DNA of 64,000 bases, taken from Terriglobia bacterium (GTDB taxonomy: Bacteria > Acidobacteriota > Terriglobia > Terriglobales > Acidobacteriaceae). The notes under the pieces are model-generated. The model did not search any database and had not been told where the DNA came from. It was given only the letters and a program-made list of their open reading frames with translations. A program made the translations under genes and the position numbers. The stretch is from assembly GCA_020073165.1 (NCBI GenBank), contig JAIQFP010000016.1:1-64000 (forward strand), written 5' to 3'. Numbering within the stretch: the stretch's first letter is position 1; every line of letters starts with the position of its first letter. Of the stretch, positions 1-64,000 are shown piece by piece.

Positions 1-181
1 TCAATACTCTGACCGCGTTCTCGCCGATCATGGAGGCATAGCTGCGGTCTTCGCTGGCTTTCTCAGCAAGTTGTGCGCGCATGGCTTGTGAGACGATGCG
101 ATCAAACTTCATTGGACGACCGCCTGGGTTCCCCGATTGGCCTGGCTTAAATCGGGTTGCTTCCCCGATGCTCGGCGACAA
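1..181 (-). CDS. DUF5681 domain protein, cut by the left window edge
   Basis: The reverse strand reads a short protein that runs off the window. Its N-terminal part contains RFKPGQSGNPGGRP, the signature opening of the DUF5681 family, which occurs in phage and integrated-element gene sets; its function is unknown. I start it at a TTG (181), which gives LSPSIGEATRFKPGQ and resembles the usual family start. An in-frame ATG at 112 would lose the motif. The rest is a charged helical stretch, and the C-terminus lies outside the window. Together with the tRNA fragment to its right, it suggests that the left edge is inside a mobile element. Confidence 0.6.
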   Translation of the reverse strand, partial: MSPSIGEATRFKPGQSGNPGGRPMKFDRIVSQAMRAQLAEKASEDRSYASMIGENAVRVL

Positions 182-477
182 ACCACCGCGTAAAACGCCT
201 GCTTTTCGCCTCAGAACAGGCGATGCAGTCTGCTTTCGAGCGATGTGTTTCGGTGGCTGTGGTCGCTTCATGCTTCCCCCGCTGCGGAGCGGTCCAAAAA
301 GGCATTGCCCGGCTCGACTATACGATCTTCCAGGTGATGGTTGAGGCGAACCACCCGGCTTCCGCGTTTGTCAGGAACTTGGCACCAACTTGGCACCAAA
401 ACTCGGCTTCCGGAGGGCTGTTTTGAGGATTTGCGGCGGCTAAGTCTAATGGATTCACAACGACTTAGCGTTGTCCT

Positions 478-528
478 GTTGGGCTCATAACCCAAAGGTC
501 GGTGGTTCAAATCCACCCCCCGCAACCA
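478..528 (+). other. 3' half of initiator tRNA-fMet: probable attachment-site remnant
   Basis: The sequence holds an anticodon arm (TTGGG, loop CTCATAA, CCCAA), a T arm (GGTGG, TTCAAAT, CCACC), a 3' acceptor strand CCCCGCA, discriminator A and CCA. The anticodon is CAT. Three G-C pairs next to the anticodon loop and an A where position 72 should be are initiator features. The 5' half is absent: bases left of 478 do not form a D arm or a matching acceptor strand. A lone 3' half beside a recombinase gene is what site-specific integration into a tRNA leaves behind. An intact initiator tRNA must exist elsewhere. Confidence 0.8.
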
Positions 529-1205
529 TCCGAATACGCCCGTCTGCGGGAACGCCGAATATCGGCGCATAGGGGTCAGTACCCAGCAAATCCCACGTTC
601 CCTCGGCAATGTAGTACCAGCCTTCCCCATCTTCGGTGGGGAACATGCGAATCGCACTCAAGTGGCTGTGCAACTCCTGCTTGGCTAGCGGCGAGTTTTC
701 GTTAAGCGCCCCGGAGAGCTTTTCGATCCCCTCGCTGACGAAGCGAGCCATGTCGTCAATCTTGCACTGGATCGAGTCAGGGGCAGCGGACAGCAGGCGG
801 TCTGTGATAGCGGAAATTTCTTTCTCGCGGATGGCAATCTCTTCGAGGATGTACTTCGAATGTCCGCTCTCACCTATCGCTGATGTGAAGTTGCGAATCT
901 CACGTTCCAATTTTTCCTTCCGTGAGCGCATCTCCGTGAGGTCGCTGGACAGCCCGGCGAGCGAGGACCACAACTGACGACCGAATTGCTCAATGGCACG
1001 GTTTATGGAGTCCGGTTCCAAGAGTTCACTTCGCAATCGACTCAATAGCCGTTCTTCCAACTCATCTTGGCGGATGTAAAGGTTGTTCGAGCAGATGCCC
1101 CGGTTGAAATATCCAGAGCACACGTATCTCGGTCTCTTCCCACCGCCGCTCGCGATGATGAGGTTGCTAGCGCACAGCCCGCACTTCAGCAGGTTGGGCT
1201 TGCCG
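485..1205 (-). pseudogene. Large serine recombinase, C-terminal remnant (zinc ribbon and coiled coil)
   Basis: The reading frame holds the zinc-ribbon part of a large serine recombinase (LKCGLCASNL, then RYVCSGYFNRGICSNN), followed by a long charged coiled-coil region. It ends in GGGFEPPTFGL, the tail that appears when such a gene reads into the antisense of a tRNA-fMet 3' half. Its stop codon lies in the tRNA anticodon loop. The open frame extends upstream of the GTG at 1123 to about 1205, where recombinase-like sequence ends and a stop follows. The N-terminal catalytic resolvase domain is therefore missing and the gene cannot be active. Homology appears to stop exactly where the DUF932 fragment on the other strand begins, which points to a deletion. 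Confidence 0.75.
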
Positions 1206-1210
1206 CATAC

Positions 1211-1753
1211 GTGTTGTTAGCCACTTCCTGCGACAAGAGTCTAGCCACCACGGCAGCGTTTACAAGTATCCGCGTGGTATGCCAGAACACGCTCTTCTTC
1301 GCGATGCAGGACATCAGTACACAGAGGCGTACGCAGGTGAAAGTGCCTCACAACGTCCGATTCGACGCAGACCGAGTGAAGGAAGATCTGGGCGTTGCTG
1401 ATAAGGCGTGGTCTGAATTTGTCGCGACAGTCCGAAAGATGGCTAGTTATGCGATGAAGGTTGACGCCGCGTCATCCTTCTTTCAGGATCTGCTGCTCCA
1501 GAAAAAGGGCAAGCCGCTTTCGAACAAAGCCCAGCGTGAACACGAAGCTATCGTTGCACTTTTCGAGTCTGCGCCGGGACAGGAACTAAGCAGCGCGAAG
1601 GAGACGCTGTGGGGTGCCGTCAACGCAGTCACCTACTACGTCGACCACGTACGCTCAGGGACCGCTGGAGACAGGCTGGATAGCGCTTGGTTCGGTACCG
1701 CTTATGCACTGAAGGAAAAAGCGTGGACTAGCGCAGACGCGCTAGTTTCATAG
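1211..1753 (+). pseudogene. DUF932 phage/plasmid-related protein, N-terminally truncated
   Basis: From 1211 the frame reads LLATSCDKSLATTAAFTSIRV and then VVCQNTL, the centre of the DUF932 (phage/plasmid-like TIGR03299) family. Further on it has NAVTYYVDHVRSG and RLDSAWFGTAYALK, which match the family's C-terminal end. Members are usually well over 300 residues, but only about 180 remain. The frame stays open upstream to 1067, but that part is antisense to the recombinase remnant and is not family-like. I read this as the surviving C-terminal part of a gene whose 5' end was lost in the deletion that also removed the recombinase N-terminus. The family's function is unknown. Confidence 0.7.
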
Positions 1754-1823
1754 CTGCTTTGCTGCTTTCGTACAATCGCTACGGCAGGCGATGCAGGGTG
1801 GAGTGCAAACATTCTGACTAAGA

Positions 1824-2021
1824 TCAAGCGCCCACTCGGTCCAAATACTCCTTCAATGCCTCCTGCAAAATGTCCTGATGCGTTCGTAATTTCTCCCCGC
1901 TAGCACGCAGCCGTAGCAGACGCCTGTACATCTTGCGGTCGATCTTGAGCGTCAATGCCACGGGTCTTTCCTGTTCCGCCATCCTGCTGGCTATGCGCGT
2001 TGCTCTCTTCTTCTCTGCCAT
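1824..2021 (-). CDS. Small ribbon-helix-helix-like DNA-binding protein
   Basis: A 65-residue basic protein. After a charged N-terminus it has a likely beta strand (PVALTLKID) followed by two helices (YRRLLRLRASGEK and HQDILQEALKEYLDRV), the order seen in ribbon-helix-helix repressors and ParD-type antitoxins. I use the ATG at 2021; a TTG three codons upstream is also in frame. No toxin gene follows it. It lies divergent to the resolvase gene across about 215 bases, so it may repress itself and perhaps the resolvase. The fold assignment is from pattern only. Confidence 0.55.
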   Translation of the reverse strand: MAEKKRATRIASRMAEQERPVALTLKIDRKMYRRLLRLRASGEKLRTHQDILQEALKEYLDRVGA

Positions 2022-2035
2022 CAGCACCAACCCTT

Positions 2036-2045
2036 TGACACGTCA
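2036..2045. promoter_or_regulatory. Possible operator (10-base inverted repeat)
   Basis: TGACACGTCA lies 15 bases upstream of the start of the ribbon-helix-helix-like gene, in the space it shares with the divergent resolvase gene. Such short palindromes are typical targets of these regulators. There is no other support. Confidence 0.25.
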
Positions 2046-2237
2046 GTATATCCGCACCGCCGTGTATACGTTGTCGATCCCGCTGCACCCGCCGTTCCAA
2101 AAACGGTCGATTGTGGAACGCTGTAGCAAGTATGGCTAAGTTGTTGGATGGCGGCAGTTTTCGAGGGGTGATTCCCCGACCGTTATTGGCACGATAGTGG
2201 TCTACGCATCTACGTGAAGACGTATTAAAATGCAAGC

Positions 2238-2828
2238 ATGAAAGTGGCGATTTATTGTCGTGTTTCTACGCGGGACAAGGGACAAGACACTGCCAACCAG
2301 CGGCTACAGCTTGAGCGGTTTGCACGGAAGCAGGGATGGAAGGTAGTTAAGGTCTATGAGGATCGAGTGTCCGGCAAGCGCGGGGAAAGTGGACGCGAAG
2401 CATTTAAGGAGATGTTTGCCGCCGCCGCACGTCGCGACTGGGATTGCTGCCTCTTTTGGAGTTTGGATCGACTCAGCCGGGAAGGAGCTTTCCCAACACT
2501 GCGGTACCTCACGCGCCTGAGTGAGCTAGGTGTGTCTTACAGGTCTTACACCGAGGAGTACATCAACTCCGCGGGCATCTTTGGAGATGTGATCGTTAGC
2601 CTTCTAGCAACGCTTGCCAAGCAAGAGACCATAAGGTTGTCGGAAAGGACTATCGCAGGACTTCAGCGGGCGAGAAGTGCCGGACGAGTTGGAGGTCGTC
2701 CGCGTATCACATGCGACCGGGAGAGGATTCTGAAGCTGCAAACTGCGGGGAAGAGCCTCGGTACGATTGCAAAACAGTTGGGAATGAGCAAGACGACGGT
2801 ACACCGGGTAGTCAAAGGTGCCCGCTGA
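2238..2828 (+). CDS. Small serine recombinase (resolvase/invertase family)
   Basis: A 196-residue protein with the complete layout of a small serine resolvase. The N-terminal catalytic domain begins AIYCRVSTRDKGQD, with the nucleophile at Ser10. The middle has FWSLDRLSREG, the family arginine motif, and the C-terminus is a helix-turn-helix (RILKLQTAGKSLGTIAKQLG, then MSKTTVHRVV). It should cut and rejoin DNA at short res or inversion sites. Length and domain order match Pin/Tn3-resolvase relatives, so this gene looks intact, unlike the large recombinase remnant nearby. It may serve the mobile element or resolve its copies. No paired inverted sites were found beside it. Confidence 0.85.
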   Translation: MKVAIYCRVSTRDKGQDTANQRLQLERFARKQGWKVVKVYEDRVSGKRGESGREAFKEMFAAAARRDWDCCLFWSLDRLSREGAFPTLRYLTRLSELGVSYRSYTEEYINSAGIFGDVIVSLLATLAKQETIRLSERTIAGLQRARSAGRVGGRPRITCDRERILKLQTAGKSLGTIAKQLGMSKTTVHRVVKGAR

Positions 2829-2890
2829 ATCTCTATCGCACTGACCCTCCCAAAGTGGTTGAAATCAGCGCGAAGAAGGATGGGTACAAG

Positions 2891-3079
2891 ATGGGTTTCC
2901 TGCTCGAACTGCTGTGCGCCAATTTGTTTGTGCTGTGCGCTCCGTTCCTTTTGCTGGCGGCGGCGTTGTGGGGCACTGCCGAGGATCAAGAGTTCATGCG
3001 GGTCGCTTTCTGGATCGCCTTTCCCTTCACGTGCGTTTTGTGGGCGTGCGTCCTGCACGTATGGAGGCGTCTGCGATGA
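2891..3079 (+). CDS. Small two-helix membrane protein
   Basis: A 62-residue protein starting at ATG 2891. It has two hydrophobic segments (LLELLCANLFVLCAPFLLLA and FWIAFPFTCVLWACVLHV) separated by a short acidic loop, and ends in WRRLR. The open frame extends further upstream, but that part overlaps the resolvase gene and is not protein-like, so I reject it. It resembles no family I recognise. It begins a run of small genes read in one direction (2.9-4.2 kb) that look like mobile-element cargo. Confidence 0.45.
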   Translation: MGFLLELLCANLFVLCAPFLLLAAALWGTAEDQEFMRVAFWIAFPFTCVLWACVLHVWRRLR

Positions 3080-3254
3080 CGGGCTGCTCGGACGAGCCTC
3101 CTGACAGGAGACGGAGATCCCGCGCATCCTGCACCTCGGCATCGACGCACATGCTCGTCTTGAACATCGCCTTTCGATGCTCCGCGCTGTCCGGCAGCCC
3201 CAAGTCGACGGTAGTGAGGCGGTCGTTCGCAAACCAGATCACGGAGGTAATCCG

Positions 3255-3395
3255 GTGACACTCGAAGAGTTTGACAAAGCATGCGAAGCACCGAACCTTG
3301 ATGAGTTGGATGCCCGTCAGGAGGAGCTTTTGCGGCAAATCGAGTTCGTGGTCGAGATGAGGAGGATGTGGGATGGCGTCTCGCCGAAGGGATAG
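3255..3395 (+). CDS. Small hypothetical protein
   Basis: A 46-residue acidic, helical protein (VTLEEFDKACEAPNLDELDA, then a glutamate/arginine-rich helix). The start is decided by a GGAGG at 3243-3247, seven bases before a GTG at 3255. Upstream ATG codons in the same frame have no ribosome site. It overlaps the next gene by 23 bases, which suggests coupled translation. Function unknown. Confidence 0.45.
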   Translation: MTLEEFDKACEAPNLDELDARQEELLRQIEFVVEMRRMWDGVSPKG

Positions 3396-3681
3396 TGGAT
3401 TCGAGAACATCTGCCAACTCGCTGCCTTCCGCGCTGGGCTCGCGGTGAGGACCGTTTACGCGCTGATGCCGGATGCCAGTCCCCGGGTGAAGAAGAAGGT
3501 CGTGAACAAGCTGCTCACGTGGACGGATGGCAAGGATCGCAGCATCCGCATCACGGAGCCGATAGTTCGAGAGATGTTTCTGCGCCACAGCCAGTGCCTA
3601 CAGCGCAACTGCCCGGCACTCTTGTTTACGGAGCCGTTGACACGAGAGTTGAACGCTTTCTTCGCCGAGGAGGGTCAGTGA
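3373..3681 (+). CDS. Hypothetical protein of the mobile-element cargo
   Basis: A 102-residue protein starting at ATG 3373, preceded by AGGAGG at 3359-3364. The N-terminal third (GFENICQLAAFRAGLAVRTV) looks like a helical DNA-binding or adaptor segment, and the remainder is mixed and weakly basic. I recognise no family. It begins inside the previous small gene, and its stop overlaps the start of the next gene by one base, so the three are probably co-translated. Confidence 0.5.
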   Translation: MASRRRDSGFENICQLAAFRAGLAVRTVYALMPDASPRVKKKVVNKLLTWTDGKDRSIRITEPIVREMFLRHSQCLQRNCPALLFTEPLTRELNAFFAEEGQ

Positions 3682-3959
3682 TGGAAGTCGGACTGTTTGA
3701 CGAGGTGAAAGTCGTTCGACGATTGATTCCCGATGAAGAGCAGCTTGCGGAGATCGAATTCAACGAGACTCAGATCGCATTCGCCAATGCCAAGGCGAAG
3801 GCTGCTACTACCAAGGAACCCGCCGATGCAGAGGAAGCGCAAGAGCTTGAGGTCAAGCTGGTGAATCTGTTCTTTGCGGGTAGCAGCAATCCGGTGCTGC
3901 AAAAGGCGTGGGCTGCCTACAGGAGCAGACTGTTGTACCACAACCGAGCGGAAAGCTAG
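3681..3959 (+). CDS. Hypothetical acidic helical protein
   Basis: A 92-residue protein starting at ATG 3681, one base into the previous stop codon, with GAGGAGG just upstream. It is rich in Glu, Ala and Lys (EIEFNETQIAFANAKAKAAT) and probably forms a coiled coil, then ends in an aromatic basic segment (KAWAAYRSRLLYH). No family is recognised. Its position in the overlapping run of small genes is the best evidence that it is real. Confidence 0.5.
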   Translation: MEVGLFDEVKVVRRLIPDEEQLAEIEFNETQIAFANAKAKAATTKEPADAEEAQELEVKLVNLFFAGSSNPVLQKAWAAYRSRLLYHNRAES

Positions 3960-4027
3960 AGATTTCGCCCGGCAGTTTCCGCTGCTCAGTCGTAGGAGTT
4001 TCCCAATTCGCCTGTGGAGAGGAGCGC

Positions 4028-4204
4028 ATGGACTACATAAACAACAAAGGTGAGAAGATCGGCTCGCTGACGACCGTGATCTCGAATGAGAAGAGCGTCA
4101 CGATGAACCGAATCGGAGACGCCACGACTTTCACTGTTCGTGATCGCAAAACAGGGCAGGTGTCATCGGAGACGTTCTTCGGCGACTTGCCGTTTGGGAA
4201 GTAA
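4028..4204 (+). CDS. Small hypothetical beta-rich protein
   Basis: A 58-residue protein starting at ATG 4028 with a GGAGAGG site seven bases before. It has alternating polar and hydrophobic residues typical of small beta sheets (KIGSLTTVISNEKSVTM, ATTFTVRDRKTGQ). I do not recognise it. It is the last of the small cargo genes before the IS66 element. Confidence 0.45.
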   Translation: MDYINNKGEKIGSLTTVISNEKSVTMNRIGDATTFTVRDRKTGQVSSETFFGDLPFGK

Positions 4205-4534
4205 CGACTGACTTCGGCGACCCGTCACGCTCTACCATATTTCCGATTTGAGACCTAAGGGCGCTACGCGGATGGCTGGTAGCCGCCTTCCGGCGAACAC
4301 AGTGGAATCATTGGCTTACGACGCTTGACAACCAGAATATAGCGAAACGGCAGGGCAGGCGGCTTCGGTGCACTGCAAGCCCCCGCAACCAACCTCAAGC
4401 TCCACGCGATCAATCGCTTGAAGCAGTTTGCAGGAAAGTTCCGGATGTTGGCGTGTCGCAGCAGCGCCTGTTGCACTCGACATTGTTCCTGCTACGCCGC
4501 ACTTGTAAGTAAGGACCCGCACCTCAAGTTGTTT
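4205..4534. other. No gene seen between cargo genes and IS66 element
   Basis: About 330 bases. The reverse-strand open frames here have no ribosome site and no recognisable protein character. No tRNA, repeat or terminator was seen. Confidence 0.4.
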
Positions 4535-4591
4535 GTAAGTGTCTGACCAACACACCTGTTCGAATGGCGGGGTCTGTGTTGAAGTGTTCGG

Positions 4592-4951
4592 ATGACCGCA
4601 AAAACAGAGTTGTCAGCGCCCAAGCGGCGTACCCGTGCGGAAGTTCAGCAGTTGGTGGCCGAGTTTGTGAGCAGCGGCATGCGACGGAGCGAGTTTTGCC
4701 GGAGTCGAGGCTTGAGCTTCGGCACGCTGGATCGCCATCTAAAGAAACGGCATTGGAAGAGAAGGCGTAGACCAGCTTCTTCGGCCGGCCGGTTGGTGCC
4801 GGTGGAATTGGCCGCCAGAAAATCGCCGACGCAGCACGAATCGAGTTGCGGGCTGGCGGTGGTGCTGCCGAGCGGGCGCCGGATCGAGGTAAATCCTGAT
4901 TTTGATGCGAATACGTTCGAGCGCCTGGTGAGTGCACTGGAGCGGGCGTAA
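4592..4951 (+). CDS. tnpA: IS66 accessory protein TnpA
   Basis: A 119-residue protein. It opens with a helix-turn-helix-like segment (RTRAEVQQLVAEFVSSGM, then RRSEFCRSRGLSFGTL) and ends with GLAVVLPSGRRIEVNPDFDA, typical of the small first gene of IS66 elements. It likely binds DNA and is needed for transposition in the family. It is followed four bases later by tnpB. Confidence 0.85.
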   Translation: MTAKTELSAPKRRTRAEVQQLVAEFVSSGMRRSEFCRSRGLSFGTLDRHLKKRHWKRRRRPASSAGRLVPVELAARKSPTQHESSCGLAVVLPSGRRIEVNPDFDANTFERLVSALERA

Positions 4952-4954
4952 GCC

Positions 4955-5329
4955 GTGTTTGGATTGGGTCCAGCCACACGGATCTATCTGGCCGCCGGAG
5001 TCACCGACATGCGCAAGGGGTTCGAGGGGCTGTACGGTCTAGTCCGGGATCGATTGTCGTGTGAGCCTCTGAGCGGGCACCTGTTCTTGTTCTGCAACGC
5101 CCAGCGCAATCGGTTGAAGGTCCTCGTCTGGGACGGAACCGGACTCTGGGTCTGTGCCAAGAGGCTAGAGAAAGGGCGCTTCACCTGGCCGCAAGCCGGC
5201 GATGCGCAGGGGAAGGTCGTTCTGAGTCACGAAGAGCTCTCTTTATTACTGGGTGGGATCGATCTGGCCAAAACCAAGCACAAGCGGTGGTATCGGAAGG
5301 CTCCGCCAGAGGGACACGCTACCGCATGA
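4955..5329 (+). CDS. tnpB: IS66 accessory protein TnpB (Orf2)
   Basis: A 124-residue protein with the family signature: IYLAAGVTDMRKGFEGLYGL near residue 10, LFLFCNAQRNRLKVLVWDGT near 45, then a conserved segment ending RLEKGRFTWP. IS66 TnpB is required for transposition, but its biochemical role is unclear. Length and order are normal and the gene appears intact. Confidence 0.9.
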   Translation: MFGLGPATRIYLAAGVTDMRKGFEGLYGLVRDRLSCEPLSGHLFLFCNAQRNRLKVLVWDGTGLWVCAKRLEKGRFTWPQAGDAQGKVVLSHEELSLLLGGIDLAKTKHKRWYRKAPPEGHATA

Positions 5330-5374
5330 GTTGCTTGAACGTTTCGATCGACTCTGGTAAATCACTAACCCATT

Positions 5375-6894
5375 GTGAGTGTGCCTTCCATTCCTTCAGC
5401 ACCAGCCGATCTGGAACTCATCGCACAACTGAAGAGCAAGCTACAGTACGCGGAGTTGAGAATTCGCGTGCTGGAAGAGCGTCTGCGGTTGATGCGGATC
5501 GAGAAGTATGGAGCGGCCGGCGAAAAACTTTCGCAGACGCAAATGCAATTGTTCGATCTTGCACCCGTCGTCAGTGAAATTGTCGAGCAGGCGGAGAGTG
5601 ACCACGCGCCAGTACATCGCTCGACCAAGAAATCCGGCAAGCATCCGGGTCGCCAAGAGTTGCCCCCGAACCTTCCTCGCGTGGAGAGAATTCTGTCTTG
5701 CACGCCGGATCAGCGCGTGTGCAAACGCTGCGGTAAAGAAACCATCGTGATCGGCTACGAGGAGAGTTCCCAGCTGGACGTAGAGCCTGCGAAGTACTTC
5801 GTACTGGTCACGAAACGAGAGAAACGGGCTTGCCGGTTGTGCGAAGAGCTCGGAGTAGTATCAGCACCACTGTCACCACGGATCATCGAAAGGTGCTTGG
5901 CAAGTGACCGGATTGTCATCGACACGGTCGTCAGCAAATACTGCAATCACACACCGCTGCATCGGCAGAGCATGATTCTGCAAAGGGACATCGGCTTGGA
6001 AATCAGCCGAGCGACGCTGGATGGCTGGGTGCTCAAAGTCGGCGAGTTGCTGATCCCGTTGGTCGCAGCGATGAGGCGAGAGTTGATCAGCGGAACTTAC
6101 ATACAGGCCGACGAAACCCCAGTCGATGTGCAGACACGCGAGGGCCGGGGACAGAATCACCAAGCGTATCTTTGGCAATACAGTCGCCCCGGAGGAACCG
6201 TGGTGTTCGAATTCCGCTTGGGTCGTGGACGGGATGGACCAAAGCGGTTTCTGGGAGAGTTCGAAGGCATTCTCCAAACCGATGGATACGCGGCCTATGA
6301 CCAGATCGGTGGGCCGAGAATGGTGCATGCCGCTTGTTGGGCCCATGCTAGAAGACAGTTTTTCGAGGCGTTACAACTGAATCCACGAGACCGGTTGCAG
6401 CTCCGATTGTGGCGCAGATGGACGGACTGTTTGCCATCGACGCGGAAGCTCGCCGCAAAGCGTTGACTACTGCGGCGCGCCATGTTCGGCGTCACGAAAC
6501 AGCCAAGCCTCTTCTCGATGATATTCGTAGCAAGATCGACGCAGCGCAGTCCGTTGCATTGCCCTCCAGCGCACTTAGCAAGGCTTGCCAGTACGCGCTC
6601 ACACTGTGGAGGAAACTTACACGATTCCTGGAATATCCGGAACTTGAGCTGAGCAATAACCTTGCGGAAAATTCCATGCGTCCTGTGGCTCTGGGTCGGA
6701 AGAACTGGATACACATCGGCAGTCTACGGGCGGGACCGAAGGTTGCGGCGATTCTCGCGGTCGTGGAAAGCTGCCGCAGGTTGAAACTCCCAGTGCGCGA
6801 CTATCTGGCCGCGGTTCTCCCGGGGTTTGCCGATCCCCCGATCCAGCGCCTCCTAGACGTTACTCCCGCTGCATGGGTCGCCCGGCATTCATAG
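5375..6894 (+). pseudogene. tnpC: IS66 transposase TnpC, broken by one frameshift
   Basis: The first frame (GTG 5375) carries the N-terminal coiled coil, the zinc-binding segment (CKRCGKETIVIGY and CRLCEELG) and most of the DDE catalytic domain (YIQADETPVDVQ, GILQTDGYAAYD, CWAHARRQFFEA). The C-terminal part continues in another frame (AQMDGLFAIDAEARRKAL, then NNLAENSMRPVALGRKNW with the last catalytic Glu). The join lies near 6390: one extra C in GAGACCGGTT would restore a normal sequence reading NPRDPVAAPIVAQMD. A single-base deletion thus separates the last acidic catalytic residue from the first two. Sequencing error or programmed shifting are less likely, since IS66 tnpC is normally one frame. 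Confidence 0.85.
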
Positions 6895-7022
6895 ACTCAA
6901 GCGACCGGGGTATTAGCGTGAAGTGATTTTGCGACAAAAAACCCATAGTTTCCTGTTGGCCGCCCACCCCCAACCTTGTCTTGGCATCCGGAAGTCGTGT
7001 TTACGGACCCGCAGGTTCAGAC

Positions 7023-8039
7023 TTAAGGCCGATCAAAGAAGCTCAGCACCTCGTGCTGGAATCGCCGATGATCTTTTTCGAGCATCAGAGCGTGCCCGCC
7101 ATCCGGAAGCAAGACGTATGCCTTGTCGTGGGTCCTAAGTTGCGAGTAAAACGGCAGCAGGTCTTCCTCTTTCGCCGCATAATCTCGCTCTCCATGAATG
7201 ATCATGGTAGGTACAGTGATCCGGGCCGGATCCAGGATTGGAAGATGCGCATTTTCGACGAACGTATTCGGAGCTTGCGGGTCGGCCTTTAAGACCTCTC
7301 TTACGAGTTCATCGACAACGTCCGCTTCAACCTGGGGATGTTGCGCCAAGTCTCCTCTTACAAAGTCGCTGCGAATGGATTCCTCCGTTACGTCGCGATA
7401 CTGCGGAAGAGGCTTTCCGCCGTTTTCCATTCTCTTTCTTCGGAACTCATTTAACTCAGCATTCCCCTTCCACCAAGGCGCATAAAGGACCAACTTCGCG
7501 ATCTTATCTGGGTTCTCCATCGCGAACACGCCAGCTCTCTGAGTACCCGCAGAGCAGCCGAGCAGATCGACCTTGGTCAGACCTCTTAGTCGGGTTATAT
7601 AGCTCACCGCTGCAGCGATATCGGCGGCTGCTGAATGCGAATCCGTCCAATCTTTGTCAGTCTTGTCGGAACGGCCGTAGCCGTGGAGGTCAATGGCCCA
7701 GACGTCATAGCCATTCTCGGCAAGAAAATCCATCAGCGAATAGTCGCGAATCTGCAGGTCGAAGAGTGGACGACCCGACCACGTGCCTCCATGGACGAGG
7801 AGTGCGACCTTGCCGTTGTTCGCGAAGGTGCCTTCCAGTCCAGCTTTGTGTTTCTCCCAGAGGTAAATTCGAAGGCCATCTCTCATCACGTAGTGATCTT
7901 CGCCGCGAATGGGGTTGACGCTGGCTCCGGTGTCCCGAGATGCACTCCGTGCGCCGCCGTCGGCTGCGGGCACGATTGCGCAAGAGGCTAAGACCAAAAC
8001 CAGAAACGAGAAAGTACGTTGCATTGTTCGCAGTATCAC
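7023..8039 (-). CDS. Secreted alpha/beta hydrolase (probable lipoprotein)
   Basis: The protein has a lipobox-like signal (LVLVLASC), then an alpha/beta-hydrolase domain. It shows an oxyanion region LLVHGGTWSGRP, a nucleophile elbow GCSAG, a late acid region IIHGERDYA and a catalytic-His region PDGGHALM. It likely hydrolyses an ester or similar small substrate at the cell envelope; the substrate is unknown. The start is chosen at a GTG (8039) because GGAGG lies six bases upstream on the reverse strand. ATG 8024 and 8054 are in frame but badly spaced, and the much longer upstream frame overlaps the next gene and is not protein-like. It lies just downstream of another secreted hydrolase gene on the same strand. 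Confidence 0.75.
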   Translation of the reverse strand: MILRTMQRTFSFLVLVLASCAIVPAADGGARSASRDTGASVNPIRGEDHYVMRDGLRIYLWEKHKAGLEGTFANNGKVALLVHGGTWSGRPLFDLQIRDYSLMDFLAENGYDVWAIDLHGYGRSDKTDKDWTDSHSAAADIAAAVSYITRLRGLTKVDLLGCSAGTQRAGVFAMENPDKIAKLVLYAPWWKGNAELNEFRRKRMENGGKPLPQYRDVTEESIRSDFVRGDLAQHPQVEADVVDELVREVLKADPQAPNTFVENAHLPILDPARITVPTMIIHGERDYAAKEEDLLPFYSQLRTHDKAYVLLPDGGHALMLEKDHRRFQHEVLSFFDRP

Positions 8040-8073
8040 TGCATTCCTCCGCATGAATACTTTTTCCACACGA

Positions 8074-10442
8074 CTACGGGATGTACGAAAAATCCTCGGG
8101 CAGCGATGGTGAAATCGGCACCTCGAAAAATCTGGCAGGCTCCGGATGCAATATGGTCTTGCCCCACGAGGCAAGGAAGATGGCGAACTGCTCCATTCCC
8201 CCGCGTCCAATGGGTCCGGAGAGACCTGGCAGCATCCACTTCTGCACGTAGGTGTGCGGGTTCTTGTAGACCGTGTTATCTTCCGCGTATGCGAGGTCGT
8301 TGCGATAGAACGTCGCAACGTCGGCATAGCCTCCGGCGCGAAGCAACTGTGTGGTCCTCGGATTCGGAGCCGACTCGTCCCCTTTCCCAAAATTGACGAG
8401 GACAGACTTGGGAGACATCCCAGTGAGCGGTTCTTTGCGAATAAGGGGCGCATAGGAGACGCCGTCTCCCGACGCGGCGATCCACGCGATCTCGTCGAAG
8501 TATCTCTGAATCTCCATCGCGCCGGCCACCTGGTTGGTTACGACGGGTAGGTTGCGAAGCGGAATGTTCTCATCAAAGAAAGGACCAACAACCGGAATTC
8601 CACCCCAGTTGGTGAGGCCAGGAGAGTTGAGAAGAGATGGAACGCGGGCCGCCAGGGCCTCCCCCACTTGCCCGCGCGCCGCCGGCCTCATCCTTAGCAG
8701 GTCAAACCGCGAGTTCATCCCGGCTGGAGATGCCAACACGCCCACTTTCACATTCGGCTCGACCGCCATGAATACATGGCCCAGTGCGCCAGCACCGAAG
8801 GAGAGGCCAAAGTATGAGATCTGCGAAGGATCGAGATCCACGACCCCGTCGCCATCCACGTCCACACCGACCTCAATCACGCGGACGAGCTGTATCAAGT
8901 CGATGACCTGTTGACGGATCGTGTCGCGTGCCCCGAGAGTCTTGTAAGCGGGGCTGACCGTAGTGACGCCTTCGTTGTCTTTGATGACGCCGTCTCCGTC
9001 GAGGTCCTTGCCTCGCCCGCCCGACGGGAACTGGATCATCTGCCGGTCCTTGAGCTTCACCTTGACGAAGCTGAGCGGACCGAACGCTTGTCCGACGACG
9101 TTGATACAGGCCGTCGCGACCCCGTGGTGGGCGAACGCGGCGGCGTATAGCCAAGGCATCTCCTCCTTGTAGTCGCCACCCCCTAAGCCAAAAACTACGA
9201 CGGGCCATCCTTTCGGAGGCTGAGTGCCGGCAGGCAAGAACACATTCACATAGAGAGTGTCGACTTGTTGTACTGGCGGAACCGAATCGCGAGTGCGTAC
9301 GGGCGGCATGACGGGCTCGTCAGTGATGTAGCGCGGTGATCGGAAGCTGCCATACGCGATACGCCCGACCGCCCCGGGTTTGTACTGATTGAGCAGTGCA
9401 AGAGCAGTGGTTTCGCCCGGATATTGCGGCTTGAAAGTCTGAAAGGTCGGAGGGTTCGCCTTAATCTGTTGCTGCCAGTCGATGGTTTGGATGCTGCTGA
9501 CCGAAAAAACGGTACGCCTGCCGCCAGGGCCGAGCAGGAATTTTGCCGGTTCGGGAGTCGCCGTCTTGATCTTATCCCGAATGTGCTCCAGCACCGCCGT
9601 CGCACTCTGGGTTGTGAACACGCTCAGACCCGCAACCTGCTCCTCGGAAATCGCCAGCTTACTCAGAGCGGTGAGCGCATTGAGCAACTTCTCCCGATAC
9701 TTCTTGAAAACCTGGTTGTCCGTCCGCCCCAAGTTCAGATTGTGGCGGAATCGCGTCATCTCCTCTGCGAGTCCTACCGGAGTACCCGAGCTGTCGCATA
9801 TGTCAGTCGTTGTAACGAAAGCATAGCGAGTGTGCTGTCTGAGTTGCTCGTCGGACTCGACCGCAAGAACCCGCGTTGTCGGATCCCAGACCAGCTGGTT
9901 AACGCCGATCACGCGCGGGGTGCCGCTTTCCCCTTGGCTCGCCGTCGCGTCGACGTCTGCGTCCTCAAGCTCAACGAAAAACGCGCTCTTGCTGTTCACG
10001 CTGCTCGGATCGATGTCGCCATCGAACGGGATCGTGACACGTGGCTGCAGGTTGAAGCCATCTAGCACGTTGATGAGTGCGAGGTCCCGGCAGTCTGACA
10101 CACGCACGCCGCAGTCAGGCAGAGGAATGTTGACGTGTAGACCGGTCTTCTGCGTGTCATCTGCTACGGTGAATATGTCGGTTGGGAAGACCCCGCCCTC
10201 CGGAGTGTCAAGGCCAAATCTGACGTGGACCGTGCGCTTGTTCTTGAGCAGCGACGAGTTCTGGGCAAACGAATTGCCGCGTCCCGCTCGATCTCATTCG
10301 ACAACGGCTTGCCGGTGCTCATTCCGGTGTTGATTGTGACTTGGGCATCGGCGGTTATTTGCCTTACCGGAACACCACAAAACAAGTACAGCAAGAAACA
10401 CGCCAAGGAACACACTAAGGTGAACCGAAGACATGCGAACAT
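8074..10442 (-). pseudogene. Large extracellular lipase-like hydrolase, split by a frameshift
   Basis: Two frames together encode one protein of about 790 residues. The N-terminal part (from 10442) has a lipoprotein-type signal (CFLLYLFCGVPV) and reads to about 10275. The sequence then continues in another frame (NSSLLKNKRTVHVRFGLDT, PLPDCGVRVSDCRDLALINV) and stays open to 8074. The large part has an Ig-like N-terminal region, as in Pla-1/VolA-type bacterial lipases, then a hydrolase domain with nucleophile elbow GLSFGAG, and two calcium-type loops (DLDGDGVIKDNEG and DVDGDGVVDLDPS). One missing base between 10265 and 10300 explains the break. It may be a real mutation or an assembly error; the rest of both frames is undamaged. 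Confidence 0.65.
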
Positions 10443-10818
10443 ACGTTAATTCCCCTGCAAAAATTATTGCATGCGCCCAGAAACTTCGTGGGCCAGGCTA
10501 TTTGAATGGCTTCCAACGTGCCGTCGTCAGACATCTTGGGATCGTCGTTGAAGTTACCCAGTTCGGTCAACATCTCCAACTCGTGCTGCGATCCATCACT
10601 CGGCGACGCCGACAGCATCAATCAGGCAATATCGTCGATTTCGGAGCGACAGACCTCACCGACTGAATCGGAGTCGCCGAGACACGGCTCCATGCCTTCT
10701 ATGTGAGGTTCAACTGAGCAAACCTCGATAATGCGGCCGCGAGTGGACATTCCGCTGGATAGATGACAGCCATGAAACGTCCACTCACCAGAAGCCACTT
10801 TTCCGACTTGCTGCCCGG
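10443..10818. other. Intergenic stretch, possible small remnant
   Basis: About 375 bases between the lipase-like gene and the peroxidase-like gene. The reverse strand has a frame near 10415-10621 that continues upstream as protein-like sequence (EVCSVEPHIEGMEPCLGDSD), interrupted by a stop. This may be a decayed or very small cysteine-containing gene. I do not call it as a gene. Confidence 0.3.
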
Positions 10819-12381
10819 CTACTCCGTGTCTGTAGGATCGTTAAACAGCACGGTCAGCTTGATGCTGCCGTGGCCGAATTGTGGGAAGTAGTTTTTCGTC
10901 GGATCTCCCGGATCCAGGTTTGACGCAGTGTCATCCGGCGGGAACAGCACCAGCGAGTTGAGAAATGCCAGCAGGTTGTTCAGGTCGTTTGACTTCAGGG
11001 CCGCAAACGCATCCCGTGCCGCTTGCGCCTCTCCACCATGGCGCAGGATCACATCGTTCAGCGTGATGCTGCGGCCATCGTGGCCGTACGGCCCGGTGGT
11101 GCCGACTCCCCAGAGTGGCCGGGTTAGAAACATCGTCTGCATGGTTCCGTCCCAGTTGCGCTCGTAGAAGTTCGCGCCCAGGTCATGGCGTTTGAAGTCG
11201 GTGAAAATATCCCTCACCACAAAGGAATTTCCCAAGGGCAGCTTCAAGACCGGATTTCCGCTGCCATCGTCCTTGGTGTAGTAAAGGGTACTCGCGGTGG
11301 CGAACAGGCTGTTGAAGACTCCATTGACCGGATCGTAAACGGTTTCGACATCCGCTACGCGGCGGTCATGGTTGATGGTCATGTCGGGGATGTGGCATGA
11401 CGAGCATCCCGTCTTGTTGAACACGGCGCGGCCCCGGTCGGTGCTGCTGTTCTGGATGTAGTGAGCAGGTTTGAAGTAGTTCAGGAGATAGAACTCCAGG
11501 TGATCCACGATGGCAGGATCGACCTCATTTCCGTTCTGATCGTCGGGCGCCGGAGGCGGGCTGATTTTGTCTTTGGAGCCATCGAGCACCATCCCTGACG
11601 GAGTCACCACCCGTCCCCCAGTACTGGCGGCAAGAAGATCCGGATCGGCCGAAGCCTCCATGCCCATCTCGTTATGCAACGCTCCCACCACGAACTCGCG
11701 AATGGAGATCGTCGAGCCTTCGGCAAAGAATGGCTTTACGCGCAGGTCGGTGTCCACCCCGGCAACTTTGGAAGTATCCAGCGAACCATCCGGGTTTGCC
11801 GTAATGCTTCCATAGTTGACGCCTTTGCTCACCAGCTTCATGGTGACCGGGTGTTTGGTCTGTTGCGCTTTGGCAATCGCCAGATCACGCGTGGCACGCA
11901 AATCGGTGGTGATCTCGTCCGCCAGCATCTCTTTCAGCCCCAGGCCGAAAAGATGACCAGCGTCGCGGCTGTCCGGCCGGGTCACGACGTTACCGCCTGC
12001 TCCCCCCGATCCCCGCGGGCGACCATGACACAGGGCGCAGCTGTCCGACAATCCAGCGCCAATGGCAATGTCGTTGTTGATGTCGCCCACGCCGTCCTTT
12101 TCGTTCGCGCCCTGGCCCTGCAGTCGAGTGAACTTGCGCTGAAAGAGCTGGCGTCCGCGGCGAATGGCGCGAAATGGGTCGCGGTTGATGATGAAAATCG
12201 ACGAGCCGGGGGTCATCACGTCGCCCCGACCTGCCCCGATTTCATCCAGCAGGGACTTGTTGATGCCTGCTTTGGCGGTGTTCGGCGCCTGGGTGTTGTC
12301 GATCATTTGAGCTTGCGAAGCTAGCCCGACGAACAGTACGCCGGCACCTGCAAAGCTGAGAACTCTTTCCAAAAGTCGCAT
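10819..12381 (-). CDS. Di-haem c-type cytochrome, peroxidase-like
   Basis: A 520-residue exported protein with a cleavable signal (VLSFAGAGVLFVGLASQAQ) and two haem-c motifs, CALCH in the N-terminal half and CSSCH in the C-terminal half. The pattern RAVFNKTGCSSCHIPDM and the later PLWGVGTTGPYGHDGRS fit the di-haem oxidoreductase (thiol oxidoreductase/CcpA-like) family. It would act in the periplasm, moving electrons from a cytochrome to an unknown acceptor. I start at ATG 12381 because GGAGG lies seven bases upstream. An in-frame ATG at 12444 directly follows the preceding stop codon, also has a GGAAGG site and would add 21 residues, so the choice is not certain. Confidence 0.75.
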   Translation of the reverse strand: MRLLERVLSFAGAGVLFVGLASQAQMIDNTQAPNTAKAGINKSLLDEIGAGRGDVMTPGSSIFIINRDPFRAIRRGRQLFQRKFTRLQGQGANEKDGVGDINNDIAIGAGLSDSCALCHGRPRGSGGAGGNVVTRPDSRDAGHLFGLGLKEMLADEITTDLRATRDLAIAKAQQTKHPVTMKLVSKGVNYGSITANPDGSLDTSKVAGVDTDLRVKPFFAEGSTISIREFVVGALHNEMGMEASADPDLLAASTGGRVVTPSGMVLDGSKDKISPPPAPDDQNGNEVDPAIVDHLEFYLLNYFKPAHYIQNSSTDRGRAVFNKTGCSSCHIPDMTINHDRRVADVETVYDPVNGVFNSLFATASTLYYTKDDGSGNPVLKLPLGNSFVVRDIFTDFKRHDLGANFYERNWDGTMQTMFLTRPLWGVGTTGPYGHDGRSITLNDVILRHGGEAQAARDAFAALKSNDLNNLLAFLNSLVLFPPDDTASNLDPGDPTKNYFPQFGHGSIKLTVLFNDPTDTE

Positions 12382-12444
12382 ACCATTTCCTCCGCAAAAT
12401 AACGCCACCAACCGACTGTATTTCCCAGTCACAACGCTATTCAT

Positions 12445-12570
12445 TTAAGACCTTCCTTTCTGACGAGTTTTCTTGCCGGGTGAGTTCGTGGCTTGCGACT
12501 GTGCCAATGACAATGCACAGATGGCGGTGACCAATGGGAGTGGATTTAGGATTTTCATCGCCTGCTTCAT
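12445..12570 (-). CDS. Small exported peptide upstream of the di-haem cytochrome
   Basis: A 41-residue frame (MKQAMKILNPLPLVTAICAL, then a short basic tail) reads as a signal peptide and little else. Its stop abuts an ATG of the cytochrome gene. The frame extends upstream to 12690 with unlikely composition. It could be a leader peptide that couples translation or marks a short 5' region. No family is recognised. Confidence 0.3.
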   Translation of the reverse strand: MKQAMKILNPLPLVTAICALSLAQSQATNSPGKKTRQKGRS

Positions 12571-12783
12571 TAATCTTTGTCTTCTCCCGTCAGGCTTTCT
12601 CAAAAAAGTCCGCCGCGCATCAGACTCTTTTTGCGAGTCCGTTAAATTCGCCAGCCTCCCGAGATTGCTGTAAGTGCGATTTCTTGACAATGGCGAACGT
12701 CTGGAGACTGTCTGATGTTTTTATGACTCCGTAACTCGCTGGAAACACTGAGACTTTTTGCCGATTTCGGGAGTGCCTGTAGA

Positions 12784-15636
12784 ATGAAGCGCACAGCTTC
12801 GGGAGTAAGGATGGCATCGGAGCGGGTCCCATTGGCGCATTTAGTCAAGTTCGGGGATGATCTCGAACTGGACCCGGGCGCCTATGAACTGCGTCGTGCG
12901 GGTCGTCCCCTAAAGCTGGAGCGTATCCCGATGGAGTTGCTGCTGCTCTTGGTCGAGCAGCGTGGGCAGCTCGTGACCCGTGAGCACATTATCGAAAGAA
13001 TCTGGGGAAAAGACGTCTTTCTGGATGTCGACAGCAGCATTAATTCAGCGATCCGCAAGATACGCCTCGTTCTCAAAGACGATCCCGAGGAACCACGTTT
13101 CTTACAAACCGTGACGGGGCGAGGGTATCGGTTCATAGCTCCAGTTGTAGAAGGCGTCCCGCCACCGGCGGCCATCGAAGTTGCGGCTCAGAGGCCGGCT
13201 GCTGCCGGGGAGAACTTGATTGGCAAAGAGATCTCGCACTACCGGATCCTGTCAAAGCTGGGCAGCGGCGGCATGGGAGTGGTGTACGAAGCAGAAGACA
13301 TTCGCCTAGGCCGCCGCGTCGCGTTGAAACTCCTGCCAGAGGGCTTGGCGCGTGACCAAGTAGCTCTCCAACGGTTTGAGCGCGAGGCTCGCGCCGCCTC
13401 TTCCTTGAACCACCCGAACATCTGCACGGTTTATGAAGTGGAAGAACATGATCACCAGCAGGTGATCGTCATGGAGTTGCTCGAAGGAAGGAGCTTGAAG
13501 GAGCGAATCCGCGAAGGACCAATCTCCACCGATGAACTTTTGGATTTTGGGATTCAGACCGCTGATGCCCTGGAAGCCGCCCATGCGAAGGGGATCATCC
13601 ACCGGGACATGAAGCCCGGAAACATTTTCGTCGTCGTCGGCGGGCGCGTGAAGATTTTGGATTTCGGATTGGCCAAGGTGTGCCCTCCTTCTGTTGTGGA
13701 AGACCAATCCGAAGAGGAATCGCTCACGCTGGAAGGCGTTATTCCAGGCACAACAGCCTACATGTCTCCGGAGCAGGTCCGAGGAGAGGAGATTGACGCG
13801 CGCAGCGACCTGTTTTCTCTGGGTGTGGTGCTTTACGAAATGGCCACCGGCAAGAGGCCTTTCGTTGGCAAGAATCGCGTGGTGCTGATGAACGAGATCC
13901 TGAACGCGCAGCCGTCTGCTCCCAGCGAAGTGAATCCGTCATTACCCTCGGGACTGGACAGAATCATTGCAATGGCATTGGAGAAGGACCGAGAACGACG
14001 CTATCAGCAGGCCACTGATATTTGCTCCGACCTGAAGCGACTGAAGGAGCAGAAAGAAAAAGGGCCAACCGCCGTTACCAGTGCTGTGCCTGTACTGTCG
14101 GATCATCGCCCTGTTTCAGGCGAGACGCCGCGCCACAAGAAGCTCTGGCTCGGCGGTCTTTTGGCGGTGGCACTATTGCTGCTCTTAGCCCTTGCAGCCG
14201 CGGAGTGGAGCCAGCGGCATTCTGTTAGAGCACCTTTTGCGCCGATTCGATCGATTGCGGTGCTGCCGCTAGAAAATCTTACCGGAGATCCAGGACAGCG
14301 ATATTTCAGCGACGGCATGACCGACGCTTTGATCACCGATCTGGCACAGATCGGGTCCCTGCGCGTAATCTCGCGCACCTCGACGATGCACTACCGAGAT
14401 TCGGGGAAAACGCTCCCCGAAATCGCAAGGGAATTGGGAGTGGATGCAGTTGTGGAGGGTTCAGTTGTGCGTTCCGGGGATCGGGTTCGGATTAATGCCC
14501 AACTGATCCAGGCACCCACGGACCACCACCTCTGGGCCAGGAGCTACGAGCGGGACATTAAGGATGTGCTGGCACTGCAGGGCGAACTGGCACGTACTAT
14601 CGCTTCGGAAGTCCAGATCCAGTTGACGCCGAAGGAACAGGCGCGACTGGAAACTTCACGGCCCGTCAATCCGGACGCCTACGAAGCCTACCTAAAGGGT
14701 CGCTTCTTTTGGAACAAGCGGAATAAAGAAGCCATCAACAAGAGCATCGAATATTTCAATGACGCAATCCGATTGGATTCTGGTTACGCGGCTGCTTACG
14801 CTGGCCTGGCAGACGCCTACAACAGTACCGGGTGCGGCAGGGCTGCCGGTCTCGCGATAGCTGAGGCTGCACCGAAGGCAAAGGCCGCCGCGTTGAAGGC
14901 CGTGGAATTAGATGACAGCAGTGCTGAAGCACACGCTGCTCTTGGGCATGTGCGGGAGTGCTTTGAGGCGGACCGGTCAGGGGCAGAAAACGAATACAAG
15001 CGCGCGATTGCTCTCAACCCGAACTATGCCACAGCCCACCACTGGTACGCACACTTACTGTTGGGTTGGCGTGATCAGGAGGGCCTCGATCAAATCCAAC
15101 AAGCGCTGAGACTCGACCCTGTATCCCCCAACATCAACGGCATGCTTGGAGACTACCTGATCGAAACGAGGCAGTTTGAGAAGGCGATAGAACAGTTCCG
15201 CAAGACGGTGGAACTCGATTCCGAGCAATACAATTCGCGCACGCGCCTGGGGTTTGCGTATGCAGTCGGGCACCGCTACGAAGAGGCCGAGAGGGAGTTT
15301 AAGAAGGCGGAAGAGATTTCGCCGGGTAGCGTGACCTCACTTGCTGCGCTTGCGTACATCTACGGGCTTGAGGGAAAGAAAACTCAGGCAGAAGGAATGC
15401 TCCCCGAAATAAAGGAGTTGTCGGCGAAGGCTGGCCACCCTTGGTTGGTTTGCTTGGTTTACGTCGGGCTGAACCAGAAGGACACGGCGATCCGGTGGCT
15501 AGAGAAGGCTTACGAACAGGACGATTTCTATTTCAACCTCAAAGACCCGCTGGTAGATTCCTTGCGCTCTGCCTCCGGATTCCAGGATCTTGAGCGGCGA
15601 GTGAATACGGCGCAGCAGAAACAGGTTCCGAAATAA
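12784..15636 (+). CDS. Winged-helix / Ser-Thr kinase / TolB-like / TPR sensor protein
   Basis: A 950-residue protein with an unusual domain order. Residues 25-120 form an OmpR/CadC-type winged helix (ending [13 protein letters not shown]). Residues 150-420 are a Hanks-type kinase with glycine loop [20 protein letters not shown] at 273 and DFGLAK at 293, so the catalytic residues are complete. A membrane helix follows at about 454-476, then a TolB/FlgO-like domain ([33 protein letters not shown]) to about 640, and tetratricopeptide repeats to the end. The winged helix and kinase would be cytoplasmic and the TPR part outside. This design is common in Acidobacteriota, where its targets are mostly unknown. 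Starts at 12784 and 12811 are both possible. Confidence 0.85.
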
Positions 15637-16047
15637 GCTTTCACATCGATCGCACCACGATATAATTTCCCCTATTTCCAATCGCGCCCACTGACTCGCA
15701 GGCCTTCTTGGCAAGATCACGTCTTCGATGATTCGGACATCAGTGAACCTAAGAGGATTACCTTCGAGTCACGGGCTAACCGGCAGTAATCCGCCCTGGA
15801 CGAGGGAACGAAGACTTGCCGCCTGAGAATTTGCTGATCAAGTGGCGAAGTCACGCTGGCTGCGGATTCAATCTGTCAACCATGTGTTTGCTCTGACACT
15901 TACAGTTGTTTGGCATCGGACCTGACGACCACCTTCCAGAGTTCGGACCGTCGTGAATCTGGTCCGAAGTTGGCCTCGTGTCAGTACGCTTCTCGACCGC
16001 ACCGAAAAGTTGAGAAGAACCTGGGAACAGAATCGGGCCCCGATGGA
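15637..16047. other. Convergent intergenic stretch, no gene seen
   Basis: About 410 bases between two convergent regulator genes. I see a TATAAT-like string near 15660 without a partner -35 box. There is no hairpin followed by a T run and no protein-like frame. Confidence 0.4.
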
Positions 16048-17826
16048 TCAGAATCGGTGTTGAGGGGTGAGAACTCGCGGAGGGTGGGTGGCATCCACCA
16101 CATGTTGGAACCGGGGATCGGAGCGCAGCACAGCAAACTTCGGGTCTTCCCGCGCAAACAGAATCCAGCTGCAGCGCTCCTCGGTAGCCGTCTCGAGCCA
16201 CTTGAGGGCTTCCGAAGGGGCGTTGAGCGCCATGTAGATGACGGCGATCCAGTACGGACTGAAGTAGTGCCTTTGCCGCAGTCTTAGAAGCGCGTTCAGG
16301 ATTTCCGTTGCGCCCGCCTTGTCTCCCGATTTAGCGAGTCCGTAGGCCAGATGCGCCTTGGCCAAGGCACTATTACCGGAGTGCTCGATGGCAAGACGGA
16401 ATTCGGCCACAGCTTCTTCCACTCTTCCCAGCCGCTCCAGGATCATTCCAGTGGTGGTGTGACTAATCCACAGGGAAGGGTCCAGTTCCATGGAATGCTT
16501 GAGTGGTGCGAGAGCTCCTTCATAGTCGCCGGCATAGTACAAGACCCATCCCAACATGATGCTGGTGTATCCGGAAAAGCGATCCAGATCACAGGCACGC
16601 CGCATCATGGCGACAGCATCCTCGTGCCTTCCCAGGGCCGCCAGGAGTTGAGCGTAACCCCCAAGCGCCAACGGATAGCCAGGATCGATGGCCAGCGCGC
16701 GGACCAGATCGGCCTCAGCGGCATTCCAGTCGTGTTCGTAAAGCAGATGATAGTAAGCAAGCGCTGTCCTTGCCTCAGCCAGATCTTCGATTTCCAGCGC
16801 CTTTTCGGCAGAAGACTTGACCCTGGGGAATGCTTTGCGGGAGGGAAAGATTCCCAGCCGGGCCAATACGCAATGGGAATTGGCCAAAGCAGCCCACGCC
16901 AGCGCGAAATGAGGACACTCCCGCACAGCTTCGTCGAATAGCGGAATACATCGGTTTACAGCCGCTTCCGTGAGCTTGGAAAGAAAATAACAGCCGTGAA
17001 GATAGTTCGCGTGTGCTCCTGGTGGCACAGACTGGAGGTGCGAAGGCCGCAACAGGACCGGAGTCGCCTGAATGACCGCGCACCCGATGTCGCGGCTGAG
17101 CTCCTCCTGGACGGCAAACAGGTCCTCCGCCGGCCTGGTATAACTCTCGGCCCAAATGCAGGCCTGAGCTTGACAGTTCAGCAGCCTCACGCTCACTCGC
17201 ACCTGTCCCGCAGACGCGCAAACGGCGCCCACCAGCACATAGTCCACCGATGCCTGGCGGCAAAGCGAAAGTGTGCCTTTCCCCTTATGTGCACGCTCGG
17301 TCGTGAATTCGGGAGTAACCACGACGAACGGAGGATTCATGCGACGGAGCTGCGTGATCAACGCGTCCGTCATGCTGGGGGCAAAGGAATCAGGCTCGCA
17401 TCCCATCATCGCCTTCAACGGGAAAATGGCGACTCGCGGACGCTCTGTGCTGGGTGGAGGGGTTTCCGCCACGGGGGAAACATGTACCGCGCCAGTAAAA
17501 CGGTATCCGTGGCTTCCCACGGTTTCGATAAAGCGGGCATGGGATGCATCATCACCCAACGCCGCGCGTAGCCTTCGCACCGCGACGTTGAGGCACTGGT
17601 CGCCTTCGACAAACGTATCCGGCCACACCTTTCGAATTATCTCGGGCCGCGAGACCAGTTGTTTCGGCCGTTCCAACAGGAAGGCGAGTATCTGAAATGG
17701 CTTGTCTTGCAGCGGAACCTTCCTACCGTGCTGGAACAGCTCGCCGGTAGTGAGGTCAGCTACAAACTCTCCAAAACGGAGACGATTTGACTTTCTGACT
17801 TCTGTCATCGGCGTCCCCGCCCTCAA
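16048..17826 (-). CDS. Winged-helix transcriptional regulator with TPR repeats
   Basis: A 592-residue protein. Residues 10-105 form an OmpR/CadC-type winged helix (LRFGEFVADLTTGELFQHGR, ending FIETVGSHGYRFTG). A TolB/FlgO-like domain lies at roughly 125-260 (RVAIFPLKAMMG, DYVLVGAVCASAGQVRVSVR), and TPR repeats fill 280-580. Unlike the neighbouring 950-residue protein it has no kinase domain, and I see no clear membrane helix. It should bind DNA and sense something through the TPR part. It is divergent from the OsmC/hdr/mvh operon across about 300 bases and is a candidate regulator of it. ATG 17808 is an alternative start. Confidence 0.8.
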   Translation of the reverse strand: MRAGTPMTEVRKSNRLRFGEFVADLTTGELFQHGRKVPLQDKPFQILAFLLERPKQLVSRPEIIRKVWPDTFVEGDQCLNVAVRRLRAALGDDASHARFIETVGSHGYRFTGAVHVSPVAETPPPSTERPRVAIFPLKAMMGCEPDSFAPSMTDALITQLRRMNPPFVVVTPEFTTERAHKGKGTLSLCRQASVDYVLVGAVCASAGQVRVSVRLLNCQAQACIWAESYTRPAEDLFAVQEELSRDIGCAVIQATPVLLRPSHLQSVPPGAHANYLHGCYFLSKLTEAAVNRCIPLFDEAVRECPHFALAWAALANSHCVLARLGIFPSRKAFPRVKSSAEKALEIEDLAEARTALAYYHLLYEHDWNAAEADLVRALAIDPGYPLALGGYAQLLAALGRHEDAVAMMRRACDLDRFSGYTSIMLGWVLYYAGDYEGALAPLKHSMELDPSLWISHTTTGMILERLGRVEEAVAEFRLAIEHSGNSALAKAHLAYGLAKSGDKAGATEILNALLRLRQRHYFSPYWIAVIYMALNAPSEALKWLETATEERCSWILFAREDPKFAVLRSDPRFQHVVDATHPPRVLTPQHRF

Positions 17827-18134
17827 CTCAACTTTACACCGTCAGTGGATCGGGGAAGGCGCGAATCCGCGACGCTCATGTGTTTTCCGCTTTTGGGACC
17901 AACGGGCTGAAGAGGGGCGACATTGCCCGGTAATCCAAATGTAAGCATCAGATAACGCACTGGTTCGCGGGGGCTAAGCATACTTGTATCAGCAGTGCCC
18001 AACCTCCAGGCACTGCGCGTGAAGGCGAGGGGAGGAGAGCCAGGAGAAATCAGGAACCCGGAAAGTTGCGGCGGGCGGATGGACACGGTGCCTCGCGCAA
18101 CGACGCGTTCATTGGGAAGGGTAGGAGGTTCCAT
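17827..18134. promoter_or_regulatory. Divergent intergenic region in front of the hydrogenase operon
   Basis: About 308 bases between the winged-helix/TPR regulator (left) and the OsmC-like gene that opens the hdr/mvh run (right). Promoters for both must lie here. I could not point to convincing -35/-10 boxes or an operator. Confidence 0.4.
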
Positions 18135-18581
18135 ATGTTTCGTGAAGCGCATGCGATCTGGAAGGGTGGGCCTTATGCAGGGGAAGGCGCCGTGTCGACT
18201 CCCAGCGGCGTTTTAAGCAACGCCACTTACACATTTGGATCGTTAACCGGAGTCGGACCTTTCACCACACCCTGTGAACTGCTGGCTGCCGCGATTGCCT
18301 CCTGCATGTCAACCATGGTTGCACTGGAAATGGCGAAGTTGGGGATCAAACCTGCGGTGGTGGATACCCTGGCGGTACTCACTTTGGACAATCCTGCCGA
18401 CAGCTGGCGGATTACGAGCGCACATCTGAAGATTACTGCACGAACCACCGATCCGGAATCGAGTCGCTTCGAGCAGGCCGTGGAATCCGCTCGCCGGGAG
18501 TGCCCCATTTGGCGCGCCCTGAAATTGGACCTGACTTGCGAGGCAAAGTTGGTTTCTTTGACCGCGCCCGCTTTGGTGTGA
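18135..18581 (+). CDS. OsmC-family protein
   Basis: A 148-residue protein. AHAIWKGGPYAGEGAVSTPS and PFTTPCELLAAAIASCMSTM match the OsmC/Ohr fold, whose members reduce organic peroxides through two cysteines. Here a Cys occurs in the central helix (ASCMST) and another at RRECPIWRAL, the two expected places. It would be cytoplasmic. The start at ATG 18135 follows GGAGG at 18124-18128. It is the first gene on the strand leading into hdrC, 91 bases downstream, so a role in redox protection of the oxygen-sensitive enzymes that follow is plausible but inferred. Confidence 0.75.
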   Translation: MFREAHAIWKGGPYAGEGAVSTPSGVLSNATYTFGSLTGVGPFTTPCELLAAAIASCMSTMVALEMAKLGIKPAVVDTLAVLTLDNPADSWRITSAHLKITARTTDPESSRFEQAVESARRECPIWRALKLDLTCEAKLVSLTAPALV

Positions 18582-18672
18582 AGCGGCAACAAGGGACGAC
18601 GTTGTCCCGGCAGCAAGGAGTCGAGTTGCTGTGGGGGCGTTCGGAACACACACCATGTGGACCGAGGTGGGT

Positions 18673-19263
18673 ATGGAGCTGAAACGGACGGTCAAGTTTG
18701 AAGCTGATCGGGATCCTGAATTTGCGCGCTGGATCAGCCATACCGTGGGTGGTGAAAGGATCCGCCAATGCCTGCAATGCGGGCTATGCAGCGGGAGTTG
18801 CCCGCTCTCGCTGTATATGGACTACACGCCGCGCAGGCTTATGCATCTTTCGCGCGAAGGTTTCAAAGAGGAGGTTCTCAGCAGTTCCTCGATCTGGCTG
18901 TGCACGGCCTGCTACGCGTGCATGGTCGAGTGCCCCAAGAAGATCAATGTCACCCATCTGATGTATGCGCTGAAGCAACGTGCGATCGAGGAGGGATTCT
19001 ATCCCAAGCGCTTTCCGATTCCGGTGATGGCGCAGCAGTTCTCCCGAATGGTACGGCGCTCCGGGCGCATCACCGAAAGCTGGCTGGTCGTGCGGGTGTT
19101 CCTGCGTAGCGCAATTCTGCGACTCTTGGGCATGAGCAAGCTCGGCTTGAGGTTGTTCCTGGCAGGGCGCATGAACGTCAGGAAAGAGAGAATCGAGCGC
19201 CGCCAGGAGATAGTTGCATTGTTGGATTCAGTCGCGGCCACCCGGAAGGAGCTGGCGCTATGA
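18673..19263 (+). CDS. hdrC: Heterodisulfide reductase-like subunit C
   Basis: A 196-residue iron-sulfur protein. Two [4Fe-4S] motifs are visible: CLQCGLCSGSCP at about 33-44 and CTACYACMVECP at about 77-88. This matches HdrC, which passes electrons between HdrA and HdrB. I start at ATG 18673 behind GAGGTGG; an ATG at 18655 and a further upstream start are in frame. The stop TGA overlaps the ATG of hdrB, showing tight coupling. A basic C-terminal extension follows the cluster-binding region. Confidence 0.85.
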   Translation: MELKRTVKFEADRDPEFARWISHTVGGERIRQCLQCGLCSGSCPLSLYMDYTPRRLMHLSREGFKEEVLSSSSIWLCTACYACMVECPKKINVTHLMYALKQRAIEEGFYPKRFPIPVMAQQFSRMVRRSGRITESWLVVRVFLRSAILRLLGMSKLGLRLFLAGRMNVRKERIERRQEIVALLDSVAATRKELAL

Positions 19264-20132
19264 AGTACACCTACTATCCTGGTTGCTCGCTGAGGGGTAC
19301 CGGCCGCGCTTACGAAGAGTCATTGCTGGCTGTGTTTCGAGCTCTGGACATCGAACTCGAGGAACTGGAGGACTGGAACTGCTGTGGCGCTACCACCTAC
19401 CTGTCGGTGGACGAACTGACCTCGTATGCGCTGGCGGCACGGAATCTGGCGCTGGCCGAGCGCGAGCACCGGGACGTGATCGCCCCCTGTGCCGCCTGCT
19501 ACCTGGTTCTGAATAAGACCCAGCGCTACATGCATGACTATCCCGACATCAAGCTGGTGGTGACTCGAGCTCTGGCCGCGATTGGGCTCACTTGCGAGGA
19601 CCACGTACGGGTGCGGCATCCGCTGGACATCCTGCTCCACGAGGTGGGCCTCAAGACGATTGCAGAGAAGGTGAAAATCCCGCTCAAGGGGCTGAAGGTA
19701 GCGCCCTATTACGGATGCCAGATCGTACGGCCCTACGCCACTTTCGATGACCAACACAACCCAACCTCAATGGACCGGTTGCTGGAAGCCTGCGGAGCCA
19801 AGATTGTCTACTACCCCCTGAAAACCCGCTGCTGTGGCGGCAGCCAGAAAGGCACGCTGCCGGAAATCGGACTGGACCTGATTCACTATTTGCTCAGCGA
19901 GGCGCAGAAGAACGGTGCCGAGGTGATTGCCACTGTCTGCCCGCTCTGCCAGTTCAACCTGGAATGCTTTCAGAAAGAGGCCGGCAATCACCCTCCCATC
20001 TCAATGCCAGTCCTGTATTTCACCCAACTGATGGCGCTGGCCCTGGGTGCGTCTGCCAAAACGATCGGCTTGCAGCGCAGCCTGGTGTCAATCGCGCCTG
20101 TGCTGGCCAAGAAGGAGATCGCGTATGCCTGA
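19260..20132 (+). CDS. hdrB: Heterodisulfide reductase-like subunit B
   Basis: A 290-residue protein with two CCG domains: the N-terminal one begins YYPGCSLRGTG and includes NCCGATTY near 40, the second includes TRCCGGSQKG near 190 and CPLCQFN near 227. In methanogens these cysteines hold the noncubane [4Fe-4S] clusters that cleave the CoM-S-S-CoB heterodisulfide. Bacteria lack these cofactors, so the real substrate here is unknown and may be another disulfide or a protein partner. The gene overlaps hdrC (4 bases) and hdrA (8 bases). All key cysteines appear present. Confidence 0.88.
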   Translation: MKYTYYPGCSLRGTGRAYEESLLAVFRALDIELEELEDWNCCGATTYLSVDELTSYALAARNLALAEREHRDVIAPCAACYLVLNKTQRYMHDYPDIKLVVTRALAAIGLTCEDHVRVRHPLDILLHEVGLKTIAEKVKIPLKGLKVAPYYGCQIVRPYATFDDQHNPTSMDRLLEACGAKIVYYPLKTRCCGGSQKGTLPEIGLDLIHYLLSEAQKNGAEVIATVCPLCQFNLECFQKEAGNHPPISMPVLYFTQLMALALGASAKTIGLQRSLVSIAPVLAKKEIAYA

Positions 20133-22143
20133 GATCCGCAGCCCGGGGGATGGAGCGAACCGTGAGCCGCCACGCGTTGGTGTTTATGTCTGCCATTGTG
20201 GCACCAATATCGCAGGCACGGTGGATGTGAAAGCTGTCACCGAATACGCGGCCAAGCTCCCGGGCGTGGTGGTCTCGCGCGACTACAAGTACATGTGCTC
20301 GGACCCGGGCCAGGCACTGATTCAGCAGGACATCAGCGAACACAACGTGAATCGCGTGGTGGTGGCCTCCTGTTCGCCTTTGCTTCACGAACCTACATTC
20401 CGCCGGGTCCTCAGTCGCGCGGGTATCAACTCCTTCTTCCTGCAGATGGTGAACATCCGGGAGCACGTTTCATGGGTTCACCTCGACAAGCAGGCAGCAA
20501 CGGAGAAGACGAAGGACCTGGTTCGGGCGGCGGTGCGGCGTGTTTCCCTGCACAAACCATTGCAGAAGCGGCGAGTTCCCATTAATCCCAACGTTCTGGT
20601 TGTGGGTGGTGGCATCGCCGGGATCCACGCCGCGCTGACGCTTGCGGATGCGGGCAAGCAGGTCTACCTGGTGGAGCGTGAGCCAACTATCGGCGGTCAC
20701 ATGGCCAAGTTCGACAAGACCTTCCCCACGCTGGACTGTGCCGCCTGCATCCTCACGCCCAAGATGACTAGTGTGGGCTCCCATCCCCATATCACGCTCT
20801 GGACTTACTCGGAGATCGTCAAGGTCGAAGGTTACGTGGGGAATTACAAGGTCCAGGTAAAACGCAAGCCCCGCTACATCCACGAAGACCTCTGCATCGG
20901 ATGCCAGGAGTGCATCACCGCCTGCGTATACAAGGAAGGGAAGACCCCTGACCAGTTCAATCTCGGCTTGAGCAAGAGAAAGCCGGTCTATCTGCCGTTT
21001 CCGCAGGCGGTGCCGCAGAAGGTGGTGATTGACCCGGAAACCTGCATCCAGTTCAAGTCAGGCAAGTGCAAGAAGACCTGCGTGGAGGCTTGTGGCGAGC
21101 GCCAGGCGATTGATTTTACGCAAACCGAGAAGTTCGAAGAGATTGAGGTAGGCACCATCATTCTGGCGACCGGCTTCAAGACCTTCGATGCCAGCCGCCA
21201 TCCCTATTACGGCTACGGCCGCTACCCGAATGTCTATACATCTCTGGAAGTGGAGCGCCTGATCAACGCCGCCGGGCCGACCGGCGGGGAAGTCGTGCTG
21301 CGGGATGGTACACGACCGAAGTCGGTGGGCATCATCCATTGTGTAGGTTCGCGCGACGCTAACACCAACCGCTGGTGCTCCAAAGTCTGCTGCATGTACT
21401 CGCTCAAGCTCGCGCACCTTATTAAGGAGCGAACGGGCGCGGAAGTCTACAACTTCTACATCGACATGCGGACGCCCGGTAAGGGCTACGAGGAATTCTA
21501 TGACCGCCTGCTGGACGAGGGTGTGCACTTCGTGCGCGGCCGTGTGGCCGAAGTCAGCGACTGGGCCGTGCACCCCTCCGAAGAAGGCAAACTGGTGATC
21601 CGCGCCGAGGACACCCTGGCTGCGTTTGTCCGGCGTATTCCCGTGGACATGGTGGTCCTCTCGGTTGGGTTGGAGCCCCAGGCTGATGTCCAGGAAGTCC
21701 GTCGCCTGTTCAACATTAGTTGTTCGACCGAGGGCTGGTTCCTGGAGCGACACCCCAAGCTGGCGCCGGTGAGCACGTTTACGGAGGGCGTCTATATTGC
21801 GGGCGCGTGCCAGGGCCCCAAAGACATCCCCGACTCCGTTGCCCAGGCAGGCGCAGCAGCGGCCGAAGCACTGGCCCTGATTGATGCGCAGTTCGTGGAA
21901 CTGGAGCCCTACACCGCGTTCATATCCGAAGAGGAATGCTCGGGCTGCAAGAGCTGCATTCCGCTTTGTCCTTACCAGGCCATCTCGTTCGTCGAGGACA
22001 AGAAGAAGGCTGCGATCAACGAGGTGCTGTGCAAGGGTTGTGGCACCTGCGTCGCGGCCTGCCCATCGGGGTCGATCCAGCAAAACTTCTTTGAAGATGA
22101 CGAGATCTTCGAGGAGATCGAGGGGGTGCTGGCCTATGCGTAA
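20125..22143 (+). CDS. hdrA: Heterodisulfide reductase-like subunit A (flavin/iron-sulfur hub)
   Basis: A 672-residue protein with HdrA layout. A short N-terminal domain has VCHCGTNIAGTVD (from Cys23). The FAD-binding motif VVGGGIAGIHAALTLADAG lies at about 157-175, followed by the conserved LDCAACILTPKM. A central ferredoxin-like segment (CIGCQECITACVYK) is near 256, with further cysteines (CKKTCVEACGE). Two C-terminal [4Fe-4S] motifs are CSGCKSCIPLCP near 604 and CKGCGTCVAACP near 634. In methanogens HdrA carries the bifurcating flavin between hydrogenase, HdrBC and ferredoxin. The start at ATG 20125 follows GGAG and lies inside hdrB; the longer upstream frame is rejected. Confidence 0.9.
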   Translation: MPEIRSPGDGANREPPRVGVYVCHCGTNIAGTVDVKAVTEYAAKLPGVVVSRDYKYMCSDPGQALIQQDISEHNVNRVVVASCSPLLHEPTFRRVLSRAGINSFFLQMVNIREHVSWVHLDKQAATEKTKDLVRAAVRRVSLHKPLQKRRVPINPNVLVVGGGIAGIHAALTLADAGKQVYLVEREPTIGGHMAKFDKTFPTLDCAACILTPKMTSVGSHPHITLWTYSEIVKVEGYVGNYKVQVKRKPRYIHEDLCIGCQECITACVYKEGKTPDQFNLGLSKRKPVYLPFPQAVPQKVVIDPETCIQFKSGKCKKTCVEACGERQAIDFTQTEKFEEIEVGTIILATGFKTFDASRHPYYGYGRYPNVYTSLEVERLINAAGPTGGEVVLRDGTRPKSVGIIHCVGSRDANTNRWCSKVCCMYSLKLAHLIKERTGAEVYNFYIDMRTPGKGYEEFYDRLLDEGVHFVRGRVAEVSDWAVHPSEEGKLVIRAEDTLAAFVRRIPVDMVVLSVGLEPQADVQEVRRLFNISCSTEGWFLERHPKLAPVSTFTEGVYIAGACQGPKDIPDSVAQAGAAAAEALALIDAQFVELEPYTAFISEEECSGCKSCIPLCPYQAISFVEDKKKAAINEVLCKGCGTCVAACPSGSIQQNFFEDDEIFEEIEGVLAYA

Positions 22144-22618
22144 CCGCGAACTCACGCGCCCGGAGAAATCTCAGGCGACCTTCGAGCCGAGGATCGTTGC
22201 GTTCTTCTGCAACTGGTGTACTTACCTGGCTGCGGACCTGGCCGGGACTTCGCGCATGAAATACTCGCCGAATGTGCGCGTGATCCGGGTGATGTGTTCC
22301 GGGCGAGTCGACCCGCAATTTGTGCTGGATGCGTTTGCCCACGGGGCCGATGGAGTGTTTATCGGCGGATGCCACCCCGGCGACTGCCATTATCAGGAAG
22401 GCAACTACAAAACCCTGCGGCGCTTTCACTTGCTCAAGCGAGTGCTCCAGCAGATGGGCATCGAAGACGAGCGCTGCCGCTTGGAATGGATCTCGGCTGC
22501 AGAAGCCGACCGGGTGCGCAGCACCATCAACGACATGGTGGAGAAGGTGCGAGCCCTCGGGCCGCTGGATCTGATTCCGACCGAAGACAAGGTCTCCGCC
22601 GAGGAGGTGGCGGTCTGA
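22136..22618 (+). CDS. mvhD: F420-nonreducing hydrogenase delta subunit-like protein (MvhD)
   Basis: A 160-residue iron-sulfur protein. FFCNWCTYLAADLAGTSR, VRVMCSGRVDP and GGCHPGDCHYQEGN are the conserved cysteine segments of MvhD, which holds a [2Fe-2S] cluster and carries electrons from the hydrogenase to HdrA. It starts at ATG 22136 within the end of hdrA, and its stop overlaps the mvhG start by one base. Length is normal for the family. Its position between hdrA and the hydrogenase subunits is what the electron path predicts. Confidence 0.88.
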   Translation: MRNRELTRPEKSQATFEPRIVAFFCNWCTYLAADLAGTSRMKYSPNVRVIRVMCSGRVDPQFVLDAFAHGADGVFIGGCHPGDCHYQEGNYKTLRRFHLLKRVLQQMGIEDERCRLEWISAAEADRVRSTINDMVEKVRALGPLDLIPTEDKVSAEEVAV

Positions 22619-23607
22619 TGCCGGAGAAACCCAAAGTGGCGTTCTACTGGTGCGCATCCTGCGGCGGCTGCGAAGAAGCGGTAGTTGATCTGGCGGAAGC
22701 CATCCTCGATGTGGTTGCCGCGGTGGATATCGTCTTCTGGCCGGTAGCCCTGGACTTCAAGCGTAAGGACGTAGAGGCAATGCCGGAGGGCTCCATCCTG
22801 GTGAGTTTTGTGAACGGCGCTATCCGGACTTCGGAACAAGCAGACATGGCGCACCTGTTGAGAAGCAAATCGAAGCTGCTCGTGGCCCTGGGGTCCTGCT
22901 CACACCTGGGTGGAATTCCGGGCCTGGCCAATTTGTTCGATCGCGAGAGCATCCTCAACGCTGTCTATCTGGAGTCGCCCAGCACCGTGAATCCTGAAGG
23001 GAGTCTCCCGGCGACACATCACAAAGATGACGGACACACTGTGGAGTTGCCCCGCTTCTACAACACTGTGCAAGCACTCGACCAGGTCGTGGAGGTGGAC
23101 TATTACGTGCCCGGTTGCCCACCCACGCCGAGGATTTTCCGCACTGCACTGCAAACCCTACTGGGTGATGAGTTACCAGCTAAAGGCACGGTGCTCGCCC
23201 CGGACCATGCGCTTTGTGACGAATGTCCACGCAAGGACACCAAGCCAGAGAGATTGTCCTTTGTCGAGTTCAAGCGTCCGCAACAAGTCCTGATCGACGA
23301 GCAAGAATGCCTGCTGGCACAGGGTTTGCTTTGCATGGGTCCCGCGACGCGCGCCGGATGCGAGGCGCTTTGTGTCCGGGGCAACATGCCTTGTTCCGGT
23401 TGCTGCGGTCCTACCAGCCGGGTGAAAGACCAGGGCGCGAAAATTCTGTCCTCTCTCGCCTCGCTGGTGGAGGGCAAGGAGGAGGCGGAGATTGACCGCA
23501 TTCTGTCCACCATCCCCGATCCCGCAGGGACGTTTTACCGGTACAGCCTGCCCGCTTCGCTGCTGCACCGAAAGAAACTGGACGGATGTCACTGCAAGAA
23601 CCGGTAG
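22618..23607 (+). CDS. mvhG: [NiFe]-hydrogenase small subunit (MvhG-like)
   Basis: A 329-residue protein. WCASCGGCEEA at residues 11-20 gives the proximal cluster ligands, with further ligands in GSCSHLGG and YVPGCPPTP. A C-terminal cysteine-rich part (CDECPRKD, LLCMGPATRAGCEALC, NMPCSGCCGP) would hold the medial and distal clusters. This pattern fits group 3 small subunits, which lack a Tat signal and are cytoplasmic; no signal is seen. It passes electrons from the NiFe site to MvhD. The gene follows mvhD by a one-base stop/start overlap. Confidence 0.85.
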   Translation: MPEKPKVAFYWCASCGGCEEAVVDLAEAILDVVAAVDIVFWPVALDFKRKDVEAMPEGSILVSFVNGAIRTSEQADMAHLLRSKSKLLVALGSCSHLGGIPGLANLFDRESILNAVYLESPSTVNPEGSLPATHHKDDGHTVELPRFYNTVQALDQVVEVDYYVPGCPPTPRIFRTALQTLLGDELPAKGTVLAPDHALCDECPRKDTKPERLSFVEFKRPQQVLIDEQECLLAQGLLCMGPATRAGCEALCVRGNMPCSGCCGPTSRVKDQGAKILSSLASLVEGKEEAEIDRILSTIPDPAGTFYRYSLPASLLHRKKLDGCHCKNR

Positions 23608-23627
23608 CTTCCAAGTAAGGTGGATCT

Positions 23628-25184
23628 ATGCCCGACCAAAGCCAAGAGACGTTGAGAAAGACCTGGCAGGAGGGCACTGCGAAGGCGAATACGAACTACG
23701 TCCGCCGGCGCATCACTATTGATCCCATCACCCGCCTGGAAGGTCACGGCAAAATCGACATCTTCCTGGATGCAGCAGGACAGGTTGAACGCGCCTACTT
23801 CCAAGTGCCCGAGTTGCGGGGATTTGAGAAGTTCGTGCAGGGCCGTCCGGCAGAAGAGATGCCCCAGATTACCTCGCGCATCTGCGGGGTGTGCCCGACC
23901 GCACACCACATGGCTGCCACAAAGGCCCTCGACGCTCTCTACCAGGTAGATCCGCCCCCAGCTGCGAAAAAGATCCGTGAGTTGATCTACAGCACATTCA
24001 TGACGGAAGACCACGCTCTTCATTTCTACTTCCTGGGCGGACCCGATTTTGTGGTGGGGCCGGAAGCGCCTCCTGCTGAAAGAAATGTCCTGGGAGTCAT
24101 CGGGAAAGTCGGCGTGGAGACCGGCAAGAAGGTTATCGCCATGCGACGCCGATTGCGCGAGTTGATCGCGTTAGTGGGTGGCAAAGCCGCGCATCCGGTT
24201 TTCGGCTTGCCCGGTGGCGTAGCCAAACACGTCACGTCTGACATGCGGAAACAATTCCAGGACGTGGCAGCGGAAGCCGTGGAGTTTGCCCAATTCACTC
24301 TCGGGTTGTTTGAAGATGTGGTGCTCAAGAACACTGACTACGTAAACCTGATCCTCTCGGACATCTACACCCATCGCACCTATTACATGGGCCTGGTGGA
24401 CGACAGCAATCGGGTGAACTTTTATGACGGCCAGATCCGCGTGGTGACCCCCGAGGGCAAGGAATGGAAGAAATTCGGCCCCGAGCAATACCTGGAAAAC
24501 GTGGCCGAGCATGTTGAGCCCTGGAGCTACGTCAAGTTCTGCTACCTGAAGCCGGTAGGGTGGAAAGGCTTCACCGAAGGCATAGAGAGCGGCATCTACA
24601 GCGTTGCTCCTCTGGCCCGGCTGAATGTCAGCGACGGTATGGCAACACCGCTGGCACAAACGGCGTACGAGAAGTTTTTCTCGACCCTGGGTAAGCCGGT
24701 GCATCACACCCTGGCCAACCACTGGGCACGGGTGGTCGAGCTGCTTTACGCAGCCGAGCGGATGACGGAACTCGCCGCGGACCCGCTTCTGACCGACGGC
24801 AACATACGAGTTCTGCCAACGGAGAAGCCGCGGGAGGGCATCGGTGTTGTGGAAGCACCGCGGGGAACGCTCATCCACCATTATCAGACTGATGAAAACG
24901 GGTTGATCCAGAAGGCCAACCTCATTGTGGCCACGCAGAACAATGCTGCGCGCATCGCCATGAGCGTGGAGAAAGCAGCCAAGGGACTGATCTCCGGAGC
25001 GGATGTTCCAGAGGGTGTGCTCAACAAAGTGGAGATGGCGTTCCGCGCCTACGATCCCTGCCATGGGTGTGCCACGCACTCTTTGCCCGGGAGCATGCCG
25101 TTGTTGCTTCGAGTCCGCAGCCACACAGGGGAGACGGTCGCGGTCCTGCGACGCGACTTCAACGGGAGCGTGCATCGTGAATAG
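23628..25184 (+). CDS. mvhA: [NiFe]-hydrogenase large subunit (MvhA-like, group 3)
   Basis: A 518-residue catalytic subunit. The first pair of nickel cysteines is in RICGVCPTAHH (about 84-94) and the second pair in DPCHGCATH (476-484). Thirty-odd residues follow the final His, as expected for a precursor whose tail is removed by a dedicated protease after metal insertion. All four nickel-binding cysteines are present, so the enzyme should oxidise or produce H2. It lies 20 bases after mvhG. Group 3c (Hdr-linked) is my reading from the gene neighbourhood. Confidence 0.9.
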   Translation: MPDQSQETLRKTWQEGTAKANTNYVRRRITIDPITRLEGHGKIDIFLDAAGQVERAYFQVPELRGFEKFVQGRPAEEMPQITSRICGVCPTAHHMAATKALDALYQVDPPPAAKKIRELIYSTFMTEDHALHFYFLGGPDFVVGPEAPPAERNVLGVIGKVGVETGKKVIAMRRRLRELIALVGGKAAHPVFGLPGGVAKHVTSDMRKQFQDVAAEAVEFAQFTLGLFEDVVLKNTDYVNLILSDIYTHRTYYMGLVDDSNRVNFYDGQIRVVTPEGKEWKKFGPEQYLENVAEHVEPWSYVKFCYLKPVGWKGFTEGIESGIYSVAPLARLNVSDGMATPLAQTAYEKFFSTLGKPVHHTLANHWARVVELLYAAERMTELAADPLLTDGNIRVLPTEKPREGIGVVEAPRGTLIHHYQTDENGLIQKANLIVATQNNAARIAMSVEKAAKGLISGADVPEGVLNKVEMAFRAYDPCHGCATHSLPGSMPLLLRVRSHTGETVAVLRRDFNGSVHRE

Positions 25185-25725
25185 CGCTACCAGGGAAACT
25201 TCGGAGTTGTCCACGTCAGCAGTCAAACAGAAGGTCACCATGCGCGTCTTGTGCCTCGGCAATGACCTGCTGGGCGATGACTCCCTGGGTAGCATGGTGG
25301 CGGAGCACATTCGGTCATTCGCTTCGCCCGAGGCGGAAGTTGTCTCCACTCCCGAGAGCGGCTTCCATTTACTGGATTATGTCTTGAACACCAAGCGCCT
25401 CGTGGTAATCGATACGGTGCGGTCGGGTACCGCTCCACCAGGAGCGATTTACGTCTTCCGCGACGGCGACCTGAAATCTCTGCCGGGAGGATCGCCGCAC
25501 TACGTTGGACTGTACGAGGTGCTTGCGTTGGCGCGGCGATTGGGCCTCCCCGTCGCAGAAGAAGTGGTCATCCTGGCGGTTGAAGCGGCTGACTGCACCA
25601 CCGTTGGCGGAGAAATGCATCCCGCGGTCCGCGCGGCGATCCCAGTGCTCATAAGAATCGTTCGGGACAGCATGCCCGGGAAGGCGGGTAAATTGGCGGC
25701 GCAAACCATGACCATGGCTGGATGA
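25177..25725 (+). CDS. Hydrogenase maturation endopeptidase (HycI/HyaD family)
   Basis: The core (from ATG 25240) begins MRVLCLGNDLLGDDSLG and continues with VVIDTVRSGTAPPGAI, the two acidic metal-binding regions of the C-terminal peptidases of [NiFe]-hydrogenases. It would cut the C-terminal tail of the MvhA-like subunit next door. I start at GTG 25177, which overlaps the mvhA stop by eight bases and has GGGAG upstream, but ATG 25240 with AAGG five bases before is equally reasonable and closer to the family norm. No other maturation (hyp) genes lie in the window. Confidence 0.8.
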   Translation: MNSATRETSELSTSAVKQKVTMRVLCLGNDLLGDDSLGSMVAEHIRSFASPEAEVVSTPESGFHLLDYVLNTKRLVVIDTVRSGTAPPGAIYVFRDGDLKSLPGGSPHYVGLYEVLALARRLGLPVAEEVVILAVEAADCTTVGGEMHPAVRAAIPVLIRIVRDSMPGKAGKLAAQTMTMAG

Positions 25726-25801
25726 GCAAATCTTAACCGCGCGTGGATCACTGCACGAGGACGGCAAGTTTCGTCCAGGCAGAATCCCGGAGGAGGGCGC
25801 C

Positions 25802-26920
25802 ATGAAACGGCTAATAGGTTGGCCGCGGTGGAGTTTCTGGACCTGGTGCTGCATGCTTCTGGTGGCAGGTGGCGTTTGCGCCTACTACCTGCGCACCGTT
25901 CACGCTGCGGGTCCGACCGCCGCCCATCTGCGCGACATTTTTCCCTGGGGTGTAGGGGTTGGCCTGAGTGTACTGTGCGGGATCGCCCTCTGTGCCGGTG
26001 GTTTCACGGTAGCGGCCACGATTCGCATTTTGGACCTTGAGAATTACAAGGCCATCGTGCGCCCCTGCCTGCTGATTGGGTTCCTGGGCTACCTTGTCGC
26101 ATTTCTGGGATTCGTCACGGATGCAGGTCAGCCCTATCGCATAGGGCTGCTGATCACGTGGAACTCACGCTTGGCGCTGGCAGGTGCGGTGTGGTCGTTA
26201 GTTCTCTATGCAGCGGTATTGGCTCTGGAGTTCGCCCCCGAACTGTGCAAGCGCTTTGGTTGGCGTGAGCCACCAAAACCGCTGCGCTTGCTCAGTATGC
26301 CCTTGCTGCTCCTTGCCGTGGTCCTCTCCGTGCTGCACCAAACTTCCATGGCGGACCTGCTGTTGGGCGCGCCCAACAAGGTCTCAGCGCTATGGTCCAC
26401 GCCTCAACTACCTTTCCTCTTCTTTGTTTCTGCGGCCTGCGCTGCTCTGGCGGCAGTGATCTTCGCCTCCTGGCACACTAGCATTGCCTTCGCCAGGGGA
26501 CTCCCCGCCAATCTCGTAGCCGGGATGGGCAAAGCCCTCGCGGCACTCCTGTTCTTCTACCTGGGCCTGCGCTTCGCTGACTCGATCTCCAGAGGAATTC
26601 CTCTGCTGGTGCAGAACAACGATCTGCAGAGCCTCCTGTTCGGTTTAGAAATTGGCCTATTCTTCATGCCCATGTGGCTGCTGATTACGGAACGCGATCC
26701 AGTTGACCCTCGCGTCGTCTATTACAGCGCGGTGATGGTCCTGGCGGCGCTCATCACGAATCGTTTGAACACTTGCATCACTTCGGTGGAAGCCACCACG
26801 GGCATGAGATATCTACCCAGCTGGAATGAGTTCTTGATCGCTTACGGCGTGATTGCTCTGGGCGTTGTGGCGTTCAGCTTGACGGTCAAGCGTTTGCCGG
26901 TATTCTCCGAGACTTGTTAG
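25802..26920 (+). CDS. NrfD/HybB-like multi-pass membrane protein
   Basis: A 372-residue protein with about ten hydrophobic helices, beginning WPRWSFWTWCCMLLVAGGVC. The pattern (RDIFPWGVGVGLSVLCGIAL, LLTWNSRLALAGA-like segments, TNRLNTCITSVEATTG near the C-terminus) fits the HybB/NrfD family, quinone-interacting membrane subunits of hydrogenases and other redox enzymes. It binds no haem itself and normally pairs with an iron-sulfur subunit; none of the classical HybA type is encoded here. It follows the maturation protease by 76 bases and GGAGG. It could link the Hdr-hydrogenase complex to the quinone pool, an arrangement not found in methanogen MvhADG-HdrABC. Confidence 0.8.
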   Translation: MKRLIGWPRWSFWTWCCMLLVAGGVCAYYLRTVHAAGPTAAHLRDIFPWGVGVGLSVLCGIALCAGGFTVAATIRILDLENYKAIVRPCLLIGFLGYLVAFLGFVTDAGQPYRIGLLITWNSRLALAGAVWSLVLYAAVLALEFAPELCKRFGWREPPKPLRLLSMPLLLLAVVLSVLHQTSMADLLLGAPNKVSALWSTPQLPFLFFVSAACAALAAVIFASWHTSIAFARGLPANLVAGMGKALAALLFFYLGLRFADSISRGIPLLVQNNDLQSLLFGLEIGLFFMPMWLLITERDPVDPRVVYYSAVMVLAALITNRLNTCITSVEATTGMRYLPSWNEFLIAYGVIALGVVAFSLTVKRLPVFSETC

Positions 26921-26938
26921 GAAACGGGTGGGCCAGAC

Positions 26939-27922
26939 ATGCGCTCACTATCGGGATTATCGACGACTTGTGCGCTCATGGTAATTTTCCTGTCCGTCGT
27001 CCCAGTCGCTCCTCAGTCCGGAGCCAATTCCGCGGTCGAGACGATCGTCAGGAGGTCAGTCGAGGAGGTTGCCCTTTCTTTCACGGTTACCAACAGCCGA
27101 GGAGTACTAGTCGACGATATCGAGGCACAAGACATCGCAGTCCTGGACCAGGGTCAACCTATCCGGGAGTTCACCAGCTTCAGCCGAGACTCCGACTTGC
27201 CCTTGCGCCTGGGCTTGCTGGTCGATCTTAGCGACTCCACAGCAACGGCGTTCAGTGCTGAACAGCACATAGCCATCGCACTCCTGCAACGCCTTCTCCG
27301 CCCGCAATACGACGAGGCCTTTGTCCTTGGTTTTACGCAAACGTCGAATGCCAAAGTTGAGTCAGAACAGCAAGCCACACGGCTGATCGATGTGCTGAGC
27401 AAGTTCCACTCCGGCGGGCAGACGGCGCTCTACGATGCCGTCTTTCAAGGTGCGACCCAGGAGCTCATGCGCCGGCAGGAGCCGCAACCAGTCCGCCGGG
27501 TGATCGTGCTGCTGAGCGACGGAGAGGACAACGACAGCTGGCGGACCGCTGGGCAAGCGATCGAAGAAGCCCAAAGCGATAACATCGCCATCTACGCGAT
27601 GAGCGTGCGGCGCACGGGGTACAGGTCTTTGGGCACCTCTGCGGTCCAGCGACTAGCGACAGAAACAGGCGGCCGGGTATTCCTCATGGACCAGGGTGAC
27701 GGCAATGCCCAGGTGTTCGCCGAAGTCGAGCAAGAACTTCGCAGCAGATACACCATCACTTATCACCGTGCACAAGCTCCCGCCGTCGGCGGTTTCCACG
27801 AGTTGCGCATTCTGATCAATTCCGAAGAAAAGCTTCGAGCCCATTACCGGGCTGGATACTACGCACCGTCGAATCAGCTGTCGTGTGATCCTGCCCCGAG
27901 ACTGCAAGTTCCACGCCATTGA
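26939..27922 (+). CDS. Secreted VWFA-domain protein of acidobacterial type
   Basis: A 327-residue protein with a signal peptide (TTCALMVIFLSVVPVAPQSG), a short N-terminal beta domain (FTVTNSRGVLVDDIEAQDIA) and a von Willebrand factor A domain. The metal-ion site is LLVDLSDSTA, with later residues in HSGGQTALYDAV and VLLSDGEDND. This matches the VWFA family (TIGR03436) found mainly in Acidobacteriota. Function is unknown; such proteins probably bind other proteins outside the cell. It starts 18 bases after the HybB-like gene and may be the last gene of the operon. Confidence 0.85.
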   Translation: MRSLSGLSTTCALMVIFLSVVPVAPQSGANSAVETIVRRSVEEVALSFTVTNSRGVLVDDIEAQDIAVLDQGQPIREFTSFSRDSDLPLRLGLLVDLSDSTATAFSAEQHIAIALLQRLLRPQYDEAFVLGFTQTSNAKVESEQQATRLIDVLSKFHSGGQTALYDAVFQGATQELMRRQEPQPVRRVIVLLSDGEDNDSWRTAGQAIEEAQSDNIAIYAMSVRRTGYRSLGTSAVQRLATETGGRVFLMDQGDGNAQVFAEVEQELRSRYTITYHRAQAPAVGGFHELRILINSEEKLRAHYRAGYYAPSNQLSCDPAPRLQVPRH

Positions 27923-28246
27923 AAACGATGCGAGATCACGTCATGTTCGGAATGCGTACACCAGGACGTGACCCCTATCACTGACACTCCACAGCTCCGG
28001 GCACAGGATTATCTAAGAGCCACGGCGCGGTGACCCCGGGTTAGGCCTGCGAACCCGATTTCCCGCTGAGGGTTAGGTCTGCGTAAAGCAGGCAAGAAAA
28101 AGGTGTTTATCAAGGTTGGATGTTCGGCACATCGGCCTCGCACCCGTACCAGTTGCGAGGCAAGCTGGCGCCCATGGTCAGCCTCAAATCGTGGACAGTC
28201 ACATTGACTGAAGGCAAAACCACGGTCGCCAAGATCGGACATACCG
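27923..28246. other. Intergenic region with a spaced direct repeat
   Basis: About 325 bases before the acyl-CoA synthetase gene. GGGTTAGGCCTGCG (28038-28051) recurs as GGGTTAGGTCTGCG (28070-28083), 32 bases apart with one mismatch. No convincing gene or terminator was seen; the open frames here lack ribosome sites. Confidence 0.45.
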
Positions 28247-29947
28247 ATGGGCAACCCGGCTTCCTACGAGGAACTTTCGGCAAACTTCGACTGGTCAGTG
28301 GCTGAACGTGAGTTGGGCTATCGCCAAGGCGGCCCGATCAACATTGGTTGGATGTGCAGCGACCGCCTTTGCCACCTGGGCTTGGCCAACAAACTGGCGT
28401 TGCATTGGGAAGACTACCAGGGCAACCAGAAGCGATTCACCTTTGATGACCTGCGCGTTCTGTCCAACACCATAGCCCACTTCCTTGGCGAGCTCGGCAT
28501 CCAGCCCGGCGAACGCGTGTGTCTGTTCATGGATCGGGTACCCGAGTTGTACATCGGGTTCCTGGGCGTCCTGAAGACGGGCGCGGTAGCCCAGCCGCTG
28601 TTTTCCGCCTTTGGGGACGAGTCGTTGTTCGTGCGCCTACAGAACGCCAACACCTCGGCGATCATCACCCAGAAGAAACATCTCCCCAAAGTTCGCAAGA
28701 TTCGCGAACAACTGCCGAACCTGCGCCACATCATTGTGGTGGATGTAGGTGAATCTGCGCTGCAGCCGCGCGAAGTGTCTTTCCACATGGACCAGGCACC
28801 CCGCATCGAAGATTTTGCCGTCTATCCCACCACTGCCGAGTCGCCGTCGGTTCTGCATTACACTTCCGGCACCACCGGCCAGCCCAAGGGGGCGCAGCAC
28901 GTTCACTATTCGATCGTAGCGCAGTACCTCACCGCCAAGTGGGTGCTGGACCTTCGGCCCGATGACATCTACTGGTGCAACGCCGATCCCGGCTGGGTCA
29001 CGGGCACTTCGTACGGCATCATTGGCCCCTGGTCGAACGGCATTACCCAGGTGGTGTTCGATTCCGGCTTCAACGCGGAGCACTGGTACCAGTTCATGGA
29101 AAAGCACCGCGTGACCGTCTGGTATTCGGCGCCCACGGCCATCCGACTGCTCATGAAGGAGGGAACCGAGATCGTACAGCGGCACGACTTGTCCAGCCTG
29201 CGGTACCTGGCCAGCGTTGGCGAGCCACTCAACGCCGAGGCGGTCCTGTGGTCGCAGAAGGTGTTTGGCAAGCCGTTCCACGACACGTTCTGGCAGACGG
29301 AAACCGGCTGCATCGTGATCACAAATTTCCCCGGGATGCCGGTCAAGCCGGGCTCCATGGGAAAAGCGTTCCCCGGAATTACCGCGACGGCGCTGAACCC
29401 GAAAACCTATGAGCCGGTGAATCAACCAGGGATCGCGGGGCTGATCGCGCTGCGTCCGGGGTGGCCGTCGCAGATACGCGGCTACTGGAACAACGAGGCG
29501 GGTTACAAAGCGAAGTTCAAGAATGGCTGGTACCTGTGCGGCGATCGCGCCTCGATCGATGCCGATGGCTACTTCTGGTTCATGGGACGGGACGACGACG
29601 TCATCAACACCGGCGGGCACCTGGTCGGCCCGTTTGAGATCGAATCGGCTCTCCTGGGATGCCCGTCCGTGGCCGAGTCTGCCGCTGTTGCCAAGCCCGA
29701 TCCGGTCAATATGGAAGTGGTCAAGGCGTACGTGACCCTGAAGAAGGGTTTCACGCCGTCGGATGATCTCGAGCTCGAGATCATGAACCGCATCCGCAAG
29801 CGGTTATCGCCGCTGGCGATGCCACAGGAGATTGAGTTCGTGGACTCGCTGCCCAAGACCCGCAGCGGCAAGATCGTGCGCCGCATCCTGCGCTGTAAGG
29901 AGTTCCACGAGCCGGTGGGAGACCTTTCCACCATCATGGATGACTGA
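28247..29947 (+). CDS. Acetyl-CoA synthetase-like AMP-forming ligase
   Basis: A 566-residue ANL-superfamily enzyme. The ATP loop HYTSGTTGQPKGAQ, the motifs WCNADPGWVTGTSYG and DTFWQTETGC, and the C-terminal catalytic lysine region KTRSGKIVRRIL are all present. These place it near AcsA-type acetyl-CoA synthetases, which make acetyl-CoA or another short acyl-CoA through an acyl-adenylate. It would act in the cytoplasm. The next two genes are an acyl carrier protein and a KBL-type enzyme, suggesting that the activated acyl group is passed on to condensation with an amino acid. Exact substrate unknown. Confidence 0.8.
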   Translation: MGNPASYEELSANFDWSVAERELGYRQGGPINIGWMCSDRLCHLGLANKLALHWEDYQGNQKRFTFDDLRVLSNTIAHFLGELGIQPGERVCLFMDRVPELYIGFLGVLKTGAVAQPLFSAFGDESLFVRLQNANTSAIITQKKHLPKVRKIREQLPNLRHIIVVDVGESALQPREVSFHMDQAPRIEDFAVYPTTAESPSVLHYTSGTTGQPKGAQHVHYSIVAQYLTAKWVLDLRPDDIYWCNADPGWVTGTSYGIIGPWSNGITQVVFDSGFNAEHWYQFMEKHRVTVWYSAPTAIRLLMKEGTEIVQRHDLSSLRYLASVGEPLNAEAVLWSQKVFGKPFHDTFWQTETGCIVITNFPGMPVKPGSMGKAFPGITATALNPKTYEPVNQPGIAGLIALRPGWPSQIRGYWNNEAGYKAKFKNGWYLCGDRASIDADGYFWFMGRDDDVINTGGHLVGPFEIESALLGCPSVAESAAVAKPDPVNMEVVKAYVTLKKGFTPSDDLELEIMNRIRKRLSPLAMPQEIEFVDSLPKTRSGKIVRRILRCKEFHEPVGDLSTIMDD

Positions 29948-29973
29948 AGATCGACTAGAAAGGGAGAGCGACC

Positions 29974-30237
29974 ATGGACGACATCACCAAAGTAGTTCTT
30001 GCCTACGTGACCCGGGAATACCTGGAGGACGGGGACGAACGGACGATCACCGAGACCACGCCGCTGATCTCGGGCGGGATCGTGGATTCCTTCTCCATGG
30101 TGTCTCTCCTGCGGTTCCTGGAGAAGAAGTATTCGATCCACATTCCTGACGAAGCCGCCACGCCGGACGCCTTCGATACCGTGGAGCGCATCACAGCGCT
30201 GGTGCGGCGGTTCCAGAAAGTGGAGACCAGCGTTTAG
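29974..30237 (+). CDS. Acyl carrier protein
   Basis: An 87-residue protein with the attachment motif GGIVDSFSMVSLLRFLE, in which the Ser after Asp would carry phosphopantetheine, and a four-helix composition. It is not the usual fatty-acid ACP (no DSLDTVEL) and resembles stand-alone carriers of small pathways. The start at ATG 29974 follows GGGAG. It sits 26 bases after the acyl-activating enzyme and 74 before the KBL-type gene, so it may carry the acyl group between them. Confidence 0.8.
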   Translation: MDDITKVVLAYVTREYLEDGDERTITETTPLISGGIVDSFSMVSLLRFLEKKYSIHIPDEAATPDAFDTVERITALVRRFQKVETSV

Positions 30238-30251
30238 AACGTGCTCGGCGC

Positions 30252-30275
30252 CGCCCGCCTTTCGTGGGGCGGGCG
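30252..30275 (+). promoter_or_regulatory. GC-rich hairpin between the ACP and KBL genes
   Basis: CGCCCGCC and GGCGGGCG form a perfect 8-base stem around an 8-base loop. No T run follows, so it is more likely a transcript-stabilising, processing or weak attenuating element than a full terminator. Confidence 0.4.
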
Positions 30276-30311
30276 CTGCACTAATTCGAATTTCATCACG
30301 CGAGGAACATC

Positions 30312-31571
30312 ATGGCCTTTTCCAATGCAGTTCGCAACGGCTATCAAACCGAGATCGAGGGAATCAAAGCCGCCGGCCTGTTCAAGGGCGAGCGGTATAT
30401 CCATTCCCCCCAGGGGTCGGAGATTCAGGTGGAGTTTCCGGTCGGCTCCGAAATCAGGAAGTGCATCAACATTTGCGCCAACAACTACCTGGGGCTCTCC
30501 AGCCATCCTGAGGTCATCGCCGCGGCGCACGCCGGGTTGGACAACCGTGGCTACGGCATGTCATCGGTGCGCTTCATCTGTGGGACGCAGGATATTCACC
30601 GCGAGCTTGAGAACCGGCTGACCGAATTTCTCGGGACCGAGGATACCCTCCTGTTTCCTTCCTGTATGGACGCCAACGCCGGCTTTTTCGAAGCCTGCCT
30701 GACCGAGCGGGATGTGATGATCGCCGACCGGCTGGTGCATGCCTCCATCGTGGACGGGATGCGCCTGTGCAAAGCGATGCAGGATACGTTCAAGCACTCC
30801 GACATGGGCCACCTGGAGGAGAAGCTGCAAGAGCACCAGGACAAGCGCTATCGGATGATCATCACCGACGGCGTGTTTTCGATGGACGGCGACATGGCCA
30901 AGCTCGACCAGATTGTGAGCCTGGCCGAAAAGTACAACGCCATGGTGTTTTTGGACGACTCGCACGCCACCGGCTTCATCGGCCGCACTGGGCGCGGCAC
31001 CCAAGAACATTGCGGTGTCTTGGGACGGATTGACGTGATCACCACTACGCTGGGGAAAGCGCTGGGCGGCGCTTCCGGCGGGTGCGTGAGCGGGCGTCGT
31101 GAGCTGGTGGAGATGTGCCGCCAGCGGGCGCGTCCGTTCCTTTTCTCCAACTCGGTGGCCCCGGTGATTGTGGCAGGTGCGCTCAAGGTCATGGACCTGA
31201 TCACCGCCAGCACCGGCCGCCGCGACAAGCTGGAGTGGAACGCCAGGTACTGGCGTGGCCTGCTGAAGGATGCCGGCTTCGACATCAAGGAAGGCGACAC
31301 CCCGATCGTGCCGGTCATGCTGTACGACGCCAAGCTAGCGCAAGACTTCGCCCGCGACCTGTTTGACGAGGGCGTTTATGCGGTCGGCTTCTTTTTCCCG
31401 GTGGTGCCCAAGGGCCAAGCCCGCATTCGCACGCAACTGTCGGCGGCCCACGAGAAGCATCATCTGGACACCGCGATTGCGGCCTTCAAGAAGGTTGGCC
31501 AGAAGCACGGCATCCTGGGATTGGGGAAGAAGGAACTCATCGCAAAGTACGAGATGGAATTGGTGAGGTAG
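30312..31571 (+). CDS. kbl: KBL-type alpha-oxoamine synthase (glycine C-acetyltransferase-like)
   Basis: A 419-residue PLP enzyme closely resembling 2-amino-3-ketobutyrate CoA ligase. Visible landmarks are NICANNYLGLSSHP, RFICGTQDIHRELE, the aspartate region FLDDSHATGFIGRTGRG, the PLP lysine in TTLGKALGGASGG and the C-terminal FFFPVVPKGQARIRTQ. KBL condenses glycine with acetyl-CoA. The usual partner, threonine dehydrogenase, is not adjacent; instead an acetyl-CoA-synthetase-like enzyme and an ACP precede it. It may therefore use an acyl-ACP, or the group may be an acetate- and glycine-using branch. The fold is certain, the substrate is not. Confidence 0.85.
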   Translation: MAFSNAVRNGYQTEIEGIKAAGLFKGERYIHSPQGSEIQVEFPVGSEIRKCINICANNYLGLSSHPEVIAAAHAGLDNRGYGMSSVRFICGTQDIHRELENRLTEFLGTEDTLLFPSCMDANAGFFEACLTERDVMIADRLVHASIVDGMRLCKAMQDTFKHSDMGHLEEKLQEHQDKRYRMIITDGVFSMDGDMAKLDQIVSLAEKYNAMVFLDDSHATGFIGRTGRGTQEHCGVLGRIDVITTTLGKALGGASGGCVSGRRELVEMCRQRARPFLFSNSVAPVIVAGALKVMDLITASTGRRDKLEWNARYWRGLLKDAGFDIKEGDTPIVPVMLYDAKLAQDFARDLFDEGVYAVGFFFPVVPKGQARIRTQLSAAHEKHHLDTAIAAFKKVGQKHGILGLGKKELIAKYEMELVR

Positions 31572-31646
31572 CAAGAGCAGCCACGTGAGGCGAGGGAATC
31601 CGCGTGGCCTCGACGACGAGCCGGACGGTCGGAAACGGAGGTCAAC

Positions 31647-31829
31647 ATGCTCTGCGCAGAACTCGAGCAAATGGAGGCGCAAATCGACGACATTCTTACG
31701 GCGCTGGAAAGGCCGGGATTGACAGAGCAAGAAAGGGAAGCGCTGGATAGAACTTATGCCGAGTTGAGCCATGCCATAAGAGAACATCAGACGTTTGGGC
31801 ACCACGGCGGCCCCTGTTTCGAAGAATAA
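31647..31829 (+). CDS. Small coiled-coil hypothetical protein
   Basis: A 60-residue acidic helical protein (CAELEQMEAQIDDILTALER, then LTEQEREALDRTYAELSHAI), ending in a His/Cys-containing tail (HHGGPCFEE). The start at ATG 31647 is preceded by GGAGG. No family is recognised. It lies between the KBL-type gene and a further small gene on the same strand. Confidence 0.5.
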   Translation: MLCAELEQMEAQIDDILTALERPGLTEQEREALDRTYAELSHAIREHQTFGHHGGPCFEE

Positions 31830-31861
31830 AGAATTCCTATCGGCATTCGCGGGAGGTGCGT

Positions 31862-32065
31862 ATGCGCGCAGATCGCGTGGAAGTCTCCTGGGACGGGGAC
31901 AAGAAGAAGTGGGTAGTCCGAATTCAAGTCGGCGGGGAAGTGATTCGCCGAAGTTGTGACGTGTCGAAAGATGCGATGGAGCCAACCATCCGCTCTGCGG
32001 CACAGGAAGCGATAAAGGACGAAGGTTACGAAGCAGACGTCATGCAGATGACGATTCATCGTTGA
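31862..32065 (+). CDS. Small hypothetical protein
   Basis: A 67-residue protein starting at ATG 31862 behind GGGAGG. Beta-strand-like segments (DRVEVSWDGDKKKWVVRIQV) precede a helix (EPTIRSAAQEAIKDEGYEA). It could be a small beta-alpha domain. No family is recognised. It is followed 69 bases later by an exported protein gene. Confidence 0.5.
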   Translation: MRADRVEVSWDGDKKKWVVRIQVGGEVIRRSCDVSKDAMEPTIRSAAQEAIKDEGYEADVMQMTIHR

Positions 32066-32133
32066 CACGTGACGAACAGCGAGCCCTTCGCGATCGAGTC
32101 GATCGCAGACTGAAAGAAAGGAGGGCGAGGAGT

Positions 32134-32592
32134 ATGAACACTCGGGTCGTGCATCATGCTGTTTCAAGAGTGAGCTTGGCGGTCTTGCCAATTCTGGGCG
32201 TATTGGTGCTGACCGCGGGGTTTCTGGCGGCCCAAGCCACCATCTCAGCGGGACCCCTTTCGCTATACCAGGTCAAGGTCATCTATGTTGTTCCGTCAGC
32301 GGATGATTTTGTGGGCCTGCTAAGGTCCCATCTCGAAAGATGGGATGCGGTACGGATAACGTCGCAGCAAGAAGAAGCCGACGCGATTCTGATCTGTCGA
32401 ACCGAGAGCAGAATCGTGCCCGGCAAGGTTGTAGTGCGATGGACTTCGGTGGAAACAACCCTCGTAGACCGTCGCTCGCAGAGATCCATCTGGAAGACCA
32501 CGAAGTCCACGGCCCTGGATGCAAGAACACTGGCGGAGGAGATTGTAGAACAGCTTAAGAAGGACTGGAGGAAATCAGCCAGCGAGTTTTGA
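32134..32592 (+). CDS. Exported or membrane-anchored hypothetical protein
   Basis: A 152-residue protein with an N-terminal hydrophobic segment (LAVLPILGVLVLTAGFLAAQ) followed by a soluble domain of alternating strands and helices (VKVIYVVPSADDFVGLLRSH, ADAILICRTESRI, then SLDARTLAEEI-like helix). The start at ATG 32134 follows GAGGAG; the longer frame from 32062 is rejected. It resembles short periplasmic domains found widely in Acidobacteriota, but no name can be given. Confidence 0.5.
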   Translation: MNTRVVHHAVSRVSLAVLPILGVLVLTAGFLAAQATISAGPLSLYQVKVIYVVPSADDFVGLLRSHLERWDAVRITSQQEEADAILICRTESRIVPGKVVVRWTSVETTLVDRRSQRSIWKTTKSTALDARTLAEEIVEQLKKDWRKSASEF

Positions 32593-32659
32593 AGGCTAGG
32601 CGGCCGCACGAACAGCAACTGAGTGAAGGCGTGTCTGCCTTCTGGGGAAGGGGGTTCTT

Positions 32660-33220
32660 ATGCGGGCTGCAACTGCCCCGAAGCACGATTTCATGAAGCC
32701 GGTCGTGCAACCGTCCAGTCACAAAAGTGTCGAAATGCGGCGAAGACACACCGGGCTGGACTGGGCCATCGTGGGACTGTGTCTCATCTTCATTCTTATT
32801 TCGGCGGGGGCTGCATATCTTGAGCCTGACGTTCGGGCGCTCCACCTTTATGAATGGTTGATCTACCTGGCGGTCATGGTGCTGACACTGAGACATAGCA
32901 AGTGGGGATATGGGATCGGGATCTCCGCTGCCGCCTTTTGGCTTGGCCTGAGCCTCGTTGGAACCACCTTTCTTCGCGACGGGATCCAGAATTGGTCTGG
33001 ATTCCTGAAGACAGGGCGCATCATGAGTGTGATGGCATTCGTTGCAGTACCGGCAGCAATCTCTCAGTTGCTGCTGATCGTCTGCTGCCTCTGGGACTAT
33101 GGGCGAATCAAGAACAAGCAGTGGAGCGATCTCGAAATTCTGGCGGGGAGTGCCGTGATTTCGGTGGTTTATCTGGCTGGAGTGGTCGCACTGTTCTGGC
33201 CGCGATTTCAGTTTCGATGA
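32660..33220 (+). CDS. Four-helix membrane protein
   Basis: A 186-residue protein with hydrophobic segments at about 35-55 (WAIVGLCLIFILISAGAAYL), 65-80, 85-105 and two more toward the C-terminus (AISQLLLIVCCLW, VISVVYLAGVVALFW). No catalytic motif is seen. It precedes the ammonia-lyase-like gene by 45 bases on the same strand and could be a transport or anchoring partner, which is only a guess. Confidence 0.55.
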   Translation: MRAATAPKHDFMKPVVQPSSHKSVEMRRRHTGLDWAIVGLCLIFILISAGAAYLEPDVRALHLYEWLIYLAVMVLTLRHSKWGYGIGISAAAFWLGLSLVGTTFLRDGIQNWSGFLKTGRIMSVMAFVAVPAAISQLLLIVCCLWDYGRIKNKQWSDLEILAGSAVISVVYLAGVVALFWPRFQFR

Positions 33221-33265
33221 AGCTCAATCAACGTTCTCTGGATTCGATGTGGAGGAGGCCCGAAG

Positions 33266-34831
33266 ATGGCAGTTCTGGAAGAGGTGACACCGCACCACAA
33301 AATCGATGTGAAACTGGTGCTGGATGGCCATTCGCTGAGTATTGAGGACGTCCGGGACCTTGCCCGACATCACAGGCCTATCGAACTCCACCCCGATGCC
33401 GTCGCTCGCATCAACAAGTGCCGTGGCCTGCTGGAGCGCAAGATCAAGGCGCGAGAAATTATGTACGGCGTCAATACCGGCATAGGTGAACTTTCTGAAG
33501 TCGTGCTCACCCCGGAGCAGGCCGAGAAGTTTCAGAGATACCTGCTTTACTCCCACGCCGCGGGCTGCGGAGAAGCCTGCAGCGAAGAGGATGTCCGGGC
33601 AGGGATGCTCTCCCGCCTTAACACCCATTGCTGGGGCCATTCCGGGATAAGGCTCGAAATCGTCCAGACGCAAATCGAGATGCTCAATCGCGGTATCACC
33701 CCGGTGGTGTGCCAGAAGGGTTCGGTGGGGGCGTGCGGCGATCTGTCGCCCATGGCCCAGATGGCAATTACCCTCATGGGTGAGGGCGAGGTGTTCTACA
33801 AGGGAAGAAGGCTGCCTGCCAAGCAAGGCATGGTGGAGGCTGGGATTCCCACCGTAGCTTTCCGCGAGAGGGACGGGCTGGCCACCATCAACGGATCGGA
33901 TCTCATCACCGGGATGGGCTGCCTCGAACTGTGTGACGCTGAAAGGTGGATCAGGACCCAGGAAGTGGCATTGGCAATGACGCTCGAGGCGCTCAACGCC
34001 AACATGAAAGCGTACGATCACCGGATCCACCTGGTGCGGGGCTATCCGGGCGCACAGGAATGTGCTGAAAACGTGCGCCGGCTGACCGAGGGCTCGGAAC
34101 TTCTCAACCGGCCGGGGAAGAAAGTGCAGGATGCCTACTCTCTGCGCTCCAGCCCGCAGGTCATCGGCGCCGCGCGAGATGCCTGCAAGTGGGTCCGGCA
34201 AATGCTGGAGACCGAACTGAACCACGCCGCCGACAATCCCATTTTCTTTCCGGACGAAGACCTGGTGCTGACCGGGGCGAATTTCCAGGGAACGCCGATG
34301 GCGTTTGCCCTGGAGTTACTCGGCATGTCGCTGACGACCGTCGCAGTCCTCAGCGAGCGCAGGCTCAACCGGCTGATGAACCCCCACCTGTCGGCGGGTC
34401 TGCCCGCGTTCTTGACCAAGGGTGCCGGAATGTTCTCCGGGCTGATGCTGTCGCAATACACCGCAGGAGCGTTGGTCTGCGAGAACCGGGTGCTCAGCAA
34501 TCCTGCGGCCACTGGATCCATCCCGGCAGCGGCCGACCAGGAAGACTTCGTATCCATGGGCATGACCACTGCCATCAAGACCCGACAGATCATCGAGAAT
34601 TGCTGGCATGTCGTCGCCATCGAACTGATGGCGGCTGCCCAGGCCTTCGACTTGCGGGCGCCAATCAGGCCCTCGCCTGCCACAGAGGCCGCCCATCAGT
34701 CCATCCGTAAGCATGTGAGCAAACTGGAGGAAGACCGGCCCCTGCACGACGACATCAACAAACTTGCCAGTCTTGCCAAGGCGGGAGAAATCCTGGAGGC
34801 CGCTGAGAAGATCGCCGGAAAACTCAAGTGA
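33266..34831 (+). CDS. Histidine ammonia-lyase-like enzyme with an Ala-Cys-Gly cofactor motif
   Basis: A 521-residue aromatic amino acid lyase. YGVNTGIGELSEV holds the catalytic Tyr region, LLYSHAAGCG the Ser-His selectivity pair typical of histidine lyases, QDAYSLRSSPQV the second Tyr loop, and VVAIELMAAAQ the Glu seen in histidine enzymes. The cofactor MIO normally forms from Ala-Ser-Gly; here residues 156-158 read Ala-Cys-Gly (VGACGDLSPM), confirmed in the DNA as GCG TGC GGC. In Pseudomonas HutH a Ser-to-Cys change is known to be tolerated, so the enzyme may be active. No other hut genes are adjacent. It could be a lyase or an aminomutase on His or a related residue. Confidence 0.8.
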   Translation: MAVLEEVTPHHKIDVKLVLDGHSLSIEDVRDLARHHRPIELHPDAVARINKCRGLLERKIKAREIMYGVNTGIGELSEVVLTPEQAEKFQRYLLYSHAAGCGEACSEEDVRAGMLSRLNTHCWGHSGIRLEIVQTQIEMLNRGITPVVCQKGSVGACGDLSPMAQMAITLMGEGEVFYKGRRLPAKQGMVEAGIPTVAFRERDGLATINGSDLITGMGCLELCDAERWIRTQEVALAMTLEALNANMKAYDHRIHLVRGYPGAQECAENVRRLTEGSELLNRPGKKVQDAYSLRSSPQVIGAARDACKWVRQMLETELNHAADNPIFFPDEDLVLTGANFQGTPMAFALELLGMSLTTVAVLSERRLNRLMNPHLSAGLPAFLTKGAGMFSGLMLSQYTAGALVCENRVLSNPAATGSIPAAADQEDFVSMGMTTAIKTRQIIENCWHVVAIELMAAAQAFDLRAPIRPSPATEAAHQSIRKHVSKLEEDRPLHDDINKLASLAKAGEILEAAEKIAGKLK

Positions 34832-34926
34832 GCAACCCGCGTGCTCACTGCAATGATCTGAAGCAGGCATGACCGCCGGGTAGCTCGGCATCTTTCTGCC
34901 GATCAACCCTGCAGAGTTTGGCTGCC

Positions 34927-35877
34927 TCACAGCAGCTGGACGAACCCTGCGGAATCGTGATCGAGCCGGTGGAGCCCGGCGGCGTGGAATGCGTCGATGG
35001 CTTGGTGGAATTCGCGGACGGTGATACAGCGGTCGATCTCGGGATAGGCCGTTGCGGTGACGCGGCCGGCGGGGTGGTATTGCGCCATCAGGTTGACGTA
35101 GGTTTCGGGCCCCAGTTCGCGGGCAATCCACTGCATAATTTCCGGCGTTCCCGCGACCCCGCCGGGCATCACCAGGTGGCGCAAGAGAACGCCTCGCAAC
35201 GCTACGCCATGTTCATCGGTGACGAGCGGGCCGACCTGCCGGTGCATCTCAAGGATAGCGCGCCGGGCGGCTTCGGGATAATCGGGGGCTTTGGCATAGC
35301 GCCGCGCCTTTTCAGGGTCCCAGAACTTGAAGTCGGGCATGTAGATGTCCACGACGCCATCCATCAGCAGCAGTGAATCCAGCGAGTCGTAGGCGCTGGT
35401 GTTGTACACGAGAGGCAGAGTCAGGCCGCGCTCCACGGCCAGCAGCAGCGCCTCCAGAATCTGCGGCACCACATGCTCCGGCGTCACCAGGTTGATGTTG
35501 TGGCAGCCCTGATGCTGCAAGCGCAACATCATCTCCGCCAGTTCTTCCGGTTTGGTGGTGCGGCCTTCTCCAAACCAACTGATCTGGTAGTTCTGGCAAA
35601 AGACGCAACGCAGGTTGCACCAACTGAAGAAGATGGTCCCGGAGCCACGGCTGCCTCGCAGGCAGGGCTCTTCACCGAGATGAGCAAAATAGCTGCTGAC
35701 GCTGGCATACCGCCCGGTCTTGCAGACTTTCGTCTTGTCTTCAAGACGGTTGACCTGGCAGTTGCGTGGACACAGGGTACAGGCGGCCAGCTTGTTCAGG
35801 CCCAACTCCACCCGGCGTAGCAACTCTCCCGAACGCCACAGCTCGAGATAGGCGGGCTGGGAGCGCCTGTGCTCCAT
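34927..35877 (-). CDS. Radical SAM protein of the PflA/PflX-like group
   Basis: A 316-residue protein. The radical SAM motif WCNLRCVFCQNYQIS gives the three cluster cysteines, and an extra N-terminal motif CTLCPRNCQVNR, seen in the PflX-like family, precedes it. It should cleave SAM with a [4Fe-4S] cluster; the target of this family is unknown. I start at ATG 35877, which overlaps the stop of the membrane-protein gene upstream (TGATG). The longer upstream frame is rejected. It is the last gene of a short reverse-strand operon containing a Flp-type pilin. Confidence 0.8.
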   Translation of the reverse strand: MEHRRSQPAYLELWRSGELLRRVELGLNKLAACTLCPRNCQVNRLEDKTKVCKTGRYASVSSYFAHLGEEPCLRGSRGSGTIFFSWCNLRCVFCQNYQISWFGEGRTTKPEELAEMMLRLQHQGCHNINLVTPEHVVPQILEALLLAVERGLTLPLVYNTSAYDSLDSLLLMDGVVDIYMPDFKFWDPEKARRYAKAPDYPEAARRAILEMHRQVGPLVTDEHGVALRGVLLRHLVMPGGVAGTPEIMQWIARELGPETYVNLMAQYHPAGRVTATAYPEIDRCITVREFHQAIDAFHAAGLHRLDHDSAGFVQLL

Positions 35878-36272
35878 CAGCGCCCCAGTGCTGCGGAGGT
35901 CAGAGACCGGCAAGCCACACGCACCAGCATCCAGAGTATGTAGTAGAAAACCGTCAGTACAAGCACAACGACCGTGCGTCCGAAGACCGAGAGAGTCTCT
36001 CCGAGAACCCGCGACGGTAGATCGAGGACATAGGTAGCCAGCAATCCAGCTATCAATCCCAGGACCGCTCCCCAAAACGGCAAGCGTTGCGGCACCCACG
36101 CCGCGGGCGCAAGCAGCGCCCAGACACCCCATGCCAGGGGTGCCATACACCAGATGATCGTCAGTGGATAGATCCTTTCGAAGGTCAGGCCGGGTGTAAG
36201 GACCGCGACTAGCGCCCCCAAAGCGATGGCAATCGAAGCAATCGTGCTACCGGCCGCGAATCGCGCAAACAT
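35877..36272 (-). CDS. Small multi-helix membrane protein
   Basis: A 131-residue protein with four hydrophobic helices (STIASIAIALGALVAVLT, LTIIWCMAPLAWGVWALL, GAVLGLIAGLLATYVL, VVVLVLTVFYYILWMLV). An AAGGAGG site seven bases before ATG 36272 decides the start; the ATG at 36293 has none. No family is recognised. The gene lies between a Flp-type pilin and a radical SAM gene and overlaps the latter by one base. Confidence 0.6.
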   Translation of the reverse strand: MFARFAAGSTIASIAIALGALVAVLTPGLTFERIYPLTIIWCMAPLAWGVWALLAPAAWVPQRLPFWGAVLGLIAGLLATYVLDLPSRVLGETLSVFGRTVVVLVLTVFYYILWMLVRVACRSLTSAALGR

Positions 36273-36323
36273 GCAGACCTCCTTGCCATGCACGACGAAG
36301 CCACGCTACCACTCCCGCGAAGC

Positions 36324-36488
36324 TCACTGGATTGAGCTGGCGGCGCTGGAGAAGACGTTGTTCGCGTTGGTACCGATCAATCGAATCGTGCCCACGATCA
36401 GGACCAGGATGACCGCCAGCATCACGGCGTACTCCGCGATATCCTGGCCCCCATCGTCCGACCACAATGTGCGAAGAAGGTAAGCCAT
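36324..36488 (-). CDS. Flp/Fap-type pilin component
   Basis: A 54-residue protein with the Flp-pilin layout: a short charged N-terminus (LLRTLWSDDGGQDIAEYAVM) followed by one hydrophobic helix (LAVILVLIVGTIRLIG) and a small polar tail (NANNVFSSAASSIQ). The EYA segment just before the hydrophobic helix is where Flp prepilins carry their key Glu-Tyr pair. Tad-type prepilins are cut by a dedicated peptidase before assembly. No tad assembly genes are seen in the window, so this looks like an orphan pilin. It is flanked by small genes on the same strand. Confidence 0.75.
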   Translation of the reverse strand: MAYLLRTLWSDDGGQDIAEYAVMLAVILVLIVGTIRLIGTNANNVFSSAASSIQ

Positions 36489-36500
36489 AGTTTGTGCTCC

Positions 36501-36743
36501 TCAGGCTGCGTGCACGCGGCCATGTGAAATGGCATGGGCGGGGTGGAAGCCACAATTCTTGCCTTCGAGAATGCCCATGGTGCTGGCTATGGCTTTTCCC
36601 CATACCACTCTTAGTTCGTCACCTTCCCATCGGGTTTTCTGTCGCAGAAGCGCCGAGAACTTGTCTTGGAGAGCTTGAATCAAGGTCTCCCGTATTTCCT
36701 GCGGCCTCGCGCCAGGGCTTTCCAAGAGAGCCCATGTAGTCAT
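36501..36743 (-). CDS. Small hypothetical protein preceding the Flp pilin
   Basis: An 80-residue protein. GGGAGG about six bases before ATG 36743 decides the start; the frame stays open to 36878 but that part has no site. The sequence (TWALLESPGARPQEIRETLI, then a helix and a Cys/His tail, NCGFHPAHAISHG) is unknown to me. It ends 12 bases before the Flp-like gene and is probably co-transcribed with it. Confidence 0.5.
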   Translation of the reverse strand: MTTWALLESPGARPQEIRETLIQALQDKFSALLRQKTRWEGDELRVVWGKAIASTMGILEGKNCGFHPAHAISHGRVHAA

Positions 36744-36909
36744 GTTCGTCCTCCCGGAAACAGTCAGTTCCATTCGCGCACAGACGTCCCAAAAGAAGTC
36801 TGGTACGTCGAAGCGAGAAAAGTCAGTGACGGATGTGCTTTCCCGATCTGGGATTGCACAGGCTTGTGGCATTGACAACTAACGGAGACACTCCTAGCCT
36901 AAGAATTGT

Positions 36910-37060
36910 CGACGGCCGAAAGGGCCGGATAGCGTACGTAACTAGCCGATCCGAAGTAGGCTGAGCGGTCAGCCAAACGGGGCGACCCGAAAGGCACCCA
37001 AACCTGAAAAATCCGGATGCTCAGCGAGGGGCAGCCGGGGCTTGGGACTGCGAAAGCGGT
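36910..37060 (+). ncRNA. Possible structured RNA (unassigned)
   Basis: The plus strand shows several compact hairpin candidates: CGGCC/GGCCG around GAAAG at 36913-36927, GGCTGA/TCAGCC around GCGG at 36959-36974, and further GAAA loops near 36989 and 37052. Such density of GNRA-type loops is unusual for plain spacer. The part GCCAAAC...CCGAAAGG...CCCAAACC (36971-37003) loosely resembles a c-di-GMP-I riboswitch arm, but the conserved GACGCAAAGCC is not present. No gene lies downstream in this direction. The assignment is uncertain. Confidence 0.25.
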
Positions 37061-37161
37061 GATCGCATCAAGGGCTGTGACGGTGCATGCATCCACGCCG
37101 CCCACTCTCCAACAAGGTGCGGACGGCTAGAGCGTAACCAGAGTCGCAGCCCTTCTCTTTT

Positions 37162-37587
37162 TCACTTCTCCTGCAGCGACGCCAGGAAGTTCGCGAGCGT
37201 CTTCATGCGCAACTCTGCTTCTCCCTTGTGCCCCTTGCCGATGGTGCGGAAGACCGGCCCCCAGATGGGCATCTCTCTGGATCCGTGGGCGGCTGCGGCA
37301 ACGCTGCCGTCAATGGTCTTGTAGACACGGTCGTAGGGAAATTTTCCGCTGTTACGTTTGGTCAAAGTGGTCAGATCGGGCGGGACGACTTTGAGAACAG
37401 GGACAACCGGCCCGTCGCCTTTGCCCTTTTCGCCATGGCAGTCGGCACAGTAAGCCCTGTACATTTCCAGGCCCGAGGTGGGCGAAGTACGCGGGAGCGG
37501 AATCTCTCCGGGGACGCGTTTCTGGGCGGCGGCCAGGGACGCGAGTGAAAAGACGAGCGTGACAAGCAACATCCTGCGCTTAGCCAT
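37162..37587 (-). CDS. Exported monohaem cytochrome c
   Basis: A 141-residue protein with a signal peptide (RRMLLVTLVFSLASLAAAQ) and one haem-c motif, CADCHGEKGKGDG near residue 50. A later Met in GSREMPIWGPVF is a plausible sixth haem ligand. This is the layout of a small class I cytochrome c in the periplasm. The start at ATG 37587 gives a proper signal peptide. The partner is unknown; no oxidase genes lie nearby. Confidence 0.8.
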   Translation of the reverse strand: MAKRRMLLVTLVFSLASLAAAQKRVPGEIPLPRTSPTSGLEMYRAYCADCHGEKGKGDGPVVPVLKVVPPDLTTLTKRNSGKFPYDRVYKTIDGSVAAAAHGSREMPIWGPVFRTIGKGHKGEAELRMKTLANFLASLQEK

Positions 37588-37762
37588 AGAGCCAATCCTT
37601 GGTACAGCGCCTGATCGATTTAATTGTAGCGCGGCAGGTCCCAATCGCAGTGAAGTGCTCATGCTCCCATATAGGGATCCGTCACCGGCTGTTCCTGAGT
37701 CCCCCGCTTGTCCTTTGGGGCGGAGTATTCTCGGGGGATTGAACCAGAGGAGGACAAGTCTC

Positions 37763-38251
37763 GTGAATATCGATCGCAAGACGCTCGAGAAGATGGTTGA
37801 CCACGCCCTATCGGGAAAGGGCGCGCATGTGGAGGCAGAGGACGTCTTCGCGGGACTCGACTGGAAAATTACCGGCACGTGCCCCGAGGGCGTTCCACAC
37901 TCGCTCTTTCAACTCCTGAACCACATGATCTATTGGCAGGACTGGGCCGTGAGGTGGCTCGACGGGGAAAAACCTCCGCTTCCCAAGCATGCCTCCGGCA
38001 GCTGGCCCGGCGATCCCGAACCGGCCAGTGCAGGAGAATGGAAACGAACCGTGCAGAATTTCCGAAACGGACTGGCTGCGCTGGGCCGCCGTTCGCGAAG
38101 CGTTGATCTCCTCGCGAGACCCGGCAAAAAGACCGGGCTGGAAATGCTGCAGACCATCGCCTCGCACAACAGTTATCACCTTGGGCAAGCCGTCTTCCTG
38201 AGGCAGTTGCTGGGTGCCTGGCCGCCTCCTTCTGGTGGTCTCACCTGGTAG
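37763..38251 (+). CDS. DinB/YfiT-like metal-binding protein
   Basis: A 162-residue helical protein. HSLFQLLNHMIYWQDWAVRW near residue 45 and IASHNSYHLGQAVFLRQ near the C-terminus carry the three histidines expected for the metal site of the DinB fold. The family includes thiol transferases and many proteins of unknown role. The GTG start at 37763 has AGGAGG upstream. It is a single gene divergent from the cytochrome c gene. Confidence 0.75.
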   Translation: MNIDRKTLEKMVDHALSGKGAHVEAEDVFAGLDWKITGTCPEGVPHSLFQLLNHMIYWQDWAVRWLDGEKPPLPKHASGSWPGDPEPASAGEWKRTVQNFRNGLAALGRRSRSVDLLARPGKKTGLEMLQTIASHNSYHLGQAVFLRQLLGAWPPPSGGLTW

Positions 38252-38357
38252 CCTCGAAGGCACGAAGCGATCGCCTCTGGGGAAATCAGACTGACCCCAT
38301 CACCGGCAAGGCGGGCGGCTTGGTCACGCTATCACCGAAAGCGTATTCTAGCTAGCC

Positions 38358-39671
38358 GTGTTGAACACGATTGGCAGCTACTTCGGCTTCGAGCGAGCGG
38401 GCACTACGCTGGGCCGCGAAACCGTGGCCGGCCTGACCACGTTTGTCACGATGTCCTACATCATCGTGGTGAACCCGGCGATCCTGCGAGCCGCCGGCAT
38501 TCCCGTGGAGGCCTCAATGGTGGCCACCACGGTCACGGCCATTTTCGGTACGCTGTTGATGGCGCTCTACGCCAACCGGCCGTTCGCGATTGCACCCTAC
38601 ATGGGGGAAAATGCTTTCGTCGCCTACACGGTAGTGCAGGTGCTGGGCTTCCACTGGCAGACGGCGCTGGCAGCGGTATTCCTGGCGGGCGTGCTGTTCT
38701 TTTTGCTCACGGTCTTTCGGCTTCGCCAGTATCTGGTGGAGGCCATCCCTTCCGGCCTGCGCTACAGTTTTGCGGTCGGCATCGGCCTGTTCCTGACCTT
38801 TATCGGGCTGAACGAAACCGGGATCGTGATGCTGGGCAGCGCGGGCGCGCCCGTGCGGACCGGGCACCTGACCGCCGCACCGGTGCTGGTGGCGATCTTC
38901 GGCTTTCTCTTGATGGCCGTGCTGATGATTCGGCGCTTTCCCGCGGCCATTCTGATCGGCATTCTAGCGACTGCGTTTGTGGCCTTTTTCGCCGGTGTTT
39001 CTGCGCCGCCGAAGGCCTGGGTGAGCCTGCCGCCCAGTCTTGCGCCGATCTTCTTCAAGCTCGATTTTAACGGTGCGCTGAGCTGGAAGTTCTTTCCGGT
39101 CGTGCTCACCATCTTCATCATGGCCTTCGTGGACACCATGGGTACGCTGATCGGCGTCTCGGCGCGCGCGGGATTTCTGGACCAGAACGGCAACCTGCCC
39201 CAGATCGAGCGGCCAATGTTGACTGATGCGCTGGCCACCAGTTTCGCTGCGTTGGTGGGCACGACCACTGCCGGCGCCTACATTGAGTCGGCCACCGGGA
39301 TTGAGGCGGGCGGGCGAACCGGATTCACGAGCGTCATCACCGCGTTGTGCTTTGTTGCTGCGTTATTCTTCTCGCCTTTTGTGGCGGCCATTCCGCCGCA
39401 GGCCTACGGGCCGGCGTTGATCGTTGTAGGCCTGCTCATGCTGGCGCCCATCACCAGGATTCAGTTCGACGATTTCACCGAACTGATTCCGGCCTTTGCG
39501 GTGGTGGCGCTCATGAGCTTCACCTACAACATTGGCGTCGGCATCACCGCTGGATTCGTGTTGTATCCCTTCTGCAAATTGGTCTCCGGTCGCGCGCGTG
39601 AAATCAAGCCCGGACTGTGGGTGCTGGCGGCGCTGTCGCTGCTTTTCTTCGTGTTCTATCCATACACATAG
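38358..39671 (+). CDS. Purine permease of the AzgA/NCS2 type
   Basis: A 437-residue membrane protein with twelve to fourteen hydrophobic helices. LTTFVTMSYIIVVNPAILRA near the N-terminus, PFAIAPYMGENAFVAYTVV and FVDTMGTLIGVSARAGFLD are signature segments of adenine/guanine/hypoxanthine permeases. It should take up purine bases with protons. A GTG start at 38358 is used. No purine-breakdown genes are adjacent. Confidence 0.85.
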   Translation: MLNTIGSYFGFERAGTTLGRETVAGLTTFVTMSYIIVVNPAILRAAGIPVEASMVATTVTAIFGTLLMALYANRPFAIAPYMGENAFVAYTVVQVLGFHWQTALAAVFLAGVLFFLLTVFRLRQYLVEAIPSGLRYSFAVGIGLFLTFIGLNETGIVMLGSAGAPVRTGHLTAAPVLVAIFGFLLMAVLMIRRFPAAILIGILATAFVAFFAGVSAPPKAWVSLPPSLAPIFFKLDFNGALSWKFFPVVLTIFIMAFVDTMGTLIGVSARAGFLDQNGNLPQIERPMLTDALATSFAALVGTTTAGAYIESATGIEAGGRTGFTSVITALCFVAALFFSPFVAAIPPQAYGPALIVVGLLMLAPITRIQFDDFTELIPAFAVVALMSFTYNIGVGITAGFVLYPFCKLVSGRAREIKPGLWVLAALSLLFFVFYPYT

Positions 39672-39868
39672 GAATGACACGGGCGGCGCCTGGATGGTCG
39701 CGACCTTGCAGGCGCAAACTCGGAAATAGAAGCGCCCGTTTCATTTTGGGAATGGGAGCAACGATTTCTTCGCAGGCTGTCGAAAATGCATAGTGTCGGT
39801 GGTGCTAGCCTCAATAATTGCAGTTACCTTTCAGCTTCCGATCTTCACAATCGGTAAAAGGAGGAACC

Positions 39869-40759
39869 ATGCTCGGAAGAGCGAACCCTAGAGGAATCTC
39901 CCTGCACATCGGGCTAAACCAGGTTGACCCCACTCATTATGCTGGCTGGAAAGGGGAACTGGTAGCCTGCGAAAACGATGCCCGCGACATAGAGGCAATT
40001 GCCATGGCCCAGGGCTTCGCAACCAAGTCACTGCTCACCAAAGCTGCCACCTCCACCGCCGTGCTGGATGTGATCGACAAGGCGACGAGAGAACTGGCGG
40101 AAGACGACTTTTTCCTGCTGACGTATTCCGGCCACGGCGGGCAAATCAATGATGTTGACGATGAAGAGCCTGACGGCTTGGATGAAACCTGGGTGTTGTA
40201 TGACCGCCAGCTTGTCGACGATGAGCTGTACGCCATATGGTCCCATTTCCGGCCAGGCGTGCGTATCTTTGTCTTGTCTGATAGCTGCCACAGCGGCACC
40301 ATGACAAAAGCTATGTTCCTCAACCCCACACTGTATGTCCCGCATCTGGAGTCGCGCGTGCGCGCCAGTGCGGCCGCCAACCTGAGACCGAAGTTTCTGC
40401 CCCCGGAGGTACAGGCCAGGATCTATAAGGAGCGGGCAGTACTGTACGACGACATTCGGAAGAAGACTCCCCGTAGGGAGAAGGTCAACGTAGAGTGCAG
40501 TGTCATTTTGATCTCTGCCTGCCAGGACAACCAGGTGGCCATGGATGGAAACAAGAACGGACTGTTCACCGAGAACTTGCTGAGAGCCTGGAACAGGGGC
40601 AATTTCACTGGTGGCTACCATCACTTCCGCAACGAACTCGCTGGGCTCATGCCGCCGACCCAGAGCCCGAAGTACACCATGGTGGGCCATCGCGAGCGCG
40701 CTTTCGAGCGCCAGAGGCCCTTCACCATCACGGTGCCGCGCGTTGCCGTGGCAGCCTGA
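39869..40759 (+). CDS. Caspase-like peptidase (clan CD, metacaspase type)
   Basis: A 296-residue protein consisting only of a caspase domain. The catalytic His is in FLLTYSGHGGQIND (His89) and the Cys in FVLSDSCHSGTMTK (Cys140), both intact. Bacterial relatives cut after basic residues and often sit next to sensors, effectors or toxins, but here there is no attached domain and no clear partner gene. A GGAGG six bases before ATG 39869 decides the start. A strong terminator follows, so it is probably transcribed alone. Confidence 0.85.
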   Translation: MLGRANPRGISLHIGLNQVDPTHYAGWKGELVACENDARDIEAIAMAQGFATKSLLTKAATSTAVLDVIDKATRELAEDDFFLLTYSGHGGQINDVDDEEPDGLDETWVLYDRQLVDDELYAIWSHFRPGVRIFVLSDSCHSGTMTKAMFLNPTLYVPHLESRVRASAAANLRPKFLPPEVQARIYKERAVLYDDIRKKTPRREKVNVECSVILISACQDNQVAMDGNKNGLFTENLLRAWNRGNFTGGYHHFRNELAGLMPPTQSPKYTMVGHRERAFERQRPFTITVPRVAVAA

Positions 40760-40785
40760 CCCTTACCCAACAATCGCATGTCTGC

Positions 40786-40817
40786 AAGGGGCGCCCCGTG
40801 GCGCCCCTTCGTTGTTT
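40786..40817 (+). terminator. Rho-independent terminator after the caspase-like gene
   Basis: AAGGGGCGCC and GGCGCCCCTT form a perfect 10-base stem with loop CCGT, followed by CGTTGTTT. It lies 27 bases after the stop codon. Confidence 0.75.
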
Positions 40818-41067
40818 ATGGCGATGCTGAGAGGATTTCTCTCACGCCAGTTGAAACCACAATTGTCCCCCAGACACGTGCCTGGGTGACGCAGGTCACG
40901 GCACAGGCCAGGAGCCACGGGGAGAATTAGATTGTCTAAGTGTGCGATCCGCCAAACTTGGGTAATCCTGCCTGCCAGGCTGCCCTTGAAGACGCACCAT
41001 GCGAGGAAGCGGCGGATGTCCGCTCCTTCCTTTTGCATCACTTCCAGATGTGCGGTGGGAGGCGACC

Positions 41068-41799
41068 ATGAAAATACTGGCATTCAACAGCAGCCCCAGG
41101 ATGGACAAAGGGAACACCGCCTTGATCCTTACTCCTTTTCTTGAAGGAGCGCGAGAAGCCGGCGGCGAGGTCGAGGTCTTTTGCACCAAGACGCTGAACA
41201 TCAACCCTTGCCAGGGAGAGTTCAATTGCTGGCTGAAAACTCCGGGCAGGTGCTTTCAGGAAGATGACATGCAGATGCTTCATCCCAAGCTGCGGGAGGC
41301 CGACGTATGGGTGTTTGCCAGCCCACTTTATGTGTGGGGTGTGTCTGGACCGATGAAAAACCTGGTGGACCGGATTATTCCGCTGATTGAGCCCGCGATC
41401 GAACTGCGCTACGGGCACTGTACTCACCCCATTCGCACAGACGTCAAGACCCGAAGCATTGTGCTCGTGTCCAGTTGCGGATTCTGGGAAATGGACAACT
41501 TTCACCCCCTGCTGGTGCAGATGGAAATGCTGTGCAAGGTCATTGGCTTCCACTTTGCGGGTGCGCTGTTGCGCCCCCACGCGCACGTGTTGGCTCCCAT
41601 GCTGCAGGCAGGGATGCCGGTCGGAGATGTATTGCAAGCGGCACAGCAAGCCGGTCGTCAACTGGTGGAGAACGGCACCGTGTCCGCCGAAACCCTCAAT
41701 ATGATCAGTCGCGACCTGATGTCCCGGGAAGTATTCCTCCAGGTCGCGAATGCTCAATTCGAGGAAGCCATGGAAGCGTTGGAGGCAGTCGCCGCGTGA
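41068..41799 (+). CDS. NADPH-dependent FMN reductase / flavodoxin-fold protein
   Basis: A 243-residue protein. It opens KILAFNSSPRMDKGNTALIL, the FMN-phosphate loop of this family, and has ADVWVFASPLYVWGVSGPMK, the second flavin-contact segment. Between them are cysteines (NPCQGEFNCWLKTPGRCF) as in iron-sulfur flavoproteins and related reductases, although a full cluster motif is not clear. It would be cytoplasmic and reduce a quinone or other acceptor. A GGGAGG precedes ATG 41068. A helical C-terminal extension follows the core. Confidence 0.8.
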   Translation: MKILAFNSSPRMDKGNTALILTPFLEGAREAGGEVEVFCTKTLNINPCQGEFNCWLKTPGRCFQEDDMQMLHPKLREADVWVFASPLYVWGVSGPMKNLVDRIIPLIEPAIELRYGHCTHPIRTDVKTRSIVLVSSCGFWEMDNFHPLLVQMEMLCKVIGFHFAGALLRPHAHVLAPMLQAGMPVGDVLQAAQQAGRQLVENGTVSAETLNMISRDLMSREVFLQVANAQFEEAMEALEAVAA

Positions 41800-42021
41800 C
41801 CCTAACGGGGCTTCCTATTTTGGAACTTGAACGGCGAGGACTTCTCCCCGGCGTATTGAGTCCCCGGCAGTGCAGGCTGACAATGAAATCAGGTTCTGGT
41901 GGCCAACCCGACTCTCTACCTGAGATACCGATTTGGCCTGATTTGTTCAACCTATAGCCCGGACCCGGTTCTCCCCCGGGGGACGACCCCGGTCTCCCTG
42001 GTCCACAAGGAGGTAAAGGCC

Positions 42022-42363
42022 ATGCTGGGTATGAGCTTGCTTTCTTTCTTGGTTCTTACGCTCATCAGCGCAGTCGTAGCAGTTGTTTATCACAATGTAC
42101 TGCGGTATCGCTTTCTGGAGGGCAACGACGCTCTCGTCGGAAAGCTGATCGTAGGTTGGTTTGGTGCCTGGCTCGGTTCGCCGATACTCGGATATTGGCT
42201 CTGGAAAGTTGACAACGTGTACGTGGTGCCCGCGATTCTGGGTGCCATTGTCGCCATCCACCTCAATGTCCTGGCGTGGAAGGCGTTGGCGAAGCTCGCC
42301 ATGATACGGATCACGACGGTGAAAGAAGAAGTTCGGCCGATGAAGACTCCGATCGCCGCCTGA
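42022..42363 (+). CDS. Small membrane protein, GlsB/YeaQ-like
   Basis: A 113-residue protein with three hydrophobic helices (SLLSFLVLTLISAVVAVVYH, LIVGWFGAWLGSPILGYWL, VVPAILGAIVAIHLNVLAW). The arrangement with glycine-rich helices resembles GlsB/YeaQ/YmgE-type small membrane proteins, though the match is weak. AAGGAGG lies before ATG 42022. Function unknown. Confidence 0.55.
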   Translation: MLGMSLLSFLVLTLISAVVAVVYHNVLRYRFLEGNDALVGKLIVGWFGAWLGSPILGYWLWKVDNVYVVPAILGAIVAIHLNVLAWKALAKLAMIRITTVKEEVRPMKTPIAA

Positions 42364-42443
42364 TTCGGCTTATCGATGGACGCAAGCGGGCACGGGTGCA
42401 GGCGGACAACTGGTCACTGACAGAGTGGCCGAAGGGGGCTTGT

Positions 42444-42818
42444 ATGCCGGAGCAAAGGGTGTTGTGTGTCTCGTTCGACATGACAGTTTCAGACAGCCGA
42501 CGCGCTGCCCTCACAGAGGCGGGATATACCGTGAGGGCCACGAACCGGATCAAGGAAGGCCTGGATTGGCTTTCCCGCGAGAAGTTTGATCTGGTGATTA
42601 TCGGGCACAGATTTTCGACGGAAGACAAATACGTGCTGGCGGTCGAGGCCAGGGAGAAGTCGAAGACTCCGGTCTTGCTGGTATGTGGCGCTTCTGCGGA
42701 TTCCGAGATCCCTGCGACTGGCCGCGTATACGCGTTGGAAGGTACTACCGGCCTGCTGACTGCGGCGGCGAGACTGTTGTCGGCTGAAGTGGCAGGCGCC
42801 CCAGGAGTGGCCGCCTAG
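42444..42818 (+). CDS. Receiver-like protein without the phosphoacceptor Asp
   Basis: A 124-residue protein with the alternating strand/helix pattern of a response-regulator receiver domain (RVLCVSFDMTVSDSRRAALT, KFDLVIIGHRFSTED, TPVLLVCGASADSE). At the place of the phosphorylated Asp (DLVIxD) it reads DLVIIGH, so it should not be phosphorylated in the usual way. The start is ATG 42444. It has no output domain. It may bind a partner protein or be a diverged relic; the next gene is a phosphoribosyltransferase. Confidence 0.6.
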   Translation: MPEQRVLCVSFDMTVSDSRRAALTEAGYTVRATNRIKEGLDWLSREKFDLVIIGHRFSTEDKYVLAVEAREKSKTPVLLVCGASADSEIPATGRVYALEGTTGLLTAAARLLSAEVAGAPGVAA

Positions 42819-42906
42819 GAGGGTTGGCACCCGTCCATTCAAGACGACACCACAAGCAAACGACTGTCACGACAGTGGGAGCGGTGTCGGGAGTTGGGGG
42901 TGTGCG

Positions 42907-43599
42907 ATGCTCTTTCGAGAAGAAGATGAGGACGAGGAAACGCTGCCCTTCGAAGATCGAGCCGAGGCGGGTCGCATACTGGCGACCAAACTGTCGGCAT
43001 ATTCTGGTCGCGACGACGTGCTGGTGCTGGGACTCCCGCGCGGCGGCGTGCCTGTGGCATTCGAGGTGGCACAGTCGCTAAGGGCGCCCCTGGATGTTTT
43101 TGTGGTGCGAAAGCTGGGTACCCCGTGGAACCGGGAACTGGGCATGGGCGCCATTGCTCCGGGTGGGGTGCAGATACTCGACCTCTCGATCGTAAGAGAA
43201 CTGTGCGTGACTGACGAGGCGATTCGTGAGGTAGCGGCCGAAGAGTTGCAGGAACTGGAACGCCGCGAGCGGCTGTATCGGAGTGGGCGACCGCCGCTCT
43301 CGGTGGCCGGGAAGACTGTAATTCTGGTGGATGACGGCATTGCGACCGGCTCCAGCATCCTGGCTGCGATTGCGGCGCTTCGCCGGCAACAAGCAGCGCG
43401 AATCGTCGTGGCCATTCCTGTGGCTCCAGCCACCGCCTGCAGCGCCATCCGCATGGAAGCGGATGAAATCGTCAGCGTGGCTGAGCCGGCGATGTTCTTT
43501 GCGGTTTCGCAATGGTATGTGGACTTCGGCCAGACCACGGACGACGATGTGTGCGCTTTGCTATGGGAAGCCAACCGCTCCATGCCACGCGCCGCCTGA
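42907..43599 (+). CDS. Phosphoribosyltransferase-fold protein
   Basis: A 230-residue protein. The PRPP-binding motif VILVDDGIATGSS is clear near the middle, with GLPRGGVPVAFEVAQSL upstream and KLGTPWNRELGMGAI as a substrate-side loop. This matches the stress-associated group of type I phosphoribosyltransferases whose substrate is unknown, often found near universal-stress or redox genes. ATG 42907 begins after a weak site. It could be a regulator rather than an enzyme. Confidence 0.75.
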   Translation: MLFREEDEDEETLPFEDRAEAGRILATKLSAYSGRDDVLVLGLPRGGVPVAFEVAQSLRAPLDVFVVRKLGTPWNRELGMGAIAPGGVQILDLSIVRELCVTDEAIREVAAEELQELERRERLYRSGRPPLSVAGKTVILVDDGIATGSSILAAIAALRRQQAARIVVAIPVAPATACSAIRMEADEIVSVAEPAMFFAVSQWYVDFGQTTDDDVCALLWEANRSMPRAA

Positions 43600-43629
43600 G
43601 CTGGCGCGGGAAACCGCGGGGAGGAGAAA

Positions 43630-43854
43630 ATGCAGAGACACTTTTCAAACAGGGGCGAGGCCCTCGCTGAGATGGCGGCCGCCAAGATGATGGCTGGCCG
43701 AAAGTCCCCGACAAAATCCGGGTTGACGGGCCAGCGCATGATGCCTGGGCAATGGCGCGCGCCGGTCGTCGAAGTGATTCGTCCGGGCCGGCCGGTGACC
43801 AAGAAGGAATCCAAAGCGAAAGTCAAATCAGTTCTCGAGCCGCCGGAGCTTTAG
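43630..43854 (+). CDS. Small basic hypothetical protein
   Basis: A 74-residue basic protein (GEALAEMAAAKMMAGRKSPT, then a Pro/Lys-rich tail) preceded by GGGGAGGAGAAA. It looks partly disordered and may bind nucleic acid. No family is recognised. It sits between the phosphoribosyltransferase and an HhH protein in the same direction. Confidence 0.5.
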   Translation: MQRHFSNRGEALAEMAAAKMMAGRKSPTKSGLTGQRMMPGQWRAPVVEVIRPGRPVTKKESKAKVKSVLEPPEL

Positions 43855-43858
43855 CCTG

Positions 43859-44413
43859 ATGGGTCGGCAGGAACGCCGGACGGAAGTGAATGCGGTGTCA
43901 CCGATGAAGCAGACACCTGTTGCTGACGAGCTAGGGATCGGCCTGGCGTCGAGAGGGGAAGAGGAACTGTTCAAGTGGTTCCTGGTCTGTTTGCTGTTCG
44001 GCAAGCCCATTCAACGTGAGATTGCCGAGCGCGCCTACTTGGAGCTCATCCATGCCCGGCTTGTGAGTCCTGATGCGATTCTCCGTGCCGGATGGGACAA
44101 ACTGGTGCGCCTGCTCGATCAAGCACACTACGTGCGGTACGATTTCTCCACCGCGACGAAGCTGCTTGAGGTTTCAGAAGAGCTAAAGCAGCGCTACGGC
44201 TCGCTCACCAACCTGGTTGCCCAGGCAAGAACACCGGGTGAACTTTCTGCCCGGGTGCAGGCGTTCAAGCATGTCGGCCCCGTCACCGCCCGCATCTTCT
44301 TGCAGGGAGTACGGCCCATTTGGTACGGCTCACGCATGCGCGGCAAGCCAATCGGCAAGAAGGAGCCGAGAAGTGTTGATCTTGCTCCGGCTCAGTGTGC
44401 CGCTCGTCACTGA
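43859..44413 (+). CDS. Helix-hairpin-helix endonuclease III-like protein
   Basis: A 184-residue helical protein. LFKWFLVCLLFGKPIQREIA resembles the first helices of HhH-GPD glycosylases, and FKHVGPVTARIFLQGVRPIW the helix-hairpin-helix. The family's catalytic Lys/Asp pair and C-terminal [4Fe-4S] cysteines are not visible, so it may bind DNA without full enzyme activity. ATG 43859 follows the previous stop by four bases; ATG 43904 is an alternative start. Confidence 0.6.
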   Translation: MGRQERRTEVNAVSPMKQTPVADELGIGLASRGEEELFKWFLVCLLFGKPIQREIAERAYLELIHARLVSPDAILRAGWDKLVRLLDQAHYVRYDFSTATKLLEVSEELKQRYGSLTNLVAQARTPGELSARVQAFKHVGPVTARIFLQGVRPIWYGSRMRGKPIGKKEPRSVDLAPAQCAARH

Positions 44414-44462
44414 AACCAGCTTCGAAGAGTGATACAAGGACAGTGAGTGCGGAGGTGGACTC

Positions 44463-45737
44463 ATGTTGTATCCAGCGGGTCCCAGCGGCAGCGAGATAAG
44501 CGCACTCCAGCGCCCGTTTGACCAAGAGTGTGGTCTCATCGATGCTTTACCCGGGTCGGGGCTCACTTCCCGCTTGTCACAAATCACTGCCGCACCCGCG
44601 GACCGCAGGACTTTTCTGAAGGCGGTTACCTTCCCTTGTCTGGCGGCTTGCGCCGCAGCGTGGCTTCACAACAGTTTTGTCCTTCCTCTGGAGGCTGCCG
44701 CCGCCGCAGACGACGACTCCCGCTTTCGAGTCGAGGCCAGATTCTACGAAAAACTACCTGGTAAGAATGTCCGCTGCAAACTCTGTCCACGCGGGTGCGT
44801 GGTCGGCGACCGCGACCGCGGACACTGCCGCGTCCGCGAAAACCGGGGTGGAACCTACTACTCCCTGGTGCATTCGCGAGTCTGTGCCGCGCACATAGAC
44901 CCGATCGAGAAGAAGCCCTTTTTTCACTTCCATCCCGGTGTTCTTGCATTCTCGATCGCCACGGCAGGATGCAACGTGAATTGCAAGTTCTGCCAGAACT
45001 GGGAGATTTCGCAGGCCCGGCCGGAAGAATTGCCGGCCACTTATTTGCCTCCCGCAGCCGTGGCTGCTTCGGCCAGGCAGAACCAATGCCCGGCGGTGGC
45101 TTTCACCTACAGCGAACCAACGGTATTTAACGAGTTCGTTACCGACGCGGCGGACGCTGCACGCGCGCAGGGGCTGAAGAGCGTGGTGGTGTCGAATGGC
45201 TTCATCCAGCAGGAACCGCTCAAGAAGCTGTGCCAGCACGTGGACGCGATCAAGGTCGATCTCAAGTCCTTCTCGCCGAGCTATTACCGGGACGTGGTAA
45301 ACGGCGAGCTCCAACCAGTGCTGGATACGCTGGTCACGATTCACAAGCAGGGCAGGTGGAACGAAATCGTCTACCTGGTGGTGCCAACCCTCAACGACGG
45401 GGACAAGGAATTTCGCGATCTCGCCCGCTGGATCAAGTCCAATCTGGGGTCCGAAGTTCCCATCCACTTCACGCGCTTCCATCCTTTGTACCTGCTGAAG
45501 AACCTTCCTCCAACTCCCGTGGAGACGCTGGAGCGAGCGAAGGCCATTGCCGATGCTGAGGGCCTGCAATATGTTTATGTGGGCAACGTGCCGGGGCATC
45601 CGGCTGAGAACACCTACTGCCCCAAGTGCCATCGGCTTATCATTGAGCGCGCAGGCTTCACCGTAGCGCAGATGCACATGCGCAAGGGGAAGTGTGAGTA
45701 TTGCGAGCACGTCATCCCCGGTGTGTGGGGAGCGTGA
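44463..45737 (+). CDS. amrS: AmmeMemoRadiSam system radical SAM enzyme, with a Tat-type signal
   Basis: A 424-residue protein. A twin-arginine segment ADRRTFLKAV at 46-55 precedes a hydrophobic stretch (TFPCLAACAAAWLHNSF), like a Tat signal with a long n-region. The catalytic part has KLCPRGCVVGDRDRGHCRVR, the radical SAM motif CNVNCKFC with Cys170, 174 and 177, and C-terminal cysteines (YCPKCHRLI, KCEYCEHV). This is the radical SAM partner of AMMECR1- and Memo-family proteins; its reaction is unknown. The next gene, 27 bases on, is a Memo-AMMECR1 fusion. An exported radical SAM enzyme would be surprising, since SAM and reductants are cytoplasmic. Confidence 0.85.
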   Translation: MLYPAGPSGSEISALQRPFDQECGLIDALPGSGLTSRLSQITAAPADRRTFLKAVTFPCLAACAAAWLHNSFVLPLEAAAAADDDSRFRVEARFYEKLPGKNVRCKLCPRGCVVGDRDRGHCRVRENRGGTYYSLVHSRVCAAHIDPIEKKPFFHFHPGVLAFSIATAGCNVNCKFCQNWEISQARPEELPATYLPPAAVAASARQNQCPAVAFTYSEPTVFNEFVTDAADAARAQGLKSVVVSNGFIQQEPLKKLCQHVDAIKVDLKSFSPSYYRDVVNGELQPVLDTLVTIHKQGRWNEIVYLVVPTLNDGDKEFRDLARWIKSNLGSEVPIHFTRFHPLYLLKNLPPTPVETLERAKAIADAEGLQYVYVGNVPGHPAENTYCPKCHRLIIERAGFTVAQMHMRKGKCEYCEHVIPGVWGA

Positions 45738-45764
45738 GTGACGAGAAAAGGATAGAGTGTCTGT

Positions 45765-47342
45765 ATGCGGATTCGGCTGATTTCCGCTCTTATTGTCTTG
45801 CTGGCGATGTCGGCGACTTCGCAACGCCTGGCCGCTGCATCCGCAGACGAGATCCGACAACCCGCCGTAGCCGGGTCCTTCTATCCTCAGGATCCGAAGG
45901 AACTAGCGGCTGCAGTGGATGGGATGATCGCTCGTGCGGCTGTCCCGGCGACCCAGGATCACATCGTTGCCCTGATTGCCCCGCATGCCGGGTACCCCTA
46001 CTCGGGCGCGGTCGCGGCGCATAGTTACGCGTTACTCAAGGGACTGAAGATCCATCGAGTGGTGGTGATTGCTCCCTCTCACTTTGAGGAATTTCCCTTT
46101 GCCTCGGTCTATGACGGAGACGCGTATGCGACTCCTCTGGGCAAAGTACCGGTGGACAAAGTGTTTGCCCGCAAACTCGCCAGCATGAGTCCGCTGATCA
46201 AGCTCTCCAGCCGTGGACACGCACCTTCCGAAGGCCAGGCGGAACACTCCCTCGAAGTGGAACTTCCGTTCTTGCAGCGGACCCTGTCGGATTTTGAAGT
46301 CGTGCCCATAGTGATGGGCGAACAGACTTATGAAGCCAGCCGCGCTCTTGGCGTCGCGCTCGCCACGTTGATTCAGGGATCGGATACCCTGATCGTGGCC
46401 AGTTCCGATCTCTCCCACTATCACCCCTACGACGAAGCCTCTACGCTCGACCACAAGACCCTGAACGCCATCAGTGAGTGGGATTATCTGACTCTTTCTC
46501 GCAATTTCCAGATGCGCATCTGGGAAGCCTGCGGCGGAGCGCCGATCGTGGCGGCGATGATCGCAGCTGAGCGCCTGGGAGCTACGCGCGCCAACGTGCT
46601 CAAGTATGCGAACACCGGGGACGTAACTGGTGACCGCAGCCGTGTGGTGGGTTACGGCGCGGTGGCGCTGCTGCAAACCGCCAACCAGAGTGCCGTCGAG
46701 CAGCCGCGCTTCTCTCTGAGCCGGGCGGAGAAGCAACGCTTGCTGGACATCGCCCGGAGAGCCGTAGAGACAGCGGTCAAGGAAAACAAGGCGATTGAAC
46801 TTCCAGCCGATTTGTCCGAGCCCCTGAAGCAAGACCGGGGAGCCTTTGTGACCATCCGCAAGAACGGAGAACTCCGCGGTTGCGTCGGCTACACCGGTTC
46901 GATCAAACCCCTGGCGCTGACCGTGCGGGATGTGGCTATCCTGGCCGCTCTGCGGGATACGCGGTTCCCGCCGGTTACGGCCGGGGAACTGCCGCAGCTG
47001 AAATACGAGGTCTCGGTGCTCTCGCCGCTTCGCCGCATCCTTGATACCAAGCAGATACACGTCGGAGAGCACGGACTGCTCATGAAGAATGGCCCCAACG
47101 AGGGGATCCTTCTTCCCCAGGTCGCAAGTGACGAAGGGTGGGATCGAAAAACATTTCTGGAGCAAACCGCCGTGAAGGCCGGCCTTCCCGCGAATGCCTG
47201 GAGAGACAAGGACACCGACATCTTCTTCTTTACTGCGCTGGTCTTCGGCGAACCCGCAGCGCCAGCCGTCACTCCTGAGGAGCCGCTCCCTCAAAAGCCA
47301 CCCAGGCCAGGAGACCGGGTGCCAGGTTTACCGCCCCGATGA
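45765..47342 (+). CDS. Memo-AMMECR1 fusion protein of the AmmeMemoRadiSam system
   Basis: A 525-residue protein. Residues 1-25 look like a signal peptide (LISALIVLLAMSATSQRLAA). The Memo domain (about 30-300) has AVAGSFYPQDPKEL, LIAPHAGYPYSGAVAAHSYA and SSDLSHYHPYDEA, the conserved His-containing site. The AMMECR1 domain (about 315-490) has GAFVTIRKNGELRGCVGYTG. The fusion of both partners next to the radical SAM gene is the known AmmeMemoRadiSam arrangement of unknown function. The 3' end overlaps the convergent spermidine-synthase-like gene by 74 bases. Confidence 0.85.
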   Translation: MRIRLISALIVLLAMSATSQRLAAASADEIRQPAVAGSFYPQDPKELAAAVDGMIARAAVPATQDHIVALIAPHAGYPYSGAVAAHSYALLKGLKIHRVVVIAPSHFEEFPFASVYDGDAYATPLGKVPVDKVFARKLASMSPLIKLSSRGHAPSEGQAEHSLEVELPFLQRTLSDFEVVPIVMGEQTYEASRALGVALATLIQGSDTLIVASSDLSHYHPYDEASTLDHKTLNAISEWDYLTLSRNFQMRIWEACGGAPIVAAMIAAERLGATRANVLKYANTGDVTGDRSRVVGYGAVALLQTANQSAVEQPRFSLSRAEKQRLLDIARRAVETAVKENKAIELPADLSEPLKQDRGAFVTIRKNGELRGCVGYTGSIKPLALTVRDVAILAALRDTRFPPVTAGELPQLKYEVSVLSPLRRILDTKQIHVGEHGLLMKNGPNEGILLPQVASDEGWDRKTFLEQTAVKAGLPANAWRDKDTDIFFFTALVFGEPAAPAVTPEEPLPQKPPRPGDRVPGLPPR

Positions 47343-49629
47343 GCACTGCCGATCGCAAGAACCCGAACACGGGCAGCAGCACTGCGCTCACCGCCAGTGC
47401 GCCCAGGCACGCACCCAGCAGATCCACAGCGTAGAGCGTTCCCAGACCTGCCGAAGCGGACTTTGACCCGGCAAAGAAAACTTCGCTGGCGAGAGGGAAC
47501 TGATACCCGCCAAGTAGGCCGGACGCCAGCGCCAGCACCGGAAACAGAACCTGACTCACCAGAGTCAGGCCCATCGGGTTTCTGATACCTGAGAGAAGAA
47601 CAAAGAGCACGTATAGCAGAATCGGAGAAAGGGCACCCACCATTTGCAGTCCTGCCAACGTCAACATCTTCCGATCGAACGCCGCCGGAAAACCACTCGA
47701 CTGCCGCAGACGCCACCAGCTCCCCAGAGCCATGCCCACCATGAAGAAGGCAATCACAATGGCCAGCTGATGGTAGACGTAGCCGTAGATGGCCTGAAAA
47801 CCCAGCAGGAGCAGCACTTCGAGACCGATGAGAGTGAAGCCCGTGGCTGCCGTGCAAAAAGCGGCGCTGGCCCGGGGGCGTGCGGCTCGGCGCGGCAGCC
47901 AATGTATCCCGGCTCCAATGGCCAGCAAAAGCACTCCAAGCCAGGCCATCACGTAGCCGAAGTTCACCCGCGCGATGGACTCAAAGATCCGCCGATAGCC
48001 CTGATTGAACTGCGTGCTCCATAGCGCAACGTCGAAATAATATGCGATGGGCGAGAAATCGCGGTTCACCGGTGTGTCGTTACGCGGCTCGATTTGCCGG
48101 CTGAGATCAAGCATGCGGTCCGGCATCATGCGGAATGGAATGTAGTACTCGCGCACATAGCGGGTTTCAATGTGCCGGGACCGAAGCCGGGAGATTAACT
48201 CCTGGGGATTCTCGGTCAGGCCCCCGGCTTGCTTGGCGGCGAAGAAGTGCACCGACTCGCCCGGAATGGTAGTGACTACGGGGAAGACTTCACGGAGTGT
48301 TCTATTGACGCAGCGCAGAAAGTCCCCCAGTTCAGGGCTGATGTACTCCTCCGCCGCTCGTAGTTGAAAAGAAAAGACGCCGCCAGAATTCAGCTTCTCT
48401 GCCGCCTCCCGAAAGAATTCGAGAGTGTAGAAACGGTTCAGCTGCGCAGTCTGCGGATCGGGCAGGTTGATGAGGATTACATCAAACGTGCGGTCGGTAG
48501 ATTTCAGAAATAATCGTCCGTCAGCATTGTGGACATGCACACGCGGGTCGGCTCGCGCCGCGGCCCATTGCTGCGAAAAGTATTGCTCGGCCAGGTCGGG
48601 CACAGTGGGATCCAGTTCGACGTAGTCCACCCGCTTCAGGCTGGGGTGCTGCAAAGCCTGGAGAAGGCTTCCGCTCGCTCCTCCCCCAATCAGCAACAGG
48701 CTCTTGGGCGAAGGATGCTGGAGCAGGGCGAAGTGCACGGCTTCTTCCGCGGCTGCCGGGTCGGGCGCGTTGAACATCAGCAAGCCGTTTTCGAAGAGGC
48801 TGCGGCTGCCGGGGGTTTCCACCACCGCCAGGTTCCCGTACACCGAGTTGCGGGCAGCAACCAGCCGAAAGCCCGGCCAGAGGCGGGCCAGCGATATCGT
48901 TTCCAGCCGCCGCGCAACCGGCAAACCAACCAACACGAAAATACCCAGCAGAATTGCGACCAAGGCACGTCGTCGTGACACCGTTCGAATCGCAAGACTG
49001 GCCGCAGCCATGAGGTTCAGAAAGCTCACCAGCAGCGCAACCTGCATGGACGTGAAATAACGGATAAGCACGAGGCTAGCCAGAATGCCGCCCAACGCCG
49101 AGCCCGCCGCCTCCAGCAAATACACCGAACTTGTGGCCACGGGGCTGGAAGACTCCCCCTGCTGCGCGTAGAGCCGGCTACCGGCTGCGAAAAGACAACC
49201 CGAGACCGCACAGAAGCAGCTCAAGGTGAGTAGGGAAGTGAGCAGCATCGGCACCGGCCCAAGGATTTCCCCAGGGATGGCGCGTAGCACGCCCCGGCTG
49301 GCACGCACCGCCATAACGGTCGTGGGAAAAATCAGGGCGAGGATTACTTGCAGGAAGGCCATCACCCTGGCAGGATCACGCGCTCGAACCGCCAGCTTGC
49401 CCAGGAAGTTGCTGCCGAGTGCTGTCCACAGCAGCCAACTGGCGAGCATCACCCCTAGCGAAATCTCGTTGCCATAGGAAACCACCATCAGTTCGCGCAT
49501 GAGCACGATCTGCGCCACGATGGCGGTAAAGCCGATGAGTGCGAGAATAGCCCTGAAGGGAACTGGTGCCAGTCGAGGCATCGCCGGCGATGGATTGGGC
49601 GCACTCACGGCAGCACAATCAGATTTCAC
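47269..49629 (-). CDS. Membrane-embedded spermidine-synthase-like protein
   Basis: A 786-residue protein with an N-terminal block of six or seven membrane helices, a central spermidine-synthase-like methyltransferase fold (SLLLIGGGASGSLLQALQH near 300, VDYVELDPTVPDLAEQYF, FDVILINLPDPQTAQLNRFY) and a second C-terminal helix block. Such fusions are widespread in bacteria and their substrate is unknown; the cytosolic aminopropyltransferase residues are only partly matched. The start is GTG 49629. The gene overlaps the Memo-AMMECR1 gene convergently by 74 bases. Confidence 0.75.
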   Translation of the reverse strand: MKSDCAAVSAPNPSPAMPRLAPVPFRAILALIGFTAIVAQIVLMRELMVVSYGNEISLGVMLASWLLWTALGSNFLGKLAVRARDPARVMAFLQVILALIFPTTVMAVRASRGVLRAIPGEILGPVPMLLTSLLTLSCFCAVSGCLFAAGSRLYAQQGESSSPVATSSVYLLEAAGSALGGILASLVLIRYFTSMQVALLVSFLNLMAAASLAIRTVSRRRALVAILLGIFVLVGLPVARRLETISLARLWPGFRLVAARNSVYGNLAVVETPGSRSLFENGLLMFNAPDPAAAEEAVHFALLQHPSPKSLLLIGGGASGSLLQALQHPSLKRVDYVELDPTVPDLAEQYFSQQWAAARADPRVHVHNADGRLFLKSTDRTFDVILINLPDPQTAQLNRFYTLEFFREAAEKLNSGGVFSFQLRAAEEYISPELGDFLRCVNRTLREVFPVVTTIPGESVHFFAAKQAGGLTENPQELISRLRSRHIETRYVREYYIPFRMMPDRMLDLSRQIEPRNDTPVNRDFSPIAYYFDVALWSTQFNQGYRRIFESIARVNFGYVMAWLGVLLLAIGAGIHWLPRRAARPRASAAFCTAATGFTLIGLEVLLLLGFQAIYGYVYHQLAIVIAFFMVGMALGSWWRLRQSSGFPAAFDRKMLTLAGLQMVGALSPILLYVLFVLLSGIRNPMGLTLVSQVLFPVLALASGLLGGYQFPLASEVFFAGSKSASAGLGTLYAVDLLGACLGALAVSAVLLPVFGFLRSAVLIGAVNLAPGLLAWVAFEGAAPQE

Positions 49630-49654
49630 CTTCGACCGGCTCCGTGCTGGCCGG

Positions 49655-51277
49655 CTAGATCATCCCTTGAATGACTCCACCTTCATCCACGTCCAGCTTG
49701 AAGGCCTGAGGCGACTTGCCCAGACCTGGCATTAGCATCATTTCGCCCAGCACCGCAACCACGAACCCGGCCCCTGCTGACAGCGAAGCATCAGTCACCG
49801 TCAGGGTCCAGCCGCGCGGCGCACCGAGTTTGTCCGGATCGTCCGTCAAAGACGCCTGCGTCTTGGCCATGCAAACAGGCAGATGGTCGTAACCGAGCTC
49901 GGTAAACTTATCCAGCTTCTTTTTGGCGGCCGATTCGAAGACCACATCTCCAGCACCGTAAATTTCTTTGGCGACGGTCTCGATCTTCCCCACGAGACTC
50001 GCCTCAGGCTGATACAGAGGGCGCACCTTCCCAGGAGAGGCAGTACTGATGGCACCGATGACCTTCTCTGCCAGGTAAACCCCGCCAGCGCCGCCTTGCT
50101 CGTAAACGTCCGACACCGCACTCTCAACACCCAGGCTTCGGCAGAACGCCATGATCGAATCCAGTTGCGCCGAGGTGTCAGAAGGAAAGCGGTTGATCGC
50201 CACCACAATCGACACGCCGAACTTGCGCAGGTTCTCGATGTGCTTGCCGAGATTGGCGAAGCCGGCGTCGAAAGATGTTTGTCCCGGGCCGTGCCGCAGC
50301 AGGGATCGGGTAGAGGCTATCAGTACCGCGACGGAAGGCTGGAGGCCCGCTGTCGGCATGACCAGATCGAAGTATTTCTCCGCCCCCAGGTCAGAACCGA
50401 AACCGGTTTCGTTGACCACGTAATCGGCCAGATGCAGACCCATCTTTTGCGCCAGAATGCTGCTCGTACCGTGGGCGATATTGCCGAAAGGCCCGGCGTG
50501 CACAATCGCAGGCGTGTGCTCGGTAGTCTGCACCAGGTTCGGCATGAGAGCGTCATTCAGCAACACCATCATGGCTCCCGTCGCCTTCAGGTCCTCGGCG
50601 CGGACTGGTTTGCCGCTGAGATCGAATCCGACGACGATCTGGCTCAGCCGCTTCCGCAGATCCTGACGGCTGCTGGCGAGCGCGAGGATGGCCATGATTT
50701 CCGAGGCCGCGGTAATCACAAAGCCGGTCTCACGCGCTGGGCCGTTGGTGCGCCCGCCCAGCCCACTGACAATGTTCCGCAGCGCGCGATCGTTCATGTC
50801 CATGGTGCGCGGCCACATGATGTTGTTGACGTCAATCCGCAGACTGTTGCCGTGATGGATATGCGCATCCAGCATCGCCGCCAGCAAGTTGTGAGCTGAT
50901 GTGACAGCATGGAAATCGCCGGTAAAGCGCAGGTTGATTCTCTCGTTGGGCAGGACCTTGGATTGGCCGCCCCCCGTGGCACCACCCTTCAATCCAAAGA
51001 CCGGGCCGAGCGATGGCTCGCGCAGCGTAACGATAGCCTTCTTGCCAATCTTGGTGAGTGCTTGCGCCAGACCAATGGAAGTGACGGTCTTTCCCTCGCC
51101 ACTGCTGGTTGAGGTCATGGCCGTGACCAGGATGAGCTTACCCTGGGTGGCAGGCCGCGGCTCGGACAGCAGTTCCAGCCGCAGCTTGGCCATGTGGGCG
51201 CCCAACGGCTCGAGATACTGCTCCCCAATGGCCAGCTTCTCAGCGATCTCCTGGATTGGCTTCAAGCGCGATGACAT
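49655..51277 (-). CDS. fhs: Formate-tetrahydrofolate ligase
   Basis: A 540-residue enzyme. It has the ATP loop VTAMTSTSSGEGKTV near 51-65, SLGPVFGLKGGATGGGQSKV and the C-terminal region LMPGLGKSPQAFKLDV typical of FTHFS. It makes 10-formyl-THF from formate, THF and ATP. Length is close to the usual 555. I start at ATG 51277, seven bases after GGAG; the frame extends to 51430 but that part is not family-like. It serves one-carbon metabolism; no other folate genes are adjacent. Confidence 0.9.
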   Translation of the reverse strand: MSSRLKPIQEIAEKLAIGEQYLEPLGAHMAKLRLELLSEPRPATQGKLILVTAMTSTSSGEGKTVTSIGLAQALTKIGKKAIVTLREPSLGPVFGLKGGATGGGQSKVLPNERINLRFTGDFHAVTSAHNLLAAMLDAHIHHGNSLRIDVNNIMWPRTMDMNDRALRNIVSGLGGRTNGPARETGFVITAASEIMAILALASSRQDLRKRLSQIVVGFDLSGKPVRAEDLKATGAMMVLLNDALMPNLVQTTEHTPAIVHAGPFGNIAHGTSSILAQKMGLHLADYVVNETGFGSDLGAEKYFDLVMPTAGLQPSVAVLIASTRSLLRHGPGQTSFDAGFANLGKHIENLRKFGVSIVVAINRFPSDTSAQLDSIMAFCRSLGVESAVSDVYEQGGAGGVYLAEKVIGAISTASPGKVRPLYQPEASLVGKIETVAKEIYGAGDVVFESAAKKKLDKFTELGYDHLPVCMAKTQASLTDDPDKLGAPRGWTLTVTDASLSAGAGFVVAVLGEMMLMPGLGKSPQAFKLDVDEGGVIQGMI

Positions 51278-51505
51278 GTATTGGCTCCAGCGGCGGCGAG
51301 CACAGGCAGACGTCTCGCCGCTCGTTCTATTGCTAGCATTGAATGCTTGCCACAGCAGTGATTCCCATATCCTGGTGCTGTGATGGCTTAGATGCCGCGT
51401 TCTCCTTGTCGGTCGATCCGGTGACCCCAATCACTGCATAGCAGAAGGGCATAGGTTGAAAATAACGCTTGAGGATACCAGAACTCCGTCTGCGGGAAAC
51501 TTGTC

Positions 51506-52087
51506 ATGGTCATGGCATCCGAATTGAAAACAGGCATGGTCATCCGCATCGAGGGACACATATACAAAGTCCTCGAGGTGGAATCCAAAGCAGGAGCAGC
51601 GAAATTATCCGGAGTGGTGAAGACCAAACTGAGCAACGTCAGGAGCGGCCGCCTGTGGGAGCCTCACTTCCGCCCGCAGGAACGGCTGGAAGACCTGCAA
51701 CTCGAGCGGAAGACCATGGAGTTCTTGTTTGCCGAAGGGGACACCTGCACTTTCATGGATCCGGACAACTTCGAGCAACTTGAGGTTCCCCTGGCCATCC
51801 TGGGGCCGGCGGGAAACTTCCTTCAACCCGGGATGCTGCTGCCGGTGGAGTTTTTCGAAAGCGAACCCATCAGCATTGTGTTTCCGGACATCGCCGAGGC
51901 CCGGGTGGCCGATACGGCGCCGCCGGTGCACGCGCAACAGGACAGCACCTGGAAGCAGGCGACCCTGGACAATGGTCTTCCGATTCACGTACCGCTGTTC
52001 ATTGCTCCCGGCGAGGTCGTACGCGTCGAGGTGAAGACCGGACGCTATATAGAACGCGCACGGGTCGAACGCAAGCGCAGCGCGTGA
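51506..52087 (+). CDS. efp: Elongation factor P-like protein with an unusual loop
   Basis: A 193-residue protein with the three-domain EF-P layout: KTGMVIRIEGHIYKVLEVES, then domain II (GDTCTFMDPDNFEQLEVP), then VPLFIAPGEVVRVEVKTGRY. EF-P relieves ribosome stalling at prolines through the tip of the first-domain loop. The usual loop is KPGKGxAF; here residues 26-36 read ESKAGAAKLSG, with no PGKG and one extra residue. That is closer to EfpL/YeiP-type loops than to normal EF-P. ATG 51506 or 51512 may start it. The next gene, archease, begins inside its stop codon. Confidence 0.8.
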   Translation: MVMASELKTGMVIRIEGHIYKVLEVESKAGAAKLSGVVKTKLSNVRSGRLWEPHFRPQERLEDLQLERKTMEFLFAEGDTCTFMDPDNFEQLEVPLAILGPAGNFLQPGMLLPVEFFESEPISIVFPDIAEARVADTAPPVHAQQDSTWKQATLDNGLPIHVPLFIAPGEVVRVEVKTGRYIERARVERKRSA

Positions 52088-52521
52088 GTAGAGTGCGCAT
52101 TTCCTCGGTCGACTTCATGAGCAGCTTTGAAGAAATCGAACACACCGCCGACCGGGCCTTCCGCGTGCGCGGCCGCACCCTGGCGGAATTGCTGGAGAAT
52201 GCCGCTCTGGCAATGAGCGCTGTGGACGGGCTGAAGCCGGGCGCGAAACCATCCATCACCCGCGAGGTAAAGGTGAACGGAGTTGATCGCGAAACGTTGC
52301 TGGTGAACTGGCTGAATGAGATCTTGTACATGGAGCAGACCCGTGGCGAAGTCTATGATCGCTTCCACATCCTGGAGGCCGACGATCATCACCTCCGCGC
52401 GCAGTTGCATGGTGGCAAGTCCAGCAGTACGGTTTCACAGATCAAGGCTGCCACGTTCCACAACTTGGAGGTAAAGCAGATTCCGGAAGGATTGGAAGCC
52501 ACCGTCGTAGTGGATGTCTGA
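52084..52521 (+). CDS. Archease
   Basis: A 145-residue protein. [20 protein letters not shown] is the hallmark N-terminal segment with the metal-binding Asp and His, followed by [20 protein letters not shown] and a C-terminal [10 protein letters not shown] segment. Archease activates RtcB by helping it form the guanylate intermediate. It starts at GTG 52084 overlapping the efp-like stop by four bases; ATG 52117 is an alternative. The rtcB start lies eight bases inside its 3' end, so the three genes are translationally coupled. Confidence 0.88.
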
Positions 52522-53998
52522 TCGCGCCGGCAGCAGGGTGAGAGTCATGGTCAGTGAGCACAATCTCGTGCGCGTCGCTGAGTATGTCTGGGAAATCCCC
52601 GCGACATTTCGCGATGACATGCGCGTGCCGGCACGCCTGTACGCCGACGAAGACCTGCTGCGTGCGGCTCTCACCGATAACTCCGTCGTCCAACTGGTGA
52701 ACACGGCCACCTTGCCGGGGGTGATCAAGCATGCCATCGCGATGCCCGACATTCACCAGGGTTACGGCTTTCCGATTGGCGGAGTCGTGGCTACACGTTT
52801 GCCGCATGGCGTGATTTCCCCTGGCGGGGTGGGGTACGACATCAATTGTGGCGTGCGGCTGCTGGTATCGCTCGCGGCGGTTGAGGAGATCAAACCGTTT
52901 CTCGAGGAGATCGCTTCCGCCCTGTACGCAAACTGCCCGAGCGGCGTGGGCTCCCGAGGACCCTTGCGCCTTAGCAACTCCGAACTCGACGGGGTCTTGC
53001 ACGAAGGTGCGCGCTGGATGCTGGGCAAGGGATACGCTCTCCGCGAGGACCTGGATCGCACCGAGGAGTTCGGGCGAATTCCCGGGGCAGATGCCGCCTA
53101 TGTTTCCGCCCGCGCTCACGAACGAGGGCGCGATCAGCTTGGGACTCTAGGCGCGGGAAACCACTTTATCGAGGTGGACCGAATCGCCGAAGTGTACGAC
53201 GAGGCGATTGCCGCACGCCTGGGCATTTACGCGGGTAATGTCGCGGTGCAGATTCACTGCGGTTCACGCGGCCTTGGGCACCAGGTCTGCGAGGACTACG
53301 TGAGCCGCTTCCAGAAGACCGTACGGGATTACGGGATCACCTTGCCGGATCGCGAACTGGTCTGCGCACCCTTCGATTCGAGCGAAGGGCAGGAGTACTT
53401 CCACGCCATGGCGTGTGCCGCGAACTTCGCCTTTGCCAACCGGCAACTGCTGGCCTACCTGATCCGGCGCAGCTTCGAGCAAGTCCTGGCCGGCAGGGTG
53501 GGAGACTTCCACCTGCAACAGGTGTACGACATTGCGCACAACATGGCGAAGGTCGAGGAGCACAACATTGAGGGCCATCAGATACGGGTGTGCGTACATC
53601 GCAAAGGCTCCACCAGGGCGTTCGGGCCGGGCTCCAGCGTGCTGCCGGATGACCTGCGCGACATCGGGCAACCGGTGCTCATACCGGGCTCGATGGGCAC
53701 TGCCTCCTACGTTCTGGTTGGCACACCGGGAGCGATGGAAGAGACCTTTGGCTCGACCTGCCACGGAGCTGGTCGAGTAATGAGCCGGGCCAAGGCGAAG
53801 AAGTTAGTGCACGGAGCAGAATTACGCCAGCAGTTGAAGAGCCGAGGCATCCTGGTCTGCGCCGGATCCATGAGCGGACTGGCGGAAGAGGCCCCGGCAG
53901 CCTACAAGGACGTTTCGCAGGTAGTGGAAGTGGTGGACCGCGTGGGCATCGGCAAGAAGATCGCCAGGCTCGAGCCGATGGCCGTTATCAAGGGCTAG
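52514..53998 (+). CDS. rtcB: RNA-splicing ligase RtcB
   Basis: A 494-residue ligase. Motifs [35 protein letters not shown] (with the metal-binding Asp and Cys), [14 protein letters not shown] and [10 protein letters not shown] are all present. RtcB joins a 2',3'-cyclic phosphate or 3'-phosphate to a 5'-OH in tRNA splicing or RNA repair, using GTP and Mn. Its archease cofactor is encoded just upstream. In bacteria it is linked to repair of cut RNAs. The gene appears complete. Confidence 0.92.
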
Positions 53999-54089
53999 GC
54001 TTCCCCCGAGCCTCAGCCTTGCCAACGCTGGAATGGCCCCGCGAGACTTTTGTCACAGTATCTTTTGCGGCAAGAGTTACACTTTCCCC

Positions 54090-54653
54090 ATGCCCGTTCA
54101 GATAGGCGCCAGCGTACGAGATTTCTCTGATCCTACCGGCCTGATGACCGATTGCCACCGCCGGGTTGAAATGTTCCTCGGGGCCCTTTCCAAAATTGGT
54201 GGGCTGGACGACCGCCCGCTCACACCAAGTGAGCATACCGACCTGGACAAAGCGCTGCGATACTTCCGCGAAGCTGCACCCAAGCACACGGCTGACGAAG
54301 AGGAGTCTCTGTTTCCCCGGCTGCGGCGTATTCCGGATACTGAGGTAAAGTCCGCCCTCGACGCCCTCGCTCGCCTGGAAGAAGACCACCGCTGGGCAGC
54401 CCCCTTGCATGCCCAAGTCGAGCAGATCGGGCAGCAATGGCTCGCTGGTGGGCGGTTAAGTGCCGAACAGAAAGACACGTTCCGCTCGGCAGTCGCTAAG
54501 CTCACCAGCATGTACCGCGCTCACATCGAAGTTGAGGAACGACTCGTGTTTCCCCTGGCCGCCCGTATTCTCTCCAAGAAGGAGAAGTCTGCGATGGCGA
54601 GAGAAATGACCGACCGCCGCTCTTTGGCTCCTCCCATTCCTGTGGTCCGATAG
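54090..54653 (+). CDS. Hemerythrin-like HHE domain protein
   Basis: A 187-residue helical protein. DCHRRVEMFLGALS, KHTADEEESLFPRL, EEDHRWAAPLHAQ and RAHIEVEERLVFPLA carry the His and Glu residues of a hemerythrin di-iron site in the right order. It could bind O2, NO or iron, or act as a sensor. I start at ATG 54090; the longer frame to 54033 lies in rtcB-proximal spacer. No transmembrane or signalling domain is attached. Confidence 0.75.
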   Translation: MPVQIGASVRDFSDPTGLMTDCHRRVEMFLGALSKIGGLDDRPLTPSEHTDLDKALRYFREAAPKHTADEEESLFPRLRRIPDTEVKSALDALARLEEDHRWAAPLHAQVEQIGQQWLAGGRLSAEQKDTFRSAVAKLTSMYRAHIEVEERLVFPLAARILSKKEKSAMAREMTDRRSLAPPIPVVR

Positions 54654-54830
54654 GCTGCTACTGCCCGATGTGACCTGCGTACTTGCTTCTCCTCGGTGTG
54701 CAGTGATGAACTCCGAAATGTCCGCACCGAGCCGGACAAACCCCGGAGATTCAGTGTAGATTACAGCGAGCGAAGAAACACGACGGGGAATTGCTGACCT
54801 GGCTTCTGGCTGCAGGAGGAACATCTGCCG

Positions 54831-56828
54831 ATGACCGAAGTCGAAACCAAGTCCCTTCCGGAAAACGCCTACCAGCCGCTCAAACCGAACGAGTCTTACC
54901 CGCCACTCGTTCCTCCCGAAGCACATTTGCCAGAGCTCACGTCACGCTCGATTGGCTGGGGCATTCTGCTTTGCGTGATTTTCACTATCGCCTCGGCGTA
55001 CTCGGGACTGAAAGTCGGGCAGGTGATGGAATCGGCCATCCCCATCTCAATCCTGGCCATCGGCCTGGCCCGCCTTTACCGCCGCCGGTCGAGCCTGCTG
55101 GAGAACGTAATCATCACCGGTATCGGCGGCGTTGCCGGCTCGGTGGTGGCGGGCGCCGTCTTCACCGTGCCCGCGCTCTACATCCTCAAACTCGATCCAC
55201 ACCCGGTGCAAACCATCTTCATCTGCGTGGCCGGTGGATGCCTTGGGGTTCTTTTCCTGATTCCTTTGCGCCGCTACTTCGTGCGCGAGATGCACGGCCT
55301 GCTTCCGTATCCGGAGGCGACTGCAATCACCGAGGTGTTGGTGACTGGGGAAAAAGGGGGATCGCAAGCCAAGCTGCTGCTGCAGGCAACGGCCATCGCC
55401 GGCGTGTACGACCTGTTCGTGACCACCTTTCAGGTGTGGAAGGAGTTTGTTGATTTTCAGTTCGTCCCCTTGATGCGCACTCTGTCCGATCGCGCCCGGA
55501 TGGTGTTCAGCTTCGATGCCATCGGTTTTATCCTGGGCCTCGGCTACGTGATGGGCCTGCGCAGTTCCATGATTCTGTGTGCCGGCGGCGTGCTTTCCAA
55601 TTTCGTGCTGGTGCCGCTGATCTGGTTCATCGGCAGTCACCTTGATAGCGCGGTCTACCCGGCAGCCATTCCGATTTCTAAGATGGCCGCGGTCCAGATC
55701 TACCGGAACTATGTGCGGTTCATTGGAGTAGGCGCCATAGCGACTGCGGGCATCTTCGGCATCATCAAATCGTTGAAGATTGTCGCCGGATCGTTCGGCA
55801 TCGCACTGCGCGTATTCCGCAAGGGGGAGGCTGCGAGTCCGGAGCGGACCGACCGTGATATCCCGATGATTGCGATCTTTCTCGGAGTAGTGATCGGGGC
55901 GATTGGAGTGGCAGCGCTCCTCGGGCATCTGCCGGCTTCCTGGACGGTCGTTGCGGTCGGCCTGGTATTGACTCTGCTGTTCTCATTTTTCTTTACCTCA
56001 GTGGCGGCGAACGCCATTGCCACCACCGCCCGCAACCCGGTTTCCGGCATGACCATGCTCACCATCATCATTTCTTCCGTGGTCTTGCTGCGCTTCGGAG
56101 TGTCAGGCACGACCGGCATGTTCTTCGTCATGGCGATTGCAGGAATGGTCTGCACGGCGCTTTCGGTGTCAGGACAAGCGATCACCGACCTCAAGACCGG
56201 ATATTGGCTGGGCTCCACACCGTCCGCACAAGAGAAAGTGAAATTCCTGGGAGTGATTGCTGCGGCCATCGCCGCGGGGCTCACCGTGGTCATGCTGGCG
56301 CGCACGTTCCAGTTTGGGGAGGCGCTACCCGGAGACTTGCGGCCGGTGCTGGCGTCACCGCAGGCTTCCATCATGAAGGCGCTGGTAGAAGGCTTCATGA
56401 GCCATCAGCCGGTTGCGTATCTGCTGTTCGGGGCCGGGGCGATGGTTGCCCTCATCATGGAGATGCTGGGGCAGCCTTCGCTGATTTTCGCGCTGGGAAT
56501 GTACCTGCCGCTCGAACTTAACACTCCGGCACTGGTCGGAGGCTTCCTGTCGCACTTCCTGAACAAACGTGCCGAACACACCGGCGGAGAGCACGGGCGT
56601 ACCATTCGGGAACGCGGCGTGATCATCGCCTCCGGCCTCATGGCAGGCGGCGCCCTCGGCGGCGTACTTGGTGCTGCCATGCGGCTGATCCCTGGCTATC
56701 GGGAAGACCTGATCAAGACGCCTTTCTACTCGTATGATCCCGTTTCCCAGACGGTTTCCGCGCTGCTGTTTGTCGGTCTCTGCCTGTACGTGTGGTACGG
56801 ATCACTGAAGAAAGGAAGGGAACTCTGA
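54831..56828 (+). CDS. OPT-family oligopeptide transporter
   Basis: A 665-residue membrane protein with about 14-16 hydrophobic helices. The N-terminal part (SIGWGILLCVIFTIASAYSG, LKVGQVMESAIPISILAIGL) and YPEATAITEVLVTGE are typical of the OPT family, which imports peptides or metal-chelates with protons. The start at ATG 54831 has AGGAGG about ten bases before. Its stop overlaps the ATG of a DUF885-like peptidase, suggesting that imported peptides are cut by the neighbour. Confidence 0.85.
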   Translation: MTEVETKSLPENAYQPLKPNESYPPLVPPEAHLPELTSRSIGWGILLCVIFTIASAYSGLKVGQVMESAIPISILAIGLARLYRRRSSLLENVIITGIGGVAGSVVAGAVFTVPALYILKLDPHPVQTIFICVAGGCLGVLFLIPLRRYFVREMHGLLPYPEATAITEVLVTGEKGGSQAKLLLQATAIAGVYDLFVTTFQVWKEFVDFQFVPLMRTLSDRARMVFSFDAIGFILGLGYVMGLRSSMILCAGGVLSNFVLVPLIWFIGSHLDSAVYPAAIPISKMAAVQIYRNYVRFIGVGAIATAGIFGIIKSLKIVAGSFGIALRVFRKGEAASPERTDRDIPMIAIFLGVVIGAIGVAALLGHLPASWTVVAVGLVLTLLFSFFFTSVAANAIATTARNPVSGMTMLTIIISSVVLLRFGVSGTTGMFFVMAIAGMVCTALSVSGQAITDLKTGYWLGSTPSAQEKVKFLGVIAAAIAAGLTVVMLARTFQFGEALPGDLRPVLASPQASIMKALVEGFMSHQPVAYLLFGAGAMVALIMEMLGQPSLIFALGMYLPLELNTPALVGGFLSHFLNKRAEHTGGEHGRTIRERGVIIASGLMAGGALGGVLGAAMRLIPGYREDLIKTPFYSYDPVSQTVSALLFVGLCLYVWYGSLKKGREL

Positions 56829-58168
56829 TGGACCAGATGGGAAAGTTTGTAGCAGACGCTGTTCTCGGCATCGACACGCTCTGGGGCGGAGATGTCATGT
56901 GTCCCTCGGGCACCGGACGCTTCATTGCCGACTCCTGGTTCTCGGATGAGCCTCTTCCCGCTGCTTACACCACTGCCGCGGCAGCCAAGGTGCGCGCAGG
57001 CGGCGGCGTTTCCGGCAAGAGCATGGATCGCGAGGCGGTGATGGAGTATCTGAGCCAGGTAAACCTGCCGGCTGCCATCGCCGGAATTCGCGCGGAGGCA
57101 GGCAAGTTGGAACGATTGCGCAGTCAATATCTGCTTGGCTTGGCAGATTGTCTGGCGACGATGTGGGACCTCGCGATGGAGATACTGGGCAAGGGTGATC
57201 CTGTCCCCTACGTTCGCTGTGTCGAGTCCGTAACAAACCGGCCGCCGGAGCCGTCCCAGCCACAAGCCAGGCGGGAGCGGGTGGCAGAACTGCTTGGCCG
57301 TGCCGGTTATTCATCGTCAGGTGCCGACGGAGTCCTGGGTGCGGTGGATGCATGGCGCCGCGATCGAGTGGTCCCGATGGCGTCGGTGCGAGCGTTCGGC
57401 GCGGCTGTAATCGCCCAGCTTGATCACCTGAGTGCGGTGAACCTGTTGCCCTACCTTCCCAAGGAACTCTCAGCCGTTCCTCGCGCGAACATAGAGTTCC
57501 TTCCCATTAAGGACGCCTGGTTCTCGGGTTCGATGAATTACATCGGGCGGGCCCGCAAGGCAGACGGCAGCCCGAAATACGAAGCGACCTACGAGATTAA
57601 CGCGTCGCTGCAGATTTCCTTTCCGGAGTTTCAGCACCTCGTCAGCCACGAAGTAGTGCCGGGACACGTTACAACCTTTGCCTATTTGCAGGACCTGTAT
57701 TTCCGCGGGCGAGCGGGCTTCGAGGCGACGGTATTGACCATGAACACGCGCGCCGCAACCCTGTTTGAGGGGATTGCCAACAACGCGGTCCTCATGGCCC
57801 ATGGAGTCACCGAAGTCGAACAGTTGCCGGACGAGGACTTGCAGATCGGTGTCTTGCTGGCCCTGCTGCAGGATGACGCCAAGAACCAGTCGTCCTATCT
57901 GACTTGGGGCGAGGAACGCAAGCGCGACGAAGTGGCGGCCATCCTGCGGCGCGACTTCCTGGTCACGGAAGAGCGCGCAGACAAACTGTCCGGCGCCTGG
58001 GGGCGGCATCCCCTGCTAGGTCGCATGTACCTCCCGGCCTACCGCTCGGGCACGGAAAGGGTCGCCGAACTGCGCCGGTTGCATCCCGCAGAGCGCATTC
58101 TGCCCGCGATTTACGGGTGCTCCGGATTGGTTGACATCCGCACTGTCGATAATGTGCTTAAGGGGTGA
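56828..58168 (+). CDS. DUF885-like zinc peptidase
   Basis: A 446-residue protein without a clear signal peptide. HLVSHEVVPGHVTTFAYLQ carries the HExxPGH motif used by DUF885 metallopeptidases, followed by LFEGIANNAVLMAHGV with a possible third ligand region (Glu). It is shorter than usual (about 550) but keeps the C-terminal helical part. ATG 56828 overlaps the transporter stop by one base. The coupling to the OPT transporter suggests cytoplasmic cleavage of imported peptides. Confidence 0.7.
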   Translation: MDQMGKFVADAVLGIDTLWGGDVMCPSGTGRFIADSWFSDEPLPAAYTTAAAAKVRAGGGVSGKSMDREAVMEYLSQVNLPAAIAGIRAEAGKLERLRSQYLLGLADCLATMWDLAMEILGKGDPVPYVRCVESVTNRPPEPSQPQARRERVAELLGRAGYSSSGADGVLGAVDAWRRDRVVPMASVRAFGAAVIAQLDHLSAVNLLPYLPKELSAVPRANIEFLPIKDAWFSGSMNYIGRARKADGSPKYEATYEINASLQISFPEFQHLVSHEVVPGHVTTFAYLQDLYFRGRAGFEATVLTMNTRAATLFEGIANNAVLMAHGVTEVEQLPDEDLQIGVLLALLQDDAKNQSSYLTWGEERKRDEVAAILRRDFLVTEERADKLSGAWGRHPLLGRMYLPAYRSGTERVAELRRLHPAERILPAIYGCSGLVDIRTVDNVLKG

Positions 58169-58216
58169 GGGAACAAGCGAGCCTGAGTGGTGATCGGGGC
58201 GAGCAGCCCGTGAAAT

Positions 58217-58786
58217 CTATGGATCGTAGACTGCGCTGCCGAACCCGGCTTTGCGGGCGGCTTCCTGCATGTCCTCGAGCTTCTTCTTCTGCTCGTCCAG
58301 TTGTTTCTGCATCTGTTGTGCTTGCTTCTGCTTTTCCAACTGGTACTGGTTGTACTGGACGCCGTTGGTGTAGCGATTGGCTTCCACAAAATGGACCGAG
58401 GCGTTGAGTTTGTCGACCTGGCTCTGCATGGCCGCGATCGCATCCTTCTGGGCTTGGATCGCCGCTTTCCACTGTTCGCCTGATCTGGTCACTGCACCAG
58501 AGGAGGACTGGTCGGCAGCCTCAGCGGGTTGGTCGCCGTTTTCGCCAACGTCGCTGTCGTCGAGCGCATCGTCGTGCTCGGGCATGTCTTCGTTGGTGAT
58601 GACCTTGTGCGCGGCAGCAGCGTCCTGCTTGTCTTGGTCCTTATCTTTGTCTTTTTGTTTGTCCTTTGCCTGCTGCTTCTGACGATTCTCCCGCGCCACA
58701 TCGCCCAACGATTGGGCGTAGCCAGCCGTCACCAGCAGGAAGGCCAGACCGATGAGAAGTACGCCGAATTTCCACGTTTGCCGCAT
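58217..58786 (-). CDS. Exported coiled-coil protein
   Basis: A 189-residue protein with a signal peptide (FGVLLIGLAFLLVTAGYAQS), then a very charged low-complexity part (Lys/Asp/Gln runs) and a C-terminal coiled coil with many Gln and Lys. It resembles periplasmic proteins common in Acidobacteriota without a known role. It starts at ATG 58786. It stands alone between the peptidase and radical SAM genes. Confidence 0.65.
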   Translation of the reverse strand: MRQTWKFGVLLIGLAFLLVTAGYAQSLGDVARENRQKQQAKDKQKDKDKDQDKQDAAAAHKVITNEDMPEHDDALDDSDVGENGDQPAEAADQSSSGAVTRSGEQWKAAIQAQKDAIAAMQSQVDKLNASVHFVEANRYTNGVQYNQYQLEKQKQAQQMQKQLDEQKKKLEDMQEAARKAGFGSAVYDP

Positions 58787-58956
58787 GGGAAAACTCTTTC
58801 GTTCCAGGCTCTGGAGTGCCCGGCCTAGTCTGAAATGCTATGCCCAAAAGCACCGGGGAACCACGTTACGGTGGTGCAGAGACCGAGGATGGAGAAATGG
58901 AAGTGTGACTTTGTTGTTCGTTCGTAAAGCCATGTGGGACAATCGGTTGATCATAG

Positions 58957-60603
58957 CTAAGCGGAGACCCAGTTGCGCCGTTCCATGATAGTCGGGGGCT
59001 CATAGGTCTGCCCCGCAGCGAGGCGGCGTTCTTCGCGTCGGGTGGTCCACAGCAGCACAGGCCCCATCAAGTTTGCTGCCACGCGCGCGACGACGCCGAA
59101 CTCCTTCTCCACATCCCGGCGCAGCCGGTGGATCTGTTCACTCACTGATCGGTTAATCTTTCTGAATTCGTGCTCCATCACCCACAGCGCCGCGTTGTAG
59201 CCGCTGCGCAGCTTCGGCATCTCCCGGGCAAACCGCTCCCGCACCCGCGGATCAGGATAGTTCTTGTACCGTTTCCAACCCTGCAGCATGGTCTGGCAGA
59301 TGCGATACACGCTGGGCCCATTGCGCTCGAAATCGCGCCAGAACGCCCAGTCCAGGAAGCGTTTGGAGTCGTCACGCGAAATAGCGGCGTGGCGGAAGTT
59401 GAACTTGAACTGGCCATGGACATCAGCCAGGTCAATTCCCTCCAGCATGCGCCCCTGTTCCGACATTTCCTGGTAGAGCGGTGTCCCCGGCACCGGCGTG
59501 TACAGCATGAACTGATGGAAGTCGGTGCCATGGCCGACGGCGTACTCGATCTCTTGGGCAAGATTGTCAGGGGTATGGTGCTCCAGGCCAACGATGGTTG
59601 AGCCCAGCACCCGGATTCCGTGCTCGCGCAACTCCCGGGTCAGGGACAATGTGTCTGCCCCTTGCAGCTTGGCATAGCTGGAGCGGGGGGATTCCAGCCC
59701 CATCCATACCCAGGAAATCCCCAGTTCCACCAGTTCCTCCATGGTGTACTTACGGATCGCGTTGGCCGAGGAGAACACCGAAAGCGCCCAGCTCTTGCCC
59801 GCCTCTTTCATGCGGTCCAGCAAGCGCATGGCGCGCGCACGGTGCAGCAGGAAATTCTCGTCCATCATGAAAAAGGTGTGCGCTCCAATCTCCCTCTCCA
59901 CCTGGCTCATCACCTCGAACAGTTCGTCCCCGGTTTCGTAGAAATTGACAAACTTTCCCTTGCCCCCGAAAAACGCAGATGTCGTGCAGAAGTTGCACCC
60001 CATGGGACAGCCCACGGAAGGAATGATCGTAGCTGCGGTCGCCTTCGGCCCGTCCGGCAAACGTACTCCCATCATCCGCGAGTTCAAGGCCGAGACGATG
60101 GCAGGATGGCGAATGGGAGCGTGTTCGTCTTCTCCCAGGTACTGCCGCATCCAGGAGATGCCTTCGCCGCGCACAATGTGGTCGGCGTCAATCATGGTTT
60201 CCAGGCCGGGGAGGGCCGCGACGTGCCCGCCGACAACGATGACCGAGCGCGGCGAAAGCTGCCGCACCATGCGGCACATCTCCCGCACCTTGCCCACGTT
60301 CACAATGATGGAAGAAATGCCAACCACGTCGTACTGCTGCGTGGCCAGTTCGCGCTCCAAGTGCTCACGCGTGGGGAAATCGAGCACCGTGCAGGGCGCG
60401 GAAATGTTCGCCTGAATCAGCATGATGCCCCAGGAGCGGTGAAACATGCGCAGCGAGAAGCCTCCCTGGGCCCGCGTCACCTGGTTGTGATAGAGCTCCA
60501 TGGGATTGATGGCGCGGCTTCCGAATTCATCATCTTGCGCGTAGGGTCCGAAAACCGAAGTCAAAAGCACGCGGGCGCGGTTGCCCTTGGGATGGATCTC
60601 CAT
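58957..60603 (-). CDS. Cobalamin-type radical SAM protein
   Basis: A 548-residue protein. The N-terminal part (about 80-190) looks like a B12-binding domain (YDVVGISSIIVNVGKVREMC, VIVVGGHVAALPGLETMIDA). The radical SAM motif PSVGCPMGCNFCTTSAF follows at about 200, and the barrel holds FMMDENFLLHRARAMRLLDR. A long C-terminal region is rich in Arg and aromatic residues. The closest known groups include B12-dependent methylases and the radical SAM enzymes linked to membrane-spanning lipid coupling (Tes/Mss type), but I cannot choose between them. Acidobacteria make iso-diabolic-type lipids, so the second is worth testing. Confidence 0.75.
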   Translation of the reverse strand: MEIHPKGNRARVLLTSVFGPYAQDDEFGSRAINPMELYHNQVTRAQGGFSLRMFHRSWGIMLIQANISAPCTVLDFPTREHLERELATQQYDVVGISSIIVNVGKVREMCRMVRQLSPRSVIVVGGHVAALPGLETMIDADHIVRGEGISWMRQYLGEDEHAPIRHPAIVSALNSRMMGVRLPDGPKATAATIIPSVGCPMGCNFCTTSAFFGGKGKFVNFYETGDELFEVMSQVEREIGAHTFFMMDENFLLHRARAMRLLDRMKEAGKSWALSVFSSANAIRKYTMEELVELGISWVWMGLESPRSSYAKLQGADTLSLTRELREHGIRVLGSTIVGLEHHTPDNLAQEIEYAVGHGTDFHQFMLYTPVPGTPLYQEMSEQGRMLEGIDLADVHGQFKFNFRHAAISRDDSKRFLDWAFWRDFERNGPSVYRICQTMLQGWKRYKNYPDPRVRERFAREMPKLRSGYNAALWVMEHEFRKINRSVSEQIHRLRRDVEKEFGVVARVAANLMGPVLLWTTRREERRLAAGQTYEPPTIMERRNWVSA

Positions 60604-60803
60604 GAGTCAGGGTCCTCCAGCTCAAACCTAGAGACCGGGGCAACGTTTTGGATGTGACAGGCAAACAACATTACAAAAGAATTACAAAGGCGGCGTTACT
60701 AAAGGTGCAGCACACCGGGCCAGAATGGCGGAAAAGTGTGTGCAGAGCGCCACCCCCGTGTTAGTATTCCGCGCTCAAGCGAGCTTTCCTGAAGGTTGCT
60801 CCC

Positions 60804-61502
60804 ATGGCCAAAGACATTGTCGTCTTGTTTGATGTGGACAATACGCTGCTGGACAACGATCACGTCTCCGCCGACCTCAAGAACTACCTCACGCGCGAGG
60901 TTGGGCCGGAGCGGCAGCAGCGCTACTGGGCTATCTTTGAAGAGCTCCGCTCCGAGTTGGGCTATGCGGATTATCTTGGCGCTTTGCAGCGCTATCGCAA
61001 GGAGTATCCCCGTGATCCCCACCTGCTCTCGCTATCCCAGTTTCTGGTGGATTACCCCTTCGCCAACCGCCTCTTCCCCAACTCTCTGGACGCCATCGAG
61101 CACGTCCGCAAATGGGGGAAGCCGGTGATCCTCTCCGATGGCGACGTGGTATTTCAGCCGCGCAAGATCAGGAGGTCGGGTCTGTTCGAGGCCGTGGCAG
61201 GACAGGTGTTGATCTACGTTCACAAAGAGCACGAACTGGACGACGTCGAGCAGCGCTACCCCGCGGACCACTACTTCATGGTGGACGACAAGGTGCGCAT
61301 TCTCACCGCCATCAAGAAATCCTGGGGCAGCCGCGTGACCACGGTCTTTCCGCGGCAGGGACACTACGCGATGGACAAAGCCACGGTAGCCAGCTATCCA
61401 CCGCCGGATTTGACCATTGAACGCATTGGAGACCTGGTGAACTACGACCTGGGGGCGCTGGCTGGCCAGTCGGGTGAGATGAAGAGAAGTGGGACCGCGT
61501 GA
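60804..61502 (+). CDS. HAD-superfamily hydrolase
   Basis: A 232-residue protein. LFDVDNTLLDNDH holds the nucleophile Asp, KPVILSDGDVVFQ the second motif, and HYFMVDDKVRILTAIK the C-terminal acidic motif with a preceding Lys-containing segment. The phosphoryl-acceptor residues are complete, so it is a phosphatase or related enzyme. Substrate unknown. It is preceded by a short gap to the convergently placed radical SAM gene. Confidence 0.8.
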   Translation: MAKDIVVLFDVDNTLLDNDHVSADLKNYLTREVGPERQQRYWAIFEELRSELGYADYLGALQRYRKEYPRDPHLLSLSQFLVDYPFANRLFPNSLDAIEHVRKWGKPVILSDGDVVFQPRKIRRSGLFEAVAGQVLIYVHKEHELDDVEQRYPADHYFMVDDKVRILTAIKKSWGSRVTTVFPRQGHYAMDKATVASYPPPDLTIERIGDLVNYDLGALAGQSGEMKRSGTA

Positions 61503-61547
61503 GGATCAAGGCCCAGATCCAATCGCAGGGCTTAGCCCCGCTAGCAG

Positions 61548-61964
61548 ATGACAATGACCTTTGACGTGCGCAATCTCGCGGAGCGCTATACCGCAGCGTG
61601 GAACAGCAAAGACGCCACCAGTGTGGCTGCGTTCTACTCACCGAAGGGATCGCTCACCGTCAACGATGGTCCTCCGGCCGTTGGTCGTAGTGCCATCGCC
61701 GGAGTGGCCCAGGGATTCATGACGGACTTCCCCGACATGAAGCTATTCATGGATGGCCTGTCCGTACAGGGGGACCAGGCTGTTTACCGTTGGACGCTCG
61801 AAGGCACCAACACAGGGCCAGGCGGGACGGGGAAACGGGTTCGTATCAGCGGCTTCGAGGAGTGGCGGATCGGTGCGGACGGGTTCATCGCCGAGTCGCA
61901 GGGGCACTTCGACAGCGCAGATTTCCAACGTCAGCTCGGGCGAGGCGTCGACGAACCCGCGTAG
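61548..61964 (+). CDS. SnoaL/NTF2-like protein
   Basis: A 138-residue protein with the cone-shaped NTF2 pattern: AERYTAAWNSKDATSVAAFY, then SLTVNDGPPAVGRSAIAG and VRISGFEEWRIGADGFIAES. Such proteins bind small hydrophobic molecules or catalyse simple isomerisations or hydrolyses. It follows the HAD gene by 45 bases in the same direction. Function cannot be given. Confidence 0.75.
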   Translation: MTMTFDVRNLAERYTAAWNSKDATSVAAFYSPKGSLTVNDGPPAVGRSAIAGVAQGFMTDFPDMKLFMDGLSVQGDQAVYRWTLEGTNTGPGGTGKRVRISGFEEWRIGADGFIAESQGHFDSADFQRQLGRGVDEPA

Positions 61965-61992
61965 TCCAGGCGACTACCCCCAAGGGCCTTCG

Positions 61993-62715
61993 TCATTTCC
62001 TGCCGAAAACTTCTTTCAGTAACGCTGTGGTCTGGGCGGCGGGGTTCTTGCGGATCTGTTTCTCTTGTTCTCCGAGCATGTAAAAGAGGCCGTCCAGCGT
62101 CTTGCCGACTATGTATTTGTCGAGGTCGAACTGACCGGCGAGAACGCTGCCGCCGGGGGCGCTGTTGAGTACCTGGTTGTACTGCTGGACCACGCCGACG
62201 TGTTCCATGGAGCGATGGACGATCGGCGAGAAGGCGGTGGTGAGATCGGCAGAAGCGGTTCGCTTGAAATATTCGGTGGCGGCGGTGTCGCTGCCGGTAA
62301 GGATGTGGCGGGCGTCGTCGAAGGTCATCTTCTTCAGGGCCGCGAGAAAGATTTCCTTAGCCTTAGGAGTAGCCTGCTCCGCGGCGCGGTTCATGCCGAC
62401 TTCGAGTTCGTCCACTTTCGCCCCCATGCCCAGCATGCGCAGACCCTGGCCGACCGTCTTGAGCTTCGGTGGCAGCAGGATCTTGATGGCTTCGTTCTTC
62501 AGGAAGCCGTCAGGCTTACCGGTGAGAGCCACAGCCTTGCCGGTGCTGACCTGAAGCGCTTGCTTCAGCCCGGCGATGATCTTGTCGTCGCTCAGGCCGG
62601 AGATATCGCGCTGCCCAAGAGTCTCGCCAGCTTTCTTAAGAACCTCGTCAAGCTGGGCTACAGTGTAGGTAGAGCAGCAGAGCGCAAGGGCGATGCTGAG
62701 TAGGAAAACGCGCAT
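61993..62715 (-). CDS. DUF4197 exported protein
   Basis: A 240-residue protein with a signal peptide (FLLSIALALCCSTYTVAQ), then the DUF4197 pattern: LKQALQVSTGKAVALTGKPD, NEAIKILLPPKLK, LGMGAKVDELEVGMNRAAEQ. The family is found in the periplasm or outer membrane space of many bacteria without known role. It starts at ATG 62715 and stands alone. Confidence 0.8.
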   Translation of the reverse strand: MRVFLLSIALALCCSTYTVAQLDEVLKKAGETLGQRDISGLSDDKIIAGLKQALQVSTGKAVALTGKPDGFLKNEAIKILLPPKLKTVGQGLRMLGMGAKVDELEVGMNRAAEQATPKAKEIFLAALKKMTFDDARHILTGSDTAATEYFKRTASADLTTAFSPIVHRSMEHVGVVQQYNQVLNSAPGGSVLAGQFDLDKYIVGKTLDGLFYMLGEQEKQIRKNPAAQTTALLKEVFGRK

Positions 62716-62929
62716 AAAGATTCCTCACAGGGAAGAAGTCCAGGGTGATTCTATCGCAATGGGGAGGCAGGGAATGTTCAAATGGGTGAGGGGTGTGGGT
62801 GAAAACGCCTGGTTGCAACAACTATTGCGACTTCCGACCTGGCGCACGGTCGGCACGTTTCAGCTTGTACATCAGCACCGAGTGGAGCGTCAGGAATCTT
62901 CCTGAAAGAAAACCGCGCAAGACCCGAGT

Positions 62930-63520
62930 TTAGTGGGGTTGTTTTGACCTCTTGGCTCTTGCCAACTCAAACTTCTCTGCAAGAGCAGCTTCCCCGAGAG
63001 CCTTCGAGTGGTCGATGATGAGCTGATAATCCGGGTAATTCTGATGGTTTTCGACGTCAGCCAAGAACGTGATGAGATTGGCTTGCCTGTGAGCTGGGAG
63101 TCCCTTTAAGAGCGCCAGAAATGTCTTCGTGTGTTTACTTCCATACGCGGATGTGGCGTGCTGCAGGTAGCTAGGCGCGTCCGCGCTGTAATGAGCATCT
63201 TTGCTAAGGGCTATGAGTAGCTTTCCGACTTCGTGCTCGTGGTCCTCAGCCAACGAGGAAAAAACCTCTACGTAGTCATGGCCGTCGTAAAGCGGTTGCC
63301 CGAGGTCAAACAACTGGAGAAATTGCTTGTACGTTTGAGGGAACGCTTCGAGATAACGAGCTTGAGCTCTGGGGTCGTCTGGAGTGTCCCGAAGCTGAGT
63401 TAGCGCGCGACTCAAGTTCGTCGCCGGTGCGGATGGGGTTTTCTGATTTCCGGCAACGTGCGCTGGCCAAAACACCGCGAAGACACACACACATGCCGTC
63501 AACTGGATTCTTTTCACCAC
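62930..63520 (-). CDS. Exported hypothetical protein
   Basis: A 196-residue protein with a signal peptide (IQLTACVCVFAVFWPAHVAG) and an otherwise helical soluble domain (RALTQLRDTPDDPRAQARYL, EDHEHEVGKLLIALSKDAHY). I recognise no family. It is divergent from the glycosyltransferase gene across about 150 bases. The GTG at 63520 is the first possible start. Confidence 0.6.
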   Translation of the reverse strand: MVKRIQLTACVCVFAVFWPAHVAGNQKTPSAPATNLSRALTQLRDTPDDPRAQARYLEAFPQTYKQFLQLFDLGQPLYDGHDYVEVFSSLAEDHEHEVGKLLIALSKDAHYSADAPSYLQHATSAYGSKHTKTFLALLKGLPAHRQANLITFLADVENHQNYPDYQLIIDHSKALGEAALAEKFELARAKRSKQPH

Positions 63521-63674
63521 GACTCCCCGATACCTTATTCTACTCAGGCTTCGTCAACTGTTGAAAAATCGCCATTTCACCAGTAAGCCCATCGCCCCAC
63601 CCTGCGTGGCCGCTCTCGTGGATAAACGTGCCCGAATTCGTTATTCTTAGGCTATCTTGCGCGGATAGCTGATT

Positions 63675-64000
63675 GTGATAGCTGAACTGTTGCTGTGGTT
63701 CGCGATTGCTGGTCTGGCGAGCTGTACCGGATTTCTGGTGCTGCTTGCGGCGGCGATGCTCCGCTTCCGTCGCCGGCAGGAAACCTATGTCGCGGCTGAT
63801 CTCCCGTCCGTCTCTTTGCTTAAGCCTCTGTGCGGTTTAGAGCCCGGCCTTGAAGCCAACCTGGCGAGCTTCTTCGAGCAGGACTACCCAGCGTTTGAGA
63901 TTGTTTTCGGCACCCGCGACAGCAAAGATCCCGCCCTGCAGGTGGTTCGAGCCGTCCAGAAGCGTTACCCCCAAGTGCCGGTGAAGGTGGTGTTATCCGG
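63675..64000 (+). CDS. hpnI: Hopanoid/ceramide-type glycosyltransferase (GT21, HpnI-like), cut by right edge
   Basis: The frame starts at GTG 63675 and is open to the end of the window (108 residues). An N-terminal membrane helix (LLLWFAIAGLASCTGFLVLL) is followed by SVSLLKPLCGLEPGLEANLA and SFFEQDYPAFEIVFGTRDSK, the nucleotide-sugar domain opening of GT21 glycosyltransferases. HpnI adds N-acetylglucosamine to hopanoids; ceramide glucosyltransferases are relatives. The rest of the gene is outside the window, so the exact lipid acceptor is unknown. The adjacent exported protein is divergent. Confidence 0.7.
   Translation, partial: MIAELLLWFAIAGLASCTGFLVLLAAAMLRFRRRQETYVAADLPSVSLLKPLCGLEPGLEANLASFFEQDYPAFEIVFGTRDSKDPALQVVRAVQKRYPQVPVKVVLS

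Follow-up and report, generated by a model that had tools for sequence, protein, structure and literature searches.

The lyase gene at positions 33,266 to 34,831 of the window (the whole stretch of 64,000 nucleotides analysed here, from a Terriglobia bacterium) probably encodes a histidine ammonia-lyase belonging to a separate and widespread sister group of HutH, in which the methylidene-imidazolone (MIO) cofactor would derive from Ala-Cys-Gly (ACG) rather than from Ala-Ser-Gly (ASG). The replacement of Ser by Cys is real and yields a naturally occurring, widely distributed version of a known enzyme. Ordinary histidine degradation is the most likely function of this group, hereafter clade A, because the active-site residues of P. 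putida HutH are kept and because its genes are linked to urocanase in Acidobacteriota genomes.

The open reading frame begins with ATG on the forward strand and encodes an aromatic amino acid lyase of 521 amino acids. Its MIO tripeptide, Ala156-Cys157-Gly158, is encoded by GCG TGC GGC at positions 33,731 to 33,739 (+) in the context GSVG-ACG-DLSP; its Cys had been noticed in a sequence-only reading of this DNA, and it aligns to Ala142-Ser143-Gly144 of P. putida HutH. That reading had also likened the remainder of the active site to a histidine lyase, and the alignment bears it out: Ser96-His97 (33,551 to 33,556, +) corresponds to Ser82-His83 and Glu426 (34,541 to 34,543, +) to the catalytic Glu414. 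Tyr67, Asp159, Asn209, Gln288, Tyr291, Arg294, Phe340 and Met394 are likewise kept, and equivalents of HutH Y53, H83, N195, Q277, Y280, R283, F329 and E414 are all found. The P. putida residue numbers are those we take to apply, and they are consistent with the numbering of the P. putida HutH chain used in the alignment. The Ser/His pair is a substrate motif of histidine lyases, named as such in the accessible part of PMC11432326. One residue sets the window protein apart from its own group: Asp212 (33,899 to 33,901, +), three residues after Asn209 (P. putida Asn195), stands where 99.5% of 205 clade A members, nearest relatives included, carry Asn. Being near the MIO-contacting Asn209, it may alter activity.

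The protein matches PF00221 over the whole profile (564.5 bits for a gathering score of 27.3) and exceeds the cut-off of the histidine ammonia-lyase subfamily NF006871 (PRK09367; 566.2 bits, cut-off 524). Since its tripeptide is ACG, where Ala-Ser-Gly is the criterion for MIO enzymes, and since its 536.2 bits lie just below the cut-off of 539.15 for the TIGR01225 hutH equivalog, we placed it in PF00221 and NF006871 and not in strict HutH. Relatives fall on both sides of the TIGR01225 cut-off, with 512.7 (L212) and 511.8 (L215) below and 557.2 (L108) above it. The ACG protein of Aliidiomarina taiwanensis reaches 690.7 and thus appears, from its sequence, to be an ordinary HutH except for the Cys. 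Scores of the window protein against the profiles for tyrosine 2,3-aminomutase (TIGR03832, 405.8 with 501 required), phenylalanine aminomutase (TIGR04475, 362.3 with 800 required), and phenylalanine and tyrosine ammonia-lyases (PAL, TAL; TIGR01226, 218.9 with 519.15 required, and NF053541, 341.7 with 700 required) all fall short. An AlphaFold2 monomer model (pLDDT 88.9) found its best matches among solved structures in the histidine ammonia-lyases (HAL) of T. cruzi (6v6h) and then P. putida (1eb4), with a tyrosine aminomutase close behind both; such a monomer prediction is silent on cofactor formation.

The distribution of the Cys variant was assessed in two ways. A DNA-pattern scan for V-G-A-C-G-D-L-x-P over a species-level genome collection, in which the pattern itself requires Cys, returned at least 115 stretches, and 114 of the 115 listed were lyases. 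Among these listed matches, 101 were 51-81% identical to the window protein (clade A) and 13 were more distant (34-40%). The 101 belonged to at least 24 named phyla of bacteria and archaea, 16 of the 101 having no named phylum. Homology-only samples, in which the tripeptide was not part of the selection, were added; clade A membership was called, depending on the analysis, by a best E value of 1e-150 or better, by more than 50% identity to the window protein or by a better BLAST score. In Acidobacteriota, 81 of 396 genomes had a clade A match (72 ACG, 9 ASG), and in Bacteroidota, the phylum of the L091 genome, 17 of 198 did (14 ACG, 3 ASG). Similarly, 37 of 194 genomes from the phylum of a Poseidoniia genome had a match of at least 54% identity, of which 30 were read, giving 29 ACG and 1 ASG. 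Cys was thus present in 115 of the 128 homology-chosen members read and Ser in 13, so that the natural ACG clade which the sequence-only reading proposed to look for does exist. The first homology-chosen batch (L002-L071) had ACG at all 70 loci of 50 genomes; these genomes came mainly from the high-scoring end of the list, and the idea that Cys is invariant in clade A was dropped in view of the remaining 31 Acidobacteriota genomes, which gave 22 ACG and 9 ASG, and of the three ASG members in Bacteroidota. Among same-family genomes of the Acidobacteriota sample, only that of the window (G000) carried a clade A match, and two Sulfotelmatobacter genomes each held an ACG lyase 81-82% identical to the window protein together with a second lyase.

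A Ser-Ser-Gly tripeptide was also encountered: of 13 more distant Bacteroidota lyases (L285-L297), 11 have it, and so do lyases of two Ignavibacteriota genomes (L078, L192). The genome of Maledivibacter halophilus M1 (L157) has five PF00221 matches and that of a Desulfobacteraceae (L086) four, one in each being an ACG protein distant from clade A.

The active site is highly conserved across the clade. All 192 distinct clade A ACG proteins keep the equivalents of H83, A142, G144, D145, N195, Q277, Y280, R283, F329, M382 and E414 (P. putida numbering), and 191 keep Y53. Compared with HutH, clade A has residues of its own at strongly kept positions near the active site, namely Gln341 and Phe428 (both His in HutH), Asn212 for Gln and, in 156 of 192 proteins, Asn96 for Ser, and these substitutions could change the substrate. 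Among 11 HutH-type ACG proteins outside clade A, the Gln277 equivalent is missing in two and the Tyr280 equivalent in two, which suggests that some ACG lyases may not use histidine.

The relationships were examined in two quick trees from which the MIO columns had been omitted, one of 73 rows and one of 58 rows that included Ser members. In the former, the 16 ACG rows of clade A formed one clade (SH-aLRT 100), and 8 triplet changes were counted with fewer ASG clade A members present. In the latter, clade A again had a support of 100, and at least nine Cys/Ser changes were counted overall, at least four within clade A and four among the other rows, on a quick tree with several long rows and two long branches meeting. 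The archaeal ASG proteins L089 and L181 were sister to the ACG clade in the 73-row tree, and L089, counted as not belonging to clade A, stood beside it again in the 58-row tree. The rows nearest to the base of clade A, window included, have Cys, so that Cys seems to be the earlier of the two states in this group. ASG occurs in 13 of 205 distinct clade A proteins and is encoded by TCN in eight cases and by AGY in five, consistent with Ser having arisen more than once. Several exchanges between Cys and Ser appear to have taken place. At the threshold set, the Cys/Ser column was the sole alignment position separating the 13 ASG from the 192 ACG proteins. The sequence-only reading had considered that a Cys variant might form MIO less efficiently; the repeated exchange within one group, where nothing else tells the two sets apart at this threshold, speaks for Cys and Ser being about equally suited.

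In many genomes such lyases occur together with urocanase, though at most loci the two genes do not adjoin. No hut gene lies beside the window lyase, in agreement with the sequence-only reading; within the assembly (4.6 Mb, 35 contigs), hutU and hutI are found together on another contig (G000:C34:114534-117497) and a second lyase, a Ser-type (ASG) HutH, on a further one (G000:C23:365971-367416), so that the window copy may be redundant or specialised. Among Acidobacteriota genomes whose sole detected lyase is a clade A ACG protein, 43 of 46 have hutU and 3 do not (initially 45 of 48, two genomes being removed as ASG), a sole lyase being defined by one protein match at E 0.001 with at most three candidates scored per genome, so that a second lyase was possibly missed. 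The gene was present in 33 of 33 genomes with clade A and a further lyase match, in 222 of 233 with other lyases only and in 8 of 82 without a lyase (43/46 vs 8/82, Fisher p ~3e-22); presence meant E <1e-20, and 12 weaker matches (5e-15 to 1e-5) were scored as absent. All candidates were scored in 49 further ACG carriers, taken from the 69 clade A loci then listed with 20 omitted; 31 of them had no other PF00221 match, and 27 of these 31 had hutU and 26 hutI above the cut-off.

Direct adjacency was observed in several lineages. Clade A ACG genes and hutU are same-strand neighbours in Myxococcota (L073), archaea (L074/L215, L174), Elusimicrobia (L115, L135/L212) and Planctomycetota (L161), the order in L135/L212 being lyase, hutU, one small gene and hutI. 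In Thermoplasmatota (L110/L214) the adjacent hutU is on the opposite strand, and in WOR-3 (L213) it lies about 6 kb from the lyase. Such loci are a minority: hutU was seen at 7 of the 101 clade A pattern loci among the matches listed (each of at most 8 kb) and at none of the 39 loci from Acidobacteriota (L033-L071, 11-20 kb each). HutH-type ACG genes adjoin hutU in the cultured Aliidiomarina taiwanensis (L092), a Woeseiaceae (L132, in whose genome hutU consists of fragments below the cut-off), an Oligoflexia (L133) and a Bacteriovoracaceae (L170), that is at 4 of 13 such loci among the matches listed, each being the sole PF00221 match of its genome. A hutU match is missing in one of the two Sulfotelmatobacter genomes that hold two lyases. 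The context suggests an enzyme that behaves as an ordinary HutH, which the sequence-only reading had named among its possible refutations.

ACG and Ser-type lyases also occur in tandem (L138, L099, L100, L152, L078, L089, L329), for which pure redundancy would not account. The pairs may form mixed tetramers or use two substrates, and in genomes with two lyases the substrate may differ or be shared out between them. Tandem pairs in which the Ser-type member is ASG or SSG were recorded at L208 (8849-10372 and its neighbour), L209, L152, L100, L211, L210 and L329, in Cloacimonadota, Delongbacteria, Melioribacteraceae, a euryarchaeote and a Bacteroidota genome.

The immediate surroundings of the lyase were little conserved. 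Beyond synteny among a few loci, the 39 clade A loci of 11-20 kb shared few neighbours, as compared by homology searches, the crude calling of open reading frames having missed genes. Upstream of the lyase (28,247 to 31,571) are an acetate--CoA ligase-like gene (acs), a gene for an 87-amino-acid protein that looks carrier-like by eye and matched no Pfam or NCBIfam family, and a glycine C-acetyltransferase-like kbl. This cassette recurs near the lyase in 1 of the 39 loci (L055), L036 having a distant kbl match only, which is too little for a pathway to be built on it, and that idea was rejected. Next to the lyase is a radical SAM gene (34,927 to 36,150, -) and, 10 kb on, a fused Memo-AMMECR1 gene (45,765 to 47,342, +), presumably separated parts of an AmmeMemoRadiSam set. 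The window also encodes a caspase-domain (Peptidase_C14) protein (39,818 to 40,759), here in a bacterium.

In the proposed mechanism, the amide nitrogen of Gly158 would attack the carbonyl of Ala156 with loss of water, and the side chain of Cys157 would depart as H2S where the Ser enzyme gives off another water, so that the methylidene-imidazolone would be the same. It would then take up the amino group of L-histidine, ammonia and urocanate being released, and Glu426, Tyr67 and the remaining conserved residues would have the roles they have in HutH. That Cys gives rise to MIO with release of H2S is probable; this step and the use of histidine by the window copy are the parts that we infer, while the sequences themselves show the Cys and how widely it occurs, the intact active site, its interchange with Ser on the tree and the tie to urocanase genes. 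Counting against such an ordinary histidine lyase in the window are the score below the TIGR01225 cut-off, the absence of hut neighbours, Asp212 and the ASG HutH of the same genome, and the window copy could be redundant, weakened or specialised.

These points leave room for other readings. It is unlikely, though it deserves some weight, that the clade comprises lyases or aminomutases for another substrate, such as an aromatic amino acid or a modified histidine, its link with hut genes being a by-product of shared ancestry. The second-shell residues common to the whole of clade A would fit such a role, as would the Ser-type HutH of the window genome, the second lyase of the two Sulfotelmatobacter genomes, the tandem pairs and the lack of an adjacent hutU at all 39 Acidobacteriota loci. 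However, the Ser/Asn-His pair and Glu426 resemble those of HAL, the aminomutase, PAL and TAL scores are far below their cut-offs, many genomes combine urocanase with a clade lyase as sole detected lyase, and hutU adjoins the gene on the same strand in several lineages. On the same grounds, the suggestion of the sequence-only reading that the gene encodes a new lyase or aminomutase is not supported. A more elaborate scenario, to which we accord a small probability, takes Cys to have been the MIO precursor from early on in a clade that branches deeply, where it would have been retained because maturation by thiol elimination proceeds differently (at a higher rate, or keyed to cellular sulfide or oxygen), and Cys and Ser versions, sometimes in tandem in one genome, would divide the work; the window copy, with its Asp212 and a Ser-type HutH in the genome, may then have moved to another substrate.

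That the window gene is a horizontally acquired extra copy, non-functional or in decay, seems quite improbable: its isolation among the same-family genomes of the phylum sample, the unusual Asp212 and the Ser-type HutH would agree with decay, but the frame of 521 codons is intact with its mapped catalytic residues kept, and the two Sulfotelmatobacter genomes also hold a close ACG lyase plus a second one. Even less credible is a protein in which Cys is not turned into MIO, the thiol staying and acting as such or the enzyme being MIO-free like its structural relative ergothionase (6s7j). The residues needed for catalysis are kept, a Ser/Cys exchange accompanied by no other distinguishing change at the threshold is hardly compatible with a different chemistry, and some HutH-type ACG enzymes lie beside hutU in a plain hut order. 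As for a sequencing or assembly error, with close homologues keeping Ser, the sequence-only reading had named it as what would undo its observation; one base can separate Cys and Ser codons, but the 70 ACG loci of the first batch and the 114 lyases among the listed pattern matches refute it and leave it a negligible probability. A histidine ammonia-lyase with a Cys-derived MIO stays our preferred reading.

The natural and widespread Cys version departs from two published descriptions of the middle MIO residue as Ser alone. In its accessible part, PMC3903478 calls ASG strictly conserved and reports that changing HAL Ser143 to Ala, and making the matching change in parsley PAL, lowered activity more than 1000-fold, and the accessible part of PMC9002059 allows variation of the tripeptide in its first residue only. 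The available portion of PMC5651878 makes no mention of a Cys variant, and no paper on a natural Ala-Cys-Gly MIO ammonia-lyase was found in a literature search that had subscription journals mostly outside its coverage. Where searches are keyed to Ala-Ser-Gly, enzymes that probably degrade histidine can go unnoticed in many uncultured phyla. The natural variants also serve as ready-made mutants with which to study cofactor formation, a possible release of sulfide and the preference of some lineages for Cys.

Among known systems, the window lyase is most readily compared with HutH (P. putida 1b8f and others), with which it shares the fold, the length, the mapped catalytic residues, the Ser-His pair and the Glu and, in some of its relatives, the link to hutU, whereas it differs by its Cys at the MIO Ser, by the absence of hut neighbours, by a score just below the TIGR01225 cut-off and by its membership of a separate clade with its own second-shell residues. 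The tyrosine aminomutase of Streptomyces globisporus (2ohy) is about 36% identical, near in structure and has the His of the substrate pair, but carries Gln in alignment with the catalytic Glu, and the window protein is far below the cut-off of its profile; its tripeptide, present as a modified residue in the structure sequence, we take to be ASG. Ergothionase of Treponema denticola (6s7j), which works without MIO on a trimethylammonium substrate, has the same fold (TM 0.88) but just 30% identity to the window protein. A parallel for the Cys itself is the S143C mutant of P. putida HutH, with Cys at the same position, which Langer et al. in 1994 reportedly found to be fully active; unlike this laboratory mutant, the Cys of the window type is natural, occurs in many phyla and was exchanged with Ser several times on the tree.
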